Source: Nakamurella alba (GTDB lineage: Bacteria > Actinomycetota > Actinomycetes > Mycobacteriales > Nakamurellaceae). Taken from it: a stretch of DNA of 64,000 bases. Position 1 is the stretch's first letter. Each line of letters opens with the position of its first letter. Shown here piece by piece: positions 1-64,000 of the stretch. The stretch is from contig NZ_WLYK01000001.1 in assembly GCF_009707545.1 (NCBI RefSeq), forward strand, positions 1,860,001 to 1,924,000, read 5' to 3'. The notes under the pieces were generated by a model. The model searched no databases. It was not told where the DNA came from and worked only from the letters and a program-made list of their open reading frames with translations. The position numbers and the translations under genes are program-made.

Positions 1-1608
<1,608 letters not shown>

Positions 1609-1840
1609 CTCGTCGGACGCAGATCGTCCGCATTCGGCCGGGACGCACGGTTCGCGGCCCCGGTCGCACCTCACACTGCCCGCACCTGACCCCGGTCATG
1701 CGTCCGGTGGGGGAGCACCACACTAGACAGCGCCTGTTCCGGTCCTGTGACACCGCTGATCGGGGCGTGCCGGTCGGGCCGGGTCGCTGCGGCCGGCGGA
1801 CCGCCCGCGTCGTCCCCCGTCCGGTGTCGGTCGGCTCGAC

Positions 1841-1846
1841 TACCCT
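1841..1846 (+). promoter_or_regulatory. -10 element for a leaderless uvrC transcript
   Basis: TACCCT lies seven bases before the uvrC GTG codon, and no Shine-Dalgarno sequence is present. In actinomycetes a TANNNT hexamer six or seven bases before the start codon marks leaderless transcripts. This is inferred from spacing only. Confidence 0.45.
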
Positions 1847-1853
1847 CGCCCTC

Positions 1854-4049
1854 GTGCCAGATCCCTCGACGTACCGGCCCGCGCCGGGCAGCATCCCGGA
1901 CCAACCAGGGGTCTACAAGTTCCGCGATGCGAGCCGCCGGGTCATCTACGTCGGCAAGGCGAAGAGCCTGCGGCAGCGGTTGAACTCGTACTTCGCCGAC
2001 ATCGTCGGCCTGCACCCACGGACCGCGCGGATGGTCACCACCGCGGCGTCGGTCGAGTGGACCGTGGTGACCACCGAGGTCGAGGCGCTGCAGCTCGAGT
2101 ACAACTGGATCAAGGAGTTCGACCCGCGGTTCAACGTCCGGTACCGGGACGACAAGTCCTACCCGGAGCTGGCGGTCACCGTCGGCGAGGAGTTCCCGCG
2201 GCTGCAGGTGATGCGCGGGCCGCACCGCAAGGGCGTCCGCTACTTCGGTCCGTACGCCCACGCCTGGGCGATCCGGGAGACCCTCGACCTCCTGCTGAGG
2301 GTGTTCCCGGCCCGGACCTGCTCGGCCGGCGTGTTCAAGCGCTCGCAGCAGATCGGCCGGCCCTGCCTGCTGGGCTACATCGGCAAGTGCTCGGCGCCCT
2401 GCACCGGTGCGGTCAGCCCCGAGCAGCACCGCGAGATCGTCGACTCCTTCTGCGATTTCATGGCGGGCAAGGCCGACCCGATGATCCGCAAGCTGGAGAA
2501 GGAGATGGCCGGCGCCTCCGCAGAGCTGGACTTCGAGCGGGCCGCCCGGCTGCGGGACGACCTCGGCGCCATCCGGCGGGCGGTGGAGAAGCAGGCGGTG
2601 GTGTTCGGCGACGGCACCGATGCGGACGTCGTCGGCATCAAGGCCGACGAACTGCTGGCCAGCGTGCAGGTCTTCCACGTCCGCGGCGGCCGGGTCCGCG
2701 GCCAGCGGGGCTGGATCGTCGACGTCGACGAGGAGACGGCCGCCGGTCTCGAGCGCGACGAGGTGACCGGTGCGCAGGTGAGTGCGGCCGACTCGGCGCA
2801 GTCCGAGGGCGCCGCCCGGCTGGTGGAGAACTTCCTGCTGCAGTTCTACGGACGCAGGGTGCTCGACGACCCGTCGGCCGGCCGCAGCGCCGTGCCGCGG
2901 GAGATCCTGGTGCCGGTGCTGCCGGCCGATGCCGACGGCGTCGCCGAGTGGCTGTCCGGCCTGCGCGGGTCCCGGGTGTCGCTCCGGGTGGCGCAGCGCG
3001 GGGACAAGCGCGCGCTGGCCGAGACGGTGGAGCGCAACGCCGCCGAGGCACTGGCGCAGCACCGGCTGAAGCGGGCCAGCGACCTGACCGCACGGTCCGC
3101 CGCGCTGTCCGAGGTGGCCTCGACGCTGGGCATGGACACCGCTCCGCTGCGGATCGAGTGCATCGACATCTCGCACGTCCAGGGCACCGACGTGGTCGCC
3201 TCGCTGGTGGTCTTCGAGGACGGTCTGGCCAAGCGGAGCGACTACCGCAAGTTCGCCATCCGCGACCGCCCGGGCGACGACGTCGCCTCGATCGCCGAGG
3301 TGGTGCGGCGCCGTTTCTCGCACGGCCGCGCCACCCCGCCACCGGAGGACGCCCCGCCACCGGACGAGCCGGACACCGTGGCAGCACAGCAGGCCGAGCA
3401 GCAGCCCGAGCACCGGCCGGGCATCGACCCGGACACCGGCCGGGTCCGCCGGTTCGCCTACCCGCCGCAGCTGCTGGTGGTCGACGGCGGCGCACCGCAG
3501 GTGAACGCGGCGGCGGCGGTGCTGACCGATCTGGGGATCGCCGACGTGACGGTGTGCGGGCTGGCGAAGCGGCTGGAGGAGGTCTGGTTGCCCGGCCAGG
3601 ACGACCCGGTGATCTTCCCGCGGACCAGCGAGGCGCTGTACCTGTTGCAGCGGCTGCGCGACGAGGCGCACCGGTTCGCCATCACCTACCACCGCAGCAA
3701 GCGGTCGAAGTCGATGATCGTCTCGGCGCTGGACGGGATCCCGGGGCTGGGCCAGACCCGGCGTTCGGCCCTGCTGCAGCACTTCGGGTCGGTGACCGAA
3801 CTGCGCAAGGCCACCGTGGACCAGATCGCGGAGGTGCCGGGGTTCGGTGCCCGCACAGCGGCGACCGTGCACGGCGCGCTGCATGCCGAGGACGCACCGC
3901 CCGCCGACACCACGCCCTCCGACACCACGGCCGCCGGCGTCACGGCCGCCGGGGCCACCGCGGGCGACGGGGAGCCGGGGGAACATCCGGCTGCGGACGA
4001 CGTCGCGGCCGTTCAGGAGGAGACGCACCATGTCGCCAGTTCCGCCTGA
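1854..4049 (+). CDS. uvrC: UvrABC system protein C
   Basis: Dual-incision nuclease of nucleotide excision repair, 731 residues. The GIY-YIG domain is at the N-terminus (PGVYKF, then IYVGKAKSL, residues about 18-45). The UVR motif for UvrB binding ([14 protein letters not shown]) is near 225, the RNase H-like endonuclease core begins at [11 protein letters not shown] near 435, and helix-hairpin-helix segments ([11 protein letters not shown]) begin near 625. An acidic, Pro/Gln-rich insert around 490-520 and a Thr/Ala-rich tail after about 685 make it longer than the 600-residue E. coli protein. The GTG at 1854 was chosen because homology begins there; the longer upstream frame has no family resemblance. 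The 3' end overlaps rapZ by 20 bases. Confidence 0.96.
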
Positions 4050-5022
4050 GGCCGTACCTTCGGGGCCGGGCCAGGATCCCGGCACGCGCTCCGTGGCGGA
4101 TCCGGACGTCGGCGCCGGCGAGCACGCCGACGGCGGGCGGGCGACCGGTGACCGCACCGACCTCACGGGTATCGAGGTGGCGATCGTCTCCGGGCTGTCC
4201 GGTGCCGGCCGGTCGACGGCGGCGAAGTGCCTCGAGGACTCCGGCTGGTTCGTGGTCGACAACCTCCCGCCGAACCTGATCGCCACCATGGTCGACCTGG
4301 GGGCGGGGGCCAGCGGCCGGGTGACCCGGATGGCAGTGGTGCTCGACGTCCGGTCCCGGGCGTTCACCGAGGACCTCGCGTCGGTGATCAAGGACCTGGA
4401 CGCCCGGGGCTACCGCCCGCGGCTGCTGTTCCTGGAGGCCAGCGACGCCACCCTGATCCGGCGGTACGAGGCCAACCGGCGGGAGCATCCGCTGCAGGGC
4501 GGCGGCCGGCTGGTCGACGGTCTCGCCGCCGAGCGCACCCTGCTGGAAGGGCTGCGCCGTGAGGCCGACGTCATCATCGACACCAGCAACCTGTCCGTGC
4601 ACCAGCTGCGGGCCGAGATCGAGCGCAGCTTCGCCGAGGGCCCGCGCCGCTCCTCGCTCACGGTGCTGAGCTTCGGCTACAAGTACGGGCTGCCGCTGGA
4701 CGCGGACCTGGTGGTCGACATGCGGTTCCTGCCCAACCCGTTCTGGATCCCCGAGCTGCGCGACCTGACCGGGCGGGACCCGGCGGTCCGCGACTACGTG
4801 CTGTCGCAGGAGGGCGCGGCCGAGTTCCTCGACCGCTACACCGGTCTGCTCGACCTGGTGGGTGGCGGGTTCCGGCGCGAGGGCAAGCGCTACCTGACCC
4901 TGGCCGTCGGCTGCACCGGCGGGAAGCACCGCTCGGTCGCGGTCGCCGAGGAGCTCGCCCGCAGGCTCGGCTCCGACACGCTGTCGGTGCGGGTCGCGCA
5001 CCGCGACCTGGGGCGCGAGTGA
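4030..5022 (+). CDS. rapZ: RNase adapter protein RapZ
   Basis: P-loop nucleotide-binding protein, 330 residues. In E. coli RapZ delivers the small RNA GlmZ to RNase E. The actinobacterial role is less clear, but the gene always sits with yvcK and whiA. The Walker A segment GLSGAGRST (about residues 55-63) has Arg where the canonical motif has Lys. The conserved C-terminal motif [17 protein letters not shown] is near 294. The ATG at 4030 is set by a strong AGGAGGAG site just upstream, inside uvrC. The first 40 residues are acidic, Gly/Pro-rich and poorly conserved. The stop overlaps the yvcK start by four bases (GTGA), which implies translational coupling. Confidence 0.95.
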
Positions 5023-5975
5023 GCACCACGACACCGCCGGCCCGGGTGGTCGCCCTGGGCGGCGGTCACGGTCTGCACGCGATGCTCGGTGCGCTGGCCC
5101 TGCTCGACGACGTCGACATCACCGCCGTCGTGACGGTGGCCGACGACGGCGGCTCGTCCGGCCGGCTGCGCCGCGAGGTGCCGGGCATCGTGCCGCCGGG
5201 GGACCTGCGGATGGCGCTGGCCGCCCTCGCCGCCCCGGACGACCGCGGCGAGCTCTGGGCCCGGACCTTCCAGCACCGGTTCACCGGCGAGGGTGCGCTG
5301 ACCGGGCACCCGGTCGGCAACCTCCTGCTGGTCGGGCTGACCCAGGTGCTCGGCGACCCGGTCGCCGCACTGGACGCCGCCGGGGCGCTGCTGGGCGCGC
5401 GCGGCCGCGTGCTGCCGATGTCCACCGTGCCGCTGGAGATCGTGGCCGACGTGGCCGGGGTCGACGCGGACCCGCGGGACGTCCGGCGGATCCGCGGTCA
5501 GGTCGCTGTCGCCTCGACGCCCGGACGCGTCCGGTCGGTGGCCGTCGAACCGGCCGACGCGGAGGTCTGCCCGGCGGCGGCCGACGCCATCGCCGCGGCG
5601 GACCTGGTGATCCTCGGCCCGGGATCCTGGTTCACCAGCGTGCTGCCGCACCTGTTGCTGCCGGGTCTGCGACTGGCCCTGGAGAAGACCGGGGCGCACC
5701 GGCTGGTGGTGCTGAACCTGGCACCGCAGCCGGGGGAGACCGAGGGGTTCTCGCCGGAGCAGCACCTGGACGTACTCTCAGCACACGCTCCGACGTTCCG
5801 GATCGACACCGTGCTGGCCGACACCGACGCGGTGGCCCTGCCCGGGCGGCTGTCCGCCGCGGCGGGGGACAGGGGTGCCCGGCTGGACCTGGCAGGCATC
5901 GCCGTGCCCGGTGCGCCGCGCCACGATCCACCCGCACTGGCCCGTGCTCTCCGGCGGGTGCTCGACCGGCTCTGA
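5019..5975 (+). CDS. YvcK/CofD-like UDP-GlcNAc-binding protein
   Basis: A 318-residue member of the YvcK/CofD-like family, which in Bacillus and Mycobacterium (CuvA) binds UDP-sugars and is needed for gluconeogenic growth and cell-wall homeostasis. The N-terminal motif VVALGGGHGLHAML binds nucleotide and DDGGSSGRLR follows. LGPGSWFTSVLPHLLLPGL near residue 205 is another family hallmark. The GTG start overlaps the rapZ stop. The gene lies in the usual rapZ-yvcK-whiA order. It is not the F420 enzyme CofD, which is a distant homologue. Confidence 0.93.
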   Translation: MSTTTPPARVVALGGGHGLHAMLGALALLDDVDITAVVTVADDGGSSGRLRREVPGIVPPGDLRMALAALAAPDDRGELWARTFQHRFTGEGALTGHPVGNLLLVGLTQVLGDPVAALDAAGALLGARGRVLPMSTVPLEIVADVAGVDADPRDVRRIRGQVAVASTPGRVRSVAVEPADAEVCPAAADAIAAADLVILGPGSWFTSVLPHLLLPGLRLALEKTGAHRLVVLNLAPQPGETEGFSPEQHLDVLSAHAPTFRIDTVLADTDAVALPGRLSAAAGDRGARLDLAGIAVPGAPRHDPPALARALRRVLDRL

Positions 5976-6108
5976 CCAGCAGGGACGGTCCGGCCCGGCA
6001 GGGAGCCCAGCACCACCCGAACACCGCCGGTCCCGGACCGGCACACACCGAACACGAGGCGCCGACGGGCGCGATGCACGCAGCGAGAACTGAGGAGATG
6101 GTGCCCGG

Positions 6109-8467
<2,359 letters not shown>

Positions 8468-8488
8468 CCGCGCGCTGAACAAGCACTG

Positions 8489-8541
8489 ATGCGTCGCGGG
8501 TGGCGCCGGTCCCGAACGGGACGGCACCACCCGCGACGCAT
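8489..8541 (+). terminator. Long hairpin between gap and pgk
   Basis: Perfect 15-bp arms (8489-8503 and 8527-8541, ATGCGTCGCGGGTGG and its complement) enclose a second 6-bp stem (GTCCCG-AA-CGGGAC, 8509-8522). No T-run follows, as is common for GC-rich actinobacterial terminators. It could terminate transcription, attenuate it, or protect the gap mRNA 3' end. Confidence 0.7.
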
Positions 8542-8630
8542 GTCCGGGTCCGGCCACCGCAGGACCGGACCCGGCCTCCGGGCCCGGACGGCCCACTCCC
8601 TCCTCCCGACGCCGTAGGAGCACACCGAAC

Positions 8631-9827
8631 GTGAACACCCTCGACGACCTGCTCGCCGCCGGGATCAGCGGCCGCACGGTCCTGGTCCGCGCCGACCTGA
8701 ACGTGCCGCTGGACGGCGCGACCATCACCGACGACGGCCGGATCCGCGCGTCGCTGCCCACCCTGCAGGCGCTGGCCGGCGCCGGCGCCAAGGTGGTCGT
8801 CACCGCGCACCTGGGCCGCCCGAAGGGCGCCCCGGAGGAGAAGTACTCGCTGGCACCGGTCGCCGCCCGGCTGACCGAGCTGTTCGACGGGACCGTCGCG
8901 TTCGCCACCGACCTGGTCGGGGAGTCTGCCCACGCCGTGGTCGGCGGGCTGGCCGACGGTTCGCTCGCGCTGCTGGAGAACGTGCGCTTCGACGCCCGGG
9001 AGACCAGCAAGGACGCCGCCGAGCGCGGCGAGCTGGCCGACGCGCTGGTCGCACTCGTCGGCCCCGACGCCGCCTTCGTCAGCGACGGCTTCGGCGTGGT
9101 CCACCGCAAGCAGGCCTCCGTCTACGACGTCGCCGAGCGGCTGCCGCACTACGCCGGTTACCTGGTGTCCGCGGAGACCGCCGTGCTGCGCAAGCTCACC
9201 GACGCCCCGGACCGGCCCTATGTCGTGGTGCTCGGCGGCTCGAAGGTGTCGGACAAGCTCGGCGTCATCACCTCGCTGCTGCCGCAGGTCGACCAGCTGC
9301 TGATCGGCGGCGGGATGGCCTACACCTTCCTGGCCGCCCAGGGCCACGGCGTCGGCACCTCGCTGCTGCAGGCCGACCAGGTCGACACCTGCCGCGCGCT
9401 GCTCGAGGGCAACGCCGACAAGATCGTGCTGCCCACCGACGTCGTCATCGCCGACGCCTTCGCCGCGGACGCGAACAGCCAGGTCGTCGCCGCCGACGCC
9501 ATCCCGGACGGCTGGATGGGCCTGGACATCGGCCCCGATTCCCGGGCCGCGTTCTCGGCCGTCGTGTCGGCCGCCGGCACCGTCTTCTGGAACGGCCCGG
9601 TCGGCGTCTTCGAGATGCCGGCGTTCGCCGAGGGCACCCGCGCGGTGGCCGAGGCCATCGCCGCCGCACCGTCCTTCTCCGTGGTCGGGGGTGGCGACTC
9701 CGCCGCCGCCGTCCGCACGCTCGGGGTGGACGAGGCCGGCTTCACCCACATCTCCACCGGCGGCGGCGCCTCGCTGGAGTACCTCGAGGGCAAGGAACTC
9801 CCCGGCCTGTCCGTCCTCGGCTCCTGA
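8631..9827 (+). CDS. pgk: Phosphoglycerate kinase
   Basis: Converts 1,3-bisphosphoglycerate and ADP to 3-phosphoglycerate and ATP. The 398 residues match the family length. Seen: [12 protein letters not shown] at the N-terminus, the hinge-region motif [15 protein letters not shown] near 200, and the nucleotide-binding loop [13 protein letters not shown] near 350. GTG start, with GTAGGAGCACACC upstream serving as ribosome binding site. It lies between gap and tpiA, with 163 bp separating it from gap (hairpin-containing) and 92 bp from tpiA. Confidence 0.98.
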
Positions 9828-9919
9828 CGACCGCCGACGCGTCCTGACGCCCGGTCACCGCACCGGCTACCCAGTCCCGCATCCGCACCCGCACCTGCCC
9901 GACCCGGAGGTCGAACCAC

Positions 9920-10702
9920 ATGTCCCGCACGTTGCTCATCGCCGGCAACTGGAAGATGAACCTCAACCACCTCGAGGCCATCGCCCTGACCCAGAAGATC
10001 GTCTTCACCCTGCCGGAGAAGTACCTGGACAAGGTCGAGGTCGCGGTCATCCCGCCGTTCACCGACCTGCGGTCGGTGCAGACCCTGGTCGACGGCGACA
10101 AGCTGAAGGTCGTCTACGGCGCGCAGGACCTGTCCGCGCACGACTCCGGCGCCTACACCGGTGAGATCTCCGGCTCGATGCTGGCCAAGCTCGGCTGCAC
10201 CTACGTGCTGGTCGGCCACTCGGAGCGGCGCGAGTACCACGCCGAGACCGACGAGCTGCTGGCCCGCAAGGTTGATGCCGCGTACCGGCACGGACTCGTC
10301 CCGCTGCTCTGCGTGGGCGAGGGCCTGGAGGTCCGCGAGGCCGGCGACCAGGTGTCGCACTCGGTGAACCAGCTGCTGGCCGCGCTGGTCAACGTCACCC
10401 CCGAGCAGGCCGCGTCGCTGGTGCTGGCCTACGAGCCGGTCTGGGCGATCGGCACCGGCCGGGTCGCCACCCCGGCCGACGCGCAGGAGGTGTGCGGTGC
10501 ACTCCGGGCCGCCCTCGCCGAGAAGTACGGCACCGAGATCGCCGACGGCACCCGGATCCTCTACGGCGGCTCGGTGAAGTCCGGCAACGTGGCCGAGATC
10601 GTCGCCCAGCCCGACGTCGACGGGGCCCTGGTCGGCGGCGCCTCGCTGGACGGCGCGGAGTTCGCGTCGCTGGTCGCCAACTCGGTGGGCATCCTGCCGT
10701 GA
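9920..10702 (+). CDS. tpiA: Triosephosphate isomerase
   Basis: Interconverts dihydroxyacetone phosphate and glyceraldehyde 3-phosphate. The 260-residue TIM barrel shows all catalytic elements: AGNWKMN with the Lys near residue 12, VGHSERR with the electrophilic His, [11 protein letters not shown] with the catalytic Glu, and the phosphate-binding [11 protein letters not shown]. The start ATG is preceded by CCCGGAGGTCGAACCAC. Third gene of the gap-pgk-tpiA cluster. Confidence 0.98.
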
Positions 10703-10890
10703 CCGGCTGCAGGCACCGGGTGCTCCCGCTGCGCCCGGTGCAGGCCTCCCGGGTGCCGGGCGGCGGACGGCGGTCCCGTCCTGCCGGTGGTGACCGGCGT
10801 CATGCCCTAGACTCGGTGACCGCACCGTCCCCGGTCGCCCGGGTCGCCTGCCGTCCGACCGTTCACCGTCTGCACGTCCGATAGGTCCCG

Positions 10891-11124
10891 ATGAAACTGT
10901 TCCTCGACATCCTGCTCATCGTCACCAGCATCGCGCTGATGGCGCTGATCCTGCTGCACCGCGGCAAGGGTGGCGGCCTGTCGTCCATGTTCGGCGGTTC
11001 GATGCAGTCGTCGCTGTCCGGGTCCTCCGTGGTGGAGCGCAACCTGGACCGGCTGACCCTGTTCGTCGCGTTGATCTGGGTCATCTCGATCATCGGTATC
11101 GGCCTGCTGCTCAAGGTCGGCTGA
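10891..11124 (+). CDS. secG: Preprotein translocase subunit SecG
   Basis: Small auxiliary subunit of the SecYEG channel, 77 residues with two membrane helices (about 2-22 and 52-75). Between them is the conserved HRGKGGGLSSMFGG loop. Position directly after tpiA is typical for actinobacteria. A possible -10 (TAGACT) lies about 80 bp upstream, so independent transcription is possible. rbpA starts six bases after its stop. Confidence 0.95.
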   Translation: MKLFLDILLIVTSIALMALILLHRGKGGGLSSMFGGSMQSSLSGSSVVERNLDRLTLFVALIWVISIIGIGLLLKVG

Positions 11125-11130
11125 CCGGTC

Positions 11131-11472
11131 ATGGCCGCCGGCAATCCGATCCGTGGCTCCCGGGTGGGGGCCGGCCGGATGGGCGAGGCGGACCGGGGTG
11201 AGCTCGCCCCGCGCCGGCGCCTCGAGTTCTTCTGCGCGAACGGCCACACCACCAGGGTGTCCTTCGCCGCCGAGGCCGAGGTACCGGACCACTGGGACTG
11301 CCCGACCTGCGGCCTGCCCGGCGGCCGGGACGCGGCCACCCCGCCGCCGGCCCCGCGCAACGAGCCCTACAAGACACACCTCGCCTACGTGAAGGAACGC
11401 CGCACCGACGAGGACGGCGAGGCCCTGCTGGCGGAGGCCCTGGCCAAGCTGGCCGAGCGCCGCGGGCGGTAG
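11131..11472 (+). CDS. rbpA: RNA polymerase-binding protein RbpA
   Basis: Actinobacterial transcription activator of 113 residues that binds sigma region 2 and stabilises the open complex. The N-terminal [19 protein letters not shown] tail is the family's basic start. A Cys pair set (CANGH, then CPTCG) forms the zinc-ribbon-like core, and the sigma-interaction helix [19 protein letters not shown] is near the C-terminus. It follows secG so closely that both must share a transcript. RbpA also affects rifampicin sensitivity, which is worth noting because two HelD-type genes lie in the same window. Confidence 0.97.
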
Positions 11473-11530
11473 CACCGGTCGACCCGGCTGATCGCCCGGG
11501 TCACGGGCCGGGGCGGGTTCCACCGCGATC

Positions 11531-11543
11531 GCCCCGACGGGGC
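11531..11543 (+). terminator. Short GC hairpin between convergent rbpA and acetyltransferase
   Basis: GCCCC-GAC-GGGGC, a 5-bp stem with a 3-nt loop, lies between the converging 3' ends. It is a possible bidirectional terminator but too small to be certain. Confidence 0.35.
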
Positions 11544-11546
11544 ACC

Positions 11547-12050
11547 TCAGAGTGCGCGCAGCATCCGGGTGTTGCCCAGGGTGTTCGGCTTCACGTACGG
11601 CAGGTCCAGGAACTCGGCGACGCCGGCGTCGTAGGACCGGCGGAGCTCGGAACGGGCCTGCGCGGTGAGATCCAGCTCGGCGATCGGCGCGAACCCCAGG
11701 CCGGCGAAGAAGGACACCTCGAAGGTCAGCACGAAGAGCCGGGTGAGGTCCATGCGGCGGGCCTCGTCGATGACCGCCTCGCAGAGCGCCCGGCCGATCC
11801 CGCGCCCGCGCACGGCGGGATCGGTGGCCACGGTGCGGATCTCACCCAGGTCCTCCCAGAGCACGTGCAGCGCACCGCAGCTCATCACCTCGCCGCGGAA
11901 CTCGGCCACCCAGAACTCGGTGACGTCCTCGAAGAGGTTCGCCAGCGTCTTCTCCAGCAGGATCGGGCCGGCGTAGAAGTCCACCAGCTGCTTGATCCGC
12001 CGCACGTCGCCGACCCTGGCCCGCCGGACCAGCGGGATGTCGGGGTTCAC
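11547..12050 (-). CDS. GNAT amino-acid N-acetyltransferase (ArgA-like)
   Basis: A 167-residue GNAT enzyme resembling the short, stand-alone N-acetylglutamate synthase of mycobacteria (Rv2747), which sits in the same neighbourhood of pgsA and clgR. Acetyl-CoA binding motif A is [20 protein letters not shown]. The N-terminus [23 protein letters not shown] and the C-terminal [16 protein letters not shown] are family features. The GTG at 12050 was preferred over an ATG 17 codons upstream because the extra residues look unrelated and the remaining leader is short. It is divergent from rimO (78 bp). Role in the first arginine biosynthesis step is inferred from homology. Confidence 0.85.
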
Positions 12051-12115
12051 TGCGCACTCACGAGCCGCAACGTTAGGGCATGCCCGTGTCGGCAGTGGCA
12101 CCCTTTCCGGACCGT

Positions 12116-12121
12116 TAGGCT
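12116..12121 (+). promoter_or_regulatory. -10 element for a leaderless rimO transcript
   Basis: TAGGCT lies seven bases before the rimO GTG, and no Shine-Dalgarno sequence is present. Same logic as for uvrC and thyA. Confidence 0.4.
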
Positions 12122-12128
12122 CCTACCT

Positions 12129-13610
12129 GTGAGTTCCGCGCCGTCCGTCTCGTTGGTGACGCTCGGGTGTGCGCGCAACGAGGTCGACTCCTCCGAGATC
12201 GCGGGCCGGCTCGCCGGTGGCGGGTACCGGTTGGTCGAGGAGGGCGCTCCCGCCGACCTCGTCGTGGTGAACACCTGTGCCTTCGTCGCCAGCGCCAAGA
12301 AGGACTCCATCGACACCCTGCTGGCCGCCGCCGACACCGGCGCGAAGGTCGTCGCCGTCGGCTGCCTCGCCGAGCGCTACGGCAAGGAGTTGGCCGAGGC
12401 CCTGCCGGAGGCCGACGCCGTCCTCGGCTTCGACGCCTATCCCGAGCTCGGCGCGCTGCTGGAGGACGTGCTGGACGGGCACCGCCCGGCCTCGCACACC
12501 CCGGTCGACCGCCGGACCCTGCTGCCGATCTCACCGGTGAACCGGCCGGCCGCCGCGACCGCCGTCTCCGTCCCGGGGCACGCCGCCGGCGGACGGGCAC
12601 CGGGCGGGCACGCACCGTCCGGCACCGCCGCCGGGCCGCTGCTCACCCGCAAGCTGCTGCACGCCGGTCCGGTGGCTCCGCTCAAGATCGCCTCCGGCTG
12701 CGACCGGCGCTGCACCTTCTGCGCGATCCCGGCCTTCCGCGGCAGCTTCGTCTCCCGCCCGGCGGCCGACATCGTCGCTGAGGCGCACTGGCTGGCCGGT
12801 CAGGGTGTCCGGGAGATCGTCCTGGTCAGCGAGAACTCCACCTCCTACGGCAAGGACCTGCGCGAGGACCGGCCGCTGGAGCGGCTGCTGGTCGAGCTGG
12901 CAGGCGTCCCGGGGATCATCCGCACCCGGCTCAGCTACCTGCAGCCCGCCGAGACCCGGCCGGGCCTGGTCACCACGCTGGCCACCACCCCCGGGATCGC
13001 CGCCTACTACGACATGTCCTTCCAGCACGCGTCCGAGCCGCTGCTGCGCCGGATGAAGCGGTTCGGCTCCCGCGAGTCCTTCCTGGAGCTGACCCGGAGC
13101 ATCCGGGCGCAGGCACCGGAGGCCGGGATTCGGTCCAACGTGATCGTCGGGTTCCCGGGGGAGTCCGAGCACGACCTGGCCGAGCTGGAGGCGTTCCTGG
13201 TCGGCGCCCGGATGGACGCCGTCGGCGTGTTCGGCTACTCCGACGAGGACGGCACCGCGGCCGTCGACCTGGACGGGCACCTGGATCAGGACGTCGTCGA
13301 CGAGCGGGTCGAGCGGATCACCGCGCTGGTCGAGGAGCTGACCGCCCAGCGGGCCGAGGAGCGCATCGGCTCCGAGCTGCTGGTGCTGGTCGACGACCTC
13401 TCCGACGGCGTGGTCGGCCGCGGCGAGCACCAGGCACCGGAGGTCGACGGCGCCACCACGCTGCTGGACGCCGACGGGATCGCCCTCGGCGACCTGGTCC
13501 GGGCCCGCGTGGTCGGGACCGACGGCATCGACCTGGTCGCCGAGCCGCTGGAGGTGCTGCCGGCACCGTCGGTGGACCCGGACCGGCTGCGCGCGGGAGT
13601 GGCCGGCTGA
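12129..13610 (+). CDS. rimO: Ribosomal protein uS12 methylthiotransferase RimO
   Basis: Radical-SAM enzyme that adds a methylthio group to an Asp of ribosomal protein S12; 493 residues. The N-terminal MTTase domain begins [17 protein letters not shown], with cluster Cys near 14. The radical-SAM motif is CDRRCTFC (C-x3-C-x2-C) near 191-199. The C-terminal TRAM domain spans about 425-485. An Ala/Gly/Pro-rich insert near 135-170 separates the first two domains. The GTG at 12129 gives exactly the conserved start. The stop overlaps the pgsA ATG (TGATG). Confidence 0.94.
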
Positions 13611-14203
13611 TGGTCGAGCAGCCGCCGCGGGTCTCACTGGTGAACCTGCCGAACGCGCTCACGGTGCTGCGCCTGATCCTCGTCCCCGTCTTCCTGCTGG
13701 CCCTCTTCGCCGAGGGCGGGCACGACGCGGTCTGGCGGTGGACCGCCTTCCTGGTCTTCGCGGCGGCAGCGATCACCGACCGGTTCGACGGCCACATCGC
13801 CCGCAAGCGCGGGCAGGTCACCGACTTCGGCAAGATCGCCGACCCGATGGCAGACAAGGCCCTCACCGGGTCGGCGCTCGTCGGGTTGTCCATGCTCGGC
13901 GACCTGCCGTGGTGGATCACCGTCACCGTCCTGGTCCGCGAGGTCGGCATCACCCTGCTGCGGTTCGCGGTCATCCGGTACGGCGTCATCGCGGCCAGCC
14001 CCGGCGGCAAGGCCAAGACCCTGCTGCAGATCGTCGCCATCGGGCTGTACGTGATGCCGCTGCCGGACATGCTCGACGTCGTCCGGATGGTGGTCCTCTG
14101 GGTCGCTGTCGCACTCACCGTGCTGACCGGGCTCGACTACCTGGCCCGCGCCGCGTCGCTGGTGTCCCGATCCCGGGACCGCGGGGCGGCCGACCGCCCG
14201 TGA
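13610..14203 (+). CDS. pgsA: CDP-diacylglycerol-glycerol-3-phosphate 3-phosphatidyltransferase
   Basis: Makes phosphatidylglycerophosphate, the precursor of phosphatidylglycerol and cardiolipin, at the cytoplasmic membrane. The protein has 197 residues and several membrane helices. The CDP-alcohol phosphotransferase signature D-x2-DG-x2-AR-x8-G-x3-D-x3-D is complete at residues 57-82. The start overlaps the rimO stop, and the stop overlaps the cinA start (GTGA), so rimO-pgsA-cinA form a coupled operon. The order matches the mycobacterial pgsA3-clgR neighbourhood. Confidence 0.94.
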
Positions 14204-14718
14204 CCGGCAGGCCCGCTGCCGCACCCGGTTCCGACCCGGAGCTGCCGGCCCGGGTGATCCGGGCGTTGGCCGGCCGCCGGCTCACCGTTGCCACCGCCGA
14301 ATCGCTGACCGGCGGGCTGCTGGCCGCCACCCTCACCGAGGTGCCCGGCGCGTCGGCGGTCGTCCGCGGCGGTCTGGTGGTCTACGCCACCGATCTGAAG
14401 GCGACGCTGGCCGGGGTGGACCGCGAACTGCTGGACCGCGTCGGCCCGGTCGACCCGGAGGTGGGACGGGCACTGGCGGCCGGCGCCCGCGAGCGGTGCG
14501 GCGCGGACCTGGGCATCGGGCTGACCGGGGTGGCCGGTCCGGACCCGCAGGGCGGTCACCCGGTCGGCACCTGTCACATCGCGCTCGACGGCCCCGTCCC
14601 GGCCCTGACCTCGCTCGGCCCGGCCGACTTCGCCGCACCGGTGTCCCGGGCCGCTGTCCGTGCTGCCTGCGTGACGGCGGCGCTGGACCTGTTGCTGCGC
14701 AGCGTCACCGAGCTCTGA
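14200..14718 (+). CDS. CinA-type nicotinamide-nucleotide amidase
   Basis: A 172-residue protein matching only the C-terminal (PncC) domain of CinA, which deamidates nicotinamide mononucleotide in pyridine-nucleotide recycling. Seen: [24 protein letters not shown] with the catalytic Ser/Thr region, [14 protein letters not shown], and [18 protein letters not shown]. The N-terminal COG1058 domain of full CinA is absent, as in many stand-alone forms. GTG start overlapping the pgsA stop. Confidence 0.9.
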
Positions 14719-14789
14719 CCCCCGGGCCTGCCCCGACCGACCGCGCACATCCGACGCGCCGCACCGGAGCCGGATCCGGGACGCCCCGG

Positions 14790-14806
14790 GTTCGCCCTCG
14801 GCGAAC
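14790..14806 (+). promoter_or_regulatory. ClgR operator upstream of clgR
   Basis: GTTCGCCCTCGGCGAAC is a perfect inverted repeat (7-bp arms, 3-bp spacer). It fits the ClgR box GTTCGC-N5-GCG described for Streptomyces and mycobacteria. It lies about 30 bp upstream of a possible -10, in the leader of clgR itself, which suggests autoregulation. The consensus is quoted from memory. Confidence 0.75.
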
Positions 14807-14838
14807 GAGCCCTCTCCGGGGCCGTCGCCCGGCCGGAG

Positions 14839-14844
14839 TAGCGT
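14839..14844 (+). promoter_or_regulatory. Possible -10 of the clgR promoter
   Basis: TAGCGT lies downstream of the ClgR box, with its centre about 43 bp from the box centre. That spacing suits an activator bound just upstream of -35. It would give a leader of about 200 nt before the clgR GTG. The 14719-15053 stretch otherwise holds no gene that I can support. Confidence 0.35.
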
Positions 14845-15053
14845 GGAAGGGGCCAGGCACGGGCGCCACCGACCGGACCGGGCACCGGAAGCGGATCCGC
14901 CCCACGAACCGAGCACCGCGCAGTGCACCCGCACGAGCACTGCAACAGCGAGGCAACGGGAAGGCAATCTGCGAAAGGCACCCTTGGAAGTGTTCGGCCG
15001 GTGGAATTGTTGTCAGAAGCAGACCAGGTGGACCGAGTGGGAGGAGGTGCGAC

Positions 15054-15413
15054 GTGCTGCTGCGTAATGCACTGGGCGAGACCCTGCGCGACGCCCGTAC
15101 CAATCAGAACCGCACTCTGCGGGATGTGTCGACTGCGGCCAACGTGTCGCTGGGCTACCTCTCCGAGGTCGAGCGGGGCCGCAAGGAAGCCTCGAGCGAG
15201 TTGCTCGCGTCGATCTGCGACGCCTTGGATCTCGATCTGTCCGAGGTGCTCTCGACGGTGAGCACGGCGATGCGGAACGAGTCGGCGCTGGCGGCGAAGG
15301 TCGCGGCGAACTCCGCACGGGCGAAGGCCGCGGGAGCCCCGGAGAGCCGTCAGCTGGGCGACCTGCGGATCGTGCTGCCGTACCCGGGCCGTCAGGAAGC
15401 CACCGTCGTCTGA
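15054..15413 (+). CDS. clgR: XRE-family regulator ClgR
   Basis: Transcription activator of Clp protease and stress genes, 119 residues. The Cro/CI-type helix-turn-helix covers roughly residues 8-65 ([21 protein letters not shown], then [28 protein letters not shown]). The C-terminus ends [15 protein letters not shown]. In mycobacteria and corynebacteria ClgR is degraded by ClpP through its own C-terminus, which ends VV here, as expected for a Clp degron. The GTG at 15054 was chosen for the GAGGAGGTGC ribosome site just upstream; the longer open frame is not homologous. It lies downstream of cinA, as in Mycobacterium (Rv2745c). Confidence 0.93.
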
Positions 15414-15425
15414 TCTCATCGACCG

Positions 15426-16046
15426 GTGGACGAGCGCACAGGGCAGTCCGGCGGGTCCGGGTCACCGGCCGCTCCGGGTGAGCACGACGAGCTGACCGCC
15501 GATCAGCGGGAGGACGCCGACCGGCATCTGCGGCACCAGTTGCGGCGTCGTGACCTGCCGCTGTCGCTGGCCGAGCGCGCCTCGCTGCTCAAGGAGCGGC
15601 TGTACGGCGACTTCGCCTGCCTGAGCAGTCTGCTGGTGCTGAGCCAGCACACCGACGAGTCCGACGGCTGGTCGGCGCTGCTGGACCTCGGGATCACGCT
15701 GGTCAGCCTCTACTTCGCGAACCTGGTGGCCGAGTACGTCGCCCATCTCGGGGTGCACGGCGTGCCGCCGCACCGGGCCGAGGTGCTGAAGATGACCCGG
15801 GCCGCCTCGCAGATCGTGTCCGCCGGGTTCGTCCCGGCGATCCTGCTCGTCCTGGCCGGGGCCGGGGTCATCCGGTTCCCGGTCGCGCTGCACGCCAGCA
15901 TCTGGGTACTGGTGGTCTCGCTCGGCGTCTTCGCGCTGCTGACCGCCCGGCACACCCGGCTCGGCTTCCTCGGCCGCACGGTGCTCGTGCTCGTCGTCCT
16001 CGGGCTCGGTGTGCTCGCCGTGCTGCTCAAGTACCTGGCCCACTGA
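15426..16046 (+). CDS. Integral membrane protein of unknown function
   Basis: I do not recognise the family. The 206-residue protein has a hydrophilic, charged N-terminus (about 1-65, rich in Arg, Glu and Asp) followed by four hydrophobic segments at roughly 85-105, 130-152, 157-175 and 182-203. The motif ANLVAEYVAHLGVHGVPPHRAE between the first two resembles loops in small VIT-like or DUF membrane proteins, but I cannot assign it. GTG start 12 bp after the clgR stop, so it is probably co-transcribed with clgR. Confidence 0.75.
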   Translation: MDERTGQSGGSGSPAAPGEHDELTADQREDADRHLRHQLRRRDLPLSLAERASLLKERLYGDFACLSSLLVLSQHTDESDGWSALLDLGITLVSLYFANLVAEYVAHLGVHGVPPHRAEVLKMTRAASQIVSAGFVPAILLVLAGAGVIRFPVALHASIWVLVVSLGVFALLTARHTRLGFLGRTVLVLVVLGLGVLAVLLKYLAH

Positions 16047-16069
16047 CCTGGGTGGCCCGACCCCCCGGC

Positions 16070-16942
16070 TCAGGCGGTGTGGGCCAGCGCCGCCAGCACG
16101 GACAGCGCCTCGTCGGCGCGGTCCGCGGGCACGAACAGGTGGTCGTGGAAGTACCCGGCGATCACGTTGCAGGGCAGGGCGTGCCGGGCCAGCGCACCTG
16201 CCACCGCGGCGGTCAGGCCGACGGCATCGAGGTCGGAGTGCACCTGCAGCGAGATCCACGCCTGCGGGCCGACCCCGGCCAGCCCGGCAGCCGCGGCGTC
16301 GGCAACCGTCAGCACCAGCGTGGTGCCCTCCGCCTCCCGCACGGTGGCGACTGCGGACAGTCCCGCCGGGACATCTGTTCCCGGCGCCACCGTGCAGAAC
16401 AGCACGTCGTCGGGGCGGCGCACCGGGGACATCCCGTGCAGCAGCGCCTGCAGGTCGGTCAGCGCCGGCGGGCGCCGGCGGTAGGTGGTGAACCGGAGCT
16501 CCGGTCCGGCGTCGAGTTCCGCCACCGGCTCCCACTCCGCCGGACCGATCTCCGGGAACCGGGTGTCACCGGCAACCGTGCGGTCGATGTGGGTGATCTC
16601 CAGGACATCGGCGAGCGGTAGTGCCTGGGCGTAGATGTCGCCCCCGCCGACGACCATCACGTCGTCGCTGCCACCGGCCCGCGCCAGCTCGAGTGCCTCG
16701 CCCAGCGAGTGCGCGACCTCGACACCGTCGGCGGCCCAGTCCCCGTCGCGGGTGACCACGATGGACCGGCGGCCGGGCAGCGGCCGACCGATCGACTCGA
16801 AGGTGCGGCGCCCCATGATCATCGGCCGGCCCATGGTCAGCGCCTTGAACCGGCGCAGGTCCTCCGGCAGGTGCCACGGCATCCCGCCGTCGGCCCCGAT
16901 CACCCCGCCGTGGGCGACCGCGGCGACGAGCGTGATCGTCAT
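16070..16942 (-). CDS. folA: Dihydrofolate reductase fused to an ACT-type domain
   Basis: Residues 1-158 are a complete [37 protein letters not shown] with the catalytic acidic residue, then [21 protein letters not shown] and [16 protein letters not shown]. Residues 160-290 match the normally stand-alone ACT-like protein family (COG3602): [43 protein letters not shown], and [14 protein letters not shown]. The combined length of 290 is nearly twice that of a normal DHFR. The start overlaps the thyA stop by four bases. The enzyme regenerates tetrahydrofolate used by ThyA; what the extra domain senses is unknown. Confidence 0.93.
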
Positions 16943-17733
16943 ACCGCGATCGGGGCCTTGATCAACGGGTGCGGGTCGTAGCCCAGCACCTCGATGTCCT
17001 CGTAGGTGAAGCCGTCGATCTCGGTGACCGCCGGGTTGAGCCGCAGCACCGGCAGTGTCCGCGGCTCCCGGGTCAGCTGCAGCCGCGCCTGCTCGAGATG
17101 GTTGGAGTAGAGGTGCGCATCCCCCAGGGTGTGCACGAAGTCGCCCGGCTGAAGCCCGACCACCTGCGCCACCATCGCGGTGAGCAGGGCGTAGGAGGCG
17201 ATGTTGAACGGGACCCCGAGGAAGACGTCGGCCGAGCGCTGGTAGAGCTGGCAGGACAGCCGGCCCTCCGCGACGTAGAACTGGAACATGGTGTGGCACG
17301 GGGGGAGTGCCATCTCGCCGACCTCGGCCACGTTCCAGGCCGACACGATGTGCCGTCGGGAGTCGGGGTTGCCGCGCAGCGACTCGAGGACGCCGGCGAT
17401 CTGGTCGATGTGCGAGCCGTCGGGCGCCGGCCAGGACCGCCACTGGTGGCCGTAGACCGGGCCGAGTTCGCCCTCGGCGTCTGCCCATTCGTCCCAGATG
17501 CTGACCCCGCGCTCCTGCAGCCAGCGCACGTTCGTCGACCCCTGGAGGAACCAGAGCAGCTCCACCACCACCGAGCGCAGGTGGATCTTCTTGGTCGTCA
17601 CCAGCGGGAAACCCTCGGAGAGGTCGAACCGCATCTGGTGGCCGAAGATGCTGCGCGTCCCGGTCCCGGTGCGATCCTCCTTGTCCACGCCGGTGGTGAG
17701 GATCTTGTCCAGGAGATCCAGGTACTGCTGCAT
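16939..17733 (-). CDS. thyA: Thymidylate synthase
   Basis: Folate-dependent dTMP synthase of 264 residues. Seen: [19 protein letters not shown], the catalytic Cys in [12 protein letters not shown] near residue 146, the phosphate-binding [18 protein letters not shown], and GDAHLYSNH. First gene of a two-gene operon with folA, so the enzyme that oxidises methylene-tetrahydrofolate is coupled to the one that reduces the product. The ATG start has no ribosome site but lies six bases after a -10-like element. Confidence 0.97.
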
Positions 17734-17739
17734 GGGCCC

Positions 17740-17745
17740 ATGCTA
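17740..17745 (-). promoter_or_regulatory. -10 element for a leaderless thyA-folA mRNA
   Basis: On the minus strand TAGCAT is followed by GGGCCC and then the thyA ATG, the spacing expected for an actinobacterial leaderless promoter. No Shine-Dalgarno sequence is present. Confidence 0.5.
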
Positions 17746-17902
17746 AACGGGCGGGCAGTGCTCATCGGGGAGCACGTGCCCATGGCAGGTGGCGGATCGG
17801 CAGGGAGCCTGGCCCCACCCCCGCGACACCATCTGGAACCACCGTGCGCGGCCGCGCCGCCGGTTACCGTGTGCACACCGTCCGACCCGGAGAGGAGCCG
17901 CG

Positions 17903-18637
17903 GTGCACCCGGTACCACCCGATCCGACCGCGGGCCGGCTCCGGCCGGCCGACGCCCGGGACCCGGCGGAGCACGTCGTCCCCGGGGATGTGCACCTGGC
18001 CCGCCGGTTGGCGATCGGTGGCCTGGCCGGGGTGCTGGTGTCCACGGTGATGATCGGCTGGATGCACGTGGCGATGCCCGGTCGCGAGCTGGACCCGATG
18101 TCCCGCACGATCAGCGAGTACGCACTGCTCGACAGCGGCTGGGTGTTCGACGTCGGGGTGTTGGTGCTGGCGGCGGCGTCGGCGATGGTGCTGGTCGCGA
18201 TGATCCTGCGAGAGCTGGTGCCGGCCCGCTCGGTCGCGTCGGTCGCCACCGCGGTCTGGTGCATCGGGCTGATCGGCCTGATCGTCTTCCCCAAGCAGGG
18301 GTTCGGACCGGACACCACCCTGGCCGGCCGGATCCACTGGACCTGGACGCTGATCGCGTTCTTCAGCCTGCCGATCGGCCTGCTGCTGGCCTGCCGACGA
18401 CGCACCCGCGGCCCGCACGGCCGCTGGCCCCGGGTGGCGCTGGCCCTGGCCTGGGTGTCGGCCGGCTGGTTCGGGGTGCTGGCCTTGCAGACCCTGCTGT
18501 CGGCGCTGACGCCGCGGGCCTGGAACCTGGTGGGATTCGTCGAGCGGGCGCTCGCCGTCACCGAGATGGTCGCGGTGGTGGTGCTGGCCTGCTGGGTGCT
18601 GGCCTCCTGCCGTCCGGCACGGCTGCCCGCGGACTGA
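17903..18637 (+). CDS. DUF998-family membrane protein
   Basis: A 244-residue protein with about six membrane helices. It carries the DUF998 pattern: MHVAMPGRELDPMSRTISEYALLDSGWVFDVGVLVLA early, then several hydrophobic segments. The function is unknown. The GTG at 17903 is preceded by GAGAGGAGCCGC, a good ribosome site; the longer upstream frame is Arg/Pro-rich and unlike a protein start. A second DUF998 gene lies at 26040-26783, sharing the xPxxxTxSxYAxxDxGWxF pattern. Confidence 0.82.
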   Translation: MHPVPPDPTAGRLRPADARDPAEHVVPGDVHLARRLAIGGLAGVLVSTVMIGWMHVAMPGRELDPMSRTISEYALLDSGWVFDVGVLVLAAASAMVLVAMILRELVPARSVASVATAVWCIGLIGLIVFPKQGFGPDTTLAGRIHWTWTLIAFFSLPIGLLLACRRRTRGPHGRWPRVALALAWVSAGWFGVLALQTLLSALTPRAWNLVGFVERALAVTEMVAVVVLACWVLASCRPARLPAD

Positions 18638-18674
18638 CGCCCGATATGTCGCACCACCGCCACCGGACCACCTG

Positions 18675-19436
18675 ATGGCCATCGACTGGAACCTGAGCAC
18701 CTGCGGTCGGTCGGGCCACGCCACCTACGCGCCGGACGAACCCGAACTGCGCGCCCGGCTGGAGGCGGACACCCCGGCCGGGCACGCCTGGCGCTGCCTG
18801 CGCTGCGGGACGTTCGTGCCCGGTGCACCTGCCGGATCGGGGCCGGCCGCCGCCGCCCCTGAGGTACCTCGCGGACGCCTGCTCCGCGACCGGCGGATCA
18901 TGCGGCTGCTGGCCGCGGAACGGCTGCTGCGGGCGCTGGTGCTCCTGCTGGCCGGGGTGCTGGTGCTGGTCTTCAGGGACCGGATCGGTGCGCTGCGCGC
19001 CGGCTACGAGAAGGATCTCGGCCTGCTCGCCCCGCTGGCCGGCCAGCTCGGCTGGAACGTCCAGGACTCCAAGGTGGTCCAGCTCGTCGACCGGGCCTTC
19101 ACCCTGTCCCCGACGACGCTGGTATGGGTGGGGCTCGCGCTGCTGGCCTACGCCGCGCTGCTCACCGTCGAGTCGGTCGGCCTGTGGCTGGTCCGCCGCT
19201 GGGGCGAGTACTTCTCGGTGGTCGCGACCGGGATCTTCCTGCCGCTGGAGATCTACGAGCTGACCGAGCGGGTCACCTGGCTCAAGGTGCTGCTGTTCCT
19301 GGTGAACCTGGCCGCCGTGCTCTGGCTGGTGTGGTCCAAGCGGCTGTTCGGCGCGCGCGGCGGGGGAGCGGAGTACCGCCGGGAGCACGAGACCGAGAGC
19401 CTGCTGACCGTCGAGCGGTCCGCCGGGGAGCGCTGA
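18675..19436 (+). CDS. DUF2127 membrane protein with N-terminal Cys-rich extension
   Basis: A 253-residue protein. The N-terminal 50 residues contain three Cys and two His (STCGRSGHATYAPDE, then WRCLRCGTFVPG), possibly a small zinc ribbon. Residues about 75-235 carry four hydrophobic segments matching DUF2127 (ERLLRALVLLLAGVLVL; LLAYAALLTVESVGLWLVRRWGEYFSVVATGIFLPLEIYEL). Function unknown. It lies 37 bp after the DUF998 gene on the same strand and is probably co-transcribed. The metal-site reading is inference from Cys spacing. Confidence 0.8.
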   Translation: MAIDWNLSTCGRSGHATYAPDEPELRARLEADTPAGHAWRCLRCGTFVPGAPAGSGPAAAAPEVPRGRLLRDRRIMRLLAAERLLRALVLLLAGVLVLVFRDRIGALRAGYEKDLGLLAPLAGQLGWNVQDSKVVQLVDRAFTLSPTTLVWVGLALLAYAALLTVESVGLWLVRRWGEYFSVVATGIFLPLEIYELTERVTWLKVLLFLVNLAAVLWLVWSKRLFGARGGGAEYRREHETESLLTVERSAGER

Positions 19437-19511
19437 AACATGGCGAGCTGGCGCTCGCGGGTCGCTCGTCCTTGATGGGATCGCGCGTTCTGCGCTTCTC
19501 GCTCGTGCCTC

Positions 19512-19708
19512 GCTGCGATGCTCGACCGCACGATCCCGACGAGCGACCATTCATCACGACCAGTACCTCGCGCCGTGCTGCGATGCTCGACCGCACGATC
19601 CCGACGAGCGACCGGTCCTCGCTGCGATGCTCGGCCGCATGATCCCGACGAGCGACCGGTCCTCGTTGCGATGCTCGACCGCACGATCCCGACGAGCGAC
19701 CGGTCCTC
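19512..19708 (-). repeat. 44-bp tandem repeat array at the 3' end of the HelD gene
   Basis: Three contiguous 44-bp units (19577-19620, 19621-19664, 19665-19708) are nearly identical; a partial fourth copy is at 19512-19548. On the minus strand each begins GAGGACCGGTCGCTCG and ends with GCATCGCAGC or GCATCGCAAC. The unit next to the gene runs directly into the HelD stop codon, whose context GCATCGCCCGCTGAGGACC resembles the repeat junction. A degenerate inverted copy lies at about 19461-19490. There are no spacers, so this is not CRISPR. Confidence 0.85.
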
Positions 19709-21962
19709 AGCGGGCGATGCGCGGCTGCCGGCCGGTCCACAGCACACCAAGGCGCTGCGTCGCCCGGGTGAGTGCCACGTAGACATCGCCCAGACCGCGG
19801 GGGGACTCGTCCTCGATCCGGTCCGGTTCGACCAGGATCACCACGTCGAACTCCAGGCCCTTCGCCTCCGGCACGGTCAGCACGACGACACGGTCGGTCA
19901 GGTCGCCGTGACCGGCGCGCAACGCATCGGCGAGTTCGTCACGCAGTGCGTAAGGCACCAGCACGGCGAGGTGCTCCTGCCCGCCGGGCGGCAGTTCGTC
20001 GCGGACGGCGTGCACGGTCGCGTCGGCGAGCTTCTCCGGGCTGACCTCCTGCCACCACGGCTGCACGCCCGTCGACCGCACCGCCTCCGGCGGCTGCAGG
20101 GTGCGGTCGATCCGCCGCAGCACCCGGTCGGCCACCCGGCTGATCTCCAGCGGGGTGCGGTAGTTGACGGTGAGTTCGGCCAGCCGCCAACGGTCGCCGA
20201 CGTGTGGCCGCAGTGCCCTGTCCCAGGACGTGGCCCCGGACGGGTCCGAGGTCTGTGCGATGTCGCCGACCAAGGTCATCGACCGGGCCGGGCAGCGCCG
20301 GATCACCATCCGCCAGGCCATCGGCGAGAGCTCCTGCGCCTCGTCGACCACCACGTGCCCGTAGGTCCACTCCCGGTCCTGCGCCGCCCGTTCCGCGGTG
20401 CTGGACAACGTGACCTGCTCCTCGCGCAGAGCCGCCAGGTCGGCGGCACTGATCATGCTCAACAGCGGCTGGTCGGTCTCGTCCTGCCCGTCGTTGAGCA
20501 TGTCCAGCACGCCCTGCGCGTACTCGCGGGCGGCGACGCGCTCGGCCTCGGCCTGGTCGGCCAGCCGTGGCTCACCCAGCAGCTCGGCCGCCTCGTCCAG
20601 CAGCGGCACGTCCGAGATCGTCCACGGCGCACCGGGTTCCCGGTGCAGCAGGTCCCTTGCGCGCTCCTGCAGATCCGGCGCGGCGAAGGCGAGCCGGCGC
20701 GGCGAGGCGTACAGATCGCTCAGCAGCCGCTGCGCCGTCATCAGCGGCCAGAGGCCGTGCAGCGCCGACTGCACCGCCTCGTCCTCCCGGAGATCGGCCA
20801 CCACCTGCGCCATGTCCTCGGCGGTGAAAGGGATCTCGCCGCCCAGGCCGGAGGTCTGCCGTTCCTTGACCTGGCGCGCGAGCCGGCGCAGCAGGTACCG
20901 GACCACGGCTGCCCGGGCCCGGTTGTGCGGGATCCGGCCGGCCCAGCCGCGATCCTGCGCGCGCTTGAGGTCCTCCGGCTGCAGCACCAGCCGGCCGAGG
21001 CCGGATTCGATGACCACGGCCGTCTTCGGCATCCGCTGCCGGTCCAGCAGCGCATTCGCCACCATCCCGGCCATCGACCGGCGGCCCTTGATCCGGGCCA
21101 CCTCCGGCCGGTCGGCGGCGGTCGCGCTCACCCCTGGGAACAGGTCGCCGAGAGTGCTGAGCACCACGGCGTTCTCGCCCAGCGAGGGGAGCACCTGGCC
21201 GATGTAGGACAGGAAGGTCCGGTTGGGCCCGATCAGCAGCACGCCGCGGGAGGCGAGCTGCTCGCGGAACGTGTACAGCAGGTAGGCCGCGCGGTGCAGG
21301 GCGACCGCGGTCTTGCCGGTGCCGGGACCGCCCTGGACCACCAGCACCCCGTTGCGCTCGGACCGGATGATCGTGTCCTGCTCGGACTGGATGGTCTCGA
21401 CGATGTCCGACATCCGGCCGGTGCGCGGTGCGTTCAGCGCGGTCATCAGCGCCGACTCGCCGGCCAGTCCACTGGTCGCGGCCACCTCGTCCGGGGAGAT
21501 GCCGGCCCGCTGCAGTGCCTCCGCGCTGACGTCCAGGAACTCGTCCGACAACGACTCCAGCCGGCGCCGGCGTATCCGCAGATGGCGGCGCCGCAGCAGG
21601 CCGAGCGGGTGGGCGGCGGTGGCGACGTAGAACGGCCGGGCCGACGGCGCCCGCCAGTCCATCAGCAGCTGCCGGTCGCTCGCCCCCTCCTCGAACATCC
21701 CCATCCGGCCGATGTGCATCGACTCGCCGTCGGTGGTGTCGATCCGGCCGAAGCAGAGCCGGTCCTCGGCGACGTTCAGTGCGGTCAGCGAGGCGTTGTG
21801 GTGCGACCACCCGATGTCCTGCTGCACCCGGCCGCCGGGGGTGCCGTCGCCTTTCGCGCTGTAGGAGTCGCGCAGGGCCAGGGTCTCGGCCCGCATCCGG
21901 TCCAGGCGCGCGTAGAGCAGGTCGACGAAGTCCTGCTCGTCCGCCAGGGCCGTCCGGACCAC
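19707..21962 (-). CDS. HelD-family RNA polymerase-associated helicase
   Basis: UvrD/Rep-like superfamily 1 ATPase of the HelD type, 751 residues, close to mycobacterial HelD length. HelD pulls RNA polymerase off DNA and recycles it. Seen: an N-terminal coiled coil (DEQDFVDLLYARLDRMRAETLALRDSY), the linker MDWRAPSARPFYVA, Walker A GGPGTGKTAV near 210, the Walker B/DEAQ segment VDEAQELSPMAWRMV, and GLEFDVVILVEP near the end. The annotated GTG lacks a ribosome site. An upstream in-frame CTG at 22013 has GGAGG eight bases before it and may be the true start. A -10-like TAGGGT lies at 22049-22054. The second paralogue is at 61388-63559. Confidence 0.9.
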   Translation of the reverse strand: MVRTALADEQDFVDLLYARLDRMRAETLALRDSYSAKGDGTPGGRVQQDIGWSHHNASLTALNVAEDRLCFGRIDTTDGESMHIGRMGMFEEGASDRQLLMDWRAPSARPFYVATAAHPLGLLRRRHLRIRRRRLESLSDEFLDVSAEALQRAGISPDEVAATSGLAGESALMTALNAPRTGRMSDIVETIQSEQDTIIRSERNGVLVVQGGPGTGKTAVALHRAAYLLYTFREQLASRGVLLIGPNRTFLSYIGQVLPSLGENAVVLSTLGDLFPGVSATAADRPEVARIKGRRSMAGMVANALLDRQRMPKTAVVIESGLGRLVLQPEDLKRAQDRGWAGRIPHNRARAAVVRYLLRRLARQVKERQTSGLGGEIPFTAEDMAQVVADLREDEAVQSALHGLWPLMTAQRLLSDLYASPRRLAFAAPDLQERARDLLHREPGAPWTISDVPLLDEAAELLGEPRLADQAEAERVAAREYAQGVLDMLNDGQDETDQPLLSMISAADLAALREEQVTLSSTAERAAQDREWTYGHVVVDEAQELSPMAWRMVIRRCPARSMTLVGDIAQTSDPSGATSWDRALRPHVGDRWRLAELTVNYRTPLEISRVADRVLRRIDRTLQPPEAVRSTGVQPWWQEVSPEKLADATVHAVRDELPPGGQEHLAVLVPYALRDELADALRAGHGDLTDRVVVLTVPEAKGLEFDVVILVEPDRIEDESPRGLGDVYVALTRATQRLGVLWTGRQPRIAR

Positions 21963-22077
21963 CGGTGCGACAGGGTCGCCGGCACCGCCGGGGATGGTGT
22001 CGTCCGCGCCCAGGGTGATCGCCTCCGTTCGGATCCGAGCAGCGCTCCACCCTACGCGATCCGCGATCCGTCCGGCG

Positions 22078-22230
22078 GGAGCACCTCAGGCGAACACGGC
22101 TACTCGGGCGAGCACAGCACCTCAGGCGAACGCGGCGCCTCGGCGAACACGGTGCCTCGGCGAGCACAGTGCCCCGGGCGAGCACCGTGCTTCACTCGTG
22201 CACCGTGCCTCAGCCGGACACCGTGCCTCA
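22078..22230 (-). repeat. Degenerate 17-18 bp repeats after the decarboxylase stop
   Basis: About nine imperfect units of the form GTGCTCGCCTGAGGCACG follow one another on the minus strand, starting from the gene's own last codons (Val-Leu-Ala-stop). Four of them retain TGA. They fill the gap between the decarboxylase stop and the HelD promoter. No gene is visible in the stretch. Confidence 0.8.
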
Positions 22231-23688
22231 GGCGAGCACCTGGATGGTCTCGAGCGCCGGATCCGCCGCGTAGGCCACCCGGGTGCCGGTCGCGGCGAGC
22301 GCCGCGAGCCGGTCCAGCGTGTCGCGGTCGATGCGTTCGCCCGGGACCAGCACCGGCACACCCGGCGGGTACGGGGCGACGACCTCGGCACAGATGCGAC
22401 CGGCGGCCGAGGCCCGGTCGACCGTGACGTGCGGGGCGAAGAACGCCTCCCGCGGTGTGCGGACCTGCTCCGCCGGATCCCAGACATGCCCGGCGGGCTC
22501 GCGTGGGATCCCGGTGCTCCGCCGCCGGATCGAGTGCACCAGGGCGTCCAGCAGCGGCTCGAGGTCCGCCGGCCGGTCCACCAGGGTGACGATCGGCACG
22601 ACGGTGTCCCGGTCGGCCATCTCCACCGGCATCCCCTGCGCCAGCAGGTCCTGTTCGACGGCGATGCCGTCGGCCCCGCAGCCGGCCAGCTGCACCACCA
22701 GCTTGGCCGGGTCGAACTGGCCGGCCGGGAAGTCCTCCGGCCCGGGCACCCGCACACCGTCGATCGCCCGCAGCCGGTCCCGCGCCGCGGCCACGGTCGC
22801 CGCGAGATCGGTCAGCAAAGACGCACCCACGGTCTCCAGCACCGACCGGGCGCCGTCGATGCCGGCCAGAACGGCACCGGCCGGGCTGGTGGTGTGGCCG
22901 GCCTCGAAGGCCCGCTCGAACCGGTCCGGGTCGATGCGTCCCGACCGGGCCAGCACCAGGGCGGCCTGGCTGTACGCCGGCAGCGTCTTGTGCGCGCTGG
23001 TCACCATGATGTCCGCGCCGGCCGCCAGGGCGTGCGCCGGGTAACCGGGGGCGACCCCCAGGTGCGCACCCCAGGCCTGGTCGACGACCAACGGGATCCC
23101 GGCCGCGTGGGCCAGTTCGGCGGCGGCCGGGACGTCCGAGAGTGCGCCCAGGTAGGCGGGTTCGGTGAGCAGGACGGCCCGCGTCTCCGGGTGGGCCGCG
23201 AGCGCGTCGGCCAGCACCGCGGTGGTGACGCCGACCGGCAGGGCGGTCGCCGGGTGCGCGGCCACCGGCAGCCAGACCGGACGCGCACCGGCGGCCACCA
23301 GCCCCAGCAGCACCGAGCGGTGGGCGTTGCGGCCCACCAGGACCGTCTCGCCCGGTCCGGCCACGGTCAGCACGGCCGCCTGGTTGCCGTGGGTGGACCC
23401 GCCGACGGAGAACCGGCACAGGTCCACGCCCCACAGCCGCGCGGCCCGCGCCTCGGCGGCGGCCAGCAGACCACCGGACAGCTTCACCGTGTCCAGCCCG
23501 CCGTACAGCGGCACGTCGGCGTCGAGCAGCGCGCCCAGCGCGCGGGACAGCCGCCCGGCCAGCCCCTGGTGCCCGGGAATGGTGAAGGGTCGGTGCGTCC
23601 CGCGGAAGGACGCCCAGGCAGCCAGCAACGGCGCGTCGGCGAGCACCGGGTCCGGCGGCGGGACTGCACTGTCGGTCACGTCTGCCAT
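22228..23688 (-). CDS. Orn/Lys/Arg decarboxylase-family PLP enzyme
   Basis: A 486-residue aminotransferase-fold decarboxylase of the group that makes cadaverine, putrescine or agmatine. The large domain contains GSTHGNQAAVL, the aspartate motif LVVDQAWGAHLG and the PLP lysine in MVTSAHKTLPAYSQAA. The C-terminal domain contains AAGRICAEVVAPYPPGVPVLVPGE. It lacks the N-terminal wing domain of the inducible enterobacterial forms. Substrate cannot be read from sequence. The ATG at 23688 lies only nine bases from the divergent UvrA-like start, so the two promoters must lie inside the opposite genes. Confidence 0.88.
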   Translation of the reverse strand: MADVTDSAVPPPDPVLADAPLLAAWASFRGTHRPFTIPGHQGLAGRLSRALGALLDADVPLYGGLDTVKLSGGLLAAAEARAARLWGVDLCRFSVGGSTHGNQAAVLTVAGPGETVLVGRNAHRSVLLGLVAAGARPVWLPVAAHPATALPVGVTTAVLADALAAHPETRAVLLTEPAYLGALSDVPAAAELAHAAGIPLVVDQAWGAHLGVAPGYPAHALAAGADIMVTSAHKTLPAYSQAALVLARSGRIDPDRFERAFEAGHTTSPAGAVLAGIDGARSVLETVGASLLTDLAATVAAARDRLRAIDGVRVPGPEDFPAGQFDPAKLVVQLAGCGADGIAVEQDLLAQGMPVEMADRDTVVPIVTLVDRPADLEPLLDALVHSIRRRSTGIPREPAGHVWDPAEQVRTPREAFFAPHVTVDRASAAGRICAEVVAPYPPGVPVLVPGERIDRDTLDRLAALAATGTRVAYAADPALETIQVLA

Positions 23689-23697
23689 CCTCGCCCG

Positions 23698-25962
23698 GTG
23701 ACCGAATACATCGAGCTGCGGGGTGCCCGGGAGAACAACCTGAAGAACGTCACGCTGCGCATCCCCAAGCGCGGCATCACGATCTTCACCGGTGTCTCCG
23801 GGTCCGGGAAGTCGTCGATCGTCTTCGACACCATCGCCTCCGAGGCCCAGCGCCAGCTCTTCGAGAACTTCTCGATGTTCGTCCGCACCTTCCTGCCGCG
23901 GTACCCGCAGCCGGATGCCGACGCGATCGAGAACCTGTCCATGGCGGTGCTCGTCGACCAGAAGCGGCTCGGCGGCGGCTCGACCTCGACGGTCGGCACG
24001 GTCACCGACATCTTCACGGTGCTGCGACTGCTGTTCTCCCGGCTGGGCAGCCCGTCGGCCGGCTACGCGAACGCCTACTCGTTCAACCACGCGGACGGCC
24101 GCTGCCCGGAGTGCAACGGTCTGGGCCGCACGATGGCCTTCGACACCACGGGTTTCGTCGACCCCGACCGGACGCTGTCCGAGGGTGCGGTGCAGGTGCC
24201 GCTCTTCGTCGGCTGGGAGAACAACGTCTACAGCTCCTCGGGCTTCTTCGACAACGACAAGAAGGTGCGCGACTTCTCCGACGAGGAGATGCAGCTGCTG
24301 CTGCACGGGTCCGGCCGCAAGTTCAAGCTCAGCATCGGCGACCAGACGATGAACGCCACCTACGAGGGGATCGTCGAGAAGCTCACCCGCTCGTACATCC
24401 GCCGCGATCTCAAGACCCTCGGCGAGCGGACACAGAAGCAGGTCGGCAAGTACCTGACCACCGGCCCGTGCCCGCTGTGCCGGGGAGCCCGGTTGAACCA
24501 GGCGGCGTTGGCCAGCCGGATCGCCGGGCGGAACATCGCCGAGCTGGCGGACACCGAGATCGACGAGCTGGTGGCCTTCCTGCAGGAGCTCGACCGCTCC
24601 GGGGACGCCGGCGAGGTGGCCGCCCCGATGATCGGCACCCTGCTCGAGCGACTCGGCCACCTGGTCGACATCGGCCTGGACTACCTGACTCTCAGCCGGG
24701 AGACCGACACCCTGTCCGGCGGCGAGTCGCAGCGGGTGAAGATGGTCAAGCATCTGTCGAGCAGCCTGATCGACGTGATGTACGTCTTCGACGAGCCCAG
24801 CGTCGGGCTGCACCCGCGGGACGTCCACCGGCTGGGCGAGCTGCTGCGCCGGCTGCGCGACAAGGGCAACACGGTGCTGGTGGTCGAGCACGACCCCGAC
24901 GTCATCGCGGTCGCCGACCACGTCGTCGACGTCGGGCCGCGCGCCGGCCGGGCCGGCGGCGAGATCATGTACGAGGGCGACCATGCCGGGCTGCTGGCCT
25001 CCGACACACTGACCGGGCGGTTCCTGAACCGGCCGCTGCCGGTGAAGACCGACGTGCGCACCCCGACCGGGTCGCTGCCCGTCCGCGATGCCCGCACCAA
25101 CAACCTGCAGGGTGTCTCGGTCGACATCCCCACCGGTGTGCTGACGGCGATCACCGGCATCGCCGGCTCCGGGAAGAGTTCGCTGATCCACCAGGAGTTC
25201 CTGCGTGCCCACCCGGGCGCGATCGTGGTGGACCAGTCGGCCGTCGGGGTGTCGGTGCGGTCCAATCCCGGCACCTACACCGGGGTGATGGACGACATCC
25301 GCAAGGCGTACGCGAAGGCGAACAAGGTCGACGCCGGCCTGTTCTCGTTCAACTCCAAGGGCGCCTGCGAGACCTGCAAGGGCCTCGGCGTCATCTACAC
25401 CGACCTGGCCTTCCTGGACGGGGTGCGCACGCAGTGCGAGACCTGCCTGGGGCGCCGGTTCAAGGACGAGGTGCTCACCTACCTGCTGCACGGCGCCAAC
25501 ATCGACGACGTCCTGGAGATGACCGTCGACCAGGCGCTGGAACACTTCCCGGAGAAGGAGATCGTCCGCCGGTTGCGGGCGATGAGCGACGTCGGTCTGG
25601 GCTACCTCACCCTCGGGCAACCGCTCTCCACCCTCTCCGGCGGTGAGTGCCAGCGCATCAAGCTGGCCGGCGAACTGCACAAGAAGGGCTCGGTCTACGT
25701 CATGGACGAGCCGACCACCGGGCTGCACATGTCCGACATCGAGCACCTGCTGGCGATCATGAACCGGCTGGTGGACGCCGGGAACTCGGTGATCGTCATC
25801 GAGCACAACATGGACGTGGTGCGGCAGGCGGACTGGGTGATCGACATGGGACCGGAGGGCGGACACAAGGGTGGTCGCGTCATGTTCGAGGGGCCGCCGG
25901 CCCTGCTGGCCGCCGACGAGGACTCGCTGACCGCACCGTTCCTCGTCACATCCCACGGCTGA
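23698..25962 (+). CDS. Short UvrA-like ABC ATPase
   Basis: A 754-residue twin-ABC protein of the UvrA fold, about 200 residues shorter than canonical UvrA. First half: Walker A GVSGSGKSSIVFDTIASEAQ near 35, zinc Cys pairs CPECNGLG and CPLCRGARL, signature LSGGESQRVKMV, Walker B VMYVFDEPSVGLHP. Second half: GIAGSGKSSLIHQEF, CETCKGLG and CETCLGRR, LSGGECQRIKLAG, YVMDEPTTGLHM. The UvrB-binding region is reduced. Relatives include UvrA2 and the drug-resistance protein DrrC, so a DNA-ligand or drug-tolerance role is as likely as classical repair. The GTG start follows from homology (VTEYIELRGARENNLKNV). Confidence 0.9.
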   Translation: MTEYIELRGARENNLKNVTLRIPKRGITIFTGVSGSGKSSIVFDTIASEAQRQLFENFSMFVRTFLPRYPQPDADAIENLSMAVLVDQKRLGGGSTSTVGTVTDIFTVLRLLFSRLGSPSAGYANAYSFNHADGRCPECNGLGRTMAFDTTGFVDPDRTLSEGAVQVPLFVGWENNVYSSSGFFDNDKKVRDFSDEEMQLLLHGSGRKFKLSIGDQTMNATYEGIVEKLTRSYIRRDLKTLGERTQKQVGKYLTTGPCPLCRGARLNQAALASRIAGRNIAELADTEIDELVAFLQELDRSGDAGEVAAPMIGTLLERLGHLVDIGLDYLTLSRETDTLSGGESQRVKMVKHLSSSLIDVMYVFDEPSVGLHPRDVHRLGELLRRLRDKGNTVLVVEHDPDVIAVADHVVDVGPRAGRAGGEIMYEGDHAGLLASDTLTGRFLNRPLPVKTDVRTPTGSLPVRDARTNNLQGVSVDIPTGVLTAITGIAGSGKSSLIHQEFLRAHPGAIVVDQSAVGVSVRSNPGTYTGVMDDIRKAYAKANKVDAGLFSFNSKGACETCKGLGVIYTDLAFLDGVRTQCETCLGRRFKDEVLTYLLHGANIDDVLEMTVDQALEHFPEKEIVRRLRAMSDVGLGYLTLGQPLSTLSGGECQRIKLAGELHKKGSVYVMDEPTTGLHMSDIEHLLAIMNRLVDAGNSVIVIEHNMDVVRQADWVIDMGPEGGHKGGRVMFEGPPALLAADEDSLTAPFLVTSHG

Positions 25963-26039
25963 CCCGGGGGAAACCCCTACCCTGGAACCGGGGGACAGCC
26001 CCGTTCCCGCACGGCCGACGGCAGGGGAGGGTGAGGGAC

Positions 26040-26783
26040 ATGACCGCCCCGTCCCGCGCCCCGATGGTCCTCTTCGGTCTGACCGTGCTGACTCTGGTGC
26101 TGGTGCAGGTCGTCTCGCTCGGTGCCCGCAACCCCTTCACCGACACGCTGAGCAGCTATGCCTGGGTGGACGAGGGCTGGATGTTCGTCCTGGCGCTGCT
26201 GATCCTCGCGGTCGGGATCCTGCTGCTGGCCTCCGAACTGCACCGGCGCGGCCGCGGCGGACCGGCGGCCCGGACCCTCCTCCGGATCGCCGCCGTCGCC
26301 TCGGTCGTCGCCGCCGTCTGCCCGGCCGACGCGCCCGGCAGCAACGGCCCGAGCGTCACCGGGGAGGTGCACCGGTACGCCAGCCTGGTGCTGATCGGCG
26401 GCGCCCCCGCCGGTGTGCTGCTGCTCGCCTCCACCGGCATGTTCGCCCGTCGGGCACGCCGGATCCTGATGCAGGTCTTCGTGATCGGCAGCCTGGCCGC
26501 GGTGATCTTCGTCGGCAGCCTGGCCGGGGACTGGGTGTCCGGCGGGGTGAGCCAGCGAATCCTGGTCGGTGCCGTGGTCACCGTGCTCGGTATCACGGCG
26601 CTCGCGCTGCACCAGCCGGAATCCGTCGCGCGGCCGGACGCCGCCGAGGCGACCGTGCCCACCGCGCTCGCCCGGCAGTACACCCCGACGGGTCCGGTGG
26701 TCCCACCGGGGTCGGCATCGGGCCTGACGTCAGCGGCCGCTCTCCACGACGGCACGGCCCATCCGGTCCAGGATCTCCTGTAG
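26040..26783 (+). CDS. DUF998-family membrane protein
   Basis: A 247-residue protein with about six membrane helices; the last 50 residues are hydrophilic. The motif NPFTDTLSSYAWVDEGWMFVLALLILAVG matches the other DUF998 gene at 17903. Function unknown. The ATG is preceded by GGGGAGGGTGAGGG. The 3' end runs 54 bases into the convergent aminotransferase gene. It begins 77 bases after the UvrA-like gene and may share its transcript. Confidence 0.8.
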   Translation: MTAPSRAPMVLFGLTVLTLVLVQVVSLGARNPFTDTLSSYAWVDEGWMFVLALLILAVGILLLASELHRRGRGGPAARTLLRIAAVASVVAAVCPADAPGSNGPSVTGEVHRYASLVLIGGAPAGVLLLASTGMFARRARRILMQVFVIGSLAAVIFVGSLAGDWVSGGVSQRILVGAVVTVLGITALALHQPESVARPDAAEATVPTALARQYTPTGPVVPPGSASGLTSAAALHDGTAHPVQDLL

Positions 26784-27896
26784 CAGGGCCGGGCCGGTCC
26801 CGAAGTTCAGCCGGACGAAACCCCCGGCCCCGGGCCCGAAGTCATGCCCGGGGTTCACCGCCACACCGTGCTCGAGGAACACCGCAGCGGGATCCGGCCA
26901 GGGCAGTCCCCGGCAGTCCAGCCAGCCGAGGTAGGTGGCCTCGGGCGGGATCCAGTCGACGCCGGCGGTCAGCCGGACCCAGGCGCCGACCTGGTCACGC
27001 CGGTCGCTCAACTGCCGGCCCAGGGCGGCCAGCCAGGCATCGCCGTGCTGCCAGGCGGCCAGGGTCGCGGCCACCCCGAGCACATTCGGCGCGCCGGTCC
27101 GCGCGGGCACCTCGTCCCATCGGCGCAGCACCTCGTCCGGGCCGAGATGGACCACAGCGGTGGACATCCCGGCCAGGTTGAAGCTCTTGCCGGCCGACGT
27201 GACGGTGATCGTGCGGGCCGCGACCTCCGGACCCAGCGAGGCGAACGGCAGGTGCCGGTGCGGGGCGTGCACGAGCTCTGCGTGGATCTCGTCGGCGATC
27301 ACCCACAGGTCGTGGGCCAGTGCAATCTCGGCGACCTGCTCCAGCTCGTCACGGTTCAGGACGCGCCCGGTCGGGTTCTGCGGGTTCACCAGCACCAGGA
27401 CCCGCGCCCCGGTGGCGGCCGCCTCCCGGAAGCCATCCGGATCCCAGACATACCGGCCGTCGACCACGTCCGCGGGCACCGGCACCAACCGGCGGCCCAG
27501 CAGAGCGGGGCCCTCGACGAAGGGCGGGTAGGCAGGAGTCGGCAGCAGGACGGGTGCACCCGGCGGTGTCGTCAGATCGATCAGCAGCTGCACGGCCTGC
27601 ACCAGGTCGTTGACGCCGCGGACACGAGTCGGATCCGGCGACCACCCGTACCGGTCGGACATGCGCCCGGCGAACGCGTCGGCCAGCGGCGACACCGGCG
27701 GCAGATCCCATGACGGATAACCGAGTTCGTGCCGGTCCAGGACGTCCAGCACCGCCGACCGGACGAACTCCGGCACCTGCACGTCCAAGTCCGCGACCCA
27801 GGCGGGCAGGACGTCGGGGCCGAAGAGCTGCCACTTCACGCCGCGACGGCGCCCCGCCTCCTCCTTGCTGTTCGCGAAAGCGGGCTGGTCGGACAT
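26730..27896 (-). CDS. MalY/PatB-type PLP aminotransferase (cystathionine beta-lyase)
   Basis: Fold-type I PLP enzyme of 388 residues. Seen: KWQLFGPDVLPAWVADLDV at the N-terminus, LVLVNPQNPTGRVL, VIADEIHAELVHA, and the PLP-lysine motif TVTSAGKSFNLAGMSTAVV. The AEIHA-like and SAGKSFN motifs are typical of the PatB/MalY C-S lyase branch rather than of ordinary aminotransferases. ATG at 27896 chosen where homology begins. It is divergent from a methyltransferase with only 26 bp between starts. A role in sulfur amino-acid turnover is inference. Confidence 0.9.
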   Translation of the reverse strand: MSDQPAFANSKEEAGRRRGVKWQLFGPDVLPAWVADLDVQVPEFVRSAVLDVLDRHELGYPSWDLPPVSPLADAFAGRMSDRYGWSPDPTRVRGVNDLVQAVQLLIDLTTPPGAPVLLPTPAYPPFVEGPALLGRRLVPVPADVVDGRYVWDPDGFREAAATGARVLVLVNPQNPTGRVLNRDELEQVAEIALAHDLWVIADEIHAELVHAPHRHLPFASLGPEVAARTITVTSAGKSFNLAGMSTAVVHLGPDEVLRRWDEVPARTGAPNVLGVAATLAAWQHGDAWLAALGRQLSDRRDQVGAWVRLTAGVDWIPPEATYLGWLDCRGLPWPDPAAVFLEHGVAVNPGHDFGPGAGGFVRLNFGTGPALLQEILDRMGRAVVESGR

Positions 27897-27922
27897 GGAT
27901 GCAGGATGCCAGGCTGGAGGAC

Positions 27923-28570
27923 ATGACCACATGGCAGCAGCAGGCGGACGTACTGGCGGGGCGCGCAGTGGCAGCGGGGCGACCGGCCGCCTGGTTCGAG
28001 GAGCTCTACTCGGCGGGCGAGGCGGGGGAGCACGATCTGCCGTGGGACCGCTCGGAGCCGTCCCCGCTGGTGTCGGCCTGGGATGCCGTGCAGCAGCCGC
28101 CGCACGGCGGCCGGCGCGCGGTGGTGGTCGGCGCCGGGCTGGGCGCCGACGCCCGGCTGCTGCTGGCAGGCGGTTGGCAGGTGACCGCTTTCGACATCTC
28201 GCCGACCGCGGTCCGGCTGGCCGCCGATCGTTCGCCGGGCGTGGACATCCGGGTCGCGGACCTGTTCGCCCTGCCCGCGGAGCTCGTCGGCGCCTTCGAC
28301 CTGGTGCTCGAGGTGTTCACCGTGCAGGCGCTCCCGCGCACCGAGCGGGCCGGGGCGACCGCGGCCGTCCGGTCGCTGCTGGCGCCCGGCGGCCGGCTGC
28401 TGGTGATCCAGCGGGTGTGGGACGACGAGAACGACACCAGCGGTCCGCCCTGGCCGCTGAGCGCGGCGGACATCGACGCCTTCGCCGATGGTGACGTGAC
28501 CCTGGAGCAGCAGCAGACGGTCGACACCGCCGAAGGGCCGTACTGGCGGGTGCAGTTCCGGCGGGCCTGA
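27923..28570 (+). CDS. SAM-dependent methyltransferase
   Basis: Class I methyltransferase of 215 residues. The motif I equivalent is AVVVGAGLGADARLLLAGGWQVTAFDIS, then VDIRVADLFALP, FDLVLEVFTVQALP and LLAPGGRLLVIQRV. Substrate unknown. An ATG with CTGGAGGAC just upstream. The N-terminal WFEELYSAGEAGEHDLPWDR resembles the thiopurine/halide methyltransferase-like branch. Confidence 0.87.
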   Translation: MTTWQQQADVLAGRAVAAGRPAAWFEELYSAGEAGEHDLPWDRSEPSPLVSAWDAVQQPPHGGRRAVVVGAGLGADARLLLAGGWQVTAFDISPTAVRLAADRSPGVDIRVADLFALPAELVGAFDLVLEVFTVQALPRTERAGATAAVRSLLAPGGRLLVIQRVWDDENDTSGPPWPLSAADIDAFADGDVTLEQQQTVDTAEGPYWRVQFRRA

Positions 28571-28574
28571 GGCG

Positions 28575-29858
28575 TCAGTGGCCGACGACCACCGGGGCGT
28601 CGGCGGGGTCCGGGATCAGCAGGGTGCGCGGGCGGACCACGAACAGCAGCACCAGCAGGGCACCGGCGGCCCCGGCCAGGATCACCAGACCCATGGACAG
28701 GGCGCTGATCTCGCCACCGACCGCGACCAGCGGGGCGAGCAGCGCGCCGGCCCCGAACTGGACCGCGCCGAGCACCGCGGCAGCGGTGCCGGCCGCCTCG
28801 CCGTGCCGGGCGAGAGCGAGACCGGGCAGGTTCGGCATGGCCAGTCCGCACGAGGCGAGGGTCACGAACATCGCCACCATGACGGCCGGCAGGCCGCCGA
28901 TGTCCAGTGCGGACACCGTCACCAGGGCGGTCGCACCGACAGTGGCGATGACCAGCGCCGTGCGCAGCACCACGACCGCGGCGAACCGGCGCAGCAGCAC
29001 CGGGTTCAGCTGGGACATCACGATCAGGCCGATGGAGTTGGCACCGAAGACGATGCCGAACATCGCCGAACTCAACCCGAACTGGTTCTGCATGACGAAC
29101 GATGCACCGGACACGTAGCCGAGGATCACCGTCATGGCCAGGCCGGCCACCAGGGTCAGCCCGACGAACTGGCGCTCGCGCAGCAGGGTGCCGTAGGTCC
29201 GGAAGGCGGCGAGGACACCGCCGGTCCGCCGGCGGGCCGGCGGCAGGGTCTCCGGCAGCACGGTGGCCGCCACCACGGCGAGCGCGGCGGCGATCAGCGC
29301 CAGCAGGACGAACAGGCCGTTCCAGGTGGTGGTGCGGAGCACAAGGCTGCCGATGGTCGGCGCCAGGATCGGCGCGACACCGGTGACCAGCATCAGCCGT
29401 GCCAGCAGGCGGGCGGCCGGCAGTCCGGTCAGCAGGTCACGGACGATGGCCAGCGAGATCACCGCGCCGGCAGCCGCGCCGATGCCCTGCAGGGTGCGAG
29501 CGATCATCAGCAGCTCGACGTTCGGGGCGAAGGCGCAGAGCACCGAGGCGACCAGATGCAGCAACAACCCGGCGATCAGCGGCCGGCGCCGGCCGAAGCG
29601 GTCGGCCAGCGGGCCCATCAGCAGCTGCCCACCGGCCACACCCAGCAGGGTCGCGGTCAGGGTCAGCTGCACGGCCGAGTCGGTGGCACGGAACTCGGCG
29701 GCGATCGTCGGCAGTGCCGGCAGGTACGTGTCGATCGTGAGCGGGGTGATGGCCGTCAGCGCGCCCAGCACGATCGCCAGCTTGACCGTCCGCACCGGCG
29801 GCACGGCGCCGTGGTGCGGGTCCAGGGCAGGGGCGGGGGACAGTGACTGGCTGGTCAT
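28575..29858 (-). CDS. Bcr/CflA-type multidrug MFS exporter
   Basis: Twelve-helix major facilitator of 427 residues, drug:proton antiporter type. The DHA1 motif A appears as GPLADRFGRRRPLIAGL, preceded by ITPLTIDTYLPALPTIAAEF, the hallmark of the Bcr/CflA branch. Motif C-like GIGAAAGAVISLAIVRD follows. ATG at 29858; the 268 bp upstream to the VOC gene hold no other gene that I see. Substrates cannot be predicted. Confidence 0.92.
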   Translation of the reverse strand: MTSQSLSPAPALDPHHGAVPPVRTVKLAIVLGALTAITPLTIDTYLPALPTIAAEFRATDSAVQLTLTATLLGVAGGQLLMGPLADRFGRRRPLIAGLLLHLVASVLCAFAPNVELLMIARTLQGIGAAAGAVISLAIVRDLLTGLPAARLLARLMLVTGVAPILAPTIGSLVLRTTTWNGLFVLLALIAAALAVVAATVLPETLPPARRRTGGVLAAFRTYGTLLRERQFVGLTLVAGLAMTVILGYVSGASFVMQNQFGLSSAMFGIVFGANSIGLIVMSQLNPVLLRRFAAVVVLRTALVIATVGATALVTVSALDIGGLPAVMVAMFVTLASCGLAMPNLPGLALARHGEAAGTAAAVLGAVQFGAGALLAPLVAVGGEISALSMGLVILAGAAGALLVLLFVVRPRTLLIPDPADAPVVVGH

Positions 29859-30126
29859 CCGGGGCTTCTCGATCGATCTCGTGGCGGGATGCGTACGGCT
29901 CCGGACGCGGGACTGCACCACACATCTGCGGCGCACTGTCAGTTCTACGGCATCGGGGCCACCGGTATTCCCGGACGCGGCCACCTTCCGGTGGTCACCG
30001 GTCGAACAGCTCATGACGGGAGGCCGACGGAGGGTGGTGTCCGATCGTCCGGTCGGCCGGGCCGGCGCCATTGGGTGTCAGGCGGGAGGCGGCGGCGTGG
30101 AAGCAGCGGCGCCCGCCTCGAACGGA

Positions 30127-30528
30127 TCAGACGAGAAGCTCGTTGAGCGCCAGGACATTGCCCTCGGTGTCCTCGACGAAGGCGGACCGCACCACGCCGA
30201 AGTCCATGATGTCGCCGCGGGCGACCGCGGGGTGCCCGTCAAAGGTGGCGGTGGCGGGCATCGGCCGCATCCGGGCACCGCGTTCCTTCAGGTCGCGGAC
30301 CACCGCCTCGATGTCCTCGACCAGGAAGCTGACCATCGGATAGCCCGGCGGCACCCGACCCGGGATCTCGGTGACCATCAGCAGGGTGCCGGAGCCGGCG
30401 CGGAACATCATCGGGTCGTCGTCCGGCCCGGAGAGCAGCTCGAGACCGAGCACATCGCGGTAGAAGGCACGGGCCCGGTCACCGTCCTTGGCCGGCAGCA
30501 CCGGGTTGAGCGGGAAACGATCCAGCAT
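30127..30528 (-). CDS. VOC-superfamily (glyoxalase-like) protein
   Basis: A 133-residue vicinal-oxygen-chelate protein with two beta-alpha-beta modules: NPVLPAKDGDRARAFYRDVLGLELL, then FLVEDIEAVVRDLKERGARM and FVEDTEGNVLALNEL with the metal Glu. Typical of uncharacterised glyoxalase/bleomycin-resistance-like proteins. Substrate unknown. The start is the ATG at 30528; the longer frame upstream is repeat-derived. It lies tail-to-tail with nothing, being upstream of the MFS gene on the same strand. Confidence 0.85.
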   Translation of the reverse strand: MLDRFPLNPVLPAKDGDRARAFYRDVLGLELLSGPDDDPMMFRAGSGTLLMVTEIPGRVPPGYPMVSFLVEDIEAVVRDLKERGARMRPMPATATFDGHPAVARGDIMDFGVVRSAFVEDTEGNVLALNELLV

Positions 30529-30705
30529 CCGCCGTCGACCTCCGTCCGGATCCGGGAGGAGTCCGGACACCGTTGGGTGGGTACCCACGCAATCGAGCGG
30601 CATGCCCGGGAAACCACAACGGTCCGGACACGGAACACCGTCATGGCCGGGCGGGCGGCGTCGAGGTGCGGACCCGCCGGCGCGGGGCCGGCGGCAGCAG
30701 GATCC

Positions 30706-30756
30706 CGGCGGGCACAGGATCCCGCCGGGCACAGGGTCACGCCGGGCACAGGGTCA
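30706..30756 (+). repeat. Three 17-bp tandem repeats between two VOC genes
   Basis: Units at 30706-30722, 30723-30739 and 30740-30756 share CGCCGGGCACAGG. They lie in the 274-bp divergent region between the two VOC genes, which holds no other gene. Confidence 0.75.
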
Positions 30757-30802
30757 CGGCGGCGGAGACGGGCACGGCGAGCACGAAGGAGGACGGGACC
30801 CG

Positions 30803-31228
30803 ATGACGGTGCACTGGCGACAGGTGGTGCTGGACACCACCGACCCGCGCGGGTTGGCAGAGTTCTACCGGCAACTGCTCGAGTACGAGTACCGGGCGGG
30901 CGACGAACCACCGGCGCCGGGCGATCCCGATCCGCATGGCGAGGACTGGCTGGTGCTGCGCAAGCCCGGCGCGGACATGGGCATCGCGTTCCAGAAGGTG
31001 GACGCACTGCCGGTCCCCACCTGGCCCGAGGACGGTGTGCCACAACAGCTCCACCTGGACCTGACGGTGGCGACCACGGCGGAGCTGGAGGCCGAGCACG
31101 ACCGGGTGCTCGGGATGGGCGCCCACTTGCGCTACGACAGGTTCGACGACCCGGAGGAGCCGCTGCGGGTGTACGCCGATCCGGCCGGCCACCCGTTCTG
31201 CATCTTCGTGGCCGAGCCGCCGGCCTGA
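30803..31228 (+). CDS. VOC-superfamily protein
   Basis: A 141-residue glyoxalase-fold protein: WRQVVLDTTDPRGLAEFYRQLLEYEY, LRKPGADMGIAFQKVD, QLHLDLTV with the metal His, and VYADPAGHPFCIFV. Close to the glyoxalase-like domain (Glyoxalase_6) family common in actinomycetes. Substrate unknown. The ATG is preceded by AAGGAGGACGG. The 3' hairpin overlaps its stop codon. Confidence 0.87.
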   Translation: MTVHWRQVVLDTTDPRGLAEFYRQLLEYEYRAGDEPPAPGDPDPHGEDWLVLRKPGADMGIAFQKVDALPVPTWPEDGVPQQLHLDLTVATTAELEAEHDRVLGMGAHLRYDRFDDPEEPLRVYADPAGHPFCIFVAEPPA

Positions 31229-31238
31229 GACCGGCGGC
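31216..31238 (+). terminator. Hairpin over the VOC stop codon
   Basis: GCCGCCGG and CCGGCGGC, perfect 8-bp arms with a 7-nt loop, enclose the stop codon at 31226-31228. It lies between convergent genes and would separate the VOC transcript from the peptide cluster. Confidence 0.6.
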
Positions 31239-31273
31239 CCGGACCTGGGTGGTGAATCAGGCTGGGTGGAAGG

Positions 31274-31630
31274 TCAGTCCGTGAGCTTCTTGACGCCGAC
31301 GTAGGCGCCTGCCGTGGCGACGGAAGCGCCGACCCCGATGATCGCGCCCCACAGAGCGCTGGCGATCCCGGCCGCCGCGAACAGCGGGAGCACCCCACCG
31401 TTGGTGCCTTCCAGGTCGGACTCGCTCAGTTCGGAGTCGGGCTGCACGGCGGGGACGGCCGGCGGCAGGGTGAGCACCAGCTTCGACGGACTCGTCTCGC
31501 GGACCTCGACGATGGTGGTGGCCGGCAGCTCGACGCCTTCGGCCGACAGGACCGCCTTGGGGTCGGCCAGCAGGGTGGTGCGGAAGTCCCGGTCGGTGGC
31601 GGCGCGGGACTGGATGTCGTGCAGGATCAT
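31274..31630 (-). CDS. NHLP-type precursor peptide, copy 4
   Basis: A 118-residue peptide, last of four tandem paralogues. The leader (residues 1-79) matches the nitrile-hydratase-leader-peptide family of RiPP precursors: RDFRTTLLADPKAVLSAEGV, LVLTLPP, then SELSESDLEGTNGG. The double Gly at 78-79 is the likely cleavage site. The 39-residue core VLPLFAAAGIA... has no Cys, is hydrophobic with spaced Gly, and ends VGVKKLTD. ATG with GGAAG eight bases before. It is separated by 67 bp from copy 3. No modification enzyme or peptidase-exporter is adjacent. Confidence 0.8.
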   Translation of the reverse strand: MILHDIQSRAATDRDFRTTLLADPKAVLSAEGVELPATTIVEVRETSPSKLVLTLPPAVPAVQPDSELSESDLEGTNGGVLPLFAAAGIASALWGAIIGVGASVATAGAYVGVKKLTD

Positions 31631-31697
31631 GATCGTCTTCCGTGGTCGGGGTGAGGGTCGTCGCGGGTGTGGTGGGGAGAGCGCGGGCGGGCCCGGC

Positions 31698-32030
31698 TCA
31701 GAACCACTTCTTGCTCTCGACGCCGAGGACGAAGGCGATGGGGATGACGAGCGCCCAGGGGGAGATCCCGCCACTGGCGCCCGACAGCGCATCCTCGGTC
31801 AGTTCGGCATCGTCGTCCTGCTGCAGGACCGGAGGCAGATCCAACACGAACTCGTCCGGGCGGGTGGGCTCGACCACCGACACGGTGAGGCCTTCGGGGA
31901 CGTCGACGCCCTCGGCGACCAGGGTGCCCCGCGGGTCGGCGATCAGCCGGGCGCGGAACTGCGGGTCGAACCCGGCGCGGATCCTGATGTCGTCCAGCGT
32001 CGGCACGGATGCCTTTTCGATCGTGGTCAT
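31698..32030 (-). CDS. NHLP-type precursor peptide, copy 3
   Basis: A 110-residue paralogue. Leader: FDPQFRARLIADPRGTLVAE, FVLDLPPVL, DAELTEDALSGASGG with GG at 87-88. The 22-residue core starts ISPWALVIPIAF and ends VESKKWF; it is the shortest, is Cys-free and aromatic at its end. The ATG overlaps the stop of copy 2 (TGATG), implying translational coupling. The ribosome site is poor, consistent with coupling. Confidence 0.8.
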   Translation of the reverse strand: MTTIEKASVPTLDDIRIRAGFDPQFRARLIADPRGTLVAEGVDVPEGLTVSVVEPTRPDEFVLDLPPVLQQDDDAELTEDALSGASGGISPWALVIPIAFVLGVESKKWF

Positions 32031-32368
32031 CAGCCCAGCCACCGACCGAGACCGAAGGCGGAACCGCCACCGGCGATCACGAAGCCGAGGATGAGGAACG
32101 GCCCGACACCGCCGTCGGCGGCGGCCAGCTGGTCGTCGGTCAACTCCATGTCCTCGAGCAGCGGCGGCACCGTCAGCACGATGTGCTCGGGAGTGGACTC
32201 CACGACGTCGATCTCGAGATCGGCCGGCACCTCGATGCCGGCGGCGGCGAGCACCGCGTGCGGGTCGGCGATCAGCGACGCCCGGAACTCCGGGTCGACG
32301 GCGCTGCGCGAGTACAACTCCTGCAGCACCGCTTCCGCGGACACTGCAAGGCTTTCGGTGGTGGTCAT
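32030..32368 (-). CDS. NHLP-type precursor peptide, copy 2
   Basis: A 112-residue paralogue. Leader: VDPEFRASLIADPHAVLAAA, IVLTVPPLL, MELTDDQLAAADGG with GG at 86-87. The 25-residue core VGPFLILGFVIAGGG... is hydrophobic, Gly-rich, Cys-free, and ends GLGRWLG. ATG preceded by ACAGGAAACATCG. It follows copy 1 after 49 bp and overlaps copy 3 by one base. Confidence 0.8.
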   Translation of the reverse strand: MTTTESLAVSAEAVLQELYSRSAVDPEFRASLIADPHAVLAAAGIEVPADLEIDVVESTPEHIVLTVPPLLEDMELTDDQLAAADGGVGPFLILGFVIAGGGSAFGLGRWLG

Positions 32369-32417
32369 CGATGTTTCCTGTCCTCGTGGATGTCCTGGTG
32401 TTCGGTCGCGGGCGGGA

Positions 32418-32822
32418 TCAGCTGGTGGCCTTCTTGTAACCGGCGTAGCCGGCTCCGAAGACCGCGCCGGCCCCGGCGGTCCAGGCGAGATAGCCCAGTG
32501 CGGCGTCCTTGACGACCTCCATGCCCATCAGGCCGATGACGACCATCGGGGTCGCGCCGCCGGAAACGTCGGCCAGGCCGTCCTCGGTCAGCTCGGCGCT
32601 CTCGTCCACCACCGGGGGGAGGGCGAGCACCAGATTGTCGTCCGTCGACTCGGCGACGGTGATCGAGATCGTCTCCGGCACCACGACTCCGGCCTCGGCC
32701 AGCACAGCCCGCGGGTCGGCGAGCAGGGCGGCGCGGAACTCCGGGTCGAACGCGGCGCGGGCGCGGACGAGATCCAGCGGGGCCGGGGTGGTCTCGGTGG
32801 CGGGGGCAGCGGACAGGGTCAT
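32418..32822 (-). CDS. NHLP-type precursor peptide, copy 1
   Basis: A 134-residue paralogue and the promoter-proximal gene. Leader: FDPEFRAALLADPRAVLAEA, NLVLALPPVV, SAELTEDGLADVSGG with GG at 88-89. The 45-residue core begins ATPMVVIGLMG, contains GxxxG spacing (AGAGAVFGAGYAG), and ends GYKKATS; there is no Cys. All four cores have Pro at position 3 after GG. NHLP leaders normally guide RiPP modification and export by C39 peptidase transporters, neither of which is in this window. Start supported by alignment with its paralogues; the ribosome site is weak. Confidence 0.8.
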   Translation of the reverse strand: MTLSAAPATETTPAPLDLVRARAAFDPEFRAALLADPRAVLAEAGVVVPETISITVAESTDDNLVLALPPVVDESAELTEDGLADVSGGATPMVVIGLMGMEVVKDAALGYLAWTAGAGAVFGAGYAGYKKATS

Positions 32823-32867
32823 GTGTCGACACTCTCGTGATCGGGGAACGCCTGAGGGATTCAGGCG
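32823..32867 (-). promoter_or_regulatory. Palindrome and hairpin in the leader of the peptide operon
   Basis: GTGTCGACAC (32823-32832), a 10-bp palindrome, abuts the first ATG and covers its ribosome-site position. CGCCTGA-N5-TCAGGCG (32849-32867) is a perfect 7-bp inverted repeat further upstream. Either could be an operator or an mRNA structure limiting translation. A possible -10 (TCTACGGT region, about 32928-32935) lies upstream. The rest of 32868-33030 holds no gene. Confidence 0.45.
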
Positions 32868-33030
32868 GTGGGGGCCACCGGCACACGACCGGGTCTGTGT
32901 CCGGTTGGTCCGAGCTGGCTGTTACCCACCGTAGACAGTCCGCCGATCAGCTGTCACTCACTGTAATGGGTGGATCGTAGCGCCGTTGTTGATCACCCTC
33001 GGTGACCGTGGAAGTTGATCGTGGTCTCGG

Positions 33031-34062
33031 TCAGGGTGTGCGGGCGGACCAGCCGAGCGCCGGTCCGAGCCGGGTGGCGGTGTCGGTGAGGATCTGCACG
33101 TAGTCCTCGTGCCGGAAGCTGAACGGCAGTGCGAAGGCGACCTCGTCGATCTCGCGGAAGGCGGCGTGCGCGTACAGCCGCTCGGCGATCTGCTCCGACG
33201 TCCCGACCAGATCCGGGGCGAACATCATCCGGCGCGGCCCCTGCGGCGTCCGGGTGCGCGGCAGGCGCGATTCCGCGTAGGCCCGGTAGCGCTCCCGCTG
33301 ATCGGCGTCGGCACTGTCGGTCGGGATCACCACCAGTCCCTGTGACACCCGGGCCCGGTCGCCGAGCGGGTGCGCGGCCCGGAACGCCCGGATGTGCCCG
33401 AGCTGGATGTTCTCGAAATCCGGTGCGGCATCATCACTCTCGGCTCCGACGACGCTGCTGGCCAACAGGTTGAAGCCGTGTTCGCCGGCCCACACCGCGG
33501 ACCGCAGGCTCGCGCCGCCGTACCAGAGCCGGTCGGCCAGGCCGGGGGAGTGCGGCTGGACGTGGTCGGAGAATTCCTCGATGCCCTCGGTCCCGGAGAA
33601 CTGCGTGGCGGGGTCGCCCCGGAGGAACCCGCGCAGTCGCAGCACCCGGTCGTAGCCGAGGTCCTCCAGCTCCATCGTGTCGGGGTAGAGCGCGTCCTTG
33701 ATCCGGTCCCAGTGCATGGGCGGGCCGGTGCTGACGCCGGGGTTCAGCCGGCCACCGGTCAGCACGTCCACCGTCGCCAGGTCCTCGGCGAGCCGCAGCG
33801 GGTTCTCCCACCCCAAAGGTGTGACAGCGGTGCCGAGTTCGATGCGCCGGGTGCGTTGCGATGCGGCGGCCATCACGGCGACCGGCGACGAGATCCCGTA
33901 CTGCAGGTGCCGGTGGCGGAGCCAGGCACTGTCGAAGCCGAGCCGTTCGCCGAGTTCGATCACCTGCAGGGTCGACTCGTGCCCGGCGCCGGGGTGTGCG
34001 GGGTCGAACAGACCGATGGTCAGGAAGCCGAGCTTGCGCAGCGGCTGGGAGGGCTCGGGCAC
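33031..34062 (-). CDS. LLM-class flavin-dependent oxidoreductase
   Basis: Bacterial luciferase-like monooxygenase fold (TIM barrel binding FMN or F420), 343 residues. Seen: KLGFLTIGLFDPAHPGAGHESTLQVIELGERLGFDSAWLRHRH, TRRIELGTAVTPLGWENPLRLAEDLATVDVLTGGR, and a C-terminal VGTSEQIAERLYAHAAFREIDEVAFALPF. Substrate unknown. GTG start. It lies upstream of the four NHLP-type genes on the same strand with 208 bp between, so it could be a tailoring enzyme for them, but the spacing and probable promoter argue that the link is not proven. Confidence 0.9.
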   Translation of the reverse strand: MPEPSQPLRKLGFLTIGLFDPAHPGAGHESTLQVIELGERLGFDSAWLRHRHLQYGISSPVAVMAAASQRTRRIELGTAVTPLGWENPLRLAEDLATVDVLTGGRLNPGVSTGPPMHWDRIKDALYPDTMELEDLGYDRVLRLRGFLRGDPATQFSGTEGIEEFSDHVQPHSPGLADRLWYGGASLRSAVWAGEHGFNLLASSVVGAESDDAAPDFENIQLGHIRAFRAAHPLGDRARVSQGLVVIPTDSADADQRERYRAYAESRLPRTRTPQGPRRMMFAPDLVGTSEQIAERLYAHAAFREIDEVAFALPFSFRHEDYVQILTDTATRLGPALGWSARTP

Positions 34063-34315
34063 GGACGCAGCCTATTCCGGGTCCCTGTCGCCCCCGGTGT
34101 CGTCCGGCGCCCCGGGCGCGATCGTCAGCCCGACGGCCGGGCGTCGGCGGATTCGACACGGACGCTCATCCGGGTACCGAGGACGCCGGCGTCGACAGCC
34201 GCGGTGGTCGCGGAGTCCGGGTCCCGGGGGGGGTCGAGGGAACGGTGGTCGTGCTCCCGTCACGCCGACCGCGAGGGACAGGGTGATGCGGCAACCGGGG
34301 CGGCAAAGAACGTCA

Positions 34316-34331
34316 CGTGCTGGTCAGCACG
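34316..34331 (+). promoter_or_regulatory. Inverted repeat upstream of the ABC-F leader peptide
   Basis: CGTGCTG-GT-CAGCACG, perfect 7-bp arms, ends 21 bases before the leader peptide ATG. It is a possible operator or the first stem of an attenuator. The rest of 34063-34352 shows no gene. Confidence 0.45.
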
Positions 34332-34352
34332 GCGAACATCGATCAGGATCCG

Positions 34353-34406
34353 ATGATGACCATCGCCGTTCCCGACCACCGCCGCGTGCACCGGGCGGGC
34401 CGTTGA
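34353..34406 (+). CDS. Leader peptide overlapping the ABC-F start
   Basis: A 17-codon frame, MMTIAVPDHRRVHRAGR, begins at tandem ATGs with AGGA a few bases upstream. Its TGA overlaps the TTG start of the ABC-F gene (TTGA). Such short, Arg-rich leaders control antibiotic-resistance ABC-F and methyltransferase genes by ribosome stalling. Function here is inferred from position only. Confidence 0.5.
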   Translation: MMTIAVPDHRRVHRAGR

Positions 34407-36049
34407 GTACGGCCCCGCACGCGGTCACCCTCGCCGACGTCTCTTTCGCATGGGCCGACGGTGCGCTCCTTCTCGACGGAGTTTCCGGCACGTTCGGGCG
34501 CGGGCGCACCGGGTTGATCGGCGCGAACGGGGCCGGCAAATCGACACTGCTGCGGCTGATCGCCGGCGAACTGACGCCGACCGCCGGGTCGGTCACCACG
34601 CACGGACGCGTCGGACACCTCCGGCAGGGTGTGCTGCTCCGGAAGGATGCGCAGGTCAGCGACCTGCTCGGCATCCGGTCGCCGCTGGACGCGGTGCGCG
34701 CCATCGAAGCGGGCTCCACGTCGCCGCAAAACTACGAGGCCGTCGGTGACCGATGGGACATCGCCGCGGAGGCGAGCGCCGCCCTCGACGAGGCAGGGCT
34801 CGGCCGGATCGATCTCGACCGCCGCGTCGGGACGCTCTCCGGCGGCGAGGGGATCGCGGTCGCACTGATCGGGCTGCGACTGGCGGAGGCGCAGATCGCC
34901 CTGCTCGACGAACCCACCAACAATCTCGACTCCCGGGCGCGCGGGCAGCTGCTCGACCTCGTCGCCGACTGGAAACGCACCATGATCGTGGTCAGTCATG
35001 ACGTACGCCTGCTCAACGCCATGGACGCCACGGCCGACCTGCGGGACGGCGCACTCGAGTTCTTCGGCGGAACCTACGACGCCTACACCGAGCATCTCGC
35101 GCTCGAACAGGCGGCGGCCGAACAACAACTCCGCACCAGCGAGCAGGAGCTGCGCACCGAGAAGCGCCAGCGCATCGAGGCCGAGACCAAGCTCGCCCGA
35201 CGGCAGCGCTACGCGAAGACCGACTACCGGAACAAGCGCAAGCCGAAGACCGTGATGCGGCAGCGCGCGACCGAGGCGCAGGTGTCGGCCGGCAAGCACC
35301 GCGGTCTGCTCGACGACCGCGTCGAGGCCGCCGAGCTGGCGGTCGCCGCCGGCGAGAGCCGGGTGCGTCGCGACGTCCGTATCCACCTCGACCTCCCGGA
35401 TCCGGACGTGCCCGCCGGCAGGGCGCTGCTACGCCTGGATGCAGGCGACTTCACGACCGAACTGCGCGGCCCGGAGCGGCTCGCCCTCCTCGGCGACAAC
35501 GGCGTCGGCAAGACCCGACTGCTCGAAGGTCTCGTCGCGGGCCGATCACCCCACGGCACCCTGTTCACCGACCGCGTCGGATACCTGCCGCAGCGCCGGG
35601 AACTCGCCGACGAGACAGGAACCGTGCTCGCAGCCGTGAGCGCGGTGGCACCGCATCGGACGGGCGGCGAGCTGCGATCGAACCTGGCCCGGCTGGGTCT
35701 GCGCGGCGAGGCGGCCGAACGCCAGGTCGCCGGTCTGTCGGGTGGCGAGCGATTCCGGGTCGCTCTCGCCCGGCTGCTGCTCGCCGAGCCGCCCCACCAG
35801 CTGCTGCTGCTCGACGAACCGACCAACGACCTCGATCTGGCCACCATCGACGTGCTGGTGCAGGCGCTCGAGGCCTACCGCGGCGGACTCGTCGTCGTCA
35901 GCCACGACGACGGGTTCCTCGAGCGCCTCGGGATCGGCACCTGGATCGAACTGTCCGGGCTCGGGTGTCCCCGGTTCCGGGCCGCGCGACAGGACGGGTC
36001 CGCACGGTCGACGGCACCGACCTCACCGCCGACCGGCTCACCACGATGA
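34403..36049 (+). CDS. ABC-F family ribosome-associated ATPase
   Basis: Soluble twin-ABC protein without membrane helices, 548 residues. First ABC: GANGAGKSTLLRLIAGEL, LSGGEGIAVALIGLRL, ALLDEPTNNLD. The linker (about 235-300) is long, basic and Arg/Lys-rich (KLARRQRYAKTDYRNKRK), the region that reaches the tRNA/peptidyl-transferase centre in antibiotic-resistance ABC-F proteins. Second ABC: GDNGVGKTRLLEGL, LSGGERFRVALARLLL, LLLLDEPTNDLDLATIDV. The TTG start overlaps the leader peptide stop; no ATG or GTG fits homology. The 3' end overlaps the convergent XRE gene by 12 bases. Role in ribosome protection is likely but unproven. Confidence 0.9.
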   Translation: MSTAPHAVTLADVSFAWADGALLLDGVSGTFGRGRTGLIGANGAGKSTLLRLIAGELTPTAGSVTTHGRVGHLRQGVLLRKDAQVSDLLGIRSPLDAVRAIEAGSTSPQNYEAVGDRWDIAAEASAALDEAGLGRIDLDRRVGTLSGGEGIAVALIGLRLAEAQIALLDEPTNNLDSRARGQLLDLVADWKRTMIVVSHDVRLLNAMDATADLRDGALEFFGGTYDAYTEHLALEQAAAEQQLRTSEQELRTEKRQRIEAETKLARRQRYAKTDYRNKRKPKTVMRQRATEAQVSAGKHRGLLDDRVEAAELAVAAGESRVRRDVRIHLDLPDPDVPAGRALLRLDAGDFTTELRGPERLALLGDNGVGKTRLLEGLVAGRSPHGTLFTDRVGYLPQRRELADETGTVLAAVSAVAPHRTGGELRSNLARLGLRGEAAERQVAGLSGGERFRVALARLLLAEPPHQLLLLDEPTNDLDLATIDVLVQALEAYRGGLVVVSHDDGFLERLGIGTWIELSGLGCPRFRAARQDGSARSTAPTSPPTGSPR

Positions 36050-36973
36050 CGAGTGCCCTGTCGGAGCAGGCCGGCTCCACCCCCAGGCCAGACCGTGCCA
36101 TCCGGGATCCGGCTCGGTGAGCGTCCGGGTCGCCTCGCCGGCCGGATCGAGGCCGACCGGCCGGTCCAGCGCCGGGTGTGCGGACGGTACCTCCCGGGTC
36201 GCGTTCCGGACCCAGGCCGGAGGATCCGTCCCGTCGAACCCGACCTGCAGCACGGCGGCCGGGACAGGCGTGTGGAGACCGACGAACCGCGATCCTGCGT
36301 CACCGTCCACCGCGAGGGGATCCGAGTAGACGATGGCGTACTCGTGGGCCTCTCCTTCGCGCAGAGGTCTCGGGAGGCACAGCCTGACGAGCACGAGGCT
36401 CTCGCCCCGGACCGGTTCGGCCGACAGATCACTGCAGCCCTCGAAGGGCCGGACCTGCAACCGGCACGCTGCCTCGACCGACTCGGTGTCGATCACCCCC
36501 GCGATCGTGTCCACGTGCGGCTCGGTCGCGACGATCACGGTCCGGAAGGTCTCCGAGACGACCCGTCGGTGGCGCACCGTCACGTGCCTCCGGTAGTACA
36601 CCGTCCGGTACTTCCGCAGTATCGGTTCCACCCGGGCCGCCGCCTCGTCGATCGCAGCGGAGATCCGGAAGAGCCGGCGCGGTTCGAACCAGTGACTCCT
36701 CCGGTCGAGCCCGAGTTCGCGCACGATGTCCTCGCGCGCGGAGGCATCCGGTCGCAGCACGTCGAAGACCCGTTGCACCGTGGCGAGCCGGGGCCTGGAA
36801 CTGCCGCCTCGTTCGAGATTGCGGACGGTCCGGATCGCGATGCCGCTGCGCACCGACAACGCGGACTGGGAGAGGTCGCGCTCCTGCCGCAACGCGGCCA
36901 GCGTGAGGGAGCCTCCGGCGGCCTGCTCACGCCGGACGGGGTCCTCGTTCGGCGGGTCAGCAGGGGACGTCAT
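36038..36973 (-). CDS. XRE-family transcriptional regulator with unknown C-terminal domain
   Basis: A 311-residue protein. The helix-turn-helix is at about residues 24-80 (LTLAALRQERDLSQSALSVRSGIAIRTVRNLERGG). Residues about 100-300 are an unrecognised soluble domain with beta-rich stretches (TVYYRRHVTVRHRRVVSETF; LREGEAHEYAIVYSDPL), perhaps a ligand sensor. The ATG overlaps the stop of the small membrane-protein gene upstream (TGATG), with AGGAGGGG just before. The first 20 residues are Pro-rich. Target unknown; the convergent ABC-F gene is a candidate only by position. Confidence 0.85.
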   Translation of the reverse strand: MTSPADPPNEDPVRREQAAGGSLTLAALRQERDLSQSALSVRSGIAIRTVRNLERGGSSRPRLATVQRVFDVLRPDASAREDIVRELGLDRRSHWFEPRRLFRISAAIDEAAARVEPILRKYRTVYYRRHVTVRHRRVVSETFRTVIVATEPHVDTIAGVIDTESVEAACRLQVRPFEGCSDLSAEPVRGESLVLVRLCLPRPLREGEAHEYAIVYSDPLAVDGDAGSRFVGLHTPVPAAVLQVGFDGTDPPAWVRNATREVPSAHPALDRPVGLDPAGEATRTLTEPDPGWHGLAWGWSRPAPTGHSSSW

Positions 36974-37218
36974 CACCCCTCCTCGGCGCGGTCGCCCAGG
37001 CCCGCCGGGAGTCGGCCCGGGGCGCCGCGCTGGTCCTGCACGCGGATCTCGATCCGCGGGGCCACTGCCGCCGGATGCCAGATCTCGTCGAAGGCCCCCA
37101 GCACGTCACCCCCGGTGCGCCGACACCTGGCCGCCCGGTACACCACCACGAGGAGACCGACCAGCAGCCCGTACCCGGCCACGAACAGGGCCAGGTACAG
37201 CAGGTCGGTGCCGGACAC
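36973..37218 (-). CDS. Small single-span membrane protein
   Basis: An 81-residue protein with one hydrophobic helix at residues about 5-27 (LLYLALFVAGYGLLVGLLVVVYRAA) followed by a charged tail (GDVLGAFDEIWHPAAVAPRIEIRVQDQ). No family recognised. GTG start at 37218. Its TGA overlaps the regulator ATG, so the two are translationally coupled and probably work together. Confidence 0.65.
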   Translation of the reverse strand: MSGTDLLYLALFVAGYGLLVGLLVVVYRAARCRRTGGDVLGAFDEIWHPAAVAPRIEIRVQDQRGAPGRLPAGLGDRAEEG

Positions 37219-37275
37219 CGGTCCATCCTGCCGCGCCGGGACGGGTCTTGGGAGGATGACCCCATGAGCGCCCAG

Positions 37276-37328
37276 ATGAACCCCGTGCCCCGATGAACCC
37301 GGTGCCCCCGATGAACCCGGTGGCCGAG
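37276..37328 (+). repeat. Tandem ATGAACCC repeat at the Nudix start
   Basis: Units at 37276 (17 bp), 37293 (18 bp) and 37311 (18 bp) begin ATGAACCC and each supplies an ATG. The first unit is one C shorter, which breaks the frame. A ribosome site (GGGAGG) with an ATG at 37264 lies in the other frame. Confidence 0.75.
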
Positions 37329-37724
37329 CGATGCCCGCGCGAGCCGCGCAGCGGGTGCGGGGCGGCGATCGTCGTGGACGGCAGCATCCTGCTCCTGCGG
37401 CGCCGCAACGATCCGGAGGCCGGGGCGTGGGGCGTGCCCGGCGGGAAGATCGACCTGTTCGAGACCGTCGAGCAGGCGGTGCGGCGGGAGATCGCCGAGG
37501 AGGCCGGGATCGAGCTGGGAGCACTGCGACTGCTCTGCGTCGTCGACCAGATCGACCGCGACGCCGGTGAGCACTGGATCGCCCCGGTGTTGCTGGCCCG
37601 CGACATCACCGGCGAGCCGCGGATCATGGAGCCGCACAAGCACTCCGGGCTGCGATGGTTCCCGCTGGGGGAACCGCCGGCGCCGCTCACCGTCGCGACC
37701 CGGACCGCCCTGCTGCACCTCTGA
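37293..37724 (+). CDS. Nudix hydrolase
   Basis: A 143-residue Nudix protein (129 if the core only is counted). The Nudix box is complete: GGKIDLFETVEQAVRREIAEEAG (G-x5-E-x7-REUxEExGU). The N-terminus MNPVPPMNPVAERC comes from the tandem repeat; the first in-frame ATG is 37293, but the best ribosome site points to an out-of-frame ATG at 37264 whose 10-codon frame ends in a TGA overlapping 37293. Either translation is coupled or a one-base deletion has cut off the original start. Substrate probably a nucleotide or NAD(P)-type diphosphate. Confidence 0.88.
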   Translation: MNPVPPMNPVAERCPREPRSGCGAAIVVDGSILLLRRRNDPEAGAWGVPGGKIDLFETVEQAVRREIAEEAGIELGALRLLCVVDQIDRDAGEHWIAPVLLARDITGEPRIMEPHKHSGLRWFPLGEPPAPLTVATRTALLHL

Positions 37725-37750
37725 AGCGTCGGCGAAGCCTGCGTCAGGCT

Positions 37751-37940
37751 GCAGGTTGTCATGTGACGCAGGTGTCGGGCGGCGCAGATTGTCAGGCACC
37801 GCAGGCGGTGAGACGACGGCGGTAGTCAGGGCGCAGGTTGTCAGAGCGCGGCTTGTCAGAAGGCGCAAGTGGTCGGACGGCCTGCGCAGATTGTCGGACA
37901 GCTGTGCACGGTCCCGGAGTCAGTGCAGGTTGTCAGACAG
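37751..37940 (-). repeat. Degenerate repeats after the methyltransferase stop
   Basis: About nine copies of a motif like GCAGGTTGTCAGA (plus strand) spaced 15-40 bp. On the minus strand the array begins inside the gene, since its last codons and stop read GCTGTCTGACAACCTGCAC and a copy reads GCTGTCCGACAATCTGCGC. The stretch between the Nudix gene and this methyltransferase holds nothing else. Confidence 0.75.
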
Positions 37941-38583
37941 CCCGACGCACAACGATCACCGTGTCGGTCACCGGTGCCGTCTCGCCGGCCGGCCCGGTCG
38001 CGATCCGTTCCCGGTTTTCGCAGATCTCCGTCGTCCACTCGGCGGACGGCAGGTCCAGTGCCGCCAGCGTCTGCTCCGGGGCGGGGAAGCCCGGATGTCC
38101 CTCGCCCCGCCACGACCAGGGCGCGAACGACGCATGGTCGACGACCACCAGCAGTCCTGACGGTTTGAGCAACCCGGCCGCCCGGCGCAGGGCATGGGCC
38201 CTGACGGCTGCGTCGTGCAGGTGGAAGTAGCTCGCGGTGACCAGATCGAACACATCACCGCCGGTGACCGCAGCGAGATCCGTTGCGGCGTCGGACAGAT
38301 CGGCATGGACGGCGGTGACCTGAGCCGCCACCCCGTTCCGCTCGGCCAGTTCCGTGACCCGGGCCAGCGCGGTGGGGGCGACGTCGGCCGCGGTGACCGT
38401 CCAGCCGCGTGCGGCCAGGCCGACGGCGTCGCCACCGTGACCGGCCCCGAGGTCCAGGGCACGGCCTGCCGGTGGGTCGAGTCGAGCGAGCATGTCGAGC
38501 AGCACTGCGTTCGGCCGGATCCCCCAGCCCGGATCGAGTGCGCGGTAATGCTTCTCCCAGAAGTCCTGTTGCCCGGCGGTCAT
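37933..38583 (-). CDS. SAM-dependent methyltransferase
   Basis: Class I methyltransferase of 216 residues. Motif I ALDLGAGHGGDAVGLAARGWTVTAADVA, then VHADLSD, FDLVTASYFHLHD and LLKPSGLLVVVDH. The N-terminal FWEKHYRALDPGWGIRPNAVL and the overall pattern resemble the TehB/thiopurine-type branch. Substrate unknown. Divergent from the LacI gene. Its 3' end carries a repeat array. Confidence 0.87.
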   Translation of the reverse strand: MTAGQQDFWEKHYRALDPGWGIRPNAVLLDMLARLDPPAGRALDLGAGHGGDAVGLAARGWTVTAADVAPTALARVTELAERNGVAAQVTAVHADLSDAATDLAAVTGGDVFDLVTASYFHLHDAAVRAHALRRAAGLLKPSGLLVVVDHASFAPWSWRGEGHPGFPAPEQTLAALDLPSAEWTTEICENRERIATGPAGETAPVTDTVIVVRRAV

Positions 38584-38623
38584 GCCGACATTCTGCCCGT
38601 CCGGTGCGCCTGACGCGGTCGCT

Positions 38624-38640
38624 CTTGCCGGATCGGCAAG
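38624..38640 (+). promoter_or_regulatory. Inverted repeat between methyltransferase and LacI genes
   Basis: CTTGCCG-GAT-CGGCAAG, perfect 7-bp arms, lies 41 bp upstream of the methyltransferase start and 119 bp upstream of the LacI gene. It is a candidate operator. It does not resemble the arabinose-locus operators. Confidence 0.4.
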
Positions 38641-38758
38641 GACGCCACTGCTCTCCTGCCGACGGGCTCTCGATCCCGCCCGATGGTGCCGGTGGTCACC
38701 GGGGTAGAGTCCGAATCCCGTTCGAGCCGCGGAACCGCCCGGCCTTCAGGAGGTCCCC

Positions 38759-39769
38759 GTGCAGTTCCGGCCGGTCCGTGCGCCGGGGATGCACGACGTC
38801 GCACGCCTGGCCGGGGTGTCGCACATGACCGTGAGCCGGGTGCTGAACAACCACCCCAGCGTTGCCGAGTCCACCCGGGCGAAGGTGCAGGCCGCGATCG
38901 ACGAGCTCGGCTACCGCAGGAATGTCGCGGCCCGCACCCTGGTCACCCGACGGTCGGACACCATCGGCGTGATCACCAGCGGCTCCTCGCTCTACGGCCC
39001 CAGCACCACGCTCATCGCCGTCGAGCGAGCGGCGCGGGAGGCCGGCTACTTCGTCAGCGTGGCCAGCCTGGAGAGCATCGAGACCTCGGCGGTGACCGGG
39101 GCGATCGGCCATTTCGTGGACCAGGGTGTGGACGGCATCGTCGCCATCGCCCCGGAGGCAGGTCCGGCGCACCTGGCCGAACCCTTCCGGGCGCAGGTGC
39201 CGGTGGTGCTGGTGGCGGCCGGCGCGGAGCCCGCAGCCGGCGTGCGGATCGCATCGGTGGACCAGGAGCTCGGTGCGCGGCTGGCTACCCGACACCTGGT
39301 GGAGCTCGGGCACACCCGCATCGGGCATGTGGCAGGCCCTGATCCGTGGTTCGACGCGACCGCGCGGGTCCGCGGGTGGCGCCGCGAGCTCAAGGAGTCC
39401 CGGCTGCGGCCGGGCCCGGTGGTCGCCGGCGACTGGACCGCGGAGGGCGGCGCCGCCGCGGCCCGCGTGATGATCAGGAAAGGCCTGCCGTCGGCCTTGT
39501 TCGTCGCCAACGACCTGATGGCACTCGGCGTCATCAGGGCACTGCACGACGCCGGACTGTCGGTGCCGCAGGATGTCTCGGTGGTGGGCTTCGACGACGC
39601 ACCGGGCTCGGCCTACTTCGTGCCCGGCCTGACCACCGTCCGCCAGGACCTGGAGGCGCTCGGTGCGCAGTGCATCGAGATGCTGCTGGACGCACTCGGT
39701 GGTGCCCCGGCCGATCGACCGCCGATCGAGCCGGAACTGGTGATCCGCGAGAGCACCGCGCGTCTCTGA
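38759..39769 (+). CDS. LacI-family regulator, paralogue of the arabinose regulator
   Basis: A 336-residue LacI protein. N-terminal HTH MHDVARLAGVSHMTVSRVLNN, then the hinge AARTLVTRR and a type I periplasmic-binding fold. By eye it is about 70% identical to the arabinose-locus regulator at 51303-52331; the recognition helix (GVSHMTVSRVLN) is identical. GTG with AGGAGGTCCCC just before. No sugar gene is adjacent, so it acts in trans or on a lost operon. A possible -10, TAGAGT, lies at about 38704. Confidence 0.92.
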   Translation: MQFRPVRAPGMHDVARLAGVSHMTVSRVLNNHPSVAESTRAKVQAAIDELGYRRNVAARTLVTRRSDTIGVITSGSSLYGPSTTLIAVERAAREAGYFVSVASLESIETSAVTGAIGHFVDQGVDGIVAIAPEAGPAHLAEPFRAQVPVVLVAAGAEPAAGVRIASVDQELGARLATRHLVELGHTRIGHVAGPDPWFDATARVRGWRRELKESRLRPGPVVAGDWTAEGGAAAARVMIRKGLPSALFVANDLMALGVIRALHDAGLSVPQDVSVVGFDDAPGSAYFVPGLTTVRQDLEALGAQCIEMLLDALGGAPADRPPIEPELVIRESTARL

Positions 39770-39917
39770 GGTCACCGGTCGGTCCCGGGGACACCACGTC
39801 GCGACACATGTCGGCGCCCAACGGTCTGCCGATCCGGGGCTCCCGTCGGTCCGGGGTCCGGCCGACCACGGGCACGGCCGACCTCTGGCCCGGCCGACCA
39901 CGAGCCCGGCCGGCAGC

Positions 39918-39950
39918 GAGCCAGGACCTGTCGGGCCTCAGGACCTGTCG
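39918..39950 (-). repeat. Duplicated 3' end of the MmcQ/YjbR gene
   Basis: On the minus strand CGACAGGTCCTGA (gene end and stop) is followed by GGC and then CGACAGGTCCTGG. A second family of repeats, GGTCGGCCG every 16-18 bp, follows at about 39855-39905. The rest of 39770-39937 has no gene. Confidence 0.7.
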
Positions 39951-40327
39951 CGGTAGGTCGCGGCGAGCGAGTCGGGCGCGCAGGCCAGCCAACCGTCGAC
40001 GATCGCCTCCCGCAGTGCGGGCTTCGTGATGGCATCGAGCCGGAGCAGGACCGCGGCGTAGTTGTCGAAGTGCGGGATGGTGAAGAAGACGCCGGGACCG
40101 GCCGCGATGATCGCCTCCTTCTCGTGCAGGTCGGCCGTGGTGATCGCGAGAATCGGTCCGGAGGGCGGGGTCTCGTCGCCGAAGCGCTTCAGGTCGGCCT
40201 TGCTGAACGGCCGCTCCCAGGCGAACACCTTGCGGCGCACCGCCCATGACCGGTGGCCGTAACGGGTGGTCTCCTCGACCTCGGGCAGCGCCGACGCCAG
40301 CGCGGTGGCGTCCTCCAGGGTGGCCAT
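39938..40327 (-). CDS. MmcQ/YjbR-family protein
   Basis: A 129-residue member of the CyaY-like-fold MmcQ/YjbR family, sometimes described as DNA-binding. Seen: ALPEVEETTRYGHRSWAVRRKVFAWERP near the N-terminus and VDGWLACAPDSLAATY near the C-terminus. Biochemical role unknown. It is divergent from the antiporter gene, with 132 bp between starts. Confidence 0.88.
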   Translation of the reverse strand: MATLEDATALASALPEVEETTRYGHRSWAVRRKVFAWERPFSKADLKRFGDETPPSGPILAITTADLHEKEAIIAAGPGVFFTIPHFDNYAAVLLRLDAITKPALREAIVDGWLACAPDSLAATYRDRS

Positions 40328-40459
40328 ACCGCACCCTAAGCCGTCTTCCGGGCGCCGGGTAGGGTCTGCGCCGACAGCCGACGGTCGACACGAACGCGCT
40401 GACAGCTACCTGACAGCCGATGCCAGGCGGATGTCAGCGGGAGTCGGGAGGGTGGGTCC

Positions 40460-42109
40460 ATGACTGCACTGGTGATCGCCGTGGCCGGCCTGCTCGTGGT
40501 CGCCGGGGCGACCGCCCTGGCCCCGCGGCTGCGCATCGCCGCGCCGTTGATCCTGGTGCTGCTCGGCATCGGGGTGAGCTTCCTGCCGTTCGTCCCCGCG
40601 GTCGAGATCGACCCGGAATGGATCCTCGCCGGCGTGCTGCCGCCGCTGCTGTACTCGGCGTCGGTGTCCATGCCCAGCATGAACTTCCGCCGCGAGTTCC
40701 CGCCGATCGCCAGCCTGTCGGTGGTGCTGGTGGTGCTGTCCGCGGTCGGCCTGGGCGCCTTCTTCCACTGGGTGATCCCCGGCCTGGACCTCTGGTGGGG
40801 CATCGCGCTGGGCGCGATCATCAGCCCTACCGACGCGGTGGCGACCTCGATCGTCAAGAAGCTGGGCGTCTCCGGGCGGGTGGTGTCGGTCCTGGAAGGC
40901 GAAAGCCTGCTCAACGACGCCACCGCCCTGGTGATGCTGCGCACCGCGGTCGCCGCCACCGCCGCGTCCATCTCGTTCTGGGGCGCGTTCGGGCAGTTCC
41001 TCTACTCGGTGGCGATCGCGGTCGCCCTCGGCATCCTCGTCGGCCAGTTGAACCTGCTGCTCCGGGCGCGGGTCACCGACGCGACGGTCAACACCGTGCT
41101 GTCCTTCACCGTCCCGTTCCTGGCGTCCGTCCCGGCCGAGCTGCTGGAGGCGTCCGGCCTGGTCGCCGCGGTGATCGCGGGGCTGGTCACCGGCTACGGT
41201 GCGGCCCGGAAGCTGCCGCCGCGCCACCGGTTGTCGGACAACCAGAACTGGCGCGTGATCGAGATGGTGCTGGAGGGCGCCATCTTCCTGGTGATGGGCC
41301 TGGAGCTGGCCGGACTGCTGGCCGATGTGGAGGCCGAGCACGCCGGCATCGGCCGCGCAGCGGTGATCGCCGCCTGCGCGCTGGCGCTGACCGTGCTGAT
41401 CCGGGCCGTGTGGACGGTGCCGCTGCTGCTCGGCCTGCGGCGCCGGGCCCGCCGCAGCGTCCGGCTCAAACCGCGGCTGGACGCGTTGCAGGAGCGCTTC
41501 GACAAGAACGACGCCGACGGGGATGCCGCCGACACCGAGTGGCTCACCCGGGGGCAGCGACCGGCGCCGAGCCCGGTCCGGGTGGAGCGGTTCCGGACCC
41601 GGATCCGCCGCGGGCTGGCCGACATCGACTACCTGCTGGCCCGGCCGATGGGGTGGCGGGACGGCGGGATCCTGATCTGGGCCGGGATGCGCGGCGCCGT
41701 CACCCTGGCCGCCGCGCAGACGCTGCCGGAGGACACGCCGCAGCGGCCGTTCCTGGTGTTGATCGCATTCATGGTGGCCACCGGGTCGCTGCTGGTCCAG
41801 GGCGGCACCCTGGGCTGGGTGGTCGGCCGGCTGCGGCAGGACGCGGACGCCGACAGCCGGGCAGAGACGGACCGGCAGCGCGGGGAGGTGGTCGACCTGC
41901 TGCGGCGGGTGGCCGGTGACGTACAGGCGGAGCACCCCGACGTCGACATCCGGACGGTCTGGACGACGGTGCTGGACGCGCAGCGGGCGGCCCTGCTCGA
42001 CGCCCGGGATGACGGGATCTACGACGCCGAGGTGCTGCGCAGCGCCCTGCTCAGTCTGGACGCCGACCAGATCAGCATCGAACTGCGTGGCGGTGGCGAG
42101 GACTTCTGA
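40460..42109 (+). CDS. CPA1-family Na+(K+)/H+ antiporter
   Basis: A 549-residue cation/proton exchanger of the NhaP/NhaG type with about 11 membrane helices over residues 1-410. Seen: APLILVLLGIGVSFLP, the ion-binding region IISPTDAVATSIVKKLGVSGRVVSVLEGESLLNDATALV, and GMRGAVTLAAAQTLP. A hydrophilic loop lies at about 335-385. The C-terminal 90 residues are cytoplasmic and acidic. A role in pH and sodium balance is expected, and the nearby Kup transporter shares the cation theme. Confidence 0.93.
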   Translation: MTALVIAVAGLLVVAGATALAPRLRIAAPLILVLLGIGVSFLPFVPAVEIDPEWILAGVLPPLLYSASVSMPSMNFRREFPPIASLSVVLVVLSAVGLGAFFHWVIPGLDLWWGIALGAIISPTDAVATSIVKKLGVSGRVVSVLEGESLLNDATALVMLRTAVAATAASISFWGAFGQFLYSVAIAVALGILVGQLNLLLRARVTDATVNTVLSFTVPFLASVPAELLEASGLVAAVIAGLVTGYGAARKLPPRHRLSDNQNWRVIEMVLEGAIFLVMGLELAGLLADVEAEHAGIGRAAVIAACALALTVLIRAVWTVPLLLGLRRRARRSVRLKPRLDALQERFDKNDADGDAADTEWLTRGQRPAPSPVRVERFRTRIRRGLADIDYLLARPMGWRDGGILIWAGMRGAVTLAAAQTLPEDTPQRPFLVLIAFMVATGSLLVQGGTLGWVVGRLRQDADADSRAETDRQRGEVVDLLRRVAGDVQAEHPDVDIRTVWTTVLDAQRAALLDARDDGIYDAEVLRSALLSLDADQISIELRGGGEDF

Positions 42110-42172
42110 CCGCGCCGGTCGGACGCCACCGGCCACCGGTGAACCCGGCCGGCCCCGCACCTCCGACGAACG

Positions 42173-42913
42173 TCAGACCCGTTGTGCGACCACGATGATC
42201 GACGGTCGGTCCGGCGACACCGGCCCGAGATCCCAGCCGCCGTACTGCTCCAGCACGCGGAACCCGTGCTGCTGCAGCATGTCCCGGATCTCCCCGTCGG
42301 TCCGGAAGCGCAGTGTCGTGCGATCCGTGCGCAGCACGGTGCCGTCCGTGTCGCACGTCGACTCGGTGAAGTCGACGAGCACGCCGTCGCCGACCGGGGT
42401 CACCGCCTGCACCCTGTGCTCGATGCGCAGTGCGCGACCGGCGTCGTCGACGACATCGGTGGCGTGCTCGGGGGTCCAGCCCAGCCAGGCCCGGGCTTCC
42501 GGGTTGCGGGAGTCGAACACCAGGCGGCCGGCCGGTCGTAGGGCCCGCTGCCACGCCACGAGCGAGGACGACAGCACGTCGTCGGTCACCAGGCACTGGA
42601 AGGCGTTGCCCGCCATGGTGACCAGATCGACCGCGCCGACCAGATCCAGGTCCGCGGCGGTGCTGCGCCGCCACTCGACGGCGGGCTGCCGGGCGGACGC
42701 CACCGCCACCGCGGCGGCGTCGGGGTCGGCGCCGATCAACCGGCCGGTGTGCCCGTCACGCCGCGCCCGATCGAGCAGAGCCCCGCTGCCGCAACCGATG
42801 TCGAGGGCAGCACGAGCAGCCATGACCTCGGCCAGGTAGAAGTCGTCGCCCGGCCACCAGGGGTTCAGCAGGTCGTAGAGCTCGGCCGCCTGCGCATCGG
42901 AGTACCCGGTCAC
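42173..42913 (-). CDS. SAM-dependent methyltransferase
   Basis: Class I methyltransferase, 246 residues. Motif I ALDIGCGSGALLDRARRDGHTGRLIGADPD, then VDLVTMAGNAFQCL and ALRPAGRLVFDSRNP. Typical of a small-molecule methyltransferase subgroup. Its GTG start overlaps the kup stop by four bases (42910-42913), so it is translated from the kup transcript. Substrate unknown. Confidence 0.87.
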   Translation of the reverse strand: MTGYSDAQAAELYDLLNPWWPGDDFYLAEVMAARAALDIGCGSGALLDRARRDGHTGRLIGADPDAAAVAVASARQPAVEWRRSTAADLDLVGAVDLVTMAGNAFQCLVTDDVLSSSLVAWQRALRPAGRLVFDSRNPEARAWLGWTPEHATDVVDDAGRALRIEHRVQAVTPVGDGVLVDFTESTCDTDGTVLRTDRTTLRFRTDGEIRDMLQQHGFRVLEQYGGWDLGPVSPDRPSIIVVAQRV

Positions 42914-45003
42914 AGGTCGATCCGCGAGCCCATCACGACGGTCCGGTCCTCCGGCAGCTTGAAGGCCAGGGCCGGGCTGGCCGCGTTGTGCGCCAGGCCG
43001 ACGAAGATCCGCTTACGCCAGCGCGCCATACCGGGTGCCCGGCCGCGTTCGATGGCCGCGCGGGACAGGAAGTACATCGCCGTGTCCGGGTCGAAGTCGA
43101 GCTCGTCGCTACGGCCGACCGCCATCCGCAGCATGCCCGGGATGTCCTGCGCGTCCTGGAATCCCACCCGCAGCTCCAGGTGCACGATGCCGTCGTCGGT
43201 GTAGCCGAGGTCGTCGACGGTGATCCGTTCGTCCGGAGGGATGTGCGGCACGTTCTCGGTCCGGATGGACACCACCACGACGTGCTGGTGCAGCACCCTG
43301 TTGAACACGGTGTTGGCTTTCAGCGCCAGCGGTGTGGTCGTCTTCGTCGGGTGCGGGAACACCGCGGTACCGGGAGATCTCGGCAGCGGATGCTGCCGGA
43401 TGTGCTCGACGAAGTCCGCCAAGCTGCCTTCAGCCTGCTCGCGCCGGGTGGTGATCAGCAGCCGGCCCTTGTGCCAGGTGAGCATGACGGTCACCACGAC
43501 CACGGCGACCAGCAGCGGCAGCCAGCCGCCGTGCACCACCTTGGTGAGGTTGGCGGCGAAGAAGGTGAGCTCGGTGCCGCCGAACACGATGCCCAGCACC
43601 ACGATCCACCACAGCGGCCAGTGCCAGGCGCTACGGGCGAGCACCAGGAACAGGGTGGTGGTGAGCAGGAGTGTCCCGGTGACGGCGAGGCCGTAGGCGG
43701 TGGCCAGGCTGCTGGACGACTCGAAGGCCAGCATCAGCACCAGCACGCCGGCGAACAGCAGCCAGTTCACCGCCGGGACGTAGATCTGGCCGGACTCCTT
43801 CTCCGAGGTCTGGTGCACCCGCAGCTGCGGCAGGTAACCCAGCCGCACCGCCTGCTTGGAGACCGAGAAGGCACCGGAGATGACCGCCTGGGAGGCGATC
43901 ACCGTCGCGAAGGTGGCGAGCACGACCAGCGGCAGCCGGGCCCAGCCGGGAGCCAGCAGGTAGAACGGGTTCTCGATGGACGCCGGGTCGTGCAGGATCA
44001 GTGCGCCCTGACCCATGTAGTTGACCACCAGCGCCGGGAAGACCAGGCAGAACCAGGACGTCCGGATCGGGCGCCGGCCGAAGTGCCCCATGTCCGCGTA
44101 CAGCGCCTCCGCACCGGTGATCGACAGCACCACGGCGCCCATCGCGATGAACGCGGTGAACGGGTGATCGGCGACGAAATCGACGATGTGGGTGGGGGAG
44201 AGCGCCCGGAGGATGCCCGGGTGCTCGATCACCTGCGGCAGACCGGTGACGATGAGCACCACGAACCAGATGATCATGACCGGGCCGAACAGCCGGCCGA
44301 TCTTGTGCGTGCCGAGCCGCTGCACCAGGAACAGCACCACGACGATCGCCACACCCACCGGGAGCACCAGGTCGGCGGCGCCCGGGTCGACCACCTCCAG
44401 TCCCTCGACCGCCGAGAGCACCGAGATGGCGGGGGTGATCAGGCTGTCGCCGTAGAACAGGGACGCGCCGAGCACCCCGAGCACGATGGCCGCGGCGGCC
44501 ACCCGGCTGCGGCCGCCCAGCTTGGACCGGACCAGCGCGGCCAGCGCCATGATGCCGCCCTCGCCGTCGTTGTCGGCGCGCAGCACGAACGCCACGTACT
44601 TGACCGAGACGATCAGCGTGATCGACCAGAAGACGAGTGACACGACGCCGTAGACGTCCGACTCGGTCGGCCGGACCGCGCCGTCGTCGATGGAGAAGAT
44701 CGTCTGCATCGCGTACAGCGGGCTGGTGCCGATGTCGCCGAACACCACGCCGATGGCGCCCAGGGCGAGCCCGGCCAGGCCGGCCTTCTTCGCGTTCGCC
44801 CGCCCGATGGGCACCCCGGCGGCCGGGACCGTGGTCGCCGGCGCGGTCGGTGAGCTCGTGGCCGAGGGTGCGGCCGACGGATCCCGGCCGGGTGCCGCCG
44901 CGGCCGGCGGGGTGCGGTCGGCCGTGACGGGATCGCTGCCGCTGTCCGCAGGCCGGTCTGGGGACTGCGGCTCCCCCGGAGTGCTCATGCACGCAGTGTG
45001 CAT
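42910..45003 (-). CDS. kup: Low-affinity potassium transporter Kup
   Basis: KUP/HAK/KT-type K+:H+ symporter, 697 residues counting the upstream ATG (692 from the second ATG at 44988). A Pro/Ala/Thr-rich N-terminal tail of about 65 residues precedes the first helix: LALGAIGVVFGDIGTSPLYAM. Then GGIMALAALVRSKL, SLFYGDSLITPAISVLSAVEG, GHFGRRPIRTSWF and a C-terminal cytoplasmic domain of about 170 residues. No ribosome site precedes either ATG, and both lie in an inverted repeat. Potassium uptake at the membrane, possibly linked to osmotic or pH stress. Confidence 0.95.
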   Translation of the reverse strand: MHTACMSTPGEPQSPDRPADSGSDPVTADRTPPAAAAPGRDPSAAPSATSSPTAPATTVPAAGVPIGRANAKKAGLAGLALGAIGVVFGDIGTSPLYAMQTIFSIDDGAVRPTESDVYGVVSLVFWSITLIVSVKYVAFVLRADNDGEGGIMALAALVRSKLGGRSRVAAAAIVLGVLGASLFYGDSLITPAISVLSAVEGLEVVDPGAADLVLPVGVAIVVVLFLVQRLGTHKIGRLFGPVMIIWFVVLIVTGLPQVIEHPGILRALSPTHIVDFVADHPFTAFIAMGAVVLSITGAEALYADMGHFGRRPIRTSWFCLVFPALVVNYMGQGALILHDPASIENPFYLLAPGWARLPLVVLATFATVIASQAVISGAFSVSKQAVRLGYLPQLRVHQTSEKESGQIYVPAVNWLLFAGVLVLMLAFESSSSLATAYGLAVTGTLLLTTTLFLVLARSAWHWPLWWIVVLGIVFGGTELTFFAANLTKVVHGGWLPLLVAVVVVTVMLTWHKGRLLITTRREQAEGSLADFVEHIRQHPLPRSPGTAVFPHPTKTTTPLALKANTVFNRVLHQHVVVVSIRTENVPHIPPDERITVDDLGYTDDGIVHLELRVGFQDAQDIPGMLRMAVGRSDELDFDPDTAMYFLSRAAIERGRAPGMARWRKRIFVGLAHNAASPALAFKLPEDRTVVMGSRIDL

Positions 45004-45005
45004 GA
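44985..45005 (-). promoter_or_regulatory. Inverted repeat covering the kup start codons
   Basis: TCATGCAC-N5-GTGCATGA, perfect 8-bp arms, contains both possible kup ATG codons, at 45003 and 44988. It could be a repressor operator or an mRNA hairpin hiding the start. Confidence 0.55.
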
Positions 45006-45240
45006 TTGATCACGCTCTTTCGACGCGCCGGGCGGGCGGGTGGGTGATGTGCACCGGCCGGTCAGCCGCTGTTCGGGGGCTGATGGGTCATCCGCACGGC
45101 CGCTCCCGGCGCATCCGATCGCACTCGTGCATCTCCGTCCGGTTGTCGGACCACGACCGGCGGGGTCGCCCCGGCCTGGCGGGCCGGAATCCCGGGGCGC
45201 GGGCGAGCGGGGTGTCAGGGGGCTGTGCCAGGGTCGGGTC

Positions 45241-45894
45241 ATGGAGAAACTGAGCAAGGACCAGATCGCCGCGGCCGGGCTCGCGGACTGGCGGTCGCTG
45301 GCGCAGGGCCTGCACGCACGGTTCCGGATCCCGGACTTTACGGTGGGAGCGCAGTTCGTCACCGCCGTCGCCGCCCTGGCCGAGGAACGGAACCACCACC
45401 CCGATCTGCGGATGACCTACGGGGTGATCGATGTGCGGGTGGTCACCCACGAGGCCGGGCAGTGGGTCACCGACCTCGACACCGAGCTCGCCGCCCGGAT
45501 CAGCGAGACCGCCGCCGGTCTGGGCCTGGCCGCCGACCCGGCGGCCGTGGTGCAGCTCGAACTCGCGCTGGACTCCGCCGACGCCGCCGGGCTGGGTCCG
45601 TTCTGGTCGGCCCTGCTCACCGGGGCGCCGGACAACACCGTCTTCGACAGCGTGTTCGACCCGACCGGGCGGGTGCCGGCGATGTGGTTCCAGGAGACCG
45701 ACAGCACCGCCCCGGACCGGCAGCGCTGGCACTTCGACCTCTGGGTGGCGCCGGAGGAGGCCGACGGCCGGATCGCCGCCGCGCTGGCGGTGGGTGGATC
45801 GGTGGTCGACGACTCCGAGGCGCCGTCGTTCACCGTGCTGGCCGACTCCGACGGCAACCGGGTCTGCGTCTGCACCTCGCTCGACCGCGACTGA
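45241..45894 (+). CDS. Pterin-4a-carbinolamine dehydratase fused to a glyoxalase-like domain
   Basis: Residues 1-90 are PCD/DCoH: LSKDQIAAAGLADWRSLAQGLHARFRIPDF and the active-site motif EERNHHPDLRMTYGVIDVRV with paired His. Residues about 105-217 are a VOC-type domain: VVQLELALDSADAAGLGPFWSALL, WHFDLWVAPEEADGRIAAAL, FTVLADSDGNRVCVCT. The fused arrangement occurs in several actinomycetes. PCD dehydrates 4a-hydroxy-tetrahydropterin; the attached domain's role is unknown. ATG at 45241 by homology. Confidence 0.88.
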   Translation: MEKLSKDQIAAAGLADWRSLAQGLHARFRIPDFTVGAQFVTAVAALAEERNHHPDLRMTYGVIDVRVVTHEAGQWVTDLDTELAARISETAAGLGLAADPAAVVQLELALDSADAAGLGPFWSALLTGAPDNTVFDSVFDPTGRVPAMWFQETDSTAPDRQRWHFDLWVAPEEADGRIAAALAVGGSVVDDSEAPSFTVLADSDGNRVCVCTSLDRD

Positions 45895-45898
45895 GAGG

Positions 45899-45949
45899 CG
45901 CTCCGTTCGGCTCGGTGCACGTTCCGGCTCGTTGCACGTTCCTCAGTGC
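45899..45949 (-). repeat. Repeats copied from the galM 3' end
   Basis: On the minus strand, GTGCACTGAGGAAC (last codon, stop, and following bases) is followed by GTGCAACGAGCCGGAAC and GTGCACCGAGCCGAAC. Three units lie end to end from the galM stop into the short convergent gap. Confidence 0.75.
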
Positions 45950-47016
45950 ACCCCGAATCGGTACTCGGTGCGCTGCGTGTAGATCTGCCCCGGTCGCAGC
46001 AGCACCGACGGGAAGTGGTCGTGGTGCACCGCGTCCGGGAATCCCTGTGCCTCCAGGCAGAACGCGTCGCCCTGCCGCAGCAGGCCGGTGCGCGCACGGA
46101 TCGTGCCGTCGAGCATGCCGCCGCTGTAGAACTGCAGCGCGGGCTGGTCGGTGACGACGGTGAGGGTCCGACCGGTCACCGGTTCCACGACCCGGGCGGC
46201 CACGGCCGAGCCGTCCCGCAGGACGAATGCGTGGTCGTAGCCGCGGCCGGCGACCAGCTGCGGGTCCGGTGCGCGCCACCGCGCACCGACGGCGATCGGG
46301 GTCCGCAGGTCGAACGCGGTGCCGGCGACCGGGGCGAGCTCGCCGGTGGGCAGCAGTCCGGCGCCGACCGGCAGATAGGCGTCCGCCGCGATGTCGACGA
46401 GGTGGCGGTCGACCGATCCGCCGGTGCCGGTCAGGTTGAAGTAGGTGTGGTTGGTCAGGTTCACCGGCGTCGGCGCGGTGGTGGTCGCGGTGTAGTCGAT
46501 CACCAGGTCCGCACCGTGCACCCGCAGCGCCACCTGCACGTCCAGCTCGCCGGGGAAACCCATGTCGCCGTCGGGGGACCGCAGCCGCAGCACCGCCCCG
46601 AGATCATCGTGGGACTCGAGATCCCAGACATGCTGGGAGAAGCCGTCCGGACCGCCGTGCAAGGCCGCCGCCGGTTCGTTGCACGGCACCATGACCTCGG
46701 TGCCGTCGACGGAGAACCGGCCGCTGCGGATCCGGTTCGCGACCCGGCCGATCGTCGCCCCCTGGAAGGAGGCGTCGGACAGCCAGCCCTCGGCGTCGTC
46801 GAAGCCGACGGCCACCTCTCCGGGCATGCCGTCGCGATCCGGCACCCGGATCGAGGCGATCCGCGCGCCGTACCGCATGACCCCGACCTGCAGTCGCGGA
46901 CCGCCGAACTCCAGGATCTCGCAGTCCCGCACATCCGGCACGCGGCCGGCCGCAGGGGTCGCTGATGTCGCAGGGGTCGCTGATGTCGCAGGGGTCGCTG
47001 GGTCCACCGGTGTCAC
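45943..47016 (-). CDS. galM: Aldose 1-epimerase (galactose mutarotase)
   Basis: Interconverts anomers of aldoses, here probably L-arabinose entering AraA; 357 residues. Seen: [27 protein letters not shown] with substrate Arg, [12 protein letters not shown] with the catalytic His, and [12 protein letters not shown] with the catalytic Glu. The N-terminal ~24 residues are Ala/Thr/Pro repeats ([16 protein letters not shown]), encoded by an 18-bp tandem repeat. The GTG overlaps the araA stop by four bases (GTGA). Confidence 0.92.
46952..47005 (-). repeat. 18-bp in-frame repeat in the galM N-terminus
   Basis: Three 18-bp units (46952-46969, 46970-46987 and 46988-47005, the last diverged) based on GCAGGGGTCGCTGATGTC add hexapeptides to the N-terminus without changing the frame. 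The length is likely to vary between strains. Confidence 0.75.
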
Positions 47017-48515
47017 AGGCCGGCGGCGATCCGGTGGTAGACCTGGTTCCACCGCACCTCCTTGACGAACGCACGCGGGGTGGTGGCGGCGTCGATGACC
47101 AGCAGTTCCGTACCGAGGATGTCGGCGAGGTCCTCCAGCTCCTCGACGCCCAGCGCGGAGGACAGCACCGTGTGGTGCGGCCCACCGGCGGTCAGCCAGC
47201 ACTCGGCGGAGGTGGCCAGTGACGGCTCCGGTTCCCAGACAGCCCGCGCCACCGGCAGTTTCGGCAGCGGCTCGTCCGGCGGGATCACCCGGACCGTGTT
47301 GGCCACCAGGCGGAACCGGTCGCCGACGTCGCAGATGCCCATCACCACCGCCGGTCCCGGCGCGGCGTCGAACACCAGCCGGACCGGATCCTCCCGGTCC
47401 CCGATGCCCAACGGGTGGATCTCCACCCGCGGTCGCCCGACGGCGATGCTGGGACACACCTCGAGCATGTGCGCGCCGAGGATCTTCCCGTTCCCGGGGC
47501 CCAGGTCGTAGGTGTAGTCCTCCATGAAGGAGGTGCCGCCCTGCAGGCCGACGGCCATCGCCTTGAGCGTGTGCAGCACCACCGAGGTCTTCCAGTCGCC
47601 CTCGCCGCCGAACCCGTAACCGTCGGCCATCAGCCGCTGCACGGCCAGGCCCGGCAGTTGGCGCAGCCCGCCCAGATCCTCGAAGTTGGTGGTGAAGGCG
47701 CCGAATCCGCCGTCGGTGAGGAACCTGCGCAGACCGGCCTCGATCCGCGCGGCGTAGCGCAGCGAGTCGTGGCGGTCGGCCCCGGGCAGCAGCTCGGGTG
47801 CGACGTCGTAGACGTCGAGGTACTCCGTGATCAGCTTGTCGATCTCGTCGTCCGGCACGGCGTCGACCACCTCGACCAACTCGTTCACGCCGTAGGTGTT
47901 CACCGAGACACCGAAACGCAGCTGGGCCTCGACCTTGTCGCCCTCGGTGACCGCGACATCCCGCATGTTGTCGCCGAACCGCGCGAGCTTCAACGACCGT
48001 ACCGCGGCCGCACCGACGGCGGCCCGCTGCCAGGCGCCCACCCGGCGACGGACGACAGGGTCGCCGACGTGTCCGGCCACGGTCTTGCGGGTGACACCCA
48101 GCCGGGTCTGGATGTAGCCGACCTCCCGGTCCCCGTGCGCGGCCTGGTTGAGATTCATGAAGTCCATGTCGATCTCGGCCCACGGGATGCCGACGTTCGC
48201 CTGGGTGTGCAGGTGCAGCAGCGGTTTGCGCAGCGCGTCGAACCCGGCGATCCACATCTTGGCGGGGGAGAAGGTGTGCATCCAGATGATCACCCCGGCA
48301 CAGTTGTCGTCGGAGTTCGCCTCGATCATCACCCGTCGGATGGCGGCGGCATCCGTGAGGACCGGCTTCCAGACCACCGGGACCGGCAGCTCCGGACCGC
48401 TGTCCAGCTCGGCCGCGATGGCCGCGGACTGGGTGGCCACCTGCTCGAGCGCCTCCGGCCCGTACAGGCCCTGACTGCCGGTGAGGAACCAGGTCTCGCG
48501 CGTCGGCGTCGTCAT
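47013..48515 (-). CDS. araA: L-arabinose isomerase
   Basis: Converts L-arabinose to L-ribulose; 500 residues, the family length. Seen: [17 protein letters not shown] at the N-terminus, [39 protein letters not shown] and [32 protein letters not shown] with metal-site residues. Fourth step-gene in the order lacI-araB-araD-araA-galM. It begins four bases after the araD stop. Confidence 0.98.
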
Positions 48516-48519
48516 CTTC

Positions 48520-49224
48520 TCACACGTCCTTCCCGGGGCCGGCGGGACCGGGCTGCCCGTACACGTTCTGGTATCTGGCGAAGAGGGAGTCGATCTTGTC
48601 CTGCGGGATGGGTGCCGGGTCGCCGAGCTGCATCGCCATGTACACCGAGCGGCAGACGTCCTCGCACATGACGGCGGCCTTGACCGCCTCCCGGGCGTCC
48701 CGGCCGATGGTGAACGGGCCGTGGTTGGCCATCAGCACCGCCCGGGACCTGCTGTGCCGCAACGTCTCCACGATGCCCCGGCCGATGGAGTCGTCGCCGA
48801 TCAGCGCGAACGGGCCGATCGGGATCTCGCCGCCGAACTCGTCGGCCATCATGGTCAGCACGCAGGGCACCGGCCGGCCGAGCGCCGCCCAGGCGCAGGC
48901 GTAAGTGGAGTGGGTGTGCACCACCCCGCCCACTTCCGGCAGGTGCCGGTACACGTAGGCGTGGGCGTCGGTGTCCGACGACGGGCTGCGGGTGCCCTCG
49001 ACCAGCCGGCCGTCGAAGTCGGTGACCACCATGGATTCCGGGGTCAGCTCGTCGTAGGACACCCCGGACGGCTTGATCACCAACAGCTCCCGGCCCGGCA
49101 CCCGGGCCGAGACGTTGCCCGCGGTCCAGATCACCAACTGGTTGCGGGTCAGCTCCGCGTGCAGGTCGGCGACCTGCGCGCGCAGCAGCGCGATGGTGTC
49201 CCGCACCTCCGAGACCACGGTCAT
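48520..49224 (-). CDS. araD: L-ribulose-5-phosphate 4-epimerase
   Basis: Class II aldolase-fold zinc enzyme converting L-ribulose 5-phosphate to D-xylulose 5-phosphate; 234 residues. Zinc-binding His pair in [18 protein letters not shown], phosphate-binding WTAGNVSAR and [11 protein letters not shown], and [13 protein letters not shown] with the third His. The ATG overlaps the araB stop (ATGA), giving translational coupling. Confidence 0.96.
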
Positions 49225-51062
49225 GCCAGTGCCTCCTGCAGCGCGGCGGACGGCCGGGCCGGCACCGCGCCGGCCTCCGCCGGGCCCGGGGTGCCCGGTC
49301 CCGGTGCGCCTGCGGCCGCTGCGTCCGACCCCACGGCGTCCGCCTCCGGAGCACCCGACCCCGTGACCCCCGATCCGCCCGGGGTGACACCCAGCACCTC
49401 CCGGCGCAGCGCCTTCAGCCGGTGCATCACGGCATTGCCACCGCGGCCGAAATGGTCGTGCAGCAGGGTGTACTCGGCGAACAGCCGGTCGTAGACCGCG
49501 GAGTTGGCAGCGACGGGCAGGAACACCCCGCGCCGGATCCGGCCCATCACGGCCGCGGCGGCCGGGACGTCCGGGTAGGCACCGGCGGCGACCGCGGCGT
49601 GGATCGCCGAGCCCAGGGCCGGTGCCTGGGCCGAGTCCACCACCGACAACGGCCGCCGGGTGACGTCGGCGTAGATCTGCATCAACAGCGCGTTCTTCGT
49701 CAGGCCACCGGCGATCACAAGTTCCTCGACGGGTACGCCGGCGCCCTCGAACGCCTCGATGATGGTCCTGGCCCCGAACGCCGTGGCCTCGATCAACGCC
49801 CGGTAGACGTCCTCCGGCCGGGTCTGCAGGGTCTGCCCGAGCACCACCCCGGACAACTCGTGGTCGACCAGCACCGATCGATTGCCTGATTGCCAGTCAA
49901 GGGCCACCAACCCGTGCGCGCCGACGGGTTGCGCCGCGGCCAGCTCGGTGAGCACCTCGTGCACGGACCGGCCCTCGGCCACGGCCCGCTCCGAGTACGC
50001 CGCCGGCACGCCGGTGTCGACGAAGTGGCCGAAGATGTCCCCGACGCCGCTCTGTCCGGCCTCGTAGCCGAACAGACCGGCGGTGATCCCGCCGTCCACC
50101 ACCCCACACATGCCCGGGACGTCGGCCAGCCGCTCGCCGTTCATCACGTGGCAGGTCGACGTCCCCATGATCGCGACCATCTGTCCGGGGGCGACGGCAT
50201 TGCCGGCCGGCGCGGTGACATGGGCATCGACGTTGCCGACGCACACGGCGATCCCGGCCGGCAGGCCGGTCCATGCCGCGGCCTGCTCGGTGAGACCGCC
50301 GGCCCGGTCGCCGAGCCGGCCGTCCGGCGGCACCAGCTTGTCCTCGACGAATCCCGCGAATCCAGGGGCCAGGGCGCGCAGGAACTCGGGTGACGGGTAG
50401 ACGCCGTCCTGGAAGATGCCTTTGTAGCCGGCAGTGCAGGCGTTGCGGGTGTAACGGCCGGTCAGTTGCCAGACGATCCAATCAGCGGCCTCCACCCATT
50501 GCGCGGTGGCCGCATAGATCTCCGGATCCTCCTCCAGCACCTGGAGTGCCTTCGCGAACTCCCACTCGGAGGAGATCAGTCCGCCGTAACGGGGCAGCCA
50601 CGACTCGCCGCGGACCCGGGCCAGCTCGTTGATCCGGTCCGCCTGGCCCTGTGCCGCGTGGTGCTTCCAGAGTTTGACGTAGGCGTGCGGGCGGTCGGCG
50701 AACCGCTCCAGCTCGCAGAGCGGGGTGCCGTCGGTGGCCACCGGCAGGACCGTGCATGCGGTGAAATCCGTGCCCACGCCGATCACGTCGGCTGCACTCA
50801 CCCCGGCACCGGCGGCCGCCGCGAGCGCCGCCGGGACCGCATGCCGCAGGACGTCGACGTAGTCGGACGGCACCTGCAGCGCCCAGTCCGGCGGCAGCAC
50901 CTGCCCGGTGCCGGGCAGGATCCGGTCCACCACCGCATGGGAGTACTCGTGCACACCGGTACCGAGCTCGGCGCCGTCGGCGACCCGTACCACCACCGCC
51001 CGGCCGGACAACGTGCCGAAATCGATCCCGACCACCACGGCCCGGCCCGGTTCCACCGTCAT
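49221..51062 (-). CDS. araB: L-ribulokinase
   Basis: FGGY-family kinase phosphorylating L-ribulose; 613 residues, slightly longer than usual because of a C-terminal Gly/Pro/Ala-rich tail of about 50 residues (PGGSGVTGSGAPEADAVGSD...). Seen: VVVGIDFGTLSGRAVVVRV, GVGTDFTACTVLPV, the catalytic-region GNVDAHVTAPAG, and VIAGGLTKNALLMQIYADVT. It is preceded by a hairpin and a LacI-type operator in the 240 bp separating it from the regulator gene. Confidence 0.97.
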   Translation of the reverse strand: MTVEPGRAVVVGIDFGTLSGRAVVVRVADGAELGTGVHEYSHAVVDRILPGTGQVLPPDWALQVPSDYVDVLRHAVPAALAAAAGAGVSAADVIGVGTDFTACTVLPVATDGTPLCELERFADRPHAYVKLWKHHAAQGQADRINELARVRGESWLPRYGGLISSEWEFAKALQVLEEDPEIYAATAQWVEAADWIVWQLTGRYTRNACTAGYKGIFQDGVYPSPEFLRALAPGFAGFVEDKLVPPDGRLGDRAGGLTEQAAAWTGLPAGIAVCVGNVDAHVTAPAGNAVAPGQMVAIMGTSTCHVMNGERLADVPGMCGVVDGGITAGLFGYEAGQSGVGDIFGHFVDTGVPAAYSERAVAEGRSVHEVLTELAAAQPVGAHGLVALDWQSGNRSVLVDHELSGVVLGQTLQTRPEDVYRALIEATAFGARTIIEAFEGAGVPVEELVIAGGLTKNALLMQIYADVTRRPLSVVDSAQAPALGSAIHAAVAAGAYPDVPAAAAVMGRIRRGVFLPVAANSAVYDRLFAEYTLLHDHFGRGGNAVMHRLKALRREVLGVTPGGSGVTGSGAPEADAVGSDAAAAGAPGPGTPGPAEAGAVPARPSAALQEALA

Positions 51063-51082
51063 CGGCGTCCCTTTCGCTCACC

Positions 51083-51100
51083 GGGGTCCGGTCGGACCCC
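51083..51100 (-). promoter_or_regulatory. Hairpin in the araB leader
   Basis: GGGGTCCG-AC-CGGACCCC on the minus strand, perfect 8-bp arms, ends 20 bases before the araB ATG. The loop of two bases is tight; it may shape translation or serve as an operator. Confidence 0.5.
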
Positions 51101-51252
51101 GCTTCGTTCTGCTGTCCCGCCTGATGCGGGACCTGGTTGTCTGAAAGCATTTCCGGCTGTTCGATGGTCGGACTCGCTGCTCGCGCGGCCGCCGGTCCGA
51201 CTGTCCGACTGTCCGTACTGGGAGCACCCGCCTGTCCGGCCACCCCGATTCT

Positions 51253-51266
51253 CGTTAACGCTCACA
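51253..51266 (-). promoter_or_regulatory. LacI-type operator upstream of araB
   Basis: CGTTAACGCTCACA (plus strand) differs by one base from TGTTAACGCTCACA found upstream of the transporter operon. Both have the pseudo-palindromic TGTKARC arms typical of LacI-family sites, and the locus encodes one LacI regulator. Confidence 0.75.
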
Positions 51267-51302
51267 TCACCGGCGTGCGACAGGGCCCGCGGCGCACAGA
51301 GT

Positions 51303-52331
51303 TCAGCGCGGCGGCGCCGTACTGTCCCGGACGATCAACCTCGCGGGCACCGGTGGTCGGTCGGTCGGGTGCCCGTCGAAGGCGTCGAGCAACATCCCGA
51401 TGCACTGGGCACCGAGACCCTCGACGTCCTGCCGGATCGTGGTCAGCCCTGGCGCGAAGTGCGAGGCACCCGGCATGTCGTCGAAGCCGACCACCGAGAT
51501 CTGTTCCGGCACCGCCACTCCCGCCTCGTGCAGGACCCGGAGCACGCCCAGCGCCATCAGGTCGTTGGCGACGAACAGCGCGCTCGGCAGGCCGCGCTCC
51601 AGCAGCGTACGGGCGGCCCGTACGCCGCTCTCCGGTGTCCAGTCGCCGGTGATCACCGGACCCGGTGACAGGCCGGCGGCCGCGAGTTCCCGCCGCCAGC
51701 CGCGCAGCCGGGCGGAGGCGTCGAACCACGGCTCCGGACCGGCGACGTGCCCGATCACGGTGTGTCCCAGGTCGATCAGGTGCCGGGTGGCCTGGCGCGC
51801 ACCCTGCTCCTGGTCGATCGCGGTGATCTGCACGCCGGCCGCCGGCTCGGCGCCGGCGGCGATCAGCACCACCGGCACCGCCGAGATGAACGGCTCGGCC
51901 ATGTGCGCCACCCCGGCCTCCGGCGCGATCACCGCGATACCGTCGACCCCCTGGTCGACGAAGTAGCTGATGGCCTCGGCGACGGCCGACGGCTGGATGC
52001 TCGCCAGCGACGCCAGACTCACGTAGTAGCCGGCGTCCCGGGCGGACCGTTCCACCGCGATCATGGTGCTGCTGGGGCCGTACAGCATCGACCCGCTGGT
52101 GATGATCCCGATGGTGCTGGACCGCCGGGTGACCAGCGTCCGGGCCGCCACGTTGCGGCGGTAGCCCAGTTCGTCGATGGCCGCCCGCACCTTGCGCCGG
52201 GTCTCGGCCGAGACGCTGCCGTGGTCGTTGAGCACCCGGCTGACCGTCATGTGGGAGACGCCGGCGAGCCGGGCCACGTCGTACATCCCGGGTGGTCGGG
52301 CCGCACCCGCGGGTCTGGTCGGCACGCTCAT
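51303..52331 (-). CDS. LacI-family regulator of the arabinose locus
   Basis: A 342-residue repressor: MYDVARLAGVSHMTVSRVLND (HTH), AARTLVTRR hinge, then a sugar-binding domain with VASLASIQPS, VDQGVDGIAVIAPEAG and SALFVANDLMALG. It is the last gene of the transporter operon and lies just upstream of araB. Two matching operators (51253-51266 and 57810-57823) fit negative control of both halves of the locus with L-arabinose or a derivative as inducer. The ATG overlaps the permease stop. Confidence 0.93.
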   Translation of the reverse strand: MSVPTRPAGAARPPGMYDVARLAGVSHMTVSRVLNDHGSVSAETRRKVRAAIDELGYRRNVAARTLVTRRSSTIGIITSGSMLYGPSSTMIAVERSARDAGYYVSLASLASIQPSAVAEAISYFVDQGVDGIAVIAPEAGVAHMAEPFISAVPVVLIAAGAEPAAGVQITAIDQEQGARQATRHLIDLGHTVIGHVAGPEPWFDASARLRGWRRELAAAGLSPGPVITGDWTPESGVRAARTLLERGLPSALFVANDLMALGVLRVLHEAGVAVPEQISVVGFDDMPGASHFAPGLTTIRQDVEGLGAQCIGMLLDAFDGHPTDRPPVPARLIVRDSTAPPR

Positions 52332-53389
52332 GTCCGGGCCCAGCGACGCGACGCGACGAAACGCTGCAGCACGATGAAGAACAGCACCAGCACACCGATC
52401 ATGACCCGGGTCCAGCCGGTGTTCAGATCGCCGTCGAACTCCTTGTAGGCGTAGATGGTGCCGAGGGTCAGCACGCCGAGCACGGACCCGATGACGTACC
52501 CGGAACCACCGGCCAGCAGCGTGCCGCCGATCACCACCGCCGCGATCGCGTTGAGTTCGTAGCCGATGCCGGCCACCGGGTCGCCGGAGGCGGTGTAGAA
52601 GGAGAACAGCAGGCCGGCCAGCGCAGCACAGAACCCGCTGATCACGTAGACCGAGATCTTGGTGCGCTGCACGGACAGGCCCATCAGGCCGGCCGAGGAC
52701 TCGCTGCCGCCCACCGCGTACACGGTCCGGCCGAACCGGCTGTAGTGCAGGACCAGGAAGGCCATCAGCACCAGGCCGAGGGCGATCAGCACCGACGGGG
52801 TGGTGTAGACCTCGGCCACCCGGGTGCGGCCCCGCAGGTTGGTGGTGGTGCTCTCCCAGAGCCCGATCTTGCCCAGGTTCAGGGCCTGGAAGAACGAGTT
52901 GTCGATGGCGATCGACCGGTCGGTGATGACCAGGCAGAGCCCGCGGGCGAGGAACATCGCCGCGAGAGTGGCGATGAAGGGCTGGATCTCGAACCGACTG
53001 ATGACATATCCGACGAACAGACCGAGACCGGATCCGGCCAACAGCACCACCACGATGACCGCCCACGCCGGCCACCCCGCCGCCAGCAGGGTCGCGGCGA
53101 TCACCGAACCGAGCGCCATCACCGCGCCGACCGACAGGTCGATGCCACCGCTGATGATCACGAAGGTCATGCCCACGGCCAGCGGTATGAGGAACACGTT
53201 CTTGCCGAACAGGTCCAGCAGCGCCTGGCCGGAGGTGAAGTTCGGGTAGAGCAGCGACCCGACGAACAGCATGATCGCCAGCAGCACCACCGTGGTGCCG
53301 ACCTGGGTGTACTTCCCGAACCGGCCGATCGAGCGCCGGCGGGGTCCGGCCGTGCCGGTGAGGCCGGCCGGCGGCAGTGTGGTGGTCAT
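52328..53389 (-). CDS. Sugar ABC transporter permease (YjfF-like)
   Basis: Membrane subunit of a CUT2-class importer, 353 residues, about ten helices. Seen: FVIISGGIDLSVGAVMALGSVIAATLL, VGYVISRFEIQPFIATLAAMFLARGLC, AVGGSESSAGLMGLSVQRTKISVYVISGFCAALAGLL and ELNAIAAVVIGGTLLAGG. Two different permeases in one system, with an ATPase and binding protein, match the YtfQRT-YjfF furanose transporter layout. Overlaps both neighbours by four bases. Confidence 0.92.
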   Translation of the reverse strand: MTTTLPPAGLTGTAGPRRRSIGRFGKYTQVGTTVVLLAIMLFVGSLLYPNFTSGQALLDLFGKNVFLIPLAVGMTFVIISGGIDLSVGAVMALGSVIAATLLAAGWPAWAVIVVVLLAGSGLGLFVGYVISRFEIQPFIATLAAMFLARGLCLVITDRSIAIDNSFFQALNLGKIGLWESTTTNLRGRTRVAEVYTTPSVLIALGLVLMAFLVLHYSRFGRTVYAVGGSESSAGLMGLSVQRTKISVYVISGFCAALAGLLFSFYTASGDPVAGIGYELNAIAAVVIGGTLLAGGSGYVIGSVLGVLTLGTIYAYKEFDGDLNTGWTRVMIGVLVLFFIVLQRFVASRRWART

Positions 53390-54659
53390 CGGGTCCTCAC
53401 GGTGTACTCGTCGGAGCGGGGTGCACCGGCCGTCGAGCGGCCGGACCCGGTCGCGGCCGGATCCATGGAATCAGCTGCAGTCGCTGCGCTCCCGGTCACC
53501 GAGCTCTCGGTCGCGGCGTTCCCGGTCACCGCGCTGCCGGTCGGAGCGGAGGGGTCGTCGCCGGTTGCAGCGGCATCGGCGATCAGGGTGCCGGCGTCGG
53601 GAACAGCGACCGGAGCGTCCACGGCGGCCGGGGGCGGTGGTGGGGGAGCGGGGCGGCGCACCGGGCGGCGCAGAACGGTGTGCACCAGCCAGCTCCGGGC
53701 CTGCGGCGACTGCAGCAGGCAGACGACGATCACCACGCACGCCTTGAAGACGTCGGTGGAGCGCGCCGAGATCGCGATCACCACGAAGGTGTCCATGGTC
53801 TCGATGATGAAGGCGCCGATCAGTGTGCCGGCGAGCGAGAACCGGCCGCCGGCCAGTGATGTGCCGCCGATGACCACCGCGAGGATCGCGTCCAGCTCGA
53901 TGAACAGACCGATCGAATTGGGATCGGCCGAGGTCGAGTTGGAGGTGAGCATCAGCCCGGCCAGTCCGGCGCAGAGGCCGGAGAAGACGTAGACGATGAA
54001 GATGATGGTGCGGGCGCGGACGCCGGCCAGCCGGCTCGCCTCGGGGTTGACACCGACCGACTCGATCAGTGTGCCCAGGGCCGTCTTCCGGGTGAGGACC
54101 GCGGTGAGCGCGAAGATGGCCCCCGCGAGCAGGATCGAGAACGGCACCGCCAGCAGGTATCCGCCGCCGATCAGCTTGTAGGCGGGAGAGTTGTCGGGGT
54201 AGAGGATCTTCTCGTCGGTGATCACCTGGGCCAGACCCCGCCCGGCCGTCATCAGCACCAGGGTGGCGACGATCGGCTGGATGCCGAGCACGGAGACGAG
54301 GAAGCCGTTCCACATGCCGGCGACCAGCGCCATCAGCAGGGCCACGCCGATCGCGGTGAGCACGACACCGACGGAGGCCCGGTCGGCGGACCCGATGATG
54401 TACATCGACGCCCAGGATCCCGAGATCGCCGCCACCGCCCCGACCGAGAGGTCGATGCCGCGGGTGGCGATCACCAGCGTCATCCCGAGGGCCACCAGCA
54501 CGACAGGTGCGGCGCGGCGCAGGATGTCGATCAGCGGCCCGAACAGGTTGCCGTCCTGCACGGTGATCGACAGGAACGAGTGGTTCGCCACCTGGTTCGC
54601 GACCAGCAGTGCCAGCAGCACTGCGGCCGGCCAGACCAGCCGGTGGGAGAGGAACGCCT

Positions 54660-54663
<4 letters not shown>
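53386..54663 (-). CDS. Sugar ABC transporter permease (YtfT-like) with long C-terminal tail
   Basis: CUT2 permease, 425 residues. Membrane part (about 1-325): ALGMTLVIATRGIDLSVGAVAAISG, GFLVSVLGIQPIVATLVLMTAGRGLAQ, ESVGVNPEASRLAGVRAR, IELDAILAVVIGGTSLAGGRFS. The last 95 residues are an unusual Pro-then-Ala/Thr/Ser-rich tail not found in the family. GTG start overlapping the ATPase stop. Pairs with the second permease to form the channel. Confidence 0.92.
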
Positions 54664-56282
<1,619 letters not shown>

Positions 56283-56420
56283 CCTTCGTCCCTTCTGGTG
56301 TTCCTCGTGCCGGTCCACTCCGCTCGGGCGAAGTGCTGCTGCCACGGATCGTGCATCCGAGCAGCTCGACCCGCATCCCGACATGATCGCGGCGGCAGCA
56401 GTTGTCGTCCGGGTGCGCCG

Positions 56421-56455
56421 CCCGGGCCGGTCGGCGTCCTGCCGACCGGCCCGGG
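56421..56455 (-). terminator. Strong hairpin after the binding-protein gene
   Basis: Perfect 14-bp arms (56421-56434 and 56442-56455, CCCGGGCCGGTCGG and complement) with a 7-nt loop sit seven bases past the binding-protein stop and before the ATPase. Such a stem usually stabilises the upstream mRNA and lowers downstream expression. Confidence 0.75.
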
Positions 56456-56461
56456 AGCCAC

Positions 56462-57568
56462 TCAGTACTTGCGGTCCGGGAGCGCTGCCTTGGCCTGCTC
56501 CTGGTCGAACTCGCCCTCGATCGTGATGATCCGGGCCGGGATCTCCTGGCCGGCCAGCACCGCGCTGGAGGCGGCGAACAGCTGCTCACCGAGCAGCGGC
56601 GAGCACTCCACGATGTAGTTGATCTTGCCGGCGGCCAGGGCCTCCATGCCCGCTTTCACCGCGTCCACCGTGACGATCTTGATGTCCTTGCCGGGCACCT
56701 TGCCGGCGGCCTCGATCGCCTCGATCGCACCGAGACCCATGTCGTCGTTGTGCGCGTAGACCAGATCGATGTCCGGGTACTTCGCCAGGAAACCCTCCAT
56801 GACCTTCTTGCCACCGTCCCGGGTGAAGTCACCTGTCTGCGAGGCCAGCGTCTTGAACTTCGCATCCGCACCGAGAACGTTCTCCCAGCCGGTCTTCCGG
56901 TCGTTGGCCGGCGCGGAACCGGTGGTGCCCTCGAGCACCACCATGTTCACCTCGGAGGCATCGGCGAACTCGTCCTTGGCCCAGGTCGCGGCCTTCTCGC
57001 CCTCCTTGATGAAGTCGGAGCCGATGAAGGTCTTGTACAGGCTCGGGTCGGAGTCGACGGCGCGGTCCGTGAGGATCACCGGGATGCCGGCGGTCTTCGC
57101 CTCCTCGAGCACGGAGTCCCAACCGGTCTCGACCACCGGGGAGAAGGCGATCAGGTCGACGCCCTGGGTGATGAAGGTCTTGATCGACGCGATCTGCTTG
57201 GCCTGGTCGCCCTCGGCCGAGGTGAACTGCAGGTCCACGTTGTACTTCTCGGCGGTGGCCTTGATGTCGTCGGTATTGGCGCTGCGCCAACCGCTCTCGG
57301 ATCCGACCTGGGCGAACCCGATGACGGCCCCGTCCAACTGGGCCGGGTCGACCGGCGGCAGTTCGCCGCCACCCTCGGCCGGGGAACTCGGCGCCGTGGA
57401 GTCCCCACCCGCGGTGGTGGACGCATCTGCCGAGGTGGGCGCTGCCGCCGTGCTGGTGCCGGCGGCGGCCGGGGTGGACGACGAGCCGGAGCTGCTGTTG
57501 CTGCCGCAGGCCGCCAGGGTCAGCGCGAGGGCCGCCGCGGCGACGATCGCGAACTTCTTCTTGAACAC
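56462..57568 (-). CDS. Sugar-binding lipoprotein of the CUT2 transporter (YtfQ-like)
   Basis: Solute-binding protein of 368 residues. The signal peptide FKKKFAIVAAAALALTLAAC ends in a lipobox with Cys at 21. A Ser/Thr/Ala-rich linker covers about 22-72. The type I binding fold follows: AVIGFAQVGSESGWRSANTDDIKATAEKY, VDLIAFSPVVETGWDSVLEEAKTAGIPVILTDRAVD, and VYAHNDDMGLGAIEAI. The wording VGSESGWR...N is close to the galactofuranose binder YtfQ, suggesting that furanose sugars (here L-arabinofuranose) are imported. GTG start with GGAGG seven bases before. Confidence 0.93.
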   Translation of the reverse strand: MFKKKFAIVAAAALALTLAACGSNSSSGSSSTPAAAGTSTAAAPTSADASTTAGGDSTAPSSPAEGGGELPPVDPAQLDGAVIGFAQVGSESGWRSANTDDIKATAEKYNVDLQFTSAEGDQAKQIASIKTFITQGVDLIAFSPVVETGWDSVLEEAKTAGIPVILTDRAVDSDPSLYKTFIGSDFIKEGEKAATWAKDEFADASEVNMVVLEGTTGSAPANDRKTGWENVLGADAKFKTLASQTGDFTRDGGKKVMEGFLAKYPDIDLVYAHNDDMGLGAIEAIEAAGKVPGKDIKIVTVDAVKAGMEALAAGKINYIVECSPLLGEQLFAASSAVLAGQEIPARIITIEGEFDQEQAKAALPDRKY

Positions 57569-58147
57569 CGGTGTTCCTCCAACGCTGGATGACCTCTGGT
57601 GCGGATGGCTGTGATCGTCGGGTTCAGGTCGCTGATGCTGCGGTCCCGCACGACGGCGGGGTGGGGCATCGGACGATGAGCAGGAGCGGGAGCGCGGCAT
57701 CGGATGCGGGCGGCACGGTGCTGACCGTGCCGCAAACGATCCTGGCCGTCATTGGCCGACCTTCCGATCTCAGTTCCTTCGAGGGCGGGTGGCTGACCCG
57801 CCCGCTCAGTGTTAACGCTCACACGCCGGGCGTCAAGAGGCTGTGCGGAGAAATGTTCACTCTTCGTTCGAATGGCCGCGACCAGGGTTTCGAGCGCGGA
57901 ACCACCGGACAAAGGTGACGGGAGCAGACATTCCGCTGGCGTTGCCATCGATGTCGCCGGGGCACTGGGTGCATCGCGCCGCCCGATGGCGCCCCTGGAT
58001 GCCGCCCTCGTGGACCGGCTGCGGGTCACACGGGGGTGTCGCAGCGACTGGCGCCGTCCGCACACCCGGTGCGCCACAGCGGGCGCGGGGCATCCACCGC
58101 TGCCAGGGGAACAACCGCGGATGCCGGGTCAGGGTGCCGCGATGCGG
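57569..58147 (-). promoter_or_regulatory. Long promoter region of the arabinose operon
   Basis: This 579-bp stretch has no gene I can support. It holds the LacI operator at 57810-57823 about 240 bp from the binding-protein start. The 57824-58147 part shows nothing recognisable. Confidence 0.4.
57810..57823 (-). promoter_or_regulatory. LacI-type operator upstream of the transporter operon
   Basis: TGTTAACGCTCACA; its minus-strand reading TGTGAGCGTTAACA has two TGTKARC half-sites. It matches the site before araB in 13 of 14 bases and is the best candidate for the locus repressor. Confidence 0.78.
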
Positions 58148-58810
58148 TCAGGTCCTCCGGTACCGGGTGAACAGGTGATCGCCGTCGACGGCGGTGCCGG
58201 CCAGCGCCCAGCGCGCCGCGGGACCGGAGTCGGGGCCGAGCAGGGGAGCAGCGCCGGCGCCGACGGTGAACGGCGCGATGGTCAGACACAGCTCGTCGAT
58301 CCGCCGGGCGGCGATCAGCTCACCGAGCAGGCTGGGCCCTCCCTCGCAGAGCACCCGGCAAAGCCCTCGCTCCCGGAGCGCCGGGACGATCGCCGTCGCA
58401 TCGACGTGGTCGGCGCCGAGCACCACGATCTCGGCGGCGATGTCGGCCGGGGTCCGTGCTGCCCCGACGGTGGTGGTCAGCAGGAGCGGGCGGGCGGCGG
58501 CGGTGTCGATCGCCCGCAGGCCGTCCGGGAGACCCCTGCCGGTGACGACCGCGAGCCGCAGCGGCCGGCCGGCGGGTCGCTCGGTGCCGATGCCCTCGTA
58601 CCCCTCGGCGCGAACGGTTCCGGACCCGACCAGCAGCACGTCGGCACCGTCGCGCAGGGTGCGCAGGATCTCCTGGTCGGTGTCGTTGCCCAGGCCGCCG
58701 GAGACCCCGTCGAGTGCTGCGCGGCCGTCCATCGAGGTGATCATGTTGGCCCGGGTCCACGGGCCGACCGGCCACTCGTAGCCCGACAGGATGTCCGTCC
58801 GGTCCGTCAT
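58148..58810 (-). CDS. RibD C-terminal domain reductase
   Basis: A 220-residue member of the RibD-C/bacterial DHFR-like reductase group (pyrimidine reductase family). Seen: RANMITSMDGRAALDGVSGGLGNDTDQEILRTLRDGADVLLVGSGTVRAEGY and LCEGGPSLLGELIAARRIDELCLTIAPFTVGAGAAPLL. In riboflavin synthesis this domain reduces the ribose of the pyrimidine, but free-standing copies like this often have other substrates. No riboflavin genes are adjacent. Confidence 0.88.
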   Translation of the reverse strand: MTDRTDILSGYEWPVGPWTRANMITSMDGRAALDGVSGGLGNDTDQEILRTLRDGADVLLVGSGTVRAEGYEGIGTERPAGRPLRLAVVTGRGLPDGLRAIDTAAARPLLLTTTVGAARTPADIAAEIVVLGADHVDATAIVPALRERGLCRVLCEGGPSLLGELIAARRIDELCLTIAPFTVGAGAAPLLGPDSGPAARWALAGTAVDGDHLFTRYRRT

Positions 58811-59080
58811 CGACGGATCAGATCACGACGCGGCCCGAAGTCCACCCGCCCGGTCGGCGTGTCGGCACCGACCGTGACTCTCTGTCGAACTTCGTGACCG
58901 TGCGTATCGGAGCGCAGGTCCCTGCCGGGTGACAGGCAATCTGCAGCCGCGTCCACGACCACGGGCCGAAGGCCGGGACGGACCGCCTGACCTGCCGGAT
59001 CGCGCAGGTGCGCGGCCGATTTTCGAACGCCAGGCAACGATGTGTGACACTGACCCGGCCGACATCCGGGGAGGGTTCTC

Positions 59081-60691
59081 TTGCACATGCCAGTCAGCTG
59101 GTGGCGCCGCACCGTCGCGGGGCTGGTGGTCTCGGCCGTCGCCCTGGGAGCCCAGGTCCTGACCGGCCCTGTCGGCATCGCGGCCGCGGCGACGGTCCGG
59201 CCTGCTGTCGTTGCGCCGGCCGCCGCCGTCCCCGCCCCTGCCCCGTCGGCAGTACCGGATCCGGCAGCGACTCCCGGCCCCGTGGCCGTCCCCGCCACCG
59301 AGGCCGCTCCCGCACCGGCGCCCGCCCGGCCGGCAGCTCTGCCGTACGACGGGGCACCGCGGCTGACCAGCCTGGTGGCCTTCGCCCACGAGTGGGCGAA
59401 GAAGGACATCCCGTACGTCTACGCGGGCGGTCACGGCCCGACGCCGGGGATCACCCTCGGCGGGTTCGACTGCTCCGGTTGGGTGCGCTGGGCCTACTGG
59501 AGCGCGTTCGGCGTCGACATCGGCGGCGGCACCGCGCATTCGATCATCCATTCCGGGCAGTTCGTGAAGACCTCGACGCCGGTGCCCGGCGACGTCACCG
59601 CCTTCAACTGGTCCGGGGGCACGCAGGTCAACCACATCGGCATCTACGTCGGCGGTACCGCGCCGGACGGCCGTCCGGCGCAGATCGACACCCCGGACGT
59701 CGGGAAGACGGTCAGCCTGCGCGGCTTCGGGTTCGGATTGCTGGGCTACTACCACTACGTCGGTGCGACGCCCGCCGACTCGGGACCGCTGGTGCACCCG
59801 GTGTCACTGACCGCCACCGCCCCGGCCACCGCCGACAAGGGGCAGGTGGTGCCGGTGTCGGGGAAGGTCACCGGCGGCACCGGCATCGTCCGGCTGTACA
59901 CCCGCAACGTCGGCGCCACCAGCTGGACGCCCGGGACAGAGGTCCGCACCACGTCCACCGGTGGCTACTCGATGCGGTACGTCGCCACCGGCACCGCGCA
60001 GCGACTCATGGTGCGGTACCTGGGTTCCGCGAAGGCCAGGGCCGTCGACTCCGCCCAGCTCACCCTCGGTGTCACCGTCCGGAGCACCGTCACCACGGCC
60101 ACCGCACCGGCCACCGCGATCCGTGGTCAGGCGATCAGCATCACCGGCCGGTCGACCGGGACATCGGCCACCGCAGGTTCTCTCGTCCGCATGTACACCC
60201 GGGACGCCGGTGCGGCCGGCTGGCGCAGCACCGCCGAGACCCGCACCGACGCCCGTGGCCGTTACGCGCTCCGGCTCGTCGCGACCGGTCGGCCCACCGA
60301 GGTGCTGGTGCGGTTCGTGGGCAACACCGCGGCCCGGATGTCCGACGCCCCGGTGCTGACCGTGCGAGTGTCCACCGGCGCCACCCGCACCGCGGCGATG
60401 GTCGTCGGCGGCGAATCCGCAGGGCGGGGCGACCTGGTGCTGGTCAAGGGTCGGGTGACCGGCGTCGCCGAGGGCACCGGCATCGTCGGTGGCACCGTGC
60501 GGCTGTACGAGCGGTCCACGCCCACCGGGCCATGGTTCGTCGCCGCCCACGGGACCACCGATGCGCGGGGCTACTTCACCATCGAGTACACGACGCCGGA
60601 CCGGACCCGGGTGTACCTGCTGACCCGGTTCCTCGGCGCCGGCACCGCGAAGCTCTCCGACGCGACGGTGCTGGAGCTCGAACTCGGCTGA
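59081..60691 (+). CDS. Secreted NlpC/P60 protein with three C-terminal repeat domains
   Basis: A 536-residue exported protein. A signal peptide (WWRRTVAGLVVSAVALGAQVLTG...AAAA) is followed by a Pro/Ala linker to about 85. The NlpC/P60 peptidase domain (about 88-230) has the catalytic Cys in GGFDCSGWVRWAYW near 130 and His in VNHIGIYVGG near 184. Three related beta-sandwich-like repeats follow (about 245-335, 337-433, 435-535), each with VRLYTR/VRMYTR/VRLYER and a final RYLGSAKA/RFVGNTAA/RFLGAGTA. The TTG at 59081 is seven bases after GGGGAGGG and better placed than the ATG at 59087. Probably cuts cell-wall peptides; the repeats may bind the wall. Confidence 0.88.
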   Translation: MHMPVSWWRRTVAGLVVSAVALGAQVLTGPVGIAAAATVRPAVVAPAAAVPAPAPSAVPDPAATPGPVAVPATEAAPAPAPARPAALPYDGAPRLTSLVAFAHEWAKKDIPYVYAGGHGPTPGITLGGFDCSGWVRWAYWSAFGVDIGGGTAHSIIHSGQFVKTSTPVPGDVTAFNWSGGTQVNHIGIYVGGTAPDGRPAQIDTPDVGKTVSLRGFGFGLLGYYHYVGATPADSGPLVHPVSLTATAPATADKGQVVPVSGKVTGGTGIVRLYTRNVGATSWTPGTEVRTTSTGGYSMRYVATGTAQRLMVRYLGSAKARAVDSAQLTLGVTVRSTVTTATAPATAIRGQAISITGRSTGTSATAGSLVRMYTRDAGAAGWRSTAETRTDARGRYALRLVATGRPTEVLVRFVGNTAARMSDAPVLTVRVSTGATRTAAMVVGGESAGRGDLVLVKGRVTGVAEGTGIVGGTVRLYERSTPTGPWFVAAHGTTDARGYFTIEYTTPDRTRVYLLTRFLGAGTAKLSDATVLELELG

Positions 60692-60697
60692 GCCGTT

Positions 60698-61258
60698 TCA
60701 CCGCAACCGCTGTCGCATCACCGGCCGGGTCGGTACGGTCCGCCCGAACTCGCCGAAGCCGGCCGCCCGGAAGATCGACACCGTGCCGGTGAAGAGCGCC
60801 GTCGGCGCCGGCCTGCCGCGCACGACCCCGACATCCACCGGGTGGCCGTCGAGCACCGACGCACCGTGGTCGGCGGCGAACACGGCGGCCCGGCGCAACA
60901 GCGCGGCACCGATCCCATGACCGCGGTGGCCCTGCCGCACCACGACGCAGGACACCCACCAGGCGTCCGGATCGTCGTCGAGCACCCGCTGCAGCGCACG
61001 GTTGCCGGTGATCCCGGGCAGCGTCGATCTGGGCACCACACGGCACCATCCGGACGGCGTTCCGTCGTGGTACGCGACCAGACCGACCGGCAACGGCCCG
61101 TCCGAGACCTCCAGGTGCAGCGCGGTCCGGTTGTCCGGGCAGTCGTGGCGGCGGAACCGCTGGCACCAGCACGAGTCCGGGCGCCGACCGCCGCGGCCGA
61201 ATGCCTCGACGACATCGGTCCAGCGCGCTGGGGTGGCGGGTTCCACCGAGACGGTCAT
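60698..61258 (-). CDS. GNAT-family N-acetyltransferase
   Basis: A 186-residue acetyltransferase: CWCQRFRRHDCPDNRTAL in the N-terminal half, then the acetyl-CoA motif VVVRQGHRGHGIGAALLRRAAVFAADHGAS. The Cys-rich CWCQRF motif is typical of an actinobacterial GNAT subgroup of unknown substrate. It converges with the NlpC/P60 gene six bases away. Start ATG at 61258 by homology. Confidence 0.87.
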   Translation of the reverse strand: MTVSVEPATPARWTDVVEAFGRGGRRPDSCWCQRFRRHDCPDNRTALHLEVSDGPLPVGLVAYHDGTPSGWCRVVPRSTLPGITGNRALQRVLDDDPDAWWVSCVVVRQGHRGHGIGAALLRRAAVFAADHGASVLDGHPVDVGVVRGRPAPTALFTGTVSIFRAAGFGEFGRTVPTRPVMRQRLR

Positions 61259-61305
61259 GCGACACAGACTGCCCGACGACCCGCGGACGATGCCGACCGG
61301 CCCGC

Positions 61306-61311
61306 TACCGT
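61306..61311 (+). promoter_or_regulatory. -10 of a leaderless promoter before the 22-codon frame
   Basis: TACCGT followed by exactly six bases and a GTG codon, the standard leaderless arrangement in actinomycetes. It faces away from the GNAT gene. Confidence 0.4.
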
Positions 61312-61317
61312 GCAGGG

Positions 61318-61386
61318 GTGAGCACCGGTGGCCCCGACACCATTCCGCGGGGTGGCACGCGCGATCGTGTGCTCGCACTCGAGTAG
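61318..61386 (+). pseudogene. Possible remnant of a TetR-type regulator N-terminus
   Basis: A 22-codon frame, VSTGGPDTIPRGGTRDRVLALE, ends in TAG two bases before the converging HelR stop. RGGTRDRVLALE looks like the first HTH segment of TetR regulators, and a leaderless-type -10 lies upstream. It could instead be a real short gene or chance. Confidence 0.3.
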
Positions 61387-61387
61387 T

Positions 61388-63559
61388 TCAGCTCGTCAGC
61401 ACCACCAGCTCCCGGGTGGCCCGGGTCATCGCGACGTACCGGTCGACAGCGCCACGCACGCCGGTCCCGAACCCGTCCGGATCGATCAGCACGACCAGAT
61501 CGAACTCGAGCCCCTTGGCGGTCTCCGGGGTGAGCACGCTGACCCGGTCGATGTCCGGAACCGTGGGCGCCGGGCGGTCGGCCGCTGCGATCACGCAGGC
61601 GACACCGTCGGCGTTCCCGGCCTGCCAGACGTCGAGAAGGGCGGGCAGATCAGCAAGTTCGCCGGTGCGGACCGGGATGCCGCTGCGGCGCACCGAGGTG
61701 GGCACGTTCGCATCGGGCAACGCCGCCAGGATCACCGGGGCGGCGGCCGTCATGACCTCCTCCGGGGTCCGGTAGTTGACCGTCAGCGAGGCCACGGTGA
61801 TCCGGTCCAGCCCTGCCCGTTCCAGGCGGGACTCCCAGTTCCCGGCGAAGCCGTCGCGGGCCTGGGCCCGGTCGCCGACCACGGTGAAGCTGCCGGACGG
61901 GCAGCGCTGCACCAGCATCTGCCATTGTGCGTCGGTGAGCTCCTGGGCCTCGTCGACGACCACGTGCGCGAACGGGCCGGCCAGCGGGTCACGCTCCGCC
62001 TGCGGCAACGAGTCCTCGTCGATCAGAGCATCCTGCAGGTCGTCACCCCGCAGCATGCTCATGATCATCATGTCGCTGTCGTCGGCGACGATCGCTTCCT
62101 CGACGACCCGGGCCAGTCCTTGCTGCTGGCCCTGCACCTGCGCCCGGGCCGCGCGCCGGCGGGACTCGTAGCCGGCATCACCCAACAACTGACGGGCGGT
62201 GTCCAGGTACGGCAGGTCGGACAATGTCCAGTGCTCGTTGTCGCTGCGGCGCAACAACTTCACCTGCTCCGGGGAGAGCCACGGCGCGCACAGCCGGAGG
62301 AACGCGGGTACCGACCAGAGATCGGCGACCAGTTCCGTCGCCTCGATCAGCGGCCAGGCCCGGTGGAGTTCGTCGCGGATCGCCACGTTGCGGCGCAGGG
62401 AGTTCCGCAGGGTGTCATCGTCCACCCCGGCGGCGGACGCCCGATCGACCAGGGTCGTCACCAGCTCCTCGTGGATCCGCTCGCGCGCCTCGTTGTGCGG
62501 TGTGCCCGGCTCGACTGCGCCGAACGCCTCGGCCCAGTCCGACGGGGTGAGTTCCAGCTCCGTCCATGGGGTCTCGACGGCCGTCGCGGTCGTCGGCGGC
62601 TCCTCGTAGAACCGCACCCCGGTCGCCACCGCCCGGACCAGGTCGGCGCCGGCCTTGAGCCGGGCCACCGCCGGGTCCGGCTCGGGACGGGCCGTCACCC
62701 CCTCCGGCAGCAGGTCCTGCAGGGTGCAGGTCTGCACACCGTCCTCGCCGAGGGCGGGCAGCACGTCGGACACGTAGCGCAGGTACTGGTGGTGCGGGCC
62801 GACGACCAGCACACCGCCGCGGTCACGGGACAACCTGGGATCCGCGTAGAGCAGGTAGGCGGCCCGGTGCAGCGCGACCACCGTCTTCCCGGTGCCGGGC
62901 CCGCCGTCCACCACCAGGGTGCCGGGGGAGCCGGCCCGGATGATCGCGTCCTGGTCGGCCTGGATGGTGCCCAGCACGTCCCGCATCCGGCTCGAGCGGC
63001 TGGACGCGAGCTCGGCGATGAACGCCGACTGGTCGTCCATCGCCGCTCGTTCCCGGGCGACATCCGTTCCGTGGACGAAGACCTCGTCCCAGTAGTCGGT
63101 GATCCGGCCCTTGGTCCACCGGTACCGGCGCCGGCGGGCGAGCGCCATCGGGTGACCGTGGGTGGCGGCGAAGAACGGTTCGGCGGCCGGTGACCGCCAG
63201 TCCACGAGCAGTCGTCGCCCGGTGCGGTCGGTGAGCCCGAGCCGCCCGATCCAGATCGGCGCTCCGATGGTGCCGTCCGCGTCGACCGGGACGATGTGCC
63301 CGAGGCACAGGTCGAGGCCGAACCGGCGCAGTGCGCGCCGCCGGGCGGTGAGCTGGTGGATCGTCCGGTCCCGGTCGAGCGCCTCCGCGCCGTGCCGGGC
63401 GGGGGAGAGCCGCTCCTCCTCCAGTCGGGCGGTCACGTCATCGATCGACTCCTGCAGACATCTCTCGATCTCCGCGAAGTACTCCAGGTCATCGGCGATC
63501 AGCGCCGGGTCCGCTTTGGCGGACAGCCGGTCGGGCAGGTCGAAAACTGTGGTGCTCAG
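61388..63559 (-). CDS. HelR-like RNA polymerase recycling ATPase
   Basis: HelD/HelR-type superfamily 1 ATPase, 723 residues from the CTG at 63559. HelR displaces rifamycins from RNA polymerase. The frame is open upstream of the first GTG (63436), and the extra 41 residues (STTVFDLPDRLSAKAD..., then a coiled coil EYFAEIERCLQESIDDV) match the family N-terminus. No ATG or GTG precedes them; CTG has GAGGGG seven bases before, with an ATT adjacent. Also seen: DWRSPAAEPFFAATH, Walker A GGPGTGKTVV, DEAQELTDAQWQML, GLEFDLVVLIDP. An RAE-like inverted repeat lies upstream. Confidence 0.9.
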   Translation of the reverse strand: MSTTVFDLPDRLSAKADPALIADDLEYFAEIERCLQESIDDVTARLEEERLSPARHGAEALDRDRTIHQLTARRRALRRFGLDLCLGHIVPVDADGTIGAPIWIGRLGLTDRTGRRLLVDWRSPAAEPFFAATHGHPMALARRRRYRWTKGRITDYWDEVFVHGTDVARERAAMDDQSAFIAELASSRSSRMRDVLGTIQADQDAIIRAGSPGTLVVDGGPGTGKTVVALHRAAYLLYADPRLSRDRGGVLVVGPHHQYLRYVSDVLPALGEDGVQTCTLQDLLPEGVTARPEPDPAVARLKAGADLVRAVATGVRFYEEPPTTATAVETPWTELELTPSDWAEAFGAVEPGTPHNEARERIHEELVTTLVDRASAAGVDDDTLRNSLRRNVAIRDELHRAWPLIEATELVADLWSVPAFLRLCAPWLSPEQVKLLRRSDNEHWTLSDLPYLDTARQLLGDAGYESRRRAARAQVQGQQQGLARVVEEAIVADDSDMMIMSMLRGDDLQDALIDEDSLPQAERDPLAGPFAHVVVDEAQELTDAQWQMLVQRCPSGSFTVVGDRAQARDGFAGNWESRLERAGLDRITVASLTVNYRTPEEVMTAAAPVILAALPDANVPTSVRRSGIPVRTGELADLPALLDVWQAGNADGVACVIAAADRPAPTVPDIDRVSVLTPETAKGLEFDLVVLIDPDGFGTGVRGAVDRYVAMTRATRELVVLTS

Positions 63560-63611
63560 AATGTGTCCCCTCGCCGTCGGTCAGGTGCGCCGGCGATTCT
63601 GCGCCGCTCAG

Positions 63612-63631
63612 GGGGTCTTGCCGCAAGCCCC
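63612..63631 (-). promoter_or_regulatory. Rifamycin-associated-element-like inverted repeat
   Basis: Minus strand GGGGCTTGCGGCAAGACCCC, arms GGGGCTTGC and GCAAG(A)CCCC around one base. From memory, the RAE upstream of actinobacterial rifamycin-resistance genes is a 19-bp palindrome with GGGGCTTGC arms. It overlaps -35-like TTGCGG on the minus strand (CAGAAT -10 after 19 bp) and TTGCCG on the plus strand. Confidence 0.7.
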
Positions 63632-63646
63632 GGGGTGCGCTATACG
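63618..63646 (+). promoter_or_regulatory. Plus-strand promoter overlapping the RAE-like repeat
   Basis: TTGCCG (63618-63623), a 17-bp spacer and TATACG (63641-63646) form a close match to a housekeeping promoter. It would start transcription about 70 bp before the alpha/beta hydrolase gene, putting that gene under the same control site. Confidence 0.55.
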
Positions 63647-63723
63647 TTGAAGTGGGGAGAGGGACGGCCAGCTCCGCGGGGGCCTACGAGTTCGCCCGCG
63701 GTCGACGATCGTAGGCTCGGCCG

Positions 63724-64000
63724 GTGCCGCCTCTGATGACCTCCACCATCGCGACCGCCGCGGACGGCGCACGGATCGCCGTCCAGGTGTCGGGATCCGG
63801 CCCGCCGCTGCTGCTGCTCGCCGGTCAGGCCAACAACCACCACTGGTGGGACGACGTGCGCTCCGACTTCTCCGACCGGCGCACCACCATCACCGTGGAC
63901 CAGCGTGGCACCGGTGACAGCGACGAACCTGCCGACGACATGACCACCCGATCGATGGCCGGCGACATGGTGGCCGTGCTCGGGCATCTCGGGCTCGGGC
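63724..64000 (+). CDS. Alpha/beta hydrolase, 3' part missing
   Basis: The frame is open to the window end, 92 codons. The sequence GARIAVQVSGSGPPLLLLAGQANNHHWWDDV, TITVDQRGTGDSDEP and TTRSMAGDMVAVLGHLGLG is a standard alpha/beta hydrolase N-terminus, up to the strand before the nucleophile elbow. The catalytic residues lie outside. GTG at 63724, or ATG at 63736. Divergent from the HelR-like gene and sharing its control region. Confidence 0.88.
   Translation, partial: MPPLMTSTIATAADGARIAVQVSGSGPPLLLLAGQANNHHWWDDVRSDFSDRRTTITVDQRGTGDSDEPADDMTTRSMAGDMVAVLGHLGLG

Follow-up and report, generated by a model that had tools for sequence, protein, structure and literature searches.

Four consecutive genes of Nakamurella alba, a soil bacterium, encode precursor peptides with NHLP leaders, and no partner enzyme or transporter accompanies them. 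The question is which machinery, if any, serves these precursors, and what their products are. The genes lie in the window, that is, the whole stretch of 64,000 nucleotides that was analysed (C1:1860001-1924000, in an assembly of 6.05 Mb and 29 contigs).

The operon and its leaders

The four genes are all on the minus strand and fill positions 31274-32822 of the window, the direction of transcription being from 32822 to 31274:

32418..32822, minus strand: W4, NHLP precursor of 134 aa, first gene of the operon; core of 45 aa at 32421-32555; TIGR03793 score 53.9 bits
32030..32368, minus strand: W3, NHLP precursor of 112 aa; core of 25 aa at 32033-32107; 56.3 bits
31698..32030, minus strand: W2, NHLP precursor of 110 aa; core of 22 aa at 31701-31766; 42.6 bits
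31274..31630, minus strand: W1, NHLP precursor of 118 aa; core of 39 aa at 31277-31393; 56.0 bits; resembles class IIb bacteriocins

The stop codon of W3 and the ATG start of W2 overlap (TGATG, around 32028-32032). The coordinates and frames agree with the four paralogous genes and the core lengths of the original prediction, which had also placed the peptides in the NHLP precursor family. The TIGR03793 search bears this out: all four proteins match (E values from 4e-11, for W2, to 2e-15), and W1, W3 and W4 exceed the curated cut-off of 50.9 bits, while W2, which is below it, shares the operon and the leader alignment with the other three.

The leaders align end to end, as had been claimed. 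Among the columns without variation in the precursors of the window and of N. leprariae are D26, F29, R30, L33, D36, P37, G45, P49, E58, P69, L78, L83, G89 and P92 (numbering of W4). In W1-W4 the leader ends with an ELTxDxL....GG-like motif, which includes an L(X)4L spacing. NHLP leaders originate from the alpha chain of nitrile hydratase, and the matches of the window leaders to that chain (Pfam PF02979), mostly weak, agree with this origin. A published description of NHLP leaders (PMC12455567) gives them a trihelical bundle and, close to where they are cleaved, an L(X)4L motif. In the AlphaFold model of W4, which is of modest confidence, the Gly-Gly is preceded by three helices, a hairpin and a further helix; the pLDDT reaches about 90 in the leader and is low in the core.

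Elsewhere in the window, an ABC gene (34514-36049) has no C39 domain according to a profile search, and its sequence reads as ABC-F like. The frame at 59375-60691 begins like NlpC/P60 proteins (FDCSGW...) and continues with repeated Ig-like segments, as judged by eye.

The machinery on a second contig

A TIGR03793 search of the genome finds 11 precursors in two places only, four in the window and seven on contig C11, at a locus (C11:290230-303049) that also encodes short GG peptides, a LanM-type enzyme and an NHLM export set:

C11:290230-294474: seven NHLP precursors (TIGR03793)
C11:291531-293138, inside the precursor array: five short GG peptides of 59-79 aa, which lack the NHLP body and retain just the GG-proximal part of the leader or a variant of that part
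C11:294495-297029, minus strand: LanM-like gene, DUF4135 and part of a LanC-like domain
C11:297275-298129: HlyD-like adaptor, TIGR03794 score 107.5 bits (cut-off 156.2)
C11:298224-300353: C39-peptidase ABC transporter (PCAT), TIGR03796 score 877.7 bits
C11:300350-303049: second ABC protein, TIGR03797 score 592.6 bits (cut-off 709.4)

The C11 transporter, in which the Cys, His and Asp residues of the C39 peptidase are present, is the sole match to this domain in the genome, and the LanM-like enzyme is the sole match to DUF4135. YcaO (PF02624) gives no match in the genome and is detected in control genomes, which makes azoles very unlikely. The genome search for C39-ABC and NHLM transporters that had been proposed thus returns a complete set, and the headline of the original prediction, that the operon has no visible modification or export system, is wrong at the level of the genome. 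The absence of RiPP enzymes and of a C39 transporter holds for the window only, and it is the limits of the window that make the system look missing. The fallback that had been offered (enzymes elsewhere, or unmodified secreted peptides) pointed in the right direction.

The two loci are physically separate, which counts against recognition in trans. On the other side stand the similarity of the leaders and their co-occurrence with the machinery. The mean leader identity is 46.9% between the window and C11, 47.3% among the window leaders themselves, and about 32% between the window leaders and a TOMM-type leader of another genome, G005; the closest leader to that of W1 is a C11 leader (56.4% identity). 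DUF4135 occurs in three of 17 Nakamurella genomes (N. alba, N. leprariae and G006), and window-type precursors in two, N. alba and N. leprariae, which are those with this LanM and PCAT locus; both have distant precursors. In N. leprariae YIM 132084 the second ABC protein, PCAT and adaptor are on one strand, the LanM-like gene and four precursors on the other, and two lone precursors are found at C1:117010-117348 and C16:10430-10810. In G431, a genome from another family of the same class, seven precursors lie next to a homologous LanM and four others at a distance from it. The comparison with related genomes, also suggested at the outset, recovers dispersed precursors that one machinery would serve in both N. 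leprariae and G431. NHLP matches in many relatives often come as two per frame of 200-500 aa, the pattern to be expected from nitrile hydratase alpha subunits; such frames were not counted as precursors.

Other NHLM loci of the genus have a different content. G005 has an NHLM cluster with a TOMM-like look (C5:67741-81449), which includes a long NHLP precursor ending with a Cys-rich core (INCCCCPCCCCT); the NHLP precursors of this genome are Cys-rich. In G006, the region C1:1098118-1110393 combines a TfuA-like gene and two YcaO-like genes with a DUF4135 enzyme and NHLM transporters. It probably corresponds to the cluster of dehydrazole type that has been described in a Nakamurella strain (PMC10676384). 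In G013 (C1:115627-121631), the NHLM adaptor, PCAT and second ABC protein have as neighbour a GG peptide of 61 aa, whose core of 21 aa is cationic; no modification enzyme was recognised nearby.

Scattered precursors served by a single LanM have a precedent in the prochlorosins and synechococsins (PMC10783134). Those peptides, however, have Nif11-type leaders, cores with Cys and an active cyclase, whereas here the leaders are NHLP and the cores hydrophobic and Cys-free. The NHLP/NHLM systems with LanM (PMC2887384) share the leader family, the GG site, the NHLM set and the many variable-core precursors per genome. They differ in that nearly all Nakamurella cores are Cys-free, the zinc site of the LanM is lost and four precursors are remote.

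The LanM-like enzyme and its zinc site

The TIGR03897 scores of the LanM-like enzymes are 205.6 bits in N. alba, 303.5 in N. leprariae and 373.8 in G431, for a cut-off of 304. Alignments with CylM and LicM2, and with 20 other LanMs, most of which have the zinc ligands, show that the three enzymes keep, with CylM spacing, the equivalents of CylM K274, D347, H349, N352, D364, E366, R506 and T512, which we take to be kinase/lyase (dehydratase) residues. In all three, the zinc ligands Cys, Cys and His are lost, and the W-C-x-G and C-H-G motifs are replaced. The identity among the three enzymes is 34-38% in the cyclase-like part and 37-46% in the dehydratase part. The former is about as conserved as the latter and thus seems to be retained under constraint. 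A fold model of the N. leprariae homologue aligns over its full length with LicM2 (Z 21.9) and CylM (Z 20.6), but it is of low confidence (mean pLDDT 56.5) and was used for this overall similarity only.

Class III enzymes cyclise without zinc, so the loss of the ligands alone does not prove the loss of cyclase activity. The composition of the substrates is the stronger argument: lanthionine bridges in the window peptides are excluded by the absence of Cys, which the original prediction had correctly noted in all four cores. Of the 607 residues of the Nakamurella cores taken together, 2 are Cys, a near absence that the loss of the zinc site fits. Since the site is gone and the window cores have no Cys, the C11 enzyme cannot build lanthionine on them. 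The earlier exclusion of lanthionine was thus right and is strengthened by the lost site, and it leaves room for dehydration of Ser and Thr.

Cys loss and zinc loss are not strictly coupled. Indeed, in G431, despite the missing zinc site, four of the seven adjacent cores have Cys, each shortly after [ST]TP, and the Cys-free state may therefore be derived in Nakamurella. A sample of 395 genomes from the class and 166 from the order of G431 yielded only distant LanMs besides those of N. alba and G431; the zinc-less lineage looks rare in this partial sampling. LanM-like proteins of other Actinomycetes (L086:7379-11557, from G389, and L075) are also without zinc motifs; no NHLP precursor was found in the G389 genome.

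The LanMbC enzymes of dehydrazole biosynthesis, e.g., CcaM, also have a DUF4135 dehydratase fused to a cyclase-like domain without zinc ligands and dehydrate without forming lanthionine; one of their clusters is in a Nakamurella strain (PMC10676384). In these enzymes the zinc-less domain is required for dehydration (PMC10676384), which by analogy offers a possible reason for its retention here. They pair, however, with YcaO on azole-bearing peptides, whereas the N. alba genome has no YcaO, and the LanMbC-like protein of G006 is only distantly related to the C11 enzyme (about 55 bits). Clostridium CA_C0082 lacks both the zinc site and the dehydratase residues (PMC10301443), and differs in this from the C11 enzyme, which keeps the latter. 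Haft et al. considered in 2010 that LanM-associated NHLPs without Cys presumably stay dehydrated (PMC2887384).

The cores and the nature of the products

The original prediction described the cores as completely different from each other. This overstates the case, for the cores have features in common: all four have Pro at +3 after the Gly-Gly, are hydrophobic, mostly of Gly/Ala-zipper build, and have a basic C-terminal end. The same features recur in 24 precursors that have the full leader (those of the window, of C11 and of N. leprariae, and the adjacent ones of G431; three genomes in all). Pro is at +3 in 20 of them, for a background of 6.4% (binomial p about 1e-20, an optimistic value because the kinship of the paralogues is ignored), and Thr is the commonest residue at +2 (12/24). 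All 24 cores are hydrophobic on average, and the C-terminal end is net positive in most. They contain 42 GxxxG pairs, compared to 24.5 (s.d. 4.1) in shuffled cores, and none of 2000 shuffles reaches this number (kinship again being ignored).

The class IIb bacteriocin profile of the lactobin A/cerein 7B family (TIGR03949, cut-off 21.5 bits) gives 23.7 bits for W1, 18.5 for W3, 12.7 for W2 and 12.5 for W4. When the core of W1 is shuffled, four of five versions have no match and the fifth scores 11.9 bits. The likeness to this family lies in the GG leader end and the Gly-rich hydrophobic GxxxG helix. The differences are the NHLP leader in place of a short GG leader, the single peptide out of four above the cut-off, the lack of a recognised immunity gene in the neighbourhood of the window operon or the C11 locus, and the host, which belongs to the Actinomycetes and not to the lactic acid bacteria. 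Roseocin (PMC10027976) and rodencin (PMC11519912), which are two-component class II lanthipeptides, are also made by LanM from paired precursors, and the leaders of the roseocin family are NHLP, but the LanMs of that family have the CHG zinc motif and its peptides thioether rings (PMC10027976), both absent here.

The explanation we favour, and consider probable, is that the operon encodes satellite precursors of a genome-wide NHLP/NHLM system whose sole machinery is on C11, and that the products are Gly-zipper, bacteriocin-like peptides, exported in trans and at most dehydrated. The sequences themselves establish the leaders with their GG sites, the architecture of the cores, the one remote machinery and the missing zinc site. 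Each precursor consists of an NHLP leader ending with L(X)4L and Gly-Gly, and of a short, hydrophobic, Cys-free core, mostly of the zipper type. Co-occurrence and leader identity suggest that the C11 proteins recognise the window leaders in trans; the C39-ABC transporter would cleave after the Gly-Gly and, together with the HlyD-like adaptor and the second ABC protein, export the core. The LanM-like enzyme may dehydrate some Ser and Thr, e.g., in the Thr/Ser-Pro at core +2/+3, but this dehydration is the least certain part of the proposal: the window cores have few Ser/Thr (4, 2, 1 and 4), so that it could be minor or absent. The products would insert into the membranes of competitors, probably as several co-acting helical peptides, like class IIb bacteriocins.

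The main competing explanation, which we consider unlikely, is that the remote PCAT exports the window peptides without their ever being modified. They would be plain class II (two-peptide) bacteriocins with a borrowed NHLP leader, and the LanM-like enzyme would act on other C11 peptides or be a relic. The W1 core, which passes the class IIb cut-off when its shuffled versions fail, and the scarcity of modifiable residues in the window cores agree with it. The NHLM set of G013 suggests that export-only use exists in the genus, and the five C11 peptides with the leader tail alone may be export-only substrates. Against it, all eight dehydratase residues persist in three enzymes that have diverged from each other, each encoded next to precursors in its genome, the four window genes all have the full NHLP leader although a bare export signal would be shorter, and the preference for Thr at +2 also argues against unmodified peptides.

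It is far less probable that the operon is an inactive or cytoplasmic leftover, made of duplicated precursors without expression or processing. The partner genes are absent nearby, and a scan of the operon for the sigma-70 consensus, uninformative in high-GC Actinobacteria, gives no promoter-like match. Orthologues of the LLM-type neighbour (33031-34062) exist in 10 other Nakamurella genomes, and the flanks of this gene differ in all five genomes examined: gene order around the locus is not conserved, and no empty site can be defined from these flanks. Yet the four frames are intact and of coding-type composition, the leader residues, GG sites and +3 Pro are kept in all four, and the W1 leader is still nearest to a C11 leader.

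Ordinary lanthipeptide or TOMM precursors, with rings or azoles installed by remote enzymes, are hardly credible: NHLP leaders are classically served by LanM and YcaO enzymes and a LanM-like gene is present, but lanthionine chemistry is rejected for want of Cys and of a zinc site, and YcaO/TOMM chemistry for want of a YcaO gene in the genome.

If the operon is indeed a satellite of the C11 system, "orphan" NHLP precursors in Actinomycetes can belong to one remote machinery, which neighbourhood-based mining misses. The combination that remains of interest is that of a zinc-less LanM, Cys-free zipper cores and dispersed precursors. It is conceivable, and we propose it only tentatively, that a LanM lineage without cyclisation acts by dehydration only on Cys-free glycine-zipper pore-forming peptides dispersed over the genome; the products would form a class of linear dehydro-amino-acid bacteriocins, apart from lanthipeptides and dehydrazoles, in which the full-length leader would specify modification and export, and the tail alone export. 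The zinc-less LanM and the Cys-free cores make a natural pair for testing whether lanthipeptide enzymes evolve into dehydration-only enzymes, and the operon hints at how lanthipeptides and class IIb-like bacteriocins may be connected.
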